DNA of 37,843 nt, from assembly GCA_035544955.1 (NCBI GenBank), contig DASZZN010000031.1:1-37843 (forward strand), read 5' to 3'. Source of the DNA: Candidatus Dormiibacterota bacterium. Lineage in GTDB: Bacteria > Chloroflexota > Dormibacteria > CF-121. This document shows positions 1 through 37,843 of the stretch, one piece after another. Within the stretch, counting starts at the first letter, position 1. Every line of letters begins with the position of its first letter. A program made the translations under genes and the position numbers. The notes under the pieces are model-generated. The model was not told the DNA's origin. It searched no databases and saw only the letters and a program-made list of their open reading frames with translations.

Positions 1-116
1 CGGGAATCCTCGGATTAACGTTTGCACTCAACTACCCGAGGCTTATCGCAGAGTTCTACGCCCTTCATCGGCTCCTGGTGCCAAGGCATCCACCGTGCGC
101 TCTTTGTAGCTTGACC
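1..116 (-). rRNA. rrl: 23S ribosomal RNA, 5' end (partial)
   Basis: The reverse complement of this stretch reads as the conserved 5' end of bacterial 23S rRNA, including the run ACGGTGGATGCCTTGGCA and the following GAGCCGATGAAGG. Only the first ~116 nt are present because the gene runs off the left edge of the window. The 5' end is placed at GGTCAAGC by analogy with known 23S genes and may be off by a few bases. It lies downstream of 16S, tRNA-Ile and tRNA-Ala in the standard operon order. Confidence 0.95.
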
Positions 117-306
117 CATCTATCAACACTGCTCAACGCCGGCTGCGGACGTGTGGCCGCACCCGAGTTTCGCAATGGGTCGTTTCACGCATTTTCTGCA
201 TTGGTTACCCTAAATTACTTTCTTCGCTATTCGATTTTGAAGGTACATGTCGCGGCGCCCAGGCCGGGTATCCGATGGTACCCACCGGGCGGCGCTTTCT
301 AACAGA

Positions 307-379
307 TGGAGATGACCAGATTCGAACTGGCGACCCCCTGCTTGCAAAGCAGGTGCTCTCCCAGCTGAGCTACATCCCC
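307..379 (-). tRNA. tRNA-Ala (anticodon TGC)
   Basis: On the minus strand the 73-nt sequence folds as a full cloverleaf. The acceptor stem is GGGGATG/CATCTCC with one G-T pair, the D arm is AGCTCAGCTGGGAGAGC, and the anticodon stem is CCTGC/GCAGG around a loop carrying TGC. The T arm contains GTTCGAAT and the discriminator is A. The CCA end is not encoded. It sits in the 16S-23S spacer after tRNA-Ile, the usual arrangement. Confidence 0.97.
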
Positions 380-459
380 AAATGGGATCTCTTCACTTGA
401 GATCGTCATCGTTTGGCCGGCAACGTCGCGCTCTGGGCACCAGCGGCGGCTGATAAGAA

Positions 460-533
460 TGGGCCTTTGTGGAATCGAACCACAGACCTCGCGGTTATCA
501 GCCGCGCGCTCTAACCATCTGAGCTAAAGGCCC
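460..533 (-). tRNA. tRNA-Ile (anticodon GAT)
   Basis: The minus strand gives a 74-nt cloverleaf with acceptor stem GGGCCTT/AAGGCCC. The anticodon stem is GCGGC/GCCGC with anticodon GAT, the T arm contains GGTTCGATTCC, and the discriminator is A. No CCA is encoded. It lies between 16S and tRNA-Ala and is co-transcribed with them. The spacer pieces at 117-306, 380-459 and 534-805 hold no gene that I can recognise and presumably contain rRNA processing stems. Confidence 0.97.
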
Positions 534-805
534 AGGTGCCAAGGTGAGCGGACGAGCGGCCGTACCTTAACGATTGAAGGAGTGGACGGACCCCCGGATA
601 GGCAGTCGCGGGACACGCATTCCGGATTCCCACCGGCTGCTGATCGGCCTACCTCCCGCGAACGAGAGATCCCGCAGTCTCGGGCCGCTACTCTTCACCC
701 GCGCTTGCGCGCAGACTACTCTTGGCGGTCGGTAAAGCGGTTACTGCCGAACTGAGCTGACTTTCCTCCCGCCACCTGGCTTGCGCCCGGCGACGACAGG
801 CTCCT

Positions 806-2320
<1,515 letters not shown>

Positions 2321-2416
2321 AAAACCTCGACCCAACAGGGTCTTCGGTTAAAGAATCGAATCAGGGGTCCCTACGACATTTCGAAGGGCCTTCTCGGAGA
2401 AGTCCGTTCCACTCTT

Positions 2417-2433
2417 CAATTGTTAAGGTGCTC
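2417..2433 (-). promoter_or_regulatory. rRNA leader boxA-like antitermination site
   Basis: In the leader upstream of 16S the minus strand reads GCACCTTAACAATTG. This resembles the bacterial boxA element (TGCTCTTTAACA type) bound by NusB-NusE in rRNA antitermination. It lies ~100 nt upstream of mature 16S and ~50 nt downstream of the predicted promoter, where boxA is expected. The assignment rests on similarity and position only. Confidence 0.5.
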
Positions 2434-2482
2434 GCCGGGCCTTAAGCGCAGGATTACCTCCCGCCTCTCGGGCAGCTTGAGA

Positions 2483-2513
2483 ATGATACCCCAAAGGGGC
2501 GCGTAGTTGTCAA
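2483..2513 (-). promoter_or_regulatory. rrn operon promoter (TTGACA / TATCAT)
   Basis: On the minus strand a perfect -35 TTGACA (2508-2513) is followed by the -10 TATCAT (2483-2488). The spacer is 19 nt, longer than the usual 17. It contains the perfect inverted repeat CCCCTTTGGGG (2489-2499) directly against the -10. Transcription would start near 2476 and give a leader of ~155 nt carrying the boxA-like site. The rest of 2321-2601 shows no gene. Confidence 0.65.
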
Positions 2514-2601
2514 GAACGTACGAACGCCTCTCTAGCCTACCCCAGCGGCCGGGCACCTAAACCGTCAGGGCAACCTCTTCTCGGCCCGCCGCACTCGCTG
2601 C

Positions 2602-2865
2602 CTACCGATACTCCGGCAGCTTCTCTAGCTCGTCCGCAGCCAGGTCCGTATACACCCGGCGGGTCGTAATCTTCGGGATCCGGTCCGCCCGCACCTCGAC
2701 CCGGTGCCCGCTGCGCGCCAGCTTCACCACGATCCCGTGGAAGATGTCGTCCCCCTTGTCGCCCAGCAATTCCTCCGTCCGGCCGATCTCTTCGCCAGCC
2801 TCATCCATGACGGGCGCCTTCTCTGGCATCGCTAGCCAGGCGACCTCGCGCTCTTCCTCTTCCAT
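2602..2865 (-). CDS. small acidic PRC-barrel-like protein, coupled to recR
   Basis: This 87-residue protein has an acidic N-terminus (MEEEERE). The central pattern, with D-x-x-G-x-x-I-G near residues 21-28 followed by beta-rich stretches (GIVVKL, RVEVRADRI), looks like a PRC-barrel or a related small beta-barrel. The family call is tentative. The ATG at 2865 directly follows the recR stop (TAG then ATG, no gap), so it is probably translated by coupling and is the last gene of the dnaX-ybaB-recR operon. A role in DNA metabolism would be guilt by association only. Confidence 0.7.
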   Translation of the reverse strand: MEEEEREVAWLAMPEKAPVMDEAGEEIGRTEELLGDKGDDIFHGIVVKLARSGHRVEVRADRIPKITTRRVYTDLAADELEKLPEYR

Positions 2866-3465
2866 CTAGAACGCGCGCCTCCCACTGAACGCGCGGGCCA
2901 GCGTCAACTCGTCGGCATATTCCAGCTCGCCCCCGACCGGCAGTCCATGTGCCAGCCGGGACGTGCGCACTCCCAGCGGGGCCAGCTGCTCCGCCAGGTA
3001 GGCGGCGGTCGCCTCCCCTTCCATGTCCGGGTCGGTCGCCAGGATCACCTCGGACACCGGCTCCCGGCGTAGGCGGCCGACCAGCTCCGCAATCTTGAGC
3101 TCGGCCGGGCCAATACCGTCGATCGGTGATAACGCTCCGTGCAGGACGTGGTACAAACCGTGGTACTCAGCGGTTCGCTCGATCGCCAGCACGTCCAGGG
3201 GCTCTTCCACCACGCACAGCACCGTCCGATCGCGACGGGCTGACAGACAGATGGTGCACCGCTCCCCTTCGGCGATGAAGAAGCAGTCGTCGCAGAAGCG
3301 AATCCGGGCCTTGACCTCGACCAGGGCCGTGGCCAGCCGGTCGACCGACTCCCGCGGCGCTCGCAATATATAGAAGGATAGGCGCTGGGCCGTCTTGGGC
3401 CCGATGCCCGGCAGCCGGCCGAGCTCCTCCATCACCCGAGTCAGCGCCGGCGGGATCTCAGCCAA
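2866..3465 (-). CDS. recR: recombination mediator protein RecR
   Basis: RecR works with RecO and/or RecF to load RecA onto gapped, SSB-coated DNA. The 199-residue length is normal for the family. Residues ~8-34 form the helix-hairpin-helix (LGRLPGIGPKTAQRL). A C4 zinc finger follows with Cys58, Cys61, Cys70 and Cys73, then a Toprim domain with the acidic motif ATDPDMEGEA. The start is a TTG at 3463-3465; it gives the normal RecR N-terminus, and no closer ATG fits. The gene begins 7 nt after the ybaB stop. The dnaX-ybaB-recR order is a classic conserved operon. Confidence 0.96.
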   Translation of the reverse strand: MAEIPPALTRVMEELGRLPGIGPKTAQRLSFYILRAPRESVDRLATALVEVKARIRFCDDCFFIAEGERCTICLSARRDRTVLCVVEEPLDVLAIERTAEYHGLYHVLHGALSPIDGIGPAELKIAELVGRLRREPVSEVILATDPDMEGEATAAYLAEQLAPLGVRTSRLAHGLPVGGELEYADELTLARAFSGRRAF

Positions 3466-3472
3466 CCGGCCG

Positions 3473-3790
3473 CTACCCCATCAGGCCCGGCGGAAGCCCC
3501 ATCCCCGCCGTCACGGCGCCCATCTCTTTGGTCGCCAGCTCGCGCGCCTTCTCCATGGCGTCGTTCACGGCGGCCAGCACCAGGTCCTGGAGCATCTCGA
3601 CGTCGGCGGGATCGACGACTTCGGGCTTGACCGTGACCGAGAGCACCTTTTGGTGGCCGTTGGCCACCACCTCGACCATGCCGCCGCCCGCCGTTCCGGT
3701 CACCGTCTTGGCGCCCAGCTCTTCCTGGACTTTGGCCATCCGGGCCTGCATCTGTTGGAGCTGCTTGAGCATCTTGAACTGCTGACCCAT
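3473..3790 (-). CDS. ybaB: YbaB/EbfC family nucleoid-associated protein
   Basis: The 105-residue product matches the small dimeric DNA-binding YbaB/EbfC family. It has an N-terminal helix rich in Gln, Met and Leu (residues ~5-25), a central beta region with [16 protein letters not shown], and a C-terminal helix. It ends in a Gly/Met/Pro-rich tail. The family binds DNA as a dimer and is nearly always next to dnaX and recR. The dnaX stop TAG touches this ATG with no gap (TAGATG), so translation is probably coupled. Confidence 0.95.
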
Positions 3791-5326
3791 CTAGCCCCTC
3801 CCTCGCGGGGTGACCCGCACGTTGGTCGCGTCGAACCGGTTCATCGCCTCTTTGACCAGGGGGTCGTCGGCGACGGACGCCGCCGGGCGCACCGGCGCCG
3901 CCGGTGCTGCGGCGGGCTTCTTCTCCCCCGCCACCAGTTCCACCCGGGTGTCAGCCCCAAAGATCTCACGGACGGCGACCAGCAGCGTCTCCCGGTTGGA
4001 AGCCTTCTGCATCAGCTCGGCGTGGGCCGGATAGCGAAACTCGATCCGCACCAGGCCCTCCTTGGCCTCGGCGAGCCGCGCGTCCATCAGCAGACTCCCG
4101 ATCATCTTCGGGAGTCGCTGCTTGAGCGCGTCCCATCGCGCGTCCGGGCCGAGCACCGCCGGCTCGGCGTCCATGGCCGGCTCGATCACTCGCTCACCGC
4201 CGACCGCCTCAGTCGTCAGTGCCGCAACGGGAACCGTCACCGGCACGGGATGCGTCATGTTCGACAGCAACGTCACCTCCAGCAGCAGGCGCGCGTCGGC
4301 GCCCTTGCGCACCTCCGGCTCCATCTCCATCAAGCCCTTCCAAAGGCCGAGCAGCGCGTTTCGACCGGCCGCCCGGCCGATCCGCTCCAATCCGGCCGAC
4401 GCCGCACCGCCCAGGCTTTCGGCATCCTGGTAGCCGACCGAGAGCAAGGCCGCCTCGCGGATCGCGCCCAGCAATCCCCGGACCAGCTGCCGCACGTCCC
4501 CGCCGGCATCGTAAAACCGCTGGAGTTCGGTCAGCGTCTTGGCCCCGTCGCCCTCGGTCACGAACGCCAGGAGCGCAACCAGCGTGTCGGGGTCGGCCAG
4601 CCCGAGCAGCTCGTGCGTCTTCTGCACAGTCAGCTCCTCGCCGCCCTGCGAGATCAGCTGGTCGAGCAGCGTGATGCCATCGCGCATGCTGCCGCGAGCC
4701 AGGCGGGCCAGCAGGGCCAGGCTCTGCGGGTCCACCTTGACCTGCTCCTGCTCGACGATCGAGGCTAGGTGCGCCGCGATCGCCGCGGTGTCGATCCGGC
4801 GGAAGTCGAATCGCTGGCAGCGCGAGGCCACCGTCAGCGGGATCTTGTGCGGCTCGGTCGTCGCCAGCACGAAGACCACATGCGCCGGCGGCTCCTCGAG
4901 CGTCTTCAGTAAGGCGTTGAAGGCCTCCGTGGTCAGCATGTGTGCCTCATCGATGATGTACACCTTGACCTTCAACGTCGCCGGCAGATACTTGACCCGC
5001 TCGCGCAGATCCCGGATCTCGTCGATGCCTCGGTTCGAGGCGGCATCGATCTCGATGAGGTCGACGGCTGCGCCGGATCCGATTTCGACGCAGTTCGCGC
5101 ACACGCCGCACGGCTCCGCGCCGCGGCGGTCCAAACAGTTGATCGCCTTCGCCAGGATGCGGGCGGTCGACGTCTTGCCCGTTCCACGAACGCCACAGAA
5201 CAGGTAGGCGTGCGCCACGCGGCCCTGCTCGACGGCGTTCCGAAGCGTTTGGGCGATTGCATCCTGCCCGACCAGGTCGCCAAACTTCTGGGACCGGTAC
5301 TTGAGGTAAAGGGTCTGGTACGCCAT
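3791..5326 (-). CDS. dnaX: DNA polymerase III subunit gamma/tau
   Basis: This is the clamp-loader ATPase that loads the sliding clamp and, in long forms, tethers polymerase III. The 511-residue product has the AAA+ Walker A motif GVRGTGKTS (residues 45-53). A zinc module follows with Cys64, Cys73, Cys76 and Cys79, then Walker B IIDEAH (124-129) and the sensor region with SRC. A Pro/Ala-rich linker lies near residues 470-490. The protein is between E. coli gamma and tau in length, so any tau tail is short. A -10-like TAGAAT lies 15 nt upstream of the ATG. Shine-Dalgarno pairing is poor. It is the first gene of the operon. Confidence 0.96.
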   Translation of the reverse strand: MAYQTLYLKYRSQKFGDLVGQDAIAQTLRNAVEQGRVAHAYLFCGVRGTGKTSTARILAKAINCLDRRGAEPCGVCANCVEIGSGAAVDLIEIDAASNRGIDEIRDLRERVKYLPATLKVKVYIIDEAHMLTTEAFNALLKTLEEPPAHVVFVLATTEPHKIPLTVASRCQRFDFRRIDTAAIAAHLASIVEQEQVKVDPQSLALLARLARGSMRDGITLLDQLISQGGEELTVQKTHELLGLADPDTLVALLAFVTEGDGAKTLTELQRFYDAGGDVRQLVRGLLGAIREAALLSVGYQDAESLGGAASAGLERIGRAAGRNALLGLWKGLMEMEPEVRKGADARLLLEVTLLSNMTHPVPVTVPVAALTTEAVGGERVIEPAMDAEPAVLGPDARWDALKQRLPKMIGSLLMDARLAEAKEGLVRIEFRYPAHAELMQKASNRETLLVAVREIFGADTRVELVAGEKKPAAAPAAPVRPAASVADDPLVKEAMNRFDATNVRVTPRGRG

Positions 5327-5341
5327 CAGCTGCCGCGTCCA

Positions 5342-5347
5342 ATTCTA
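5342..5347 (-). promoter_or_regulatory. probable -10 box of the dnaX operon
   Basis: The minus strand reads TAGAAT 15 nt before the dnaX start, which would give a leader of ~8 nt. No convincing -35 hexamer is visible. The neighbouring flavoprotein gene has the same layout: TAGACT at 6399-6404, also 15 nt before its GTG. The repeated arrangement raises confidence slightly. Confidence 0.35.
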
Positions 5348-5366
5348 CGAGCCGGCCGGGCGAACG

Positions 5367-6383
5367 CTAGCTCGCTGCCCCCACGGCGCTCTCGGCCTGC
5401 TCGCGCAGCACCTGCCGCGCCAGCGTGATCGCCAGCATGCCTTCGAGGATGGCCGATGTGACCCGCTTGACTGCGCCACGGCGGACATCCCCGGCAGCGA
5501 ATACGCACGGTACGCTGGTTTCCAGCATCAGGAGCGCGCGCTCGCTCAGCCAGCCCTGGGGCAACCGTCCGTCGCGCACGAGTTGGTTTCCCGTGAGGAG
5601 GTAACCCTCCTCGTCGCGCAGCATCGTTCCCTTCAACCATTCGGTGTTCGGATTGGCACCCATCATTACGATTAATGCCCGAGTCCGTGCCGCTTCGATC
5701 GTTCCGCTGACCCGATGGCGGAGCCGTACGCCCTCGAGGCGACCCTCGCCGAAAGCCTCGACGACCTGCGTGTTGACGCGTACGCGGATGTTCCGCGTTC
5801 GGTCGATCTCCTTGGCCAATCCGGGCGAGACGTTCGCGTCGAGTGCGCCGGCGCGGACCACCATCGTCACATTGGCGGCGTGCTTTGCGAGGTCAAGGGC
5901 CGCCTGCCCAGCCGCCGCTGTCGTGCCGACGATGAAGACCTCCTGGCCGGCGAGCGCCGCCGGCTCCGCGACCGAGTCCGCGTAGATGACGCCGGCCCCG
6001 GTCAGCTTGTCGACGCTCGGGACTCCGAGCGTGCGATACGCCACCCCGGTCGCGATCACGACCGCCCGGGCGGAAATCGTGACCCCATCGGCTAGCGTCA
6101 CCACCAGTCCACCGGACTCTGCCGACAAACCCACCGCGGGATTCGTCAAGGCAAAGTTCGCGCCCAATCGCTGGGCCTGCTCGTAGATCCGACGCATGAG
6201 TTGGTCGCCGCTCACGGGGTCCGCGAAGCCCGGATAATTTTGAATGACCGGGGTTGCCGCGGCGGAGCCGCCCGCGCCGTAGGCGTCGATCACCGCGGTC
6301 TTCAGGCCATCCGCGGCCGACACGGTGGCCGCCAAGCCGGCCGGGCCGGCCCCGATCACCGCGACGTCGTAGCGCTCGGGCAC
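5367..6383 (-). CDS. thioredoxin reductase-like FAD/NAD(P)-dependent oxidoreductase lacking CxxC
   Basis: This 338-residue flavoprotein has the two-dinucleotide-fold layout of thioredoxin reductase. The FAD-binding GAGPAGLAA is at residues ~11-19, the middle NAD(P)-binding domain has the altered motif VGTTAAAGQAAL, and the C-terminal FAD motif is FAAGDVRRGAVKR. The redox-active CxxC expected after the first ATG segment is absent. The aligned stretch reads GVIYADSVAEP. It therefore cannot reduce thioredoxin in the classical way and probably belongs to the TrxB-like group that works on other electron acceptors. The start is a GTG at 6381-6383. It is a single gene between dnaX and the Tad cluster. 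Confidence 0.85.
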   Translation of the reverse strand: MPERYDVAVIGAGPAGLAATVSAADGLKTAVIDAYGAGGSAAATPVIQNYPGFADPVSGDQLMRRIYEQAQRLGANFALTNPAVGLSAESGGLVVTLADGVTISARAVVIATGVAYRTLGVPSVDKLTGAGVIYADSVAEPAALAGQEVFIVGTTAAAGQAALDLAKHAANVTMVVRAGALDANVSPGLAKEIDRTRNIRVRVNTQVVEAFGEGRLEGVRLRHRVSGTIEAARTRALIVMMGANPNTEWLKGTMLRDEEGYLLTGNQLVRDGRLPQGWLSERALLMLETSVPCVFAAGDVRRGAVKRVTSAILEGMLAITLARQVLREQAESAVGAAS

Positions 6384-6426
6384 CGTGACGATGGCCCCAG
6401 TCTACGGAACGACACGCGCGACGCGG

Positions 6427-6993
6427 CTAATACAGCTGCAGGCCGAGTGTGTCGCCAGGGAGGTAGAAGGACCCGGTTCCGCCGGTGAAGTTCGCGATCA
6501 GGGGCGTGGCCGGTGTGAACTTATAGATCACCAGCACCTCGACCGCCTGGTCGACGCCCGCCGACGGGCGCACGTTCCAGGCGCTGTAGGTGGCACACGC
6601 GCCGTTCGTCCAGTTGGTGCACGTCCGCACCGCGAAGCACGCCTGCTGCCCGGCGGCGAACGCCGTGGGCGGGCAGCCATTCGGATCACCGCAGTTCTGG
6701 GTCGCCGACAGGCAGTCCGCTCTGCTACCGCCTGGCCCGGTCACGCCCCAAGCCGCCGTCGTGTTCGGAATCGCCGAGTTCGGCTCGGCGCGAACCGCGT
6801 TACCGATGTCGACGTTTTGGCCCAACACCGCCATCCGCATCCCGGCCCGGCTCGCGCCCGACATCTCGAGCTTGAGGTAGAAGGCGCGCCCCATGTCGGC
6901 CGAGCCGAGCATCAACAAGAGCAGCATCGGGAAGATCAGCGCGGTCTCAACCAGCGCCTGCCCGCGCCGGCCTCGCAGTCGCCTGCGCATCAT
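6427..6993 (-). CDS. TadE-like pseudopilin, cysteine-rich (leftward cluster, third gene)
   Basis: This 188-residue protein has the TadE-family N-terminus. A basic stretch (RRRLRGRRGQ) leads to GQ-ALVE, followed by one hydrophobic segment at residues ~15-36. TadE/TadF pseudopilins are processed by prepilin peptidase and exported to the envelope. The C-terminal part contains six cysteines between residues ~95 and ~135, enough for three disulfides. The other TadE-like proteins here do not show this density. Its ATG overlaps the stop of the upstream TadG-like gene (ATGA), so translation is coupled. Confidence 0.85.
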   Translation of the reverse strand: MMRRRLRGRRGQALVETALIFPMLLLLMLGSADMGRAFYLKLEMSGASRAGMRMAVLGQNVDIGNAVRAEPNSAIPNTTAAWGVTGPGGSRADCLSATQNCGDPNGCPPTAFAAGQQACFAVRTCTNWTNGACATYSAWNVRPSAGVDQAVEVLVIYKFTPATPLIANFTGGTGSFYLPGDTLGLQLY

Positions 6994-9536
6994 GCCTCCA
7001 ATCTCACGGACCCGACCACCTGCACACCTGGCGCCGGCTGCCCGATGTTGTTGAAGGTCCAGGTCGAGGTCACGTAGTCACCGCAACGGTCGCCGTCGGT
7101 CATGAACATGCTGACCGTGACCGTCTGGCCGGCGGGCACCGGGAAGGTATAGGTGAGCGTCGCCAGGTCGTTACCACGGACCGCGGTCAGGAGGTCACGC
7201 TCGTGGCCCCAGGCCCAGTTGCCCTCGACCGTGAAGGTGCTCCCGTCGTGTGGGCCGTAGATCCCGCCCACCGGGTAGGTCATCGTCCACTTCGGGTCAC
7301 CGTTAGAGTTCGTCCCGACCGTGTAGTGGCCGGCGCCCACTTCCGCGCCCGTGGGCTTCGCCGGGTTTGTATCGCTCGGGATATTCGTCAGCGCGTTGGG
7401 TGGCAGCGTCTGTCCCGACGTTGGCCGCGGGTTCCAGATGCCATCCGAGAAGTAGATGGGGCTGCCGTTGTTGATCTTGACGTACGCGTCGTAGGCGTCG
7501 AGCGCCCATTCGTCCTGGTACTTGATCACGATCGACTCAGTGGTCCCGGTCGCAGCAACCAGGGTCGAGCTGACCAGGATCTGGTTCTCCTGAATGCCGC
7601 TCGTCGTCACGCTCGGGGTCGCGGCTCCGCCGGTTCCGTTGCTGAAGTTGAACGTGCCGCCGGCCCCGAAGGTGGTGAGGCTGTACGCGAAGATCTGGCC
7701 CGACACGACCGCATTCGTCGTACCCCCGTCCCACTCGCCCCAGCGGGACGGGCTGCCGGGGTTGACCTCGACGCCACCGGCCCGCGCGTTCGTGTACTGG
7801 TAGATGATTCCGTTGAAGCTGTTCAGCTTCGGCGTCTCGCTCTCGCGGGTGCTGCCCGAGTCGATATGGATGAAGCTGTCGTTCTCCATGTCGAACAGCA
7901 GCGGGGCGCCGGCGACACGCTGCTCTTGCCCCAGTCCCGGCGCGTTCAGGCCGATGTAGTCGATCTCGCTGGTGGAAACGAAGCCGGCCGAGTTCGCCTC
8001 GAAGCGGAAGACGACGCCGGCGCCACTGATCGAGGTGCGGTCGCCGCCACCGCCGACGGTCGTCCCGGCGCCGGCGCAGGCTCCGTTGACGGTGGTGACC
8101 AGCGGCCCCGAGGCCAGCGACCCGTAACCGATCCAGACGCCCGCGGTTAGCGGGTTGACGCCACCGCAGGCGGTCACGCTCCCGGACGCGGTCGTGCACA
8201 GGTCCCAGTCACTGGAGTTCTCGCGGCTGTGGTCGATCCCGTTCGCCTTGCCACTGGTCGCCGTGTTCACACTGGCCTTGCCGGTGATGTCATAGATGCC
8301 CGGCTCGAAGGTATAGGTGCCGTGGTTGACCACGATCGACTGGTAGATGCCCGGCATCAGGTTATACGGTTCGGACGCTGGCGGCGGGCAGGTCGACCCG
8401 CTGCTCGCGACCGGGTCGCCGTTCAGCACCACGGTGCCGCAGCTCGGCAGCCCGGCAAGGTTGAACCGGGGCGTCCATGACTTGGTGCTGAAGGAGGTCT
8501 CGTTGCCGTAGACCTTCCGCACCGAATAGGCGCCCGGACCGGTCGTGGTACAACCAATCGGCGTCGAGGTATAGCCTCCTCCGAAGCCGCTGCAGTACAG
8601 CATGGCGCTCGGGTTGAGGGCAAAGCCATTCGCGCCGACGGGATTGTTCCAGGCGCATTGATTCGTAACCCCGCCGAACGGGTCACAGAATGAGGACCGG
8701 TCGCCGATCACCATGTCACCGTTCGACTCGGCCGCGACCACGTCCGACGGCGGATTGAGCGTGGCCCCGTCGACCCCGATGATCATCGTGCCGGCGCCGT
8801 TCTGGACCCAGTAGGTGGGGCAGTTCGCTGTCGCATCACACTTCAGCATCGACCGGGTCGGTGCCTTGGTGCGGTCGAAGCACTGGTAACCAACGCCGCA
8901 CGCGCCGGTGGGCGCCTCATAGAGGTAGAACGCGAGTGGAGGCGGCGTGTTGTACACGATGCCGCTCGGCTGGGCGAACACGGTTGCCGAGGCGCTCACA
9001 TTACTCGTCGCGAAGCCCACCGATCCCATGATCAGGTTCTGGACCTGCGAGTTGATGATGACCTGCATGCAGTTGTAGGGGGCCGTCTGGCAGTGCGGGG
9101 TCAGCGCGTAGGGTGGCACCGCAAGGGATACGGCGTTATTGAATCCGGAGCTCGAGCCGCATGCTACGCCCGCCGTGTCGTACCAGGTCGTGGTGAACCG
9201 AGTCAGACTGCCGACCGTGGTCGTCCGGTCGCAGGCCGTGTTTCGGGTCGTGATGAACCCGTCTGCCCCGGCGAAGTCGTGGGCGGCCACGGCGGCGAGC
9301 GCATTCGAGTCCGCAATCGGCGACTGCTGCGTCGCCCCGGCAAGACGCTTGCCGGCGGCCAATGCCGCGGCGTCGACCGCCTTCTGCGCCGTGTGCTGAA
9401 CCAGGTACAGATGGGTGGCGTCGAGCGCCAGCCCGGCGAACCCCACCAGGACGACGAACATCAGGGCGAAGATCACCATCACCTGGCCACGATGGCCAGT
9501 GGTGCGGTTCGTCAGATGTCGGCGGATCAAGTTCAT
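6990..9536 (-). CDS. large TadG-like protein with long extracellular beta-rich region
   Basis: The N-terminus (residues ~15-65) is a clear Tad/TadG-like domain: GQVMVIFALMFVVLVGFAGL, then ALDATHLYLVQHTAQKAVDAAALAAG. It gives one membrane anchor. The remaining ~780 residues are rich in Gly, Ser, Thr, Asn and Cys. They include a PGIY segment (PGIYDITGK) and SGQIFAYS-like segments that also recur in the TadG-like product at 12183-13574. The C-terminal third looks like a separate beta-sandwich. At 848 residues it is far longer than a typical TadG, so an extracellular adhesive or structural role is inferred. The gene lies 3 nt after the preceding TadE gene. Confidence 0.82.
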   Translation of the reverse strand: MNLIRRHLTNRTTGHRGQVMVIFALMFVVLVGFAGLALDATHLYLVQHTAQKAVDAAALAAGKRLAGATQQSPIADSNALAAVAAHDFAGADGFITTRNTACDRTTTVGSLTRFTTTWYDTAGVACGSSSGFNNAVSLAVPPYALTPHCQTAPYNCMQVIINSQVQNLIMGSVGFATSNVSASATVFAQPSGIVYNTPPPLAFYLYEAPTGACGVGYQCFDRTKAPTRSMLKCDATANCPTYWVQNGAGTMIIGVDGATLNPPSDVVAAESNGDMVIGDRSSFCDPFGGVTNQCAWNNPVGANGFALNPSAMLYCSGFGGGYTSTPIGCTTTGPGAYSVRKVYGNETSFSTKSWTPRFNLAGLPSCGTVVLNGDPVASSGSTCPPPASEPYNLMPGIYQSIVVNHGTYTFEPGIYDITGKASVNTATSGKANGIDHSRENSSDWDLCTTASGSVTACGGVNPLTAGVWIGYGSLASGPLVTTVNGACAGAGTTVGGGGDRTSISGAGVVFRFEANSAGFVSTSEIDYIGLNAPGLGQEQRVAGAPLLFDMENDSFIHIDSGSTRESETPKLNSFNGIIYQYTNARAGGVEVNPGSPSRWGEWDGGTTNAVVSGQIFAYSLTTFGAGGTFNFSNGTGGAATPSVTTSGIQENQILVSSTLVAATGTTESIVIKYQDEWALDAYDAYVKINNGSPIYFSDGIWNPRPTSGQTLPPNALTNIPSDTNPAKPTGAEVGAGHYTVGTNSNGDPKWTMTYPVGGIYGPHDGSTFTVEGNWAWGHERDLLTAVRGNDLATLTYTFPVPAGQTVTVSMFMTDGDRCGDYVTSTWTFNNIGQPAPGVQVVGSVRLEA

Positions 9537-9539
9537 TTC

Positions 9540-10085
9540 TCAGTACTCCGTGTGCACCACGCTGATCGTGGTGATGGTGATTCGCGGCAGGAAGCTGCTG
9601 ATCAGCGGCATCATCGGCAGGTAGGTGTACTTAACCTGGACCGCCACGTCCTGCACCGTCGGCGACACCGCGCGGGCGACGCCATCGCAGTGCTGATCTG
9701 CCGGAGAGGCGGTCGCCACGGCCGGCCAGATGTAGATCTTGCCCACGCCTGCGGGCGGATTCTGATCCGCGTTGGGGCTTGACGAGCTGTTCGGATCCGC
9801 GTTGCCGACGATCGAGTTTTCGTCAGGCCGGAGCAGGAATCCCTGCGCGCTCGACATGGCCGTCCGAATGGCGGCGCAATCGCTGCTGGCCTGGGGCTCC
9901 ATCGAGACGACCCGTGCGGCCTCCCGGGCCGCCCAGGACACGGCGGCATACGTGTAGACGAGCCGCGCGAAGTCGATGCAGAGGAACAGCATGATGATCA
10001 CGACCGGGGCGAGCAGGGCGAACTCGACCATCGATTGGGCACTGTTTCGCCGGCGAACACGTCCACGGCGCATCAGGGAGCGCAC
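9540..10085 (-). CDS. TadE-like pseudopilin (leftward cluster, first gene)
   Basis: The product has a basic N-terminus, then NSAQSMVEFALLAPVVIIM, the typical TadE anchor, and ends with beta-rich sequence including VQVKYTYLPMMPLI. I place the start at the GTG 10083-10085 (181 residues). The TAnnnT box TACGTT lies 7 nt upstream of it, the spacing seen at other probably leaderless genes here. An ATG four codons downstream (10073) and a TTG at 10127 are alternatives. It heads a three-gene cluster with TadG and TadE. Confidence 0.8.
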   Translation of the reverse strand: MRSLMRRGRVRRRNSAQSMVEFALLAPVVIIMLFLCIDFARLVYTYAAVSWAAREAARVVSMEPQASSDCAAIRTAMSSAQGFLLRPDENSIVGNADPNSSSSPNADQNPPAGVGKIYIWPAVATASPADQHCDGVARAVSPTVQDVAVQVKYTYLPMMPLISSFLPRITITTISVVHTEY

Positions 10086-10201
10086 GGTTGCTAACGTAAA
10101 TCCCAACCGATACAGCAAAGGTTGCAAAGTGCGGTCCAGCCGAGGTCTGCAATTTCGTCGACAAGCTGTTACCCCCTCGTGAAACGCCCTCCCCGGCGGC
10201 C

Positions 10202-10240
10202 CTCAAACAAAAGGAGAGGCCGCATCAAGCGGCCCCTCTT
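10202..10240 (-). terminator. Rho-independent terminator after the small secreted-protein gene
   Basis: On the minus strand a GC-rich hairpin (GGGGCCGC, loop TTGAT, GCGGCCTC, one mismatch, extended by A-T pairs) is followed by TTTTGTTTG. It lies just downstream of the stop of the gene at 10251-10607. It separates that gene from the leftward Tad cluster. Confidence 0.75.
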
Positions 10241-10250
10241 CGATCAGACG

Positions 10251-10607
10251 TTAGTTCTCGCTATTACCGCCGGCCGTATCGTTCGCGTTGGTCTTCGATT
10301 CGTTGACACCGGCCTGCTCATTCTGGTCGTTGCAGGCGGCGGCGTCCTCGTGCTGGTGGTCGCCGGTATTGTCGCCCTGCTCGCCACACTGAGCGGTCGT
10401 TGCGGCCGGCTTGGTCGCCGGCTTCGTGGCGGGCGTGGTCGCCGGCTTTGCCGCCGGCAGCGTCGTCTTCTCGTCCTTTTGCGCCTGGGTCTGCAGCTGG
10501 CCATTTTGTCTCTGCTGACCATTCCCCGAATCGGGCTTGGCGCTGGCGGCAACGCCGCTCAGTAGCAGAAAGCTGCCGGCGATCATTGCGATAAGAATCC
10601 TGCGCAT
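10251..10607 (-). CDS. small secreted low-complexity protein
   Basis: The 118-residue product starts with a clear signal peptide: MRRILIAMIAGSFLLLSG, with likely cleavage after VAASA near residue 23. The mature part is low in complexity. It has a Gln/Asn-rich stretch, PATKPATKPA-type repeats at residues ~55-70, and an acidic Asn-rich tail with only two cysteines. No enzymatic motif is visible. The ATG is chosen because AAGGAG lies upstream of it (11-nt gap); a start 14 codons earlier would put extra residues before the signal peptide. It lies between the two Tad clusters and has its own terminator, so an envelope function is possible. Confidence 0.7.
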   Translation of the reverse strand: MRRILIAMIAGSFLLLSGVAASAKPDSGNGQQRQNGQLQTQAQKDEKTTLPAAKPATTPATKPATKPAATTAQCGEQGDNTGDHQHEDAAACNDQNEQAGVNESKTNANDTAGGNSEN

Positions 10608-10906
10608 AAAATCGATCACTCCTTGGGCAAGGCGAGCGGCCATGTCCACTATCTACAACGCCCCCATGGTGATGAACTATTCGTGGCCGAGGTGGGTCCG
10701 CCGTGCCGGTGTGACGATCTTGTGGCGTAGCCGTCACGACGCCCACGCGATCGCTAAAAGTGCGCTAACAATCACTGAAAGATGAGAAGCGGGTGGCGGC
10801 GATCGGCGACAGACCACGGGCACGAGTGTGTGACGACATAGCGAATTTGGTGGAAGCAAGCACCATTGTAAGTTACGGCTGACAGGGTGAGATCGCCGCG
10901 ATCCGT
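10608..10906. other. intergenic control region between divergent genes
   Basis: About 300 nt without a credible gene separate the leftward secreted-protein gene from the rightward TadE gene. GTGTGACGA occurs twice in direct orientation (10709-10717 and 10828-10836). The reverse-complement core CGTCAC follows the first copy at 10733-10738. I cannot fix promoters here with confidence. Confidence 0.4.
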
Positions 10907-11452
10907 ATGACAAAGTCATTTCTGACCCGCCGTCGCGGGCAATCTCTAGTGGAGCTTGCCCTGGCTTTGCCCGTGGTCCTGATTCTTGGGCTGCTGACGG
11001 CCGACGTCGGGCGCGCGTACTTTTACCGGGAAGGGGTGGCCGATGCGACCCGTCAGGCGCTTCGCAGCGCCGTGCTGCAGCCCCAACAGGCGACCGGAGA
11101 TACGGCATGCGCGGGCGGCGGCAGCACCGCATCGCTGAGCACGACCTTGCCGCCACTGGCTGGCGACACGCTAGCGACGATCGGCAACCAGGCCGCGCTC
11201 GAAAGCACGTTTACCGGCACGCCGGCCGGCTCCTCGATCAACGGGGCCACCATGACGGTCACCTGGCATTGTGCCGCCAACAAGGCCATCACCCGCGCGA
11301 CCGCGACCTCCACCGACCCCGGCAACACGGGATCCGACGCGATCGAGGTCCAGATCGTCTATTCCATGCCACTCATCACCCCATTCCTCGCCAACTTTGT
11401 CAGCTCGCCGATCACGATCAAAGCGGACGTCCAGGCGCGGGTGCAGTACTGA
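10907..11452 (+). CDS. TadE-like pseudopilin (rightward cluster, first gene)
   Basis: The 181-residue protein begins MTKSFLTRRRGQSLVELAL, the basic-GQ-x-x-VE hallmark of TadE-like pseudopilins, followed by one hydrophobic segment (residues ~14-33). The remainder is a Thr/Ala-rich extracytoplasmic domain ending in VQIVYSMPLITPFLANF, a C-terminal pattern shared with the leftward TadE proteins. The stop lies one base before the next TadE start (TGA-G-ATG), so the two are surely co-translated. Shine-Dalgarno pairing upstream is weak. Confidence 0.85.
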   Translation: MTKSFLTRRRGQSLVELALALPVVLILGLLTADVGRAYFYREGVADATRQALRSAVLQPQQATGDTACAGGGSTASLSTTLPPLAGDTLATIGNQAALESTFTGTPAGSSINGATMTVTWHCAANKAITRATATSTDPGNTGSDAIEVQIVYSMPLITPFLANFVSSPITIKADVQARVQY

Positions 11453-11453
11453 G

Positions 11454-12080
11454 ATGCGGCCTCAGCACTCGCGCGGTCAGTCGCTCGTGGAGTTCGCGCT
11501 CGTGGTGCCCGTGTTGTTCTTGGTCCTCATCGGCATGATCGACTTCATGCGCCTGGTACAGGCTGATAGCACGGTTGCCGATGCTGCCCGACAGGGAGCC
11601 CGACAGGGAGTGGCCAATGGCAGCGCCGCGGACAATCCGTGGGGGGCGTCCAACGGCCAACCGTGCCAGGGCACGAGCTTCACCTCGGGCGCGACCGGGA
11701 GCGGATGCCTGACCGACGCCCGCATCCTGGAGACGGTTACCCATGTCGTGCAGCCGCTGGGCGGCACCGTCACGCTGTTCTCCAACACGCTTGCTGGCGC
11801 GTGCGGCAACCCGGCCGCGGGCAACGTCAATGTGTGCATTGCTCCGGCCGAGACCGGTGCCGCGGGTGCCGACGCCGACTGCGTCGCAGCCAAAACGAGA
11901 CTGACCCACGACCCTCGGGCGGGCGAGCTCGGCTCACGCAAAGCGGAGTGGGGGTTTCCCAAATTCAAGGGTTGCTTCTTGGTGCAGGTAACCGTGAAGT
12001 ACACGTTTAAGCCGTGGACGCCCTTCGGGCCAACGTTGACGCTGATGTCGTCGACGTCGATGCTGGGCGAGGAGTTCTGA
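11454..12080 (+). CDS. TadE-like pseudopilin (rightward cluster, second gene)
   Basis: The real protein starts at the ATG 11454 (MRPQHSRGQSLVEFALVVPV) and has 208 residues. The frame is open further upstream, but that stretch overlaps the preceding gene and is Pro/Ser/Arg-rich nonsense. Residues ~8-30 give the TadE anchor. The rest is a predicted outer domain with several cysteines and the C-terminal block VQVTVKYTFKPWTPFGPTL. It starts 1 nt after the previous gene. About 100 nt without a recognisable feature separate it from the TadG-like gene. Confidence 0.85.
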   Translation: MRPQHSRGQSLVEFALVVPVLFLVLIGMIDFMRLVQADSTVADAARQGARQGVANGSAADNPWGASNGQPCQGTSFTSGATGSGCLTDARILETVTHVVQPLGGTVTLFSNTLAGACGNPAAGNVNVCIAPAETGAAGADADCVAAKTRLTHDPRAGELGSRKAEWGFPKFKGCFLVQVTVKYTFKPWTPFGPTLTLMSSTSMLGEEF

Positions 12081-12182
12081 CGTGCAGGGACCGCTGCAGC
12101 AACAGACTCGTGGCGCCTTCGTTACGCGGCACGCCTGAAAGCCGCCCCGTAACTTGCGAATGCAACCGTGATTCGGAACGAG

Positions 12183-13574
12183 ATGAAAAAGACCCTGCGT
12201 AATGGGCGCCGCGGCCAGATGATCGTGCTCGTAGCCCTGATGGCTATGCTGCTGTTCGGGCTGGCCGCGTTCGCCCTTGACCTGAGCCTTGCGCAGTCCG
12301 ACCGCCGGCTGCTCCAGGCCGACGTCGACTCGGCCGCGCTCGCCGGCTCGGTCGCCTACTCGACGAGCACCCACGCGGCGCACTGGGTCGCGCTGCAGTA
12401 CCTTCAGAAACCGCTCGGCTTCACGCTGCCGCTGGGCTCCTGCACGAGCAACTCGGCGTGCCCACCCGGTACCTACACCACGGGTGCCTACACCATCAGC
12501 ATTGCCGACCCGGCCGCGAAAGAGATGGATCTCTCGATCCAGCACACCGAACCCGGTCTCTTTGCCGGCGTCATCGGCCAGACCGTGACGACCGGCAACA
12601 GCGTCCGGACGACGGCGCCCGGACCGACCATAATCCCTGCTAGCTACGGGGCGGTCGCGGTGAGTGGGGAGTTGGGCAACAACGGTGGCGGCGGGACGGT
12701 CCGCGAGTTTGGTGCCAGCGTCTACGCGTTCTCAGACTACGGCGGAAATAACGGACCCCACGCGTTCCTCACGCACGCAACTCAGGTCGATTCCACCGGG
12801 ACGCAGTGCAGCCCCACCGTTACGAACTATCTCGACCATGGTGGTGTAACCAACGGTGAAACCTGGGTCTGGACCGGCCCTCCGGCCGGCGGCGTCGGCA
12901 TTGAACGCTGGTCCCAGCCGGCCCCGACGCCGTTCGACAACTACTCGCCGACTGTCCCGGCTGGTGCGCCGACGTTCATCAGTGCCGGATTCCCGGCGAG
13001 TGCCCAGGATGGCAGTGGCAACTGGAAGCCCGGTATCTACAACGGCGTCTTCCCATCCGCGCCTGGCAAGCTGAACCCGGGCGTCTACAAGCTGATCAAC
13101 AACGCAGGAGCGATGAGCTTCGGCGCACTTACCCAGGTCACGTATACGGCTTCTGGCACCGAGGACGCTGCTGGCGCGATCGCGATTGTGCTGGACTCGT
13201 CGGACACCGGGGCGATAGACATCAGCTCGGTCACGCTCAACGGCATCGATGACCTGCACCCGCAAAGCTATGTCGGCCCGCGCGATCCGCAAGGGACGCA
13301 CAACTTCGTGTTCTTTGGTGGAAACGGGGCGTCAGCGTACACCGGTTCGGTCGACTTCGGCCCCGGTACGAGCTTTGACATCAGCGGCATCTTTTACATG
13401 CCGAAGTACACCATCACGGGCCATGGGAACCCGGTCATGCACTTCAACGGCCAAATGACCGTCGCAAGCTATCACATCAGCGGCGGTGGCGGTTCACAGC
13501 AAGTCGTCAGCTGGGTCTGTGGAATCGACGTCGTTCTCGGCAACCCGGCCATCCAGGGCGGCATCAACCGCTAA
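12183..13574 (+). CDS. TadG-like pilus-associated protein (rightward cluster, third gene)
   Basis: The N-terminus is a Tad/TadG-like domain (RRGQMIVLVALMAMLLFGLA, then ALDLSLAQSDRRLLQADVDSAALAG), giving one membrane anchor and a short helical stem. The rest of the 463-residue protein is Gly/Thr-rich and beta-like. It has PGIYNGVFP and GIFYMPKYTIT segments and a C-terminal block with FNGQMTVASYHISG. Those segments resemble parts of the 848-residue leftward protein, which suggests common descent. The start is taken as the ATG at 12183; the GTG at 12168 is an alternative. No classic TadG von Willebrand domain is visible. Confidence 0.82.
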   Translation: MKKTLRNGRRGQMIVLVALMAMLLFGLAAFALDLSLAQSDRRLLQADVDSAALAGSVAYSTSTHAAHWVALQYLQKPLGFTLPLGSCTSNSACPPGTYTTGAYTISIADPAAKEMDLSIQHTEPGLFAGVIGQTVTTGNSVRTTAPGPTIIPASYGAVAVSGELGNNGGGGTVREFGASVYAFSDYGGNNGPHAFLTHATQVDSTGTQCSPTVTNYLDHGGVTNGETWVWTGPPAGGVGIERWSQPAPTPFDNYSPTVPAGAPTFISAGFPASAQDGSGNWKPGIYNGVFPSAPGKLNPGVYKLINNAGAMSFGALTQVTYTASGTEDAAGAIAIVLDSSDTGAIDISSVTLNGIDDLHPQSYVGPRDPQGTHNFVFFGGNGASAYTGSVDFGPGTSFDISGIFYMPKYTITGHGNPVMHFNGQMTVASYHISGGGGSQQVVSWVCGIDVVLGNPAIQGGINR

Positions 13575-13642
13575 TCCGCCGCGGCCTTTTGGATGTCCGA
13601 TTTCCGCTAGCCTGAGACGTTCGCAGGCCTCATGATGGTGCC

Positions 13643-15145
13643 ATGAGCGCCGGACCCCTCGACTTCGAACGCTGCTACCGCGCCGTCGAGAGTCGCGACG
13701 CGCGCTTCGACGGCTGGTTCATCACCGCCGTCAAGACAACCGGCATCTACTGCCGCCCCAGTTGTCCGACACCGGTCCGGCCGAAGCGCGAGAACGTCCA
13801 GTTCTATCCGACCGCGGCCGCCGCGCAGCTTGCCGGGTTTCGCGCCTGTAAGCGCTGCCGCCCGGACGCGTCCCCCGGTTCTCCGGAATGGAACGTGCGC
13901 GGTGATCTCGTCGGGCGCGCGATGAGCCTGATCGCGGACGGCACCATCGATCGCGACGGTGTCACCGGGCTCGCGCGGCGGCTCTCCGTCAGCGAGCGCC
14001 ATCTCCATCGCCTGCTGCTGAGTGAGCTCGGCGCCGGGCCGCTCGCGATCGCCCGCGCCCAACGCGCGCAGACCGCGCGTGTGCTGATCGAGACGACCGA
14101 CCTGCCGTTCACGGATGTCGCGTTCGCGGCCGGCTTCGAGAGCATCCGTCAATTCAATGACACGGTTCGCGAGGTGTTCGCGCTCACGCCCACCGAACTG
14201 CGCACCACAGGACGGCGCCGTGGCGACATCGCCGACGGCGCGCTCACACTCCGGCTCCCCTACCGGCCGCCGCTCGACTGGTCCACGCTATCCGCCTGGC
14301 TCCGTGTCCGCGCGCTGCCCGGCGTCGCGGAGATGAACGGCCGCGTCTACCGGCGCACACTGCGCCTGCCGCGCGGCGCCGGCGTGGTCGCGCTCGAACC
14401 GATCGACACCCACATCCGGTGCACGCTCCGTCTGGAGTCGATGGCGGATCTGACGAGCGCGGTACGACAGTGCCGCCGCCTGCTCGACCTCGACGCCGAC
14501 CCGCTGAGCGTCGTCGAGGTCTTGTCGCAAGACCGCCGCCTATCGCGAATCGTTAAGAAGCGCCCCGGGTTGCGCGCACCCGGAGCGGTCGACGGGACGG
14601 AGCTCGCGATCCAGGCGATTCTCGGCCAGCAGGTCTCAATCGCCGCGGCGCGCACGCTCGCGTCGCGCCTGGTGACTGCGAATGGCGACGTGATCAAGAT
14701 CGCCGACCCGACACTCACCCATCTGTTCCCCCAAGCCGGCGCGATCGCCGAGGCGGACCTGTCAAGGCTCGGCGTGCCGGCAACGCGTCGAGCCACGCTC
14801 TACGCGCTCTCCCGCGCCGTCGCGAGCGGCGCGCTCGCGCTTGATCCAGGCGCCGACCGGACTGAGACCTACCAGCAGCTGATGCGGTTGCCCGGGATCG
14901 GGGAATGGACGGCGGGCTACATCGTGATGCGCGCACTCGGCGACCCCGATACCTTCTTACCGAGCGACCTCGGCATTAAGAAGGCCGGCGCCCGCCTCGG
15001 CCTCGGCAGTAACTCGCGTGCCATGTCCGAACACGCCGCCGCCTGGCGGCCCTGGCGCAGCTACGCGACCCACCAACTGTGGGCCACACTCAGCGACACG
15101 CCGAATGAGCCAGCCCCGGCGTGGAAAGGCTGGCGTGAAGATTAA
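13643..15145 (+). CDS. Ada-type methyl sensor/activator fused to AlkA 3-methyladenine glycosylase
   Basis: This 500-residue fusion links sensing and repair of DNA alkylation. Residues ~7-80 are the Ada zinc domain with Cys37, Cys41, Cys69 and Cys72. Cys37 sits at the place of the E. coli Cys38 that accepts a methyl from phosphotriesters. Residues ~85-185 form the AraC-type helix-turn-helix region. Residues ~200-310 resemble the AlkA N-terminal domain. Residues ~320-490 are the HhH-GPD glycosylase with LPGIGEWTAGYI and the likely catalytic Asp442 in SDLGIKKA. The Ada methyltransferase domain is absent but is encoded by the next gene, 9 nt downstream. A TAGCCT box at 13608-13613 may be the -10. 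Confidence 0.93.
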   Translation: MSAGPLDFERCYRAVESRDARFDGWFITAVKTTGIYCRPSCPTPVRPKRENVQFYPTAAAAQLAGFRACKRCRPDASPGSPEWNVRGDLVGRAMSLIADGTIDRDGVTGLARRLSVSERHLHRLLLSELGAGPLAIARAQRAQTARVLIETTDLPFTDVAFAAGFESIRQFNDTVREVFALTPTELRTTGRRRGDIADGALTLRLPYRPPLDWSTLSAWLRVRALPGVAEMNGRVYRRTLRLPRGAGVVALEPIDTHIRCTLRLESMADLTSAVRQCRRLLDLDADPLSVVEVLSQDRRLSRIVKKRPGLRAPGAVDGTELAIQAILGQQVSIAAARTLASRLVTANGDVIKIADPTLTHLFPQAGAIAEADLSRLGVPATRRATLYALSRAVASGALALDPGADRTETYQQLMRLPGIGEWTAGYIVMRALGDPDTFLPSDLGIKKAGARLGLGSNSRAMSEHAAAWRPWRSYATHQLWATLSDTPNEPAPAWKGWRED

Positions 15146-15154
15146 GGAGGCCTC

Positions 15155-15733
15155 ATGATGCAAACCAAAGCTAGGTTGCACAGCACGACCCACCCCACAC
15201 CCATCGGTGTGCTCACGCTCGTCGCGTCGGATGATGGGCTCAGAACGATCCTCTGGCCCAGGCTGTCACCCGCGCGCGCGGGCATTCATCCGATACCGCG
15301 CCGCAACCCGGATCATCCGATCCTCATGCGAACGGCAGCCCAGCTCGACGAGTACTTCGCCGGATCGCGCACGACGTTCGACATCCCACTCGACCTGCAG
15401 GGCACGCGCTTCCAGCTCGCAGCCTGGCGGTCGTTGGCTCGGATCCCGTTCGGCGCCACGACCAGCTATGGCCGGCAGGCGGCGGCACTCGGCATTCCGA
15501 AGGCCGCGCGCGCCCTCGGCGCCGCCAACGGCGCGAATCCGGTCTGCATCGTCCTCCCGTGCCATCGCGTCATCGGAGCCGACGGATCGCTGACCGGATT
15601 CGGGGGCGGGCTGCCCACCAAGCAATGGCTCCTCGACCATGAAGCAAGCGTCCTCGCATCTAGTATCGTTTCGACGCCCGAATGGCCACATCAGCAACCC
15701 CTGCAGACGCGCTTATCCATGCCCGTGGCCTGA
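15155..15733 (+). CDS. ogt: methylated-DNA--protein-cysteine methyltransferase
   Basis: The 192-residue protein transfers the methyl group of O6-methylguanine to its own cysteine. The active-site motif PCHR is at residues 135-138 (Cys136), inside IVLPCHRVIGADG. It is preceded by the helix-turn-helix region with IPFGATTSYGRQA and AANGANP. GGAGG directly follows the upstream stop and serves ATG 15155 or, with better spacing, ATG 15158. The C-terminus runs ~25 residues past the usual end, and this tail lies largely in the 52-nt overlap with the ABC gene at 15682. It forms one repair unit with the Ada-AlkA fusion. Confidence 0.93.
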   Translation: MMQTKARLHSTTHPTPIGVLTLVASDDGLRTILWPRLSPARAGIHPIPRRNPDHPILMRTAAQLDEYFAGSRTTFDIPLDLQGTRFQLAAWRSLARIPFGATTSYGRQAAALGIPKAARALGAANGANPVCIVLPCHRVIGADGSLTGFGGGLPTKQWLLDHEASVLASSIVSTPEWPHQQPLQTRLSMPVA

Positions 15734-16623
15734 CAAAGCGCTTCGCGAATCTCGTTGCCGTTGACGCGATCGACTTTGACGTCGAGCGCGGCGAGGCGTT
15801 CGGCTTCCTCGGCCCGAACGGCGCCGGTAAAACGTCGACCATGCGCATGATCGGGTGCGTCTCGGTCGCATCGGGAGGCACCTTGCGTGTGCTCGGCATG
15901 GACCCGGTCGCGGACGGCCCGCGAATTCGCGCGCGGCTGGGCGTGGTGCCACAGTCGGACACGCTGGACGTCGAACTCCACGTCGACGAGAACCTGCTGA
16001 CCTACGCCCGCTACTTCGGTATTGCACGCGATGTCGCGAGGCGCCGTGCAGAGCAGCTCCTCGATTTCGTCCAGCTCAAAGACCGTGCGAGAGATCACGT
16101 CGAGTTTCTCTCCGGTGGCATGAAGCGCCGGCTCACGATTGCGCGCGCGCTCGTCAATGAGCCCGAGCTATTGCTGCTCGACGAGCCCACCACCGGCCTC
16201 GACCCGCAGGCGAGGCATCTGGTCTGGGACCGCCTCTACCGCCTCAAGCAGCAGGGCGTCACGATCGTGCTGACCACGCATTACATGGATGAGGCGGAGC
16301 AACTCTGTGATCGCCTGGTCGTCATGGACAAGGCGAAGATCGTCGCCTTCGGATCGCCGCGAAGCCTGATCGACCAGTACTCCACACGCGAAGTGCTCGA
16401 ACTTCGCTTCCCGATCGATACCACCCCGGCGCAGGCCAAGCTCGACGGCCTCGCCGAGCGTATCGAGGTACTGCCCGATCGCGTGCTGCTCTACACCAAC
16501 GACGGCGAAATGGCGGCGACCGCGGTCCATAGCCGCGGCCTGCGGCCGGAGTCTACCCTGGTTCGGCGAAGTACGCTCGAGGACGTCTTCCTTCGACTCA
16601 CCGGCCGGAGCCTGATCGAGTGA
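15682..16623 (+). CDS. ABC-2 type exporter, ATP-binding protein (NodI/DrrA-like)
   Basis: The 313-residue ATPase has Walker A GPNGAGKTS (residues 44-52), signature LSGGMKRR (143-150), Walker B LLLLDEPTTGLD with Asp167, and the switch histidine in LTTHYMDEAEQLCDR. The C-terminal ~80 residues are the domain common in NodI/DrrA-like drug or polysaccharide exporters. It would power the two membrane proteins encoded next. Its ATG lies inside the end of the MGMT gene (52-nt overlap). A TAGTAT box 16 nt upstream may be an internal promoter. Confidence 0.93.
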   Translation: MATSATPADALIHARGLTKRFANLVAVDAIDFDVERGEAFGFLGPNGAGKTSTMRMIGCVSVASGGTLRVLGMDPVADGPRIRARLGVVPQSDTLDVELHVDENLLTYARYFGIARDVARRRAEQLLDFVQLKDRARDHVEFLSGGMKRRLTIARALVNEPELLLLDEPTTGLDPQARHLVWDRLYRLKQQGVTIVLTTHYMDEAEQLCDRLVVMDKAKIVAFGSPRSLIDQYSTREVLELRFPIDTTPAQAKLDGLAERIEVLPDRVLLYTNDGEMAATAVHSRGLRPESTLVRRSTLEDVFLRLTGRSLIE

Positions 16624-16633
16624 TTGGACGGCG

Positions 16634-17401
16634 ATGACCGGCGCGCTACGCGTCCTCGAACATCATCTGCTCGTCTACCGCCGCACCTGGAAAGGATCCC
16701 TGTTCACCTCGTTCGTTTCGCCTGTCTTGTTCCTGACCGCCATGGGCCTGGGCCTTGGCAGCCTGATCTCGCGCGGGCCAGTTCGAACGGTCGACGGCGT
16801 TTCCTACGTGGCGTTTCTCGCGCCGGGCTTGCTGGCGGCCACCGCGATGCAATCCGCCTTTGTCGAAACCACCTATCCGATCATGGCGCGGATGCAGTGG
16901 CTTCGCACCTACGATGGCATGCTGGCGACACCGATCCGCGTCCTCGAGGTCCTGGCTGGCGAATTCGGCTGGCTCGCCGTCCGCCTCGCACTGGGCAGCA
17001 GCGCATTCTTTCTCGTCATGCTCCTCTTCGGCACGGTCCAATCCGGGCTGGGACTGCTGGCTATCGTCGTCGCCGTCCTTACCGGCCTCGCTTTTGGTGC
17101 GCCGATTTTTGCCTTTACGGCGACGCAGCGCACCGATAACAGTTTTGCCCTGATCGGCCGCCTTTTCATCACGCCACTCTTTCTGTTGGGCGGCGTCTTT
17201 TTTCCGATTCATCAGCTGCCGCAATTCGTCCAGGGGATCGCCTGGCTCACACCGCTCGCGCATGGCGTGGCGCTGGCCCGCGGCCTCTCGGTCGGTGTGC
17301 TGGCACCGGCCGCTGGCATCCACCTGCTGGTGCTGCTGGTGTACGCGGCCGCCGGAGTCGTCGCTGCCCGCATCACGTTTCGCCGGCGGCTCGCTCCGTG
17401 A
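16634..17401 (+). CDS. ABC-2 type permease 1
   Basis: The 255-residue protein is an integral membrane subunit with about six hydrophobic segments, for example SFVSPVLFLTAMGLG near residues 25-45. It shows the ABC-2 family pattern, including MQWLRTYDGMLATPI after the second helix and FPIHQLP near the last loop. It starts 10 nt after the ATPase gene and ends in a GTGA overlap with the second permease. Two ABC-2 permeases beside one NodI-like ATPase suggest a heterodimeric channel, as in NodJ/DrrB relatives. The substrate is unknown. Confidence 0.9.
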   Translation: MTGALRVLEHHLLVYRRTWKGSLFTSFVSPVLFLTAMGLGLGSLISRGPVRTVDGVSYVAFLAPGLLAATAMQSAFVETTYPIMARMQWLRTYDGMLATPIRVLEVLAGEFGWLAVRLALGSSAFFLVMLLFGTVQSGLGLLAIVVAVLTGLAFGAPIFAFTATQRTDNSFALIGRLFITPLFLLGGVFFPIHQLPQFVQGIAWLTPLAHGVALARGLSVGVLAPAAGIHLLVLLVYAAAGVVAARITFRRRLAP

Positions 17402-18201
17402 TCGCGGTGCTTGGGCGGCGCAGCTTCCAGGTCCCCGCGGTGCGCAGGGCGGGGCACCTCGTCGAGCGCAACGCGATCCTCCAGCGGCGCGGCTGGCCCG
17501 TCATCGTGTCGGGCTTCGTCGAGCCCCTGCTGTACCTGCTCGCGATCGGCTTCGGGGTGGGCGCGCTGGTCGGCTCGACGGTTACCGTGAACGGCCATCC
17601 GCTCCGTTACGCCGTGTTCGTCGCCCCCGCATTGATGGCCTCTTCCGCGATGAACGGCGCGATCTTCGAGACCGCGTTCAACTTCTTTTACAAGCTCAAG
17701 TACGTCAAGCTCTACGACGCTGTCCTGGCCACACCGCTCGGTGTCGCCGACATCGCGCTGGGCGAGATCTCCTGGGCGCTGATGCGCGGCACGCTCTACG
17801 CCCTCGGCTTCATCGTCCTCATGGTCGCGCTCGGACTGGTGATCTCCCCTTGGGCACTGGTCGCTCTGCCGGCCGCCATGCTGATCGGATTCTCGTTCGC
17901 GGCGGTGGGCACCGCCGCGTCGACCTTCGTCCGTACCTACCAGGACTTCGACCTTGTCCTGACTGTGCTGATTCCCCTCTTCCTCTTCTCGGCGACCTTC
18001 TATCCGATCACTGTCTACCCCGGCGCACTGCAGGTTGTGGTGCAGCTGACGCCCCTGTACCACGGCGTCGACTTGCTCCGCAGCCTGACGACCGGCATGA
18101 TCGGCCCCTCGATCCTGCTCGACATCGCCTACCTGGTCATCCTTGGTGCGGCGGCCCTCGCCCTCGCCGCAACCCGGCTCGAGCGCCTGCTGCTCAAGTA
18201 G
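17398..18201 (+). CDS. ABC-2 type permease 2 (NodJ-like)
   Basis: The 267-residue protein has the same fold as permease 1. An N-terminal stretch (LVERNAILQRRGWPVIVSG) is followed by about six transmembrane helices, the motif KYVKLYDAVLATPLG, and SATFYPITVYPGALQ before the last helix. Its GTG start overlaps the previous TGA stop (GTGA), so translation is coupled. The gene ends the five-gene run that begins with ada-alkA. No clear terminator separates it from the aminopeptidase gene 51 nt downstream. Confidence 0.9.
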   Translation: MIAVLGRRSFQVPAVRRAGHLVERNAILQRRGWPVIVSGFVEPLLYLLAIGFGVGALVGSTVTVNGHPLRYAVFVAPALMASSAMNGAIFETAFNFFYKLKYVKLYDAVLATPLGVADIALGEISWALMRGTLYALGFIVLMVALGLVISPWALVALPAAMLIGFSFAAVGTAASTFVRTYQDFDLVLTVLIPLFLFSATFYPITVYPGALQVVVQLTPLYHGVDLLRSLTTGMIGPSILLDIAYLVILGAAALALAATRLERLLLK

Positions 18202-18238
18202 CCGGTTCGATTGACGGCGCTTCCGCCCGCGCACCCGC

Positions 18239-18244
18239 TACATT
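18239..18244 (+). promoter_or_regulatory. -10 box TACATT just before the aminopeptidase start
   Basis: TACATT ends 8 nt before the ATG at 18253, so transcription would begin at or next to the start codon. No Shine-Dalgarno sequence is present. A TTGACG at 18211-18216 could act as -35, but its 22-nt spacing is long. Confidence 0.45.
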
Positions 18245-18252
18245 ACTAGGCG

Positions 18253-20784
18253 ATGCACCCCGGGAACAACCTGACGCGGGAGGAAGCCCGCCGGCGGGCG
18301 GAGTTGATCCAGACCCCCCTGTATGACATCTCTCTCGACCTGAGCCGGGACAGCGATGCCTTCGCTTGCGAAGCCACGATCCACTTTCTTTGCCAGGAAC
18401 CCGGCGCGGACAGCTTCATCGATTTCCTCGTGCCTTCGGTCGACAGTTGCGAGCTCAACGGCGAAGAAGTGCCCAAGGAAGCGTTTAACGGCGCGCGCAT
18501 CACGCTGACCAACCTTCGCGATGCGAACGAGCTGCATGTGCTGGCAACCTGCGAATACCAGAACATCGGCGCCGGACTGAACCGCTTCAAGGACCCGGTC
18601 GACCACAAGGTCTACCTCCACAGCCAGTTCGAGACGTTCGATGCCCACCGGATGTTCCCCTGCTTCGATCAGCCCGACCTCAAGGCGAGCTTCACCTTCA
18701 CGGTGCTCGCTCCAAGTGATTGGGTGGTGGTCTCGAATAACCCGGGCCAGTCCCAACCGGTCGCGGGCAAAGAGAACATCAAGCGCTGGACGTTCGGCGC
18801 GACACCAAAGATGTCGTCGTACCTGACCGCGATCGTCGCCGGACCCTACCACGGGGTCCGCGATCGGCACGGTGACATCGACCTCGGCATCTTCTGCCGC
18901 CAGTCGCTGGCACAGTACCTCGATCCTGAAGAGATCTTCACGGTCACCAAGCAGGGTCTCGACTTCTACGCCGAGGCGTACAAGTACCCCTACCCATTCC
19001 AGAAATACGATCAGCTCTTCGTCCCGGAGTTCAGCGCCGGCGCCATGGAGAACATCGGCTGCGTCACGTTCAACGAGTCGATGCTGTTTCGCTCCAAAGT
19101 GACCGAGGCCGTCCGCGAAGACCGCGCCAACGCGATCCTCCACGAGATGGCCCACATGTGGTTCGGTGACCTGGTCACGATGCGCTGGTGGGACGACCTG
19201 TGGCTGAATGAGAGCTTCGCCACCTTCATGTCGGTGCTCGCCCAGGTCGAGGCGACGCGCTTCAAGAACGGGTGGGTGACGTTCGCGAACCAGTACAAGG
19301 CCGGCGCGCGCCGTCAGGATCAGTTACCGACCACGCACCCCATCGCGGCCGACGTCCCGGACATCGAGTCCGTCTACTTGAACTTCGACGCGATCACCTA
19401 CAACAAGGGGGCTTGCGTTCTGCGTCAGCTGGTCGCCTACGTGAGTCAGGACACATTCCTTCGCGGGGTCCAGCGCTACATCAAGCAGCGGCAGTATTCG
19501 AATGCGAGCCTCGCCGACTTCCTCTCCGATATCGAGGCAGGCTCCGGCCGCGACCTGAAAGCCTGGTCGCAGCTCTGGCTGGAGACGGCCGGCCTCAACA
19601 CGCTCCGGCCGCTGGCCAGCTCGCAAAGCGAAACGATCGGTTCCCTCGCGATCCAGCAGGAGGCACCGCCTGAATTTCCAACCATCCGGCCGCATCGCCT
19701 CGCGGTCGGTCTCTACGACCGCAAGAAAGATGGGCTGCATCTGCGCCGGCGCGTCGAGCTGGACGTCGCCGAGGAGAACACCCCGGTAACGGACTTCGAT
19801 GGCGAGCACCTCGCCGACCTGTTGCTCGTCAATGACCTGGACCTGACCTACGCGAAGATTCGGCTCGACGAGCGCTCACTGGCCACCGCGACCGAACACC
19901 TCGCCGAGCTCTCCGACCCGCTGGCGCGGGCGATCACATGGGCGGCGCTCTGGGACATGCTCCGCGACGCCGAAATCCCGGCAAAGCGCTACCTCCCACT
20001 GATCCTGAAGAACATCCGGGGCGAAACCGACATCGGCGTTGTCCAGGATCTCCTCGCAGAGGCTGCCTCGGCGATCTTCGTGTACGGCGATCCGGCGAAT
20101 CAGGACGCGGCGCTGAAGATCCTGGCGGACCATTCGCTTCGGGCGCTCGACGACGCCCCAGCAGGTAGCGATTTCCAGCTGGCCTGGGCGCATGCCTTCA
20201 TCAACGCGGCCCGCTCGGCAGAGCATCTTTCGGTTGTGCGCGGCTTGCTCGACGGCATCAAGGTCTTCACCGGCTTGAAGGTCGATACCGACCTGCGCTG
20301 GTCGATCGTCAATGCCCTCGCCGGGGTGGGCAAGGACGACGGCCTGATCGATGCCGAGCTCGAACGTGATCCGACCGACGAGGGCCAGCGCTACGCGGCC
20401 GCGGCGCGCGCCGCACGCCCGACCGCGGAGGCGAAAGAGCAGGTCTGGGCGTCGCTGATGGAAGATCTCGCGCTGCCGCTGGCGACGATGCGGTCGATGA
20501 TGCGCGGCTTTCACCGTTTTGATCAACGACGCGTGCTCGAGGCCTATGCCTCCCGATACTTCCAGGCCCTGGGGAACGTCTGGAAGGAAAGGGACATCGA
20601 GATTGGCCTCGCCTTCGCGCGCATGATGTTCCCGTCGGTGATCGTCGACGACCACACCATCAAGGTGACCGACCAGTATCTCGCACGCGAGAACGTCCCC
20701 GGACCGGTTCGCCGCGTCTTGCTCGAGGCCAAGGACGGCATGCAGCGGGCGATGCGCGCTCGGACCCTCGACGCCGCGACCTAG
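18253..20784 (+). CDS. pepN: M1 family aminopeptidase N (Streptomyces lividans type)
   Basis: The 843-residue zinc aminopeptidase removes N-terminal residues from peptides, probably in the cytoplasm since no signal peptide is seen. The exopeptidase motif GAMEN is at residues 263-267. The zinc site HExxH is at 297-301 with the third ligand Glu320 (HEMAH, 18 residues, E). The transition-state tyrosine is Tyr383 in TYNKG. The length and the C-terminal ERAP1-like helical region (residues ~530-830) match the actinobacterial PepN type. The gene converges on ackA with only 7 nt between the stops. Confidence 0.95.
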   Translation: MHPGNNLTREEARRRAELIQTPLYDISLDLSRDSDAFACEATIHFLCQEPGADSFIDFLVPSVDSCELNGEEVPKEAFNGARITLTNLRDANELHVLATCEYQNIGAGLNRFKDPVDHKVYLHSQFETFDAHRMFPCFDQPDLKASFTFTVLAPSDWVVVSNNPGQSQPVAGKENIKRWTFGATPKMSSYLTAIVAGPYHGVRDRHGDIDLGIFCRQSLAQYLDPEEIFTVTKQGLDFYAEAYKYPYPFQKYDQLFVPEFSAGAMENIGCVTFNESMLFRSKVTEAVREDRANAILHEMAHMWFGDLVTMRWWDDLWLNESFATFMSVLAQVEATRFKNGWVTFANQYKAGARRQDQLPTTHPIAADVPDIESVYLNFDAITYNKGACVLRQLVAYVSQDTFLRGVQRYIKQRQYSNASLADFLSDIEAGSGRDLKAWSQLWLETAGLNTLRPLASSQSETIGSLAIQQEAPPEFPTIRPHRLAVGLYDRKKDGLHLRRRVELDVAEENTPVTDFDGEHLADLLLVNDLDLTYAKIRLDERSLATATEHLAELSDPLARAITWAALWDMLRDAEIPAKRYLPLILKNIRGETDIGVVQDLLAEAASAIFVYGDPANQDAALKILADHSLRALDDAPAGSDFQLAWAHAFINAARSAEHLSVVRGLLDGIKVFTGLKVDTDLRWSIVNALAGVGKDDGLIDAELERDPTDEGQRYAAAARAARPTAEAKEQVWASLMEDLALPLATMRSMMRGFHRFDQRRVLEAYASRYFQALGNVWKERDIEIGLAFARMMFPSVIVDDHTIKVTDQYLARENVPGPVRRVLLEAKDGMQRAMRARTLDAAT

Positions 20785-20791
20785 AAACCCT

Positions 20792-21901
20792 TCAGGAGAG
20801 CAATTTCGCAGCCTGCCGGGCGATCACGGCATCTTCGCGCGCCTCGATTCGCAGGATGGCGACCGGGCTGCCAGCTCGGCTGATGACGGCGTCGTTTCGG
20901 ACATCCGTGGCCGGGACCGGAGTCGTCCCGAGCGGTGAAAGCCGCCCGACAATCGCCGACCGAACCGAGGCCGAGTGCTCCCCGATGCCTCCCGTGAAGA
21001 CAAGGGCGTCGACGCGGGGCAGCGCGGTGGCCACCGCCGCGATCCCGGCGGCGGCGCGGCTGACGAACATGTCGATGGCGAGCCGGGCACGCCGCTTCCC
21101 CTCCCCCGCGGCCCTTTCGATCTCGCGCATGCCGGCGGCCCGGCCAAACACGCCGACCAGCCCCGACTGGTGGTCGAGCACCTCCTGCAGCTCCCGCCAG
21201 CCGGCACGCCGCGTCCGCAACATATATAAAAGGATGCCGGGGTCGATCGACCCCGAGCGGGTGCCCATCATCAGGCCTTCCATCGGCGTCAGCCCCATCG
21301 ATGTGGCGACCGACCGGCCGTTGAGCACCGCGGTCACCGAGCAGCCGCTACCCAGGTGAGCCACGACCAGGGCTAGCTCAGCCGCCGGCCGACTCAACAA
21401 CTCCGAAGCTCGGCCGGTGGACCACTCGACGGACAGCCCATGAAAGCCGAAGCGCCGGATGCCGTACTCGCGATGCCAGCCCCAGGGCACCGGATAGAGG
21501 AACTGCTCCTCGCTCAGGGTCGCGTGGAAGGCGGTGTCGAAGGCCGCGACCTGCGGCGTTTTCGGCAATGCCGAGCGGGCGGCACGGATGGTGGCCGCGG
21601 CCACCGGATTGTGCAGCGGTGCGAAGTCGGCCAGCGCCTCGATGCCCTTCAGAACCCGCTCGTCGACCCGCACCGCCGAGCGAAACCTGGTCCCGCCGTG
21701 CACCACCCGGTGCCCGACCGCCGCGATCCCCCCACTCTCCAGCTTCGCGAGAAGCGACCGCACTGTCCGCTCGATCCCCTTCTGCTTGGTCGCATCCACA
21801 CCGAGGGAAACCTCGGCCTTGGCGATCGCGGCAAGACCGACGCTGTCGACGATGCTGCCCTTTAATGAGCTCGAGCCGACATTCAGGACGAGGACGCGCA
21901 C
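20792..21901 (-). CDS. ackA: acetate kinase
   Basis: This enzyme converts acetyl phosphate and ADP to acetate and ATP. The 369-residue product has the N-terminal acetate/butyrate kinase signature VLNVGSSSLKGS (residues 5-16), GHRVVHGG with Arg65, and FGFHGLS. It also has the second signature LTPMEGLMMGTRSGSIDPG and a C-terminal TGGIGEHSASVR. It is slightly shorter than the ~400 residues typical of the family, with no motif missing. The start is a GTG at 21899-21901, 14 nt after the xfp stop, so the two form a metabolic operon. Confidence 0.95.
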   Translation of the reverse strand: MRVLVLNVGSSSLKGSIVDSVGLAAIAKAEVSLGVDATKQKGIERTVRSLLAKLESGGIAAVGHRVVHGGTRFRSAVRVDERVLKGIEALADFAPLHNPVAAATIRAARSALPKTPQVAAFDTAFHATLSEEQFLYPVPWGWHREYGIRRFGFHGLSVEWSTGRASELLSRPAAELALVVAHLGSGCSVTAVLNGRSVATSMGLTPMEGLMMGTRSGSIDPGILLYMLRTRRAGWRELQEVLDHQSGLVGVFGRAAGMREIERAAGEGKRRARLAIDMFVSRAAAGIAAVATALPRVDALVFTGGIGEHSASVRSAIVGRLSPLGTTPVPATDVRNDAVISRAGSPVAILRIEAREDAVIARQAAKLLS

Positions 21902-21915
21902 CGCGTCAGGCCTCG

Positions 21916-24297
21916 TTAGTAAGGCCAGGTCCAGTCGCGCACGTCCGGCACGTCCTCCCCGTGGTCCCTGGTGTACTGCCGATGCCGGAGACGCTCATCC
22001 ACCATGTGCTGGCGGACGTGCCCGGCGCTCGCGCCCAGCCCAGGAACGCGGTCGATGACGTCGATCACCAGGTGGAACCGATCAAGGTCATTGAGCATCA
22101 CCATGTCGAAGGGCGTCGTCGTGGTGCCCTCCTCTTTGTATCCGCGCACATGGAGGTTGACGTGATTCTTCCGCCGGTACGTCAGGCGGTGGATCAGCCA
22201 TGGATAGCCGTGATAGGCGAAGATCACCGGCTGGTTGGTGGTAAACAGCGCATCGAACTCCGCGTCCGAGAGGCCGTGCGGATGCTCTGCTTCGGGTTGG
22301 AGCTTCATCAGGTCGACCACGTTGACGACGCGGACCTTCAGATTGGGCAAGTGCCGGCGGATTAGGTCGGTGGCGGCCAGCGTTTCCAGCGTCGGGATGT
22401 CGCCGGCACAGGCCATCACCACGTCGGGTTCACCAGTGTCGTTGCTGGCCCAGTCCCAGATGCCGATCCCGCGGGTGCAGTGGACGATCGCGTCGTCCAT
22501 CGACAAGTAGTTCAGCGATCGCTGCTTGCCGGCCACGATCACGTTGACGTACTGCTTGCTGCTCAGGCAATGGTCCGCGATCGAGAGCAGACAGTTGGTG
22601 TCGGGCGCCAAATAGACCCGCACGACATCGGGCTTCTTGTTGAGGACGACGTCGATGAAGCCCGGATCCTGATGGGTGAACCCGTTGTGGTCCTGGCGCC
22701 AGACGTGCGATGACAGCAGGTAATTGAACGACGGGATCGGCCGGCGCCAGGAAATCTTGTTCGTCACCTCGAGCCATTTCGCATGCTGGTTGAACATCGA
22801 GTCGACGATATGGATGAACGCTTCGTAGCAATTGAAGAGACCGTGTCGGCCGGTCAGGAGGTAGCCCTCGAGCCACCCCTGGCAGAGGTGTTCACTCAGC
22901 ACCTCCATGACTCGGCCGTCGGGCGCGAGGTGGTCATCGATCGGGAGTGTCTCGGCCAGCCAGGCGCGGTTCGTCACATCGAAGACTGCACTGAGGCGAT
23001 TCGACACGGTTTCATCCGGCCCCATCAAGCGGAAATTCCGTGGGTTCTTCGCGATGACGTCGCGGAGATACTGTCCCAGGACCGTGGTTGCCTCGTCGAA
23101 TCTGGTCCCGGGCTTGTCGACCTTGACCGCGTAATCGCGGAAGTCTGGCAAGCGCAGCTCCTGGGTCAGCACGCCGCCATTGGCGTGCGGGTTCGCGCTC
23201 ATCCGGTGCGGGCCCGTGGGTGGCAGCGCCCCCAGCTCGGCCACCAGGGTTCCGTTTTCATCGAACAGCTGCTCGGGATGGTAGCTGTGCAACCACTCGT
23301 CCAGGATCCGAAGGTGTTCCGGTTTGGTCATGTCGTCGACCGGGACCTGGTGCGACCGCCAGGTTCCCTCGACCGGCACGCCGTCCACCACTTTGGGGCC
23401 GGTCCATCCCTTGGGCGTGCGCAACACGATCATCGGCCACGGTGGACGCGTCGTCCTCCGCCTTTTCCGCGCCGCACCCTGGATGTCTTCGATCTGGTCC
23501 AGGACCAGGTCGAGGAGGGCCGCCATGCGCTGATGCATATCCATCGGGTCATCCCCGGCGATGATGTACGGCGTATAGCCATAACCTTCGAGCAAGTGGC
23601 GCAGCTCGCTCTCCGGGATTCGCGCCAGCACCGTGGGGTTTGCGATCTTCCAGCCGTTCAAGTGAAGGATCGGTAGCACGGCGCCATCGGTGATCGGGTC
23701 GAGGAACTTGTTCGAGTGCCAGCTGGCCGCGAGCGGGCCAGTCTCCGCTTCGCCGTCCCCGATCACGCAGAAGACCTTGAGGTCCGGGTTGTCGAAGGCG
23801 GCACCGTAGGCATGTGTGAGCGCGTACCCCAGCTCGCCCCCCTCGTGGATCGATCCCGGTGTCTCGGGCGCGTCGTGACTGGGGATGCCACCCGGGAATG
23901 AGAATTGCCGGAAGAGTTTTTGCAGGCCGACAGCATCTCGGCTGATCGCCGGATAGACCTCGCTGTAGGTGCCCTCGAGATAGGCGTTCGCGACCATCCC
24001 TGGTCCGCCGTGCCCGGGGCCGCAGATGAAGATCGCGTCGAGGTCCCGCTTCTTGATCACCCGGTTCATGTGCGCGTAGAGGAAATTCAGACCCGGTGTG
24101 GTCCCCCAGTGGCCCAGCAGCCGCGGTTTGACGTGTTTGACCTGGAGTGGCTCGCGTAACAACGGGTTATTCAGCAGATAAATCTGGCCAACTGAAAGGT
24201 AGTTGGCCGCCCGCCAGTAGGCGTGCAGTTTCTTGAGTTCGTCCTCGTTCAGCGGCCCGTCAGCAAGCGCCGCGGCCGGTCGCGGGCCGGTTTGCAT
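21916..24297 (-). CDS. xfp: phosphoketolase (xylulose 5-phosphate/fructose 6-phosphate)
   Basis: This thiamine diphosphate enzyme splits xylulose 5-phosphate (and often fructose 6-phosphate) with phosphate to give acetyl phosphate. Motifs include [45 protein letters not shown] (cofactor binding) and [19 protein letters not shown]. The C-terminal phosphoketolase domain ends in WTWPY. I start it at the ATG 24295-24297 (793 residues), because a TAnnnT box (TATCGT, 24305-24310) lies 7 nt before it. A GTG at 24306 is the alternative start and would lie within that box. It is followed by ackA. Confidence 0.95.
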
Positions 24298-24304
24298 ACC
24301 CCTC

Positions 24305-24310
24305 ACGATA
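24305..24310 (-). promoter_or_regulatory. -10 box TATCGT of the xfp-ackA operon
   Basis: On the minus strand TATCGT lies 7 nt before the ATG of xfp, the spacing expected for a leaderless transcript. The box overlaps the alternative GTG start. No good -35 hexamer is visible at 17 nt. Confidence 0.4.
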
Positions 24311-24350
24311 ACGTGACAGCCCTTTGGAGTGATTTGCGGAGATCAGCCAC

Positions 24351-24356
24351 TAGACT
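24351..24356 (+). promoter_or_regulatory. -10 box TAGACT of the phosphoesterase gene
   Basis: TAGACT ends 9 nt before the ATG at 24366, and no Shine-Dalgarno sequence is present. It lies close to, and divergent from, the xfp -10 box, so the two promoters share a ~60-nt region. Confidence 0.4.
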
Positions 24357-24365
24357 GGCCGCGGG

Positions 24366-25451
24366 ATGAGGAAACCTGTTACGAAACGCAAGTCGACCTC
24401 GCCGAAAAAGCAGAAGCCGGCGGCAAAGAGGCGCAAGCCGCCGACGCCAGCGCCAACCCCGACCCCGACACCGTCACCATCGCCAGGTCCGCGTCCGAAG
24501 GGTCCAATCCAGCACGTGGTGATCATCGTCAAGGAGAACCACGCGTTCGACAACTACTTCGGACGTTTTCCCGGTGCGGACGGCGATCCCAATCTCGCGC
24601 TCGCCGCTGATCCACCTAGCGCCGATCATCCGCACGACCATGCCGCCTGGCTCAGGCGTGCCACCGGTGCCGCGAAAGAGCAGTACGGCCAGCCGAACAT
24701 CCCGAACTACTGGCGCTACGCACAGCAGTACACGCTCTGCGATAAGTACTTCACCGCCGTTGCCGGTCCATCGACGCCCAACCACCTGATGCTGATCGCG
24801 GCTGACTCGCCAATCATCAACAATCCTCATTACCGCGACCCGATCAACATGCAGCCGCCATTCAACCTTCCGTCGCTCCCAATCAACCTGGACAAAGCCG
24901 GCCTCACCTGGCGCAACTACGGTGGATACGCGCAGGGCTACATCACGGCGTTGAAGGGCAGCAAGAACAATGTCAAGGCTCCGCAATTTGCGACCGATGC
25001 CGCGGCTGGAAAACTCCCAACTGTCTCGTGGCTCTACGGACCAACCGGGATGAGCGAGCACCCCGTGGAGTCGGTCAAGAATGGCCAGCACTGGACGGCA
25101 CAACAGGTCGATGCGGTCGTCAAGGGTGGCCTGTGGCCCAACACCGTGATCTTCATCACCTGGGACGACTGGGGCGGTTGGTACGACCACGTCACCCCGC
25201 CGCTGGTCGAGAAATGGACGGACGGAACCCAGTTCACCTACGGGACGCGGGTCGGATGCCTGGTGCTGAGCCCCTACGCGAAGGCGGGATACATCTCACA
25301 CACTCAGCACTCGCACGTCAGCCTGGTGAAGTTCTGTGAGAAGACGTTCGGCCTGCCGACGATCAATGCTCGCGACAAGGCCTCGGATGACATGTCCGAC
25401 TGCTTCGATTTCAACCAGAAGCCGCTCGCGCCTCCCGGCCCCGCCGTCTAA
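24366..25451 (+). CDS. phosphoesterase family protein (phospholipase C / acid phosphatase type)
   Basis: The 361-residue protein belongs to the phosphoesterase family that includes bacterial phospholipase C and AcpA. Visible family blocks are HVVIIVKENHAFDNYFG (residues ~50-66), GPSTPNHLML, TWDDWGGWYDHVTPP and GTRVGCLVLSPYAKAGYISH. The last is followed by HSHVSLVKFCEKTFGLP. The N-terminus is odd: ~25 residues very rich in Lys/Arg and Pro, then a Pro-Thr/Pro-Ser repeat up to residue ~44, with no hydrophobic signal. Most relatives are exported, so this one is either cytoplasmic or exported in an unusual way. The substrate is not predictable. Confidence 0.88.
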   Translation: MRKPVTKRKSTSPKKQKPAAKRRKPPTPAPTPTPTPSPSPGPRPKGPIQHVVIIVKENHAFDNYFGRFPGADGDPNLALAADPPSADHPHDHAAWLRRATGAAKEQYGQPNIPNYWRYAQQYTLCDKYFTAVAGPSTPNHLMLIAADSPIINNPHYRDPINMQPPFNLPSLPINLDKAGLTWRNYGGYAQGYITALKGSKNNVKAPQFATDAAAGKLPTVSWLYGPTGMSEHPVESVKNGQHWTAQQVDAVVKGGLWPNTVIFITWDDWGGWYDHVTPPLVEKWTDGTQFTYGTRVGCLVLSPYAKAGYISHTQHSHVSLVKFCEKTFGLPTINARDKASDDMSDCFDFNQKPLAPPGPAV

Positions 25452-25490
25452 GGGCTGCCGTTTCCGCCATCGACAACCGTTGGAAGCAGT

Positions 25491-26717
25491 GTGCCCTTCC
25501 TCGAGCCGCTGCTCGCCCTCGCCGTGCTGGCCGGAGCGGCCCTGGCGTTGCTGACCGCCGGGTTGGCTGGCTTTCGCCTGGCGAAGCACCGGGCTTCACC
25601 CCAGCGGGCCGCCCTCAAGGTGATCAGCGAGCTCACGCCCGACGGCCTGAAGCAGAAGGCTCCCGCCAGCGCTGACAAGCTCGCTCGGGCTGCGCTTGCC
25701 CGACTCTGGGCGCTAACCGAGCCGGTCATGACCCGCCAGCGCCAGCTCCTCGAGCAGAACGGCGAGTTACAGCGTCGTTACGGCCAGGCCCGGGCGCTGA
25801 TCGACCTGATGGCCGAGTTCAACCAGGTGATGCAGCTGACGGCAGTGCTCGATCGCCTCAGCTTTGGCTTGAGCCGCTTCTTCGCCGGCGACGGTGTCGC
25901 CATCTGGATTCGGGCGTCGCAAGGACAGTTCGAGCTCGCCGTCAAGGTCGCGGAGGAGTTTCCGACCTCGCTCAACCCCCACGATCGGTGGGTCGCCACC
26001 GTCATGGCGGGCGACGCCGGCCTCGTCCTCCCCTTCTGGCTCGACCGCGAGATGCCCTGCATGGCTGCGCCACTCCTCGACGCCCAGGGACAGCGCATTG
26101 GGATCGTCGCGCTGACGTCGCGGCGGCGTCCCGCCTATACCGTTGAGGACGGGGCCTTCCTGCGGACCGTTATCGGCCACGCCGCGCTGGCGATCCAGAA
26201 CGCGACCATGTACGAGTTCATCGACACGCTTTCGCGGATCGATCCGCTGACGGGGCTGCACAACCGCCGCGAATTCGATCGCTTGCTGCAGCAAGAGCTG
26301 GCCAGTGCGGCCCAGTCGGGCCAGCGCCTCTCCCTGATCATGGCCGACATCGACCACTTCAAGCAGGTCAACGACCGCTTCGGTCACCAGGAAGGCGACC
26401 GTGCGTTGCAGCAGATGGCGCGTCTCATCCAGCAGGTGCCTCGACGCGCGACCGACGCGAGTTTCCGGATCGGGGGCGAAGAGTTCGCGATCCTGATGGG
26501 CGACACGAACAAAGCGGGTGCCGTTGACGTTTCCGAGACGCTGCGCGGGGTGACCGAGGGCGCGAAATTCCTTCCGAGCGGCGAGCCAATGACCGTCAGC
26601 CTGGGCATTGCGACCTTCCCCGACGACGGCCAGGATGGGGCGACCCTCATCGCCGCCGCCGACCGCGCCTTGTATCAGGCCAAGGCTGACGGCCGTAACC
26701 GCGTCGCCGCCGCCTAA
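25491..26717 (+). CDS. GAF-GGDEF diguanylate cyclase
   Basis: The 408-residue protein makes the second messenger cyclic di-GMP. An N-terminal hydrophobic helix (residues ~5-27) probably anchors it in the membrane. A helical linker and a GAF-like sensor domain (residues ~95-240) follow. The C-terminal GGDEF domain (residues ~245-405) has DPLTGLHNRREFD, the active-site loop FRIGGEEFAIL, and an upstream RATD exactly five residues before GGEEF. That RxxD fits an inhibitory I-site and product feedback. The start is GTG 25491 with GGAAG four bases upstream. Confidence 0.92.
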   Translation: MPFLEPLLALAVLAGAALALLTAGLAGFRLAKHRASPQRAALKVISELTPDGLKQKAPASADKLARAALARLWALTEPVMTRQRQLLEQNGELQRRYGQARALIDLMAEFNQVMQLTAVLDRLSFGLSRFFAGDGVAIWIRASQGQFELAVKVAEEFPTSLNPHDRWVATVMAGDAGLVLPFWLDREMPCMAAPLLDAQGQRIGIVALTSRRRPAYTVEDGAFLRTVIGHAALAIQNATMYEFIDTLSRIDPLTGLHNRREFDRLLQQELASAAQSGQRLSLIMADIDHFKQVNDRFGHQEGDRALQQMARLIQQVPRRATDASFRIGGEEFAILMGDTNKAGAVDVSETLRGVTEGAKFLPSGEPMTVSLGIATFPDDGQDGATLIAAADRALYQAKADGRNRVAAA

Positions 26718-26727
26718 CACGCTTTTG

Positions 26728-26767
26728 GATTCCCTCCCCCTCTGGGGAGGGTCAGGGTGAGGGTGAG
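26728..26767 (+). repeat. hairpin plus GGGTGA-repeat element (REP-like)
   Basis: A perfect 8-bp stem (CCCTCCCC, loop CTCT, GGGGAGGG; 26728-26747) is followed by TCAGGGTGAGGGTGAGTT. It resembles dispersed intergenic repeats seen in many GC-rich genomes, and could also weakly end transcription after the diguanylate cyclase gene. Only one copy is present in this window, so the repeat status is inferred. Confidence 0.5.
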
Positions 26768-26854
26768 TTCACCCGCGATGCCTCCTGAGGGCGTCTTAAG
26801 CATTGGACGGCCAGAACGCCGCCCAATTCATAGGACTTATAGGAGGAAACCGTA

Positions 26855-27610
26855 ATGTTCTCGATAACCCGACCGATCGTCCGATTGACAGCCGGCGCGC
26901 TCGCGCTGGCGGCAGGCGCCGTAACGTTCACGGGCGCGCTGCCGGCATCCGCCGATAGCCTCGGCCCATTCACCTGTACCGACTGGTCCGGGGGCGTTGC
27001 CGGCACCGCCGCCACGGTGAGCTCTGTGCGCATCGCCCACCACAACGGCTATGACCGCCTGGTCATCGGGTTCGCAACCTCCAACGCGATGCCGCAATAT
27101 CAACTCACGCAGCAGGCGACGTCGAACTTCGTTCGCGACGCGAGCGGCCAACCCGTCACCCTCGCCGGCTCCGCCGGCATCCGCGCCATCCTTCGGAATG
27201 CCGACATCACCTCGGGCGCCCCGACTGACCTGAAGCCCGGGTTGCCAGCGATCCGTGAAGTGGCGCAGATCGGCAACTTCGAGCGCGTAGTGAGTTATGG
27301 CGTCGGGCTGGCGACGCCCGCGTGTTTCCGTGTTCTCGAGCTCAGCGGGCCGACTCGCCTGGTGATCGACGTCCAGACTGCGGCGGACGCTCCCGCTGCA
27401 ACCGTGGCGCCGTCAACCTCGGCGCCATCAATCGCGGCGCTGTCAACGCCGGCTGGCCAGCCGGCCACCCCCTCCGATCTCGCCGCGACCGGCCACCCGT
27501 CCCAGCCGGCGCAACCGTCGACGTTCCCGTTTGGCGTCCTGATCCTGGGACTGCTCGCCGTCATCGCCGGGTTGACCATTACCGGCATCAGGCGATTCGC
27601 GAAGAAATGA
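26855..27610 (+). CDS. secreted AMIN-like domain protein with LAATG-type C-terminal sorting signal
   Basis: This 251-residue protein starts at an ATG with AGGAGG 8 nt upstream. Residues 1-33 form a signal peptide (cleavage after ASA). Residues ~38-172 form one AMIN-like domain with CxDxSGG, YDR and a late Cys (ACFRV). A Pro/Ala/Thr/Ser linker follows. The C-terminus has LAATG, a 14-residue spacer, a hydrophobic segment (VLILGLLAVIAGLTITG) and the basic tail RRFAKK, the layout of a sortase signal of the class E LAxTG type. If no sortase exists it would simply be membrane-anchored. It lies just upstream of the sigma factor and shares its domain with the next-but-one gene. Confidence 0.8.
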   Translation: MFSITRPIVRLTAGALALAAGAVTFTGALPASADSLGPFTCTDWSGGVAGTAATVSSVRIAHHNGYDRLVIGFATSNAMPQYQLTQQATSNFVRDASGQPVTLAGSAGIRAILRNADITSGAPTDLKPGLPAIREVAQIGNFERVVSYGVGLATPACFRVLELSGPTRLVIDVQTAADAPAATVAPSTSAPSIAALSTPAGQPATPSDLAATGHPSQPAQPSTFPFGVLILGLLAVIAGLTITGIRRFAKK

Positions 27611-27650
27611 CTCACCCGTCCACGGCACTCGCAGCGTCGTTAGGATTGGC

Positions 27651-28187
27651 ATGCTCATGGATCCTGCGCTCGGGCGCGTCATTGCCCGGTGGCGAGAAGG
27701 CGATCGCGATGCCTTCGAGGAGGTCGTGGATCGCTACGGCCTCCAACTCTTGCGCACCGCTCGTTTGATCTTGCGTGATGAGGCTCTCGCCGAGGATGCC
27801 ATCCAGGACACGTTTCTCAAGGCCTGGCAGCGGATCGGCAGTTTGCGCGACGAAGACCCGGGACCCTGGCTCACAAAAATCGCCATGAATGAGAGCATCT
27901 CGACGTACAGGCGGCGCCATCGCTTCCAGGCGCTCACCGAACGCTTCGGCCGCCTCGGCGGTGGCAAGCCGGAGGTCTCGAGCGAAGCGCGGCTGGACCT
28001 CGCGCACGCGCTCGACAAGCTGACCGCGGAGCAACGTGCCGCGGTCGCGCTCCACTACTACCAGGACCTCAGCGTTGAAGAGACCGCGCGAGCCCTGAAA
28101 GTCCCGGTGGACACGATGAAATCGCGGCTGAAGACGGCGCTCCGTCGGCTCCGCGAGCTGACGGGTGGCGAGGAGGCGTTCGCATGA
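27651..28187 (+). CDS. ECF-family RNA polymerase sigma factor
   Basis: The 178-residue protein has sigma region 2 (residues ~10-80, with AFEEVVDRYG, AEDAIQDTFLKAWQ and STYRRRHRF) and region 4 (residues ~115-170, with LTAEQRAAVALHYYQDLSVEETARALKVP). There is no region 3, as expected for the ECF group. A TAGGAT box at 27641-27646 lies so near the first ATG that the second ATG (27657) may be the true start. The stop overlaps the next ATG (ATGA). This is the classic sigma/anti-sigma arrangement and implies that the downstream membrane protein controls this factor. Confidence 0.93.
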   Translation: MLMDPALGRVIARWREGDRDAFEEVVDRYGLQLLRTARLILRDEALAEDAIQDTFLKAWQRIGSLRDEDPGPWLTKIAMNESISTYRRRHRFQALTERFGRLGGGKPEVSSEARLDLAHALDKLTAEQRAAVALHYYQDLSVEETARALKVPVDTMKSRLKTALRRLRELTGGEEAFA

Positions 28188-29371
28188 GCGACGACTTCGA
28201 GAAGAACCTCCGCGATCACTTGCATCGCGAGGCCGAGGAGACCCGCGAGTTCCCGCGTCGCTTGCGCGGCCGGATCCGCGACGGCATTGCCCCCCGCGCC
28301 CGCGTGCGAATGGTGCCGCAGCTCGCCTTGGCCGGCGCCCTCGTCCTCGTCGCGGTCGCTGTCCTGGCGTTTCGAAATCCGACGATCATCAACGTCGTCA
28401 CGACTGGCATCAAGGGAATCATCGAGCCGAGCCCAACGCCCACTCCGCAACCGTTTCTCTGCCAGGACCAATCTGGAGGGTCGAGCGGAGTGACTGCGAC
28501 CCTAACGAATATACGGCCGGGCTCCCACGCGGGCGATGGCTACGACCGAGTCGTTTTCGACTTCAACGGCGGTATTCCCTCCTGGGACCTCACGCGACAG
28601 CAGTCGGCGGCGTTCACGCGCGACGCCAGCGGGCAACCGGTCACACTGGACGGAAGCGCCGGCCTCAAGCTCGTGTTCCGCGGGGCGGACGTCGCCGGCG
28701 GAGTCGCCAGCGATTTGACGCCACGATATACATCGATTCGCGAAGTTGCCCAGTTGGGGAACTTCGAGCACCAACTGACCTACGGCATCGGTCTGTCATC
28801 GTCGCAATGCGTTCGCGTGCTGCAGCTGAGCAGCTCGCGGCTGGTGGTCGACGTCGCCACCACAGGTTCAGCCTCGACGACGGCCGCCCCGACACCACTG
28901 CCGACGCAACCGGCGGCGACGGATTCGGGCTCGTTCGCTTGCCTCGATCACAGCGGCGGAGCTGATACCGGGCCGGCGATGCAACTGACCGCCGTGCGCG
29001 TCGCCCATCAGACCGGCTTCGACCGGATCGTCTTCGAATTCGCACCCCAGGCCGGCGCAACCGCGCACATTCCCGCCTACACGGTGTCGCGGCAGGCGTC
29101 GGCGAAGTTCGTCAAAGATCCGAGCGGTCTGCCGGTGACGATGCGCGGGTCAGCAGGTCTCCGCATCGTCTTCCATGGCGCAAGCGGTGCATCGAGCTAC
29201 AACGGCAGTCGCGACCAGATCTCCAACCTTCCCGTCATCCAGGAGGTCGAGCAACTCGGCGACTTCGAGGCGGTCCTGAGCTGGGGCGCCGGTCTATCGC
29301 GAGCCTCCTGCATTCGCACCCTCGAGCTCAATAATCCCACCCGGCTCGTAATCGACGTCCAGACGCCCTGA
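28184..29371 (+). CDS. membrane protein with tandem AMIN-like domains, candidate anti-sigma factor
   Basis: The 395-residue protein has ~42 charged helical residues (MSDDFEKNLRDHLHREAEE and on), one transmembrane helix (residues ~45-63), a Pro/Thr linker, and two AMIN-like domains (residues ~90-225 and ~250-394). Each domain shows CxDxSGG, a D-R motif after Gly-Tyr/Phe, and a second Cys near its end (QCVRV, SCIRT), so each may hold one disulfide. The short cytoplasmic part lacks the HxxxCxxC motif of zinc anti-sigma domains. Overlap with the sigma gene and the topology suggest a non-canonical anti-sigma factor that senses a wall ligand or the AMIN protein at 26855. Direct evidence is absent. 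Confidence 0.75.
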   Translation: MSDDFEKNLRDHLHREAEETREFPRRLRGRIRDGIAPRARVRMVPQLALAGALVLVAVAVLAFRNPTIINVVTTGIKGIIEPSPTPTPQPFLCQDQSGGSSGVTATLTNIRPGSHAGDGYDRVVFDFNGGIPSWDLTRQQSAAFTRDASGQPVTLDGSAGLKLVFRGADVAGGVASDLTPRYTSIREVAQLGNFEHQLTYGIGLSSSQCVRVLQLSSSRLVVDVATTGSASTTAAPTPLPTQPAATDSGSFACLDHSGGADTGPAMQLTAVRVAHQTGFDRIVFEFAPQAGATAHIPAYTVSRQASAKFVKDPSGLPVTMRGSAGLRIVFHGASGASSYNGSRDQISNLPVIQEVEQLGDFEAVLSWGAGLSRASCIRTLELNNPTRLVIDVQTP

Positions 29372-29413
29372 CCGCTTCCTGGAACCTTTACCCGATTCCC
29401 GCGTCTTAGTCCT

Positions 29414-29803
29414 GTGGGTCCGCCGTCACGACGAATCCTGATCGGGAGTACCGGGCTCCTCTTGCTCCTGATCGCCGGCGTGCTTGCCCTGCTCCTGATG
29501 TCTCGACCTGAGGCAGCTCCCAGTGGGCCGCCGTCGATCCGCGGGACCATCACGAGTCTGACTCCCGTTGCGGGCCAGGGCGTCATCCTCGTCGAGGAGC
29601 GCCCGCAGGACCAGGCCGGCTCTAACAAGGCGAGCGTCACCGTCAACGCGGCGACACGCATCTATCGTGGCCGGGTGAGCGCCTCGACGACAGGGTCATT
29701 CGGTGACCTGCGAAATGGGCAGCAAGTCGAGGTGTGGTTCGACGGGCCGGTGCTCACCTCGTATCCAGTCCAGGCGACCGCAAGCGTGATCGTTATCCCC
29801 TAG
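29414..29803 (+). CDS. DUF3221-like membrane-anchored protein
   Basis: The 129-residue protein has an N-terminal transmembrane or uncleaved signal segment (ILIGSTGLLLLLIAGVLALL, residues ~8-27). A small beta domain follows, with IRGTITSLTP, ILVEE, and the C-terminal block SFGDLRNGQQVEVWFDGPV, then SYPVQATASVIVI. That block fits the DUF3221 (YobA-like) family of secreted proteins of unknown function. No lipobox cysteine is seen. The start is GTG 29414, 42 nt after the AMIN-like membrane protein and on the same strand, so it is probably in the same unit. It converges on the MBL gene with 23 nt between them. Confidence 0.7.
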   Translation: MGPPSRRILIGSTGLLLLLIAGVLALLLMSRPEAAPSGPPSIRGTITSLTPVAGQGVILVEERPQDQAGSNKASVTVNAATRIYRGRVSASTTGSFGDLRNGQQVEVWFDGPVLTSYPVQATASVIVIP

Positions 29804-29826
29804 AGCGAGGGCGGGAATCCCTGCCG

Positions 29827-30387
29827 CTATCGGGGACTTTCGGCCGAAGGCTTGAACGGCGCCCCGTGCCCGGGGACGATGAGTCCGGCGATCTCCAGTA
29901 CCCGCGCCCGGTGGCGATGGAGCGCCGACGGGTCAGACGCCAGGGGATCCTCCGCCGGACCGCTCGCCGACCACCAGAGATGGGTGAACGCCACGTTGCC
30001 CTCGCTGGTCATGACGATCGTCGTGATGTCCTGCGGCGTGTGCCCAGGTGTTTCGAGCAGGTGAATCGATGGGCTGAGCACAAACCCCTCCGCCGGGCGC
30101 TGTTCCCAGACGTCGCCCCGATAGATCGCCCAGAAGTCGTGAAACCGGGCGTTCGGAAAGAGTGCCGCGTTGAGCGTGTGGTCCGGGTGATGGTGGGAAA
30201 AGATGACGTCCGTGATCTCGTCTGGCGAATGAACCAGCTTCTCGAGCGGGCGCAGAATGGCGGCCGGTTCCGGCACCATTCCCGGGTCGATGATCACCCA
30301 GACGTGGCCGTCGCGCACGAAGCTTACCGTGCCGGCGACGCGATCCCCGACGTAACCGGTGAAGAGGACCTGGAATTCAGCAGCCAC
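29827..30387 (-). CDS. metallo-beta-lactamase fold hydrolase (MBLAC1-like)
   Basis: The product has the zinc signature HHHPDH (in VIFSHHHPDHTLNAALFPN), a later GHTPQDI, and a C-terminal PGHGAPF. It is a small MBL-fold hydrolase resembling the MBLAC1 group. I start it at the GTG 30385-30387 (186 residues, VAAEFQVLFTGYVGD). This removes a non-conserved leader and leaves the -10-like TACAAT (30397-30402) 9 nt upstream. An ATG at 30444 would add 19 residues encoded inside a direct repeat. It is divergent from the carbonic anhydrase gene. The substrate is unknown. Confidence 0.85.
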   Translation of the reverse strand: MAAEFQVLFTGYVGDRVAGTVSFVRDGHVWVIIDPGMVPEPAAILRPLEKLVHSPDEITDVIFSHHHPDHTLNAALFPNARFHDFWAIYRGDVWEQRPAEGFVLSPSIHLLETPGHTPQDITTIVMTSEGNVAFTHLWWSASGPAEDPLASDPSALHRHRARVLEIAGLIVPGHGAPFKPSAESPR

Positions 30388-30396
30388 GGCTCGTCG

Positions 30397-30402
30397 ATTG
30401 TA
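30397..30402 (-). promoter_or_regulatory. -10 box TACAAT of the MBL-fold gene
   Basis: On the minus strand TACAAT lies 9 nt before the chosen GTG start, consistent with a leaderless or near-leaderless mRNA. The two direct repeats at 30403-30446 directly abut its upstream side, where an activator or sigma factor would contact DNA. Confidence 0.45.
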
Positions 30403-30446
30403 CGAATAGTCCAAGTGACATCCTGCGAATACTCCAATTGACATCC
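30403..30446 (+). repeat. two 21-nt direct repeats in a divergent promoter region
   Basis: The copies at 30403-30423 and 30426-30446 match at 19 of 21 positions, are separated by TG, and so have a 23-nt period, about two helical turns. They share CGAATA, TCCAA and TGACATCC. The pair abuts the -10 box of the leftward MBL gene. The second copy contains the TTGACA likely used as -35 by the rightward carbonic anhydrase gene. This is a strong candidate for a regulator binding site. Confidence 0.75.
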
Positions 30447-30465
30447 CTTACCGAGTCTGAATAAA
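30438..30465 (+). promoter_or_regulatory. promoter of the carbonic anhydrase gene
   Basis: A perfect -35 TTGACA (30438-30443) is followed after 16 nt by AATAAA (30460-30465), or after 17 nt by ATAAAT. Either gives a leader of ~40 nt that carries the Shine-Dalgarno sequence AAGGAGG at 30497-30503. The -35 lies inside the second direct repeat. Confidence 0.5.
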
Positions 30466-30510
30466 TCGAAGGACCAATAGCGGCCGCTTGACAAGGAAGG
30501 AGGATCCATT

Positions 30511-31026
30511 GTGAGTGTTACCGACGATCTGTTGAAGAACAACGAGGCGTATGCGCGATCGTTCAGCGCGGGCAATCTGACACTGCCACCGGCCAAGAAG
30601 CTGTTCGTCCTGGCCTGCATGGACGCCCGGCTGCACGTCAGCAAGATCCTGGGGCTCCAGGAAGGCGATGCCCATGTCTTCCGTAATGCTGGCGGCGTCG
30701 CCACCATGGATGCGATCCGGTCGCTGACGATCTCCCAGCGGCTGCTGGGCACCGAAGAAGTCATCCTCATCCACCACACCGACTGCGGCATGCTGACCTT
30801 CAAGGACGATGAGGTCAGCGCCCAGATCGAGGAGGACACCGGAATCCGGCCTGCGTTCCGGCTCGAGGCGTTCTCGAACCTCGAGAAGGACGTGCGCCAG
30901 TCGATCGCCCGAATCAAGGCCAGCCCCTTCATCCCGCGCAAAGACAAGCTGCGCGGCTTCGTCTATGACGTCAAATCGGGGCGGCTCAACGAAGTCGCCG
31001 TGGAGGCCGCCACCGCCAGGCGGTAG
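30511..31026 (+). CDS. beta-carbonic anhydrase
   Basis: The 171-residue enzyme interconverts CO2 and bicarbonate. The zinc site is Cys36, His89 and Cys92, in the motifs ACMDARL and HHTDCGM. Asp38 and Arg40 form the usual catalytic dyad, and FRNAGG is present near residue 57. The size and motifs resemble the small clade with Mycobacterium Rv1284. The start is GTG 30511, set by AAGGAGG 7 nt upstream, the strongest ribosome site in the window. It is a single gene, followed by a strong hairpin at 31039-31068. Confidence 0.95.
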   Translation: MSVTDDLLKNNEAYARSFSAGNLTLPPAKKLFVLACMDARLHVSKILGLQEGDAHVFRNAGGVATMDAIRSLTISQRLLGTEEVILIHHTDCGMLTFKDDEVSAQIEEDTGIRPAFRLEAFSNLEKDVRQSIARIKASPFIPRKDKLRGFVYDVKSGRLNEVAVEAATARR

Positions 31027-31038
31027 CTCCAGCCCGAT

Positions 31039-31068
31039 GCCGGTGGCGTCTCTAATGACGTCACCGGC
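31039..31068 (+). terminator. strong hairpin after carbonic anhydrase gene
   Basis: GCCGGTGGCGTC pairs with GACGTCACCGGC over 12 bp with one G-T pair and the loop TCTAAT, 12 nt after the stop codon. No T-run follows, so it may act as a 3' stabilising or Rho-assisted terminator rather than a classic intrinsic one. Confidence 0.5.
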
Positions 31069-31154
31069 ACACGCCGGACCGTCGCAAGGTCCCGGCTGGC
31101 CGACATCCCCGAGCGGGTTAGCAAGCCCCTCGGAACAACGCCGTTACATTTGCC

Positions 31155-32009
31155 GTGATTTGGCCCCGGCTTTCGCCAACGCGGTCGGCGGTCTTCTTCA
31201 CGATCAATGCGTTCGCGATCTCCTGGCTGTGCTGGCTCCCGTTGGTGGCGTCCGAGCGCGGGCTGAACCTGATCCCTCTGTCGGTCTCGCCCCTACTGGT
31301 ACTGCTGGGGACCTTCGGACCATTCTTCAGCGCCGTCACCATGGTCGCGCGCAGGTCGGGGTTCCGTGGCCTCGGTCAGTTCCTCGGCCAGGCCCTCCGC
31401 TGGCGCGTTGGCCTCCAGTGGTACGCCTACGCGCTCCTCGCACCGGCTGCGATCCGCCTCATCGTCATCGCCCTCCACATTTCGAAAGGTGGGTCCGTTT
31501 CGGACTTGACGGATCCGGCGCGCTGGCTGGCCATCCCCTCGACCTTCTTGATCGTGCTCCTCATCGGCGGACCGACCGGCGAGGAGTTTGGATGGCGCGG
31601 CTTTCTGCTGCAGCGCGTGCAGCCGCTCTGCGGACTGCTGGGCGCCGCCATCTTGATCGGGGTGGTTTCGGCCCTCTGGCACCTACCCCTCTTCTGGATC
31701 TCGGGCACCGCGCAAAGCCACCTGCCCTTCGCCCTCTTTGTCGTGCGTACGGTGGCGCTCTCGGTCATTTCAACCTGGCTCTACAACGGCACCCGCAGGA
31801 GCCTGCTGTTCGTCCTCCTCTTCCACGCGTCGCTCAACACCTGGCCCAACACCGTCTCCATCCTCGAGGCGCAGGGGACGATCGCTCCCTATACGAGCAC
31901 GACCATCATTTATGCGGGATGGGCGGCACAGTTGGTGATCCTGGGCCTGCTCCGCGGCCGAGGCGAACGCCGAAAGCCGCAGGAGGCGTCCCCGGCCGTC
32001 GCTGCCTGA
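31155..32009 (+). CDS. CPBP family intramembrane metalloprotease
   Basis: The 284-residue protein has about seven hydrophobic segments and the CPBP/CAAX-protease motifs. These are EEFGWRGFLL (two Glu, then Arg; residues ~145-155), a following SALWHLPLF with His, and FHASLN. Members cleave prenylated or other membrane proteins, or act in bacteriocin self-immunity; the substrate here is unknown. The start is a GTG at 31155 with no Shine-Dalgarno sequence. TACATT lies only 4 nt upstream, which does not fit a simple leaderless start. Confidence 0.9.
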   Translation: MIWPRLSPTRSAVFFTINAFAISWLCWLPLVASERGLNLIPLSVSPLLVLLGTFGPFFSAVTMVARRSGFRGLGQFLGQALRWRVGLQWYAYALLAPAAIRLIVIALHISKGGSVSDLTDPARWLAIPSTFLIVLLIGGPTGEEFGWRGFLLQRVQPLCGLLGAAILIGVVSALWHLPLFWISGTAQSHLPFALFVVRTVALSVISTWLYNGTRRSLLFVLLFHASLNTWPNTVSILEAQGTIAPYTSTTIIYAGWAAQLVILGLLRGRGERRKPQEASPAVAA

Positions 32010-32069
32010 GTCAACCACGCGAGGGATCGCCTCATTCGCGCGGTTGATTCGTTTCTCGGCCGACATGGC

Positions 32070-32075
32070 TACCCT
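32070..32075 (+). promoter_or_regulatory. -10 box TACCCT of the two-component operon
   Basis: TACCCT ends 7 nt before the GTG start at 32083, so the mRNA would begin at or beside the start codon. A TTGATT at 32044-32049 is a poor -35 at 20 nt. Confidence 0.35.
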
Positions 32076-32082
32076 GTAGCCA

Positions 32083-33306
32083 GTGGAAACGGGCGCCCAC
32101 GGATGGGGCTGGATTGGGCGGCTGCAGCCGCGCACCTTCGATCGGGTGCTGGTTGGGGTGCTCCTCCTCTTCGGATTGATCAACGCACTCCTCGACCTGC
32201 GGTTGGCCGAACGCGAGCCCGGTTATCCGTTCCGTGCGCAGACGGGCCTGGCGATCGCGGTTGTTCTTGGCCTTGCCCTGATGCTGGTGCAGGTCCTGCC
32301 GTTGCTCTGGCGACGAAGTTATCCCAGCCTCGTTCTCCTTCTTGTCGGCGGCGCCTTCGGCGCCAGGGTTTTGCTGGGTTTCAGTCCGGGCATCGCCGGG
32401 TTCGGGCTCCTGGTCGCGATGTACAGCGTCGCTGCGTACGAAGTGCGGGCTCGTCGATTGGTTTTTCTGGTCGTTGCGGGACTGGGATTCGTCGCCGGCT
32501 TCGTCGTCTTCGGCGTCACGGGCAATCCCCGGTCCTTCGCCATCACCGTCCCCAGTCTGTTCTTCGTCGCCGCCTGGCTGATCGGTGACTACCTTCGGAC
32601 CCGGCGCGCCTATGTGGCGCAGCTGGAGGAGCGGGCGGCGCGGCTCGAGCGTGAGCGCGATCAGGACCGCCGGCTCGCCGCCGACGAGGAGCGCACGCGG
32701 ATTGCGCGCGAGCTTCACGACGTCGTTGCCCATGATGTCAGTGTGATTGCGATCCAGGCCGGGGCGGCCCGGGCGGTGCAAGCGAGCAAGCCGGAGGCGG
32801 CGGCGCAGGCCCTGAGTCTCATCGAAACGACGGCGCGGGAGACCCTCATCGAGTTGAACCGGCTGCTCGGGGTGCTGCGCGGCGGGAACGGAGCCACGCC
32901 GGATCGCAGCCCGCAGCCAGGGATTGGCCAACTATCTGGTCTCGTGGAGGAACTGCGTGCCGCGGGGCTCGAGGTCGACGCTCGCGTCGAGGGTAAGGCC
33001 AAACCGCTGCCGCCCGCACTCGACCTCTCCGCCTATCGCATCCTCCAGGAGGCGACCACCAACGTCCTCAAGCACGCCCGCGCCCGCCGGGTCGACATCC
33101 GCGTGCGCTACAGCGAGACGACGCTCGCGCTCGACATCCGCGATGACGGCGCCGGGGATGGCGGTGATCCTGCCTCGGCGTCTGGTCACGGATTGATCGG
33201 CATGCGCGAGCGGGTCGCGCTGTTTGGCGGCAAGTTGCACGCCGGGCGCAATCGCGCGGGCGGATTCTCGGTCCACGCGCGCCTGCCGCTCGAGCCCGCA
33301 CCGTGA
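32083..33306 (+). CDS. NarL-type sensor histidine kinase
   Basis: The 407-residue kinase has five or so transmembrane helices (residues ~20-165) with very short loops, then a helical linker. The HisKA_3 dimerisation domain has the phospho-acceptor His212 in RIARELHDVVAHDVSVI. The C-terminal ATPase domain (residues ~300-405) has the N box LQEATTNVLKHA, DIRDDGAGD and GHGLIGMRERV. The lack of a large outer domain suggests sensing within the membrane, as in kinases for membrane-active antibiotics. Its stop overlaps the regulator gene, so the two form a pair. Confidence 0.93.
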   Translation: METGAHGWGWIGRLQPRTFDRVLVGVLLLFGLINALLDLRLAEREPGYPFRAQTGLAIAVVLGLALMLVQVLPLLWRRSYPSLVLLLVGGAFGARVLLGFSPGIAGFGLLVAMYSVAAYEVRARRLVFLVVAGLGFVAGFVVFGVTGNPRSFAITVPSLFFVAAWLIGDYLRTRRAYVAQLEERAARLERERDQDRRLAADEERTRIARELHDVVAHDVSVIAIQAGAARAVQASKPEAAAQALSLIETTARETLIELNRLLGVLRGGNGATPDRSPQPGIGQLSGLVEELRAAGLEVDARVEGKAKPLPPALDLSAYRILQEATTNVLKHARARRVDIRVRYSETTLALDIRDDGAGDGGDPASASGHGLIGMRERVALFGGKLHAGRNRAGGFSVHARLPLEPAP

Positions 33307-33968
33307 TGCCGATACGCGTGTTGATCGTCGACGACCAGGCGCTCGTCCGAGCCGGGTTTCGCATGATCCTGGAAGCCCAGCCTGACCTCGAAGTCGTCGG
33401 TGAGGCCGGAGACGGATCCGCGGCGATCGACGCGGTCCGCACGCTCCAGCCGGATGTCGTCCTGATGGACGTTCGGATGCCGGGCGTCGATGGCATCGAG
33501 GCTACCCGGCGACTGACCGAGGCCGGTGTGCCAGGCAGGATCGTGATCCTGACCACTTACGACCTGGACGAATACGTCTTCGACGCGCTGGCCGCCGGCG
33601 CCAGCGGCTTCCTGCTCAAGCACGTCCCGCCGGAAGAGCTGGTCCGCGGCGTGCGGGTGGCGGCGAGTGGCGAGGCGCTGCTCGCGCCATCGATCACCAA
33701 GCGGCTCATCGAGGAGTTTGCGAAGCAACGCGCGCCCGTCCGTGCCAGCGGCACCGACTTGAAGAGCCTGACCGATCGAGAGCGCGAGGTGCTGACACTC
33801 CTGGGCCGCGGGCTCTCCAACCCGGAGATCGCTAAAGACCTGAAGGTCGGAGAGGCCACGGTCAAGACGCACGTCGCCCATGTGCTCGACAAGCTGGAAC
33901 TGCGCGACCGCGTCCAGGCCGTGATCTTCGCCTACGAGATCGGCCTGATCAAACCCGGCGCCGCCTAA
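33306..33968 (+). CDS. NarL/FixJ-type response regulator
   Basis: The 220-residue regulator has a receiver domain with Asp9, Asp10 and the phosphorylated Asp55 (VVLMDVRMPG). Conserved Thr and Lys positions lie in ILTTYDLDEYV and GFLLKHVPPEE. The LuxR-type helix-turn-helix is near residues 155-210 (LTDREREVLTLLGRGLSNPEIAK). I start it at ATG 33306, overlapping the kinase stop by one base (TGATG); GTG 33303 is equally coupled. It probably controls the ABC transporter genes downstream, since this gene order is typical. The DNA target is not identified. Confidence 0.93.
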   Translation: MPIRVLIVDDQALVRAGFRMILEAQPDLEVVGEAGDGSAAIDAVRTLQPDVVLMDVRMPGVDGIEATRRLTEAGVPGRIVILTTYDLDEYVFDALAAGASGFLLKHVPPEELVRGVRVAASGEALLAPSITKRLIEEFAKQRAPVRASGTDLKSLTDREREVLTLLGRGLSNPEIAKDLKVGEATVKTHVAHVLDKLELRDRVQAVIFAYEIGLIKPGAA

Positions 33969-33986
33969 CTCCGCCGCGAGGCGGAG
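33969..33986 (+). terminator. hairpin directly after the response regulator gene
   Basis: CTCCGCC-GCGA-GGCGGAG is a perfect 7-bp stem with a GNRA-type tetraloop, starting one base after the TAA stop. There is no T-run, so it may reduce rather than end readthrough into the ABC genes. Confidence 0.4.
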
Positions 33987-34093
33987 CCCGGCTCCCCCGC
34001 GCAGCGGACCCAAAGATCGGGCGCACAGGTGACGACGCGGGGCTGTTGCACCCCTACCGTGAACGTCACAGTTCGTTTGTGAAGGAGATGCCA

Positions 34094-34996
34094 ATGGCAA
34101 ATGGAAACGTCATCACGACCCACGGCCTGACGAAGCGTTATGGCCCGTCGATCATGGCGGTCGATGCCCTCGACCTCGAGGTGCACCGGGGCGAGGTTTT
34201 CGGGTTCCTCGGCCCCAATGGGGCCGGCAAGACGACGACCCTGCGCATGTTGCTGGGGCTCATCAAGCCAACGTCCGGATCGGCCGTTGTGGCCGAGCAC
34301 CGGCCGGGCCACCCGGAGGGTCTGCGGCGGATCGGGTCGCTCGTCGAGTCGCCCGCGTTTTATCCCTATCTTTCCGGTCGAGAGAATCTCAAGATCGTCT
34401 CGGACTACGCCGGGATTCCACACACGCGCGTCGACGCGGCGCTCGAGGAAGTCGACCTCGCCGATCGGGCGAAGGATCGATTCGGGACCTACTCGATGGG
34501 CATGAAGCAGCGCCTCGCCGTCGCGGCAGCGTTGATCAAGGACCCGGAGCTCATGATCCTCGACGAGCCGACCAACGGGCTCGACCCCCAGGGCGTTGTT
34601 GAAATGCGGTCCCTGATCCGCCGGCTCGGCAGCGGGAATCGGACGGTCATGCTCTCCAGCCACCTGCTGAACGAGGTCCAGCAGATCAGTGACCGCGTCG
34701 CGATCATCCGCAAGGGCAAGCTGGTCGCCCAGGGCACGGTCCACGAATTGCGCGGCGAGTCCGCGATCGTCGTCAGGGTGACCCCGGTCGATGCCGCTCG
34801 TCGGCAGCTGGACCGGATGCTTGGCGCCTCGGCGGTGACGGCCGTCGATGGCACGCTTCGGCTCTCGGTGAACCCGGACCGGGCCGCCGATATCAACGAT
34901 GCGCTCGTCGGTGCCGGGATCAGAGTCAGCGAGTTGCGCGCGGTCGAACGGACTCTCGAGGAAGTTTTCCTGACGCTCACAGGAGAAACAGCATGA
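34094..34996 (+). CDS. ABC transporter ATP-binding protein, drug/antibiotic-export type
   Basis: The 300-residue ATPase has Walker A GPNGAGKTT, a divergent signature YSMGMKQRL in place of LSGGQ (as in the BcrA-like group), Walker B LMILDEPTNGLD, and a switch His in LSSHLLNEV. The C-terminal ~80 residues form the extra domain of that group. The start is ATG 34094, set by AAGGAG six bases upstream; the open frame before it is not coding. Its stop overlaps the permease ATG (ATGA). It lies next to the two-component pair, which suggests export or sensing of a membrane-active compound. Confidence 0.93.
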   Translation: MANGNVITTHGLTKRYGPSIMAVDALDLEVHRGEVFGFLGPNGAGKTTTLRMLLGLIKPTSGSAVVAEHRPGHPEGLRRIGSLVESPAFYPYLSGRENLKIVSDYAGIPHTRVDAALEEVDLADRAKDRFGTYSMGMKQRLAVAAALIKDPELMILDEPTNGLDPQGVVEMRSLIRRLGSGNRTVMLSSHLLNEVQQISDRVAIIRKGKLVAQGTVHELRGESAIVVRVTPVDAARRQLDRMLGASAVTAVDGTLRLSVNPDRAADINDALVGAGIRVSELRAVERTLEEVFLTLTGETA

Positions 34997-35838
34997 TCAA
35001 CAGTTTCAAAGCGGAATGGCGTAAGTTGCGGCAACGGCCGGCGGTCTGGGTGCTCGGCGGCATCATGCTGGCTGCGCTCTTGCTGTTCGGCTACGCGTTC
35101 AACTGGATCCAACTTTCTTTTCCCTCGAAGAACTTTCATGGCGAGGGAGGCCTGACCATCGCCCAACTGAAGACGGCGCTCTACCCGATCGACTTCGTCA
35201 AGAATTCGCTGGAGGGCGTCGGCATTGTTGGCAGCATCCTCACGTTGATTCTGGGCGCGCTCGTGGTCGGTAGTGAGTTTGGCTGGGGCACGGTGAAGAC
35301 GGTCTACACACAGCGGCCTGGTCGGCTACAGGCGCTGGCCGGACAGGTGGGCGTCGTCAGCGTGATCGCCGCCATCTTTACGGTCGCGTTCTATGCAGTG
35401 GCCGCGCTTGCCAGCCTCGGCATCGCGCTCGGTGATCACGTGGCGATCACCTGGCCGGCCGCGATCGACATCCTCAAGGCACTGGGCGCGACCTGGCTGA
35501 TCTTCGAGTCCTGGAGCCTGTTCGGCATGGCGCTCGCCTTTCTCTTCCGTCAGTCCGCGATGGCGATCGGCATCGGGCTCGCCTACGTGTTGGCCATCGA
35601 GGGCATCCTCTTCCGGCTGCTGGGCGGCTTCGACGCCGGCTGGGTGACGACGGTCGAGAAGTTCTTCCTTGGCCAGAACGCGTCGGCATTGATCAAGTCG
35701 TTCGGCCAGCCCTTCCCGAGCCCTGGAGCTGCGGCACCGATTGTTACCGCAGGTGTCGCGGTACTCGTCCTGGCTGTCTACGCGCTCGTCTTTACGGGCG
35801 TGAGCTCGCTGATCGTGCGCACTCGCGACGTCACATAA
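34993..35838 (+). CDS. ABC-2 type permease, partner of the preceding ATPase
   Basis: The 281-residue protein begins with a short cytoplasmic stretch (INSFKAEWRKLRQRPAVWVLG) and has about six transmembrane helices. A long first outer loop lies at residues ~40-75. The pattern EFGWGTVKTVYTQRPGR is typical of the ABC-2 permeases paired with BcrA-like ATPases. Translation is coupled to the ATPase by a 4-nt overlap. The operon closes with a strong intrinsic terminator 16 nt downstream. Confidence 0.9.
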   Translation: MINSFKAEWRKLRQRPAVWVLGGIMLAALLLFGYAFNWIQLSFPSKNFHGEGGLTIAQLKTALYPIDFVKNSLEGVGIVGSILTLILGALVVGSEFGWGTVKTVYTQRPGRLQALAGQVGVVSVIAAIFTVAFYAVAALASLGIALGDHVAITWPAAIDILKALGATWLIFESWSLFGMALAFLFRQSAMAIGIGLAYVLAIEGILFRLLGGFDAGWVTTVEKFFLGQNASALIKSFGQPFPSPGAAAPIVTAGVAVLVLAVYALVFTGVSSLIVRTRDVT

Positions 35839-35853
35839 GGTCCCCCCTCCCGA

Positions 35854-35886
35854 GAGGAGCGCGTTTCCCCCGCGCTCCTCTTTTTT
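35854..35886 (+). terminator. strong intrinsic terminator of the ABC operon
   Basis: GAGGAGCGCG (35854-35863) pairs perfectly with CGCGCTCCTC (35871-35880) across a 7-nt loop and is followed at once by TTTTTT. It ends rightward transcription. It also faces the leftward gene remnant at 35908. Confidence 0.93.
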
Positions 35887-35907
35887 CTTTCCGTCCCTCA
35901 GGAGCAG

Positions 35908-36294
35908 TCAGCTTCGGTAGATAAGCAGCGGCACGAGCTGCTCGGCCGCCGTCAACGATCCGTGATGGCCGTTCAAGCGGGCCTGCGCCGGGTCGATCTC
36001 GCGCTGAACGATTCCCACCTGGCCATAGGCCGCCGCCACGATGTCCCCCATCCGGCCGCTGGCACGGTCGCTGACCCGCGGGCCGAAGATGCCGGTCGCA
36101 ACCGCTTCCTCGCGTGTCCAGACCCACATCCGGTCGCCCAGCCTGGATCGCCAGGCGTTGAGCACGTCATTTGTGGCGCCCGGTACCGTGCCGACGTAGC
36201 GCGCCCGTGCCTCGCCACCCAGGATTCGGACGCCGAGCGAGCGGGCCCCGTACCGGGGAAGCGGGGGCCCCGGAGATGTCTGGCGCGTCACCAA
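35908..36294 (-). pseudogene. C-terminal remnant of an alkaline phosphatase-family (nucleotide pyrophosphatase-like) gene
   Basis: The frame encodes 128 residues that look like only the last third of a type I phosphodiesterase/nucleotide pyrophosphatase. The C-terminal block NGHHGSLTAAEQLVPLL, with its His-Gly, is typical, and GIFGPRVSDRASGRMGDIV precedes it. Full-length members are roughly three times longer. The catalytic N-terminal part with the nucleophile is missing. Upstream (36295-36403) no frame continues it before the divergent HAMP gene begins, so I read it as a truncated relic. A GTG or other weak start could still allow expression of a fragment. Confidence 0.65.
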
Positions 36295-36310
36295 ATGGAC
36301 CTTGCCCGGC

Positions 36311-36326
36311 TACCAAGTGATTGGTA
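36311..36326 (+). promoter_or_regulatory. inverted repeat, possible operator
   Basis: TACCAA-GTGA-TTGGTA is a perfect 6-bp inverted repeat with a 4-nt centre. It lies ~45 nt upstream of the -35 box of the HAMP gene, between it and the truncated phosphatase gene. It could be a repressor site or a relic of the lost promoter. Confidence 0.35.
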
Positions 36327-36366
36327 AGCTAGGGCAATCTTGGTCACCGTGGGTACCATGATTTGT

Positions 36367-36395
36367 TTGACTTTGGCACAACCGTTTTGTATACA
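36367..36395 (+). promoter_or_regulatory. promoter of the HAMP-repeat gene
   Basis: TTGACT (36367-36372) and TATACA (36390-36395) are 17 nt apart, the ideal spacing. The -10 ends 8 nt before the GTG at 36404, so the message is probably leaderless. The -10 also lies in the palindrome TGTATACA (36388-36395). Confidence 0.6.
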
Positions 36396-36403
36396 GGTAG
36401 CCA

Positions 36404-37843
<1,440 letters not shown>

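Follow-up and report, generated by a model that had tools for sequence, protein, structure and literature searches.

Introduction

In Thermoanaerobacter tengcongensis, the ECF sigma factor Tt-RpoE1 is encoded just upstream of Tt-TolB, a single-pass protein with a transmembrane (TM) segment at residues 39-61. Residues 1-39 of Tt-TolB bind the ECF, Tt-TolB inhibits it, and Tt-RpoE1 has an autoregulated promoter of the form tGTTAC-N16-CGTC (PMC3397946). Class II anti-sigma domains, such as that of CnrY, embrace sigma2 and sigma4 (PMC4598750, PMC7406223, PMC8103513). RsiV and RsiW, the partners of SigV and SigW, are single-pass anti-sigma factors whose extracytoplasmic part controls release, and a comparable arrangement is proposed below; RsiV responds to lysozyme, and the anti-sigma domain of RsiW is of class I, whereas the stub in question here has 42 residues. 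To our knowledge, neither RsiV nor RsiW carries AMIN domains. In AmiC and PilQ, peptidoglycan at the septum or the poles is bound by the AMIN domains (PMC10653833).

The window analysed here, a stretch of 37,843 nucleotides, is a contig of the 3.67-Mb genome of a soil Chloroflexota bacterium. As in T. tengcongensis, an ECF sigma gene is followed by the gene of a single-pass protein with a short stub, and the predicted promoter sites have a 16-nt spacer and a CGTC -10 element. However, the -35 element is TCACCCG in the window and tGTTAC in the Tt-RpoE1 system, and the outer domain is AMIN-like in the window while that of Tt-TolB is TolB-type. Furthermore, the window has a free paralogue of the sensor domain, and the passages considered here on the T. 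tengcongensis system name no such paralogue as a target (PMC3397946). Our literature search found neither a paper describing an anti-sigma factor with an AMIN sensor nor one on the domain family PF24837. We consider it likely that the locus encodes an ECF sigma/anti-sigma pair that regulates its own expression and has an AMIN-like extracytoplasmic sensor, and that AMIN surface proteins are its targets.

Genes and domains of the locus

A sequence-only reading had placed three AMIN-like domains in two genes, one on either side of the gene for an ECF sigma factor, and all three were recovered with Pfam. The free AMIN-like gene (26855..27610, + strand) has one PF24837 domain (E 4e-24). The sigma gene (27651..28187, + strand) encodes a product of 178 aa with regions 2 and 4 of sigma-70 only (Sigma70_r2, 9e-14; Sigma70_r4_2, 6.5e-13), as in ECF (group 4) sigma factors, and SigL, CnrH and SigW are among the solved ECFs closest to it. 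The membrane AMIN gene (28184..29371, + strand), which encodes the predicted anti-sigma factor, has two PF24837 domains (E 1.1e-47), and its ATG shares the sequence ATGA with the stop codon of the sigma gene, an overlap that had been noticed before. The membrane protein consists of the stub (residues 1-42), a TM helix at about 46-64 (starting at about 41) and AMIN-like domains at about 91-228 and 251-395.

PF24837 scored 85.5 and 161.7 bits in the two proteins, above the curated Pfam cut-off of 27, while the classical AMIN family PF11741 reached 16.9 and 13.2 bits, below its cut-off of 20.5 in both proteins. Thus, AMIN-like is the correct label by sequence; the modelled fold does match that of AMIN domains.

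A DUF3221-like gene further downstream, also named in the sequence-only reading, was confirmed at 29414-29803 (Pfam, 2.4e-8). Among the loci examined it stands at this place in the window genome only and was absent from every related one, and we rejected it as a component of the system. For a GC-rich inverted repeat near 26730, a search with a possibly too strict pattern yielded no further copies of the kind expected of a dispersed element.

Conservation of the gene pair

PF24837 was sought in 101 genomes (that of the window and 100 relatives) and in 400 genomes across the phylum, and the surroundings of the matches were fetched. Three families are named below: f1, to which the window belongs; f3, from the same class; and f11, from a different class. 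An ECF gene followed by a stub of about 40 aa, a TM helix and an AMIN-like part was present in 40 genomes (13 of f1, 26 of f3 and one of f11); eleven of the f1 cases, one fusion included, belong to the genus of the window and two to other genera. One f3-like match was left uncounted since it may be contamination (the genome has 8% contamination). The pairing recurs in 39 genomes other than that of the window and is therefore not due to chance, and the conserved pairing looked for on the basis of the first reading was found in two families and in one member of another class. The two genes usually overlap by 4 nt in f1 and mostly abut or lie 1 nt apart in f3. Within the genus the genes always stand in the order free AMIN, ECF, membrane AMIN; three f3 loci (L090, L112 and L219) share this order.

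Two loci depart from the common arrangement. In L063 (3184-4103), the ECF and the membrane AMIN protein are fused in frame, and both the stop codon of the sigma gene and the first eight residues of the stub are missing; this fusion, which we counted in favour of a sigma/anti-sigma pairing, may be real or an assembly error. In L188 (3020-4389), of f11, the ECF gene is followed by that of a TM protein whose stub is of another type (LPDHVYDEVRTEIEHTGQR) and which matches PF24837 at 6e-27, and here an AMIN sensor was possibly joined to an ECF regulator independently.

Predicted promoter sites and targets

Alignment of both upstream regions across the genus revealed two conserved blocks, TCACCCG and GCGTC, which precede the free AMIN gene and, as the same pair, the sigma gene. 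In the window they form TCACCCG-N16-CGTC at 26769..26795 (+ strand), 59 nt before the ATG of the free AMIN gene, and at 27612..27638 (+ strand), 12 nt before the sigma ATG. Both are predicted ECF promoters, and with them the -35/-10 type motif expected upstream of 26855 and 27651 was indeed present at both places. The exact motif was found at the free AMIN gene in 11 of the 12 f1 loci having such a gene and at the sigma gene in 12 of 13. It occurs four times in the 3.67-Mb genome, twice at the locus and twice inside ORFs. Throughout the genus, copies outside long coding frames precede only the sigma gene, the free AMIN gene or an extra AMIN lipoprotein gene, the others lying within long ORFs; the extra lipoprotein genes, in three relatives (L059, L064 and L066), have the motif 15 nt before the ATG. 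The f3 family has its own motif, TGCAACC-N15-GCATC, which most loci carry 11-16 nt ahead of the ATG of the sigma gene; it also precedes the free AMIN gene in three AMIN-ECF-AMIN operons, and it was counted once or twice per genome in the 11 f3 genomes searched.

With the motifs of the genus that lie outside long coding frames standing before sigma and AMIN genes only, and with a site of its own before the sigma gene in f3, the system looks autoregulated. Judging from these sites, the sigma factor very likely drives its own operon and the AMIN genes, the AMIN proteins being its regulon. Since the site lies only 12 nt from the ATG, the sigma mRNA would be nearly leaderless. The strict motif search of the genome disclosed no wider regulon, the remaining matches being inside ORFs; degenerate targets would be missed by such a motif, and a wider regulon is therefore possible.

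In another f1 genus, an orphan gene with the stub-TM-AMIN layout (L074:3052-3786) has no neighbouring ECF gene and carries TCACCCG-N16-CGTC 11 nt before its ATG. Its product could act in feedback, as a second inhibitor of the same sigma factor.

The free AMIN protein of the window has a signal peptide, PF24837 at about residues 54-174, an LAATG motif, a C-terminal TM segment and a basic tail. It ends in LAATG-spacer-TM-RRFAKK, a C-terminus that the genus conserves: the free AMIN proteins there end in LAxTG-TM-RRFARK. The LAATG tail resembles the class E sorting signal, LAXTG, of class E sortase substrates (PMC5148588). The genome encodes four sortases, two of which have class E as their best model with scores below the cut-off. 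Since it carries an LAxTG motif, a hydrophobic segment and a basic tail, and since sortases are encoded in the same genome, the protein has the features of a class E sortase substrate and is probably anchored to the wall. It is best seen as a product, that is, a predicted target, of the sigma factor. Of the three roles once offered for it (competitor, ligand carrier or regulon member), the shared promoter site speaks for the last. In the proposed mechanism, the freed sigma factor would transcribe its own operon and AMIN-like surface proteins, namely the LAxTG-type anchored protein at 26855 in the window genome and AMIN lipoproteins in some relatives.

The stub and the sigma factor

The stub (28184..28309, + strand), predicted to be a short anti-sigma domain, was modelled in the window membrane protein as a helix at 3-19, a loop and a helix at 25-34 ahead of the TM segment (AlphaFold2). 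With fewer than 50 residues and two modelled helices beside a TM segment, it agrees in size and topology with class II (CnrY-like) domains. It does not resemble a class I domain (ASDI), which has about 100 residues and four helices. CnrH/CnrY and NepR of class II likewise have a two-helix domain of less than 50 residues, and the sigma factors in 4cxf and 5uxx have a closed conformation that the sigma factor modelled for an f3 relative appears to share. However, CnrY has no detectable sequence similarity to the stub, and CnrY uses a separate periplasmic metal sensor (CnrX), whereas the window has its sensor in the same chain as the stub. Comparison of the stub with solved structures gave only insignificant colicin matches, with no CnrY chain among the matches to E 10. 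The missing sequence match to CnrY is weak evidence because the classes of anti-sigma domains have little sequence in common, about 3% in the case of RseA/CnrY (PMC7406223).

A joined model of sigma factor and stub was obtained from an f3 relative (L134), in which the two genes are in frame and were read through one TAA stop; its alignment has few paired rows and some misplaced ones, and the model stands for the f3 relative, not for the window pair. Two alternative alignments (A5 and A7) were dropped, as MAFFT had put short fragments into the sigma part. In the L134 model, with its few paired rows, the stub reached a pLDDT of 90-94, compared with about 80 falling to about 50 in the window protein alone; the two cases differ in protein and in alignment, and the comparison is only a hint. 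By Foldseek, the sigma part of the L134 model matched SigW-RsiW with a TMt of 0.77-0.78, CnrH-CnrY with 0.75 and RpoE-NepR with 0.67-0.68, against 0.33-0.41 for RNAP-bound or RseA-bound sigma factors. In this model the sigma factor thus appears to take the closed form that sigma factors have in complex with CnrY, NepR and RsiW. The prediction for sigma factor plus stub called for by the sequence-only reading therefore gave an ordered stub, for an f3 relative in place of the window pair.

The divergence of the proteins was compared in 23 f3 pairs. Stub distances correlated with those of the sigma factor at 0.72 and with those of the AMIN domain in the same chain at 0.39; the partial correlation of stub and sigma given AMIN was 0.66, a value reached by none of 2000 permutations.

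These results bear on another explanation, namely that the membrane AMIN protein is a co-transcribed surface product and not an anti-sigma factor, its stub being a mere membrane-insertion tail. The stub indeed lacks sequence similarity to known anti-sigma domains, and the other regulon members are surface AMIN proteins without a stub. However, the stub is kept across two families and its divergence follows that of sigma more closely than that of the AMIN domain, it appears ordered when modelled together with the sigma factor, and the layout matches that of Tt-TolB, whose residues 1-39 bind the ECF (PMC3397946). Moreover, AMIN-like proteins without an ECF gene are nearly all plain lipoproteins with no stub. 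We regard a plain surface product as improbable. From the models, the divergence that tracks sigma and the Tt-TolB precedent we infer that the stub of 42 residues probably is an anti-sigma domain, and contact between stub and sigma factor is likewise supported by models and precedent. The earlier claim that the membrane protein holds the sigma factor through residues 1-42 is upheld to that extent: two predicted helices, order beside the sigma factor, a sigma factor modelled close to the closed form, divergence and Tt-TolB all point the same way. As an anti-sigma factor, the membrane protein would keep the sigma factor inactive at the membrane through the two-helix stub, either by a wrap-around of the CnrY/NepR kind or in the Tt-TolB manner.

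On the ligand, the trigger and the mode of release, be it a change of shape or proteolysis, we can only infer. Release by regulated proteolysis in the style of RsiW/RseA, as opposed to a direct conformational change in the style of CnrYX, would be compatible with the anti-sigma explanation. A single-pass topology suits site-1/site-2 cleavage, and SigW-RsiW is the closest conformational match of the model; however, the 42-aa length of the stub is CnrY-like and not that of class I. We give proteolysis slightly less than an even chance.

The outer domains and the signal

The modelled outer domains have the AMIN beta-sandwich fold, with matches in Foldseek to AmiC (4bin, probability 1.00) and PilQ (3jc8, E 2.5e-4). 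The fold is thus common to AmiC, PilQ and the window; however, the AMIN domains of AmiC and PilQ belong to PF11741 and are attached to an amidase or a secretin, whereas those of the window belong to PF24837 and are attached to an anti-sigma-like stub. No demonstrated ligand of PF24837 was found in the literature. By analogy of fold, wall sensing is the likeliest input of the AMIN-like sensor: the one or two outer AMIN-like domains would respond to the state of the envelope, most likely to cell-wall glycan or peptidoglycan. The conserved promoter makes the targets predictable, so that a promoter-reporter assay can be used to probe the ligand of AMIN-like domains.

A redox signal was considered as well, in which the two conserved cysteines within each AMIN-like domain (C93/C209 and C253/C376) would sense oxidation and free the sigma factor. 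All three domains of the window have such a pair, and for domain 1 it does not vary among the sequences aligned. However, 143 of 170 AMIN-like domains have a cysteine on both sides, and many of these are lipoproteins without a link to an ECF gene. As most AMIN-like domains share the pair, it is more probably a structural disulfide than a redox switch, and we judged redox sensing very unlikely.

What we find most interesting is that the sensor and its detectable targets belong to one domain family. A wall-sensing system of this kind might form a homeostatic circuit, which we put forward tentatively: the AMIN part of the anti-sigma factor would monitor free AMIN-binding sites of the wall, and the sigma factor would make wall- or lipid-anchored AMIN proteins that occupy these sites, compete for the same ligand and so switch the signal off.

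Related gene pairs and other AMIN-like genes

The same genome contains about ten more ECF genes that are followed by a stub of about 40-50 residues, one TM segment and an outer domain (L223-L231). Their outer domains are NHL, BNR/YCF48-type propellers, PD40, PQQ-like or unassigned, and their stubs are only weakly similar to the AMIN stubs. With its AMIN sensor, the pair is therefore one version of a modular design and not a new class of system. The earlier suggestion of a new system holds for the AMIN-like sensor on an ECF pair; for the design itself (ECF, short stub, TM, variable sensor) it was overstated, because this design is known from Tt-TolB and common in this genome. The pair adds a cell-wall-type domain to the sensors on ECF anti-sigma factors and gives PF24837 a regulatory context. 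One plan, an ECF with a very short anti-sigma-like stub, a TM segment and an exchangeable sensor, is reused many times in one genome.

AMIN lipoprotein genes were also seen in other surroundings. In an f11 genome (L186:1421-3386, genome G136), one begins directly after a long ECF-type sigma gene (more than 400 aa). In f3, a separate AMIN lipoprotein gene adjoins a tRNA-Leu(CAA) gene on the opposite strand in 9 of the 10 loci tested (L084, L088, L091, L093, L106, L113, L119, L126 and L133).
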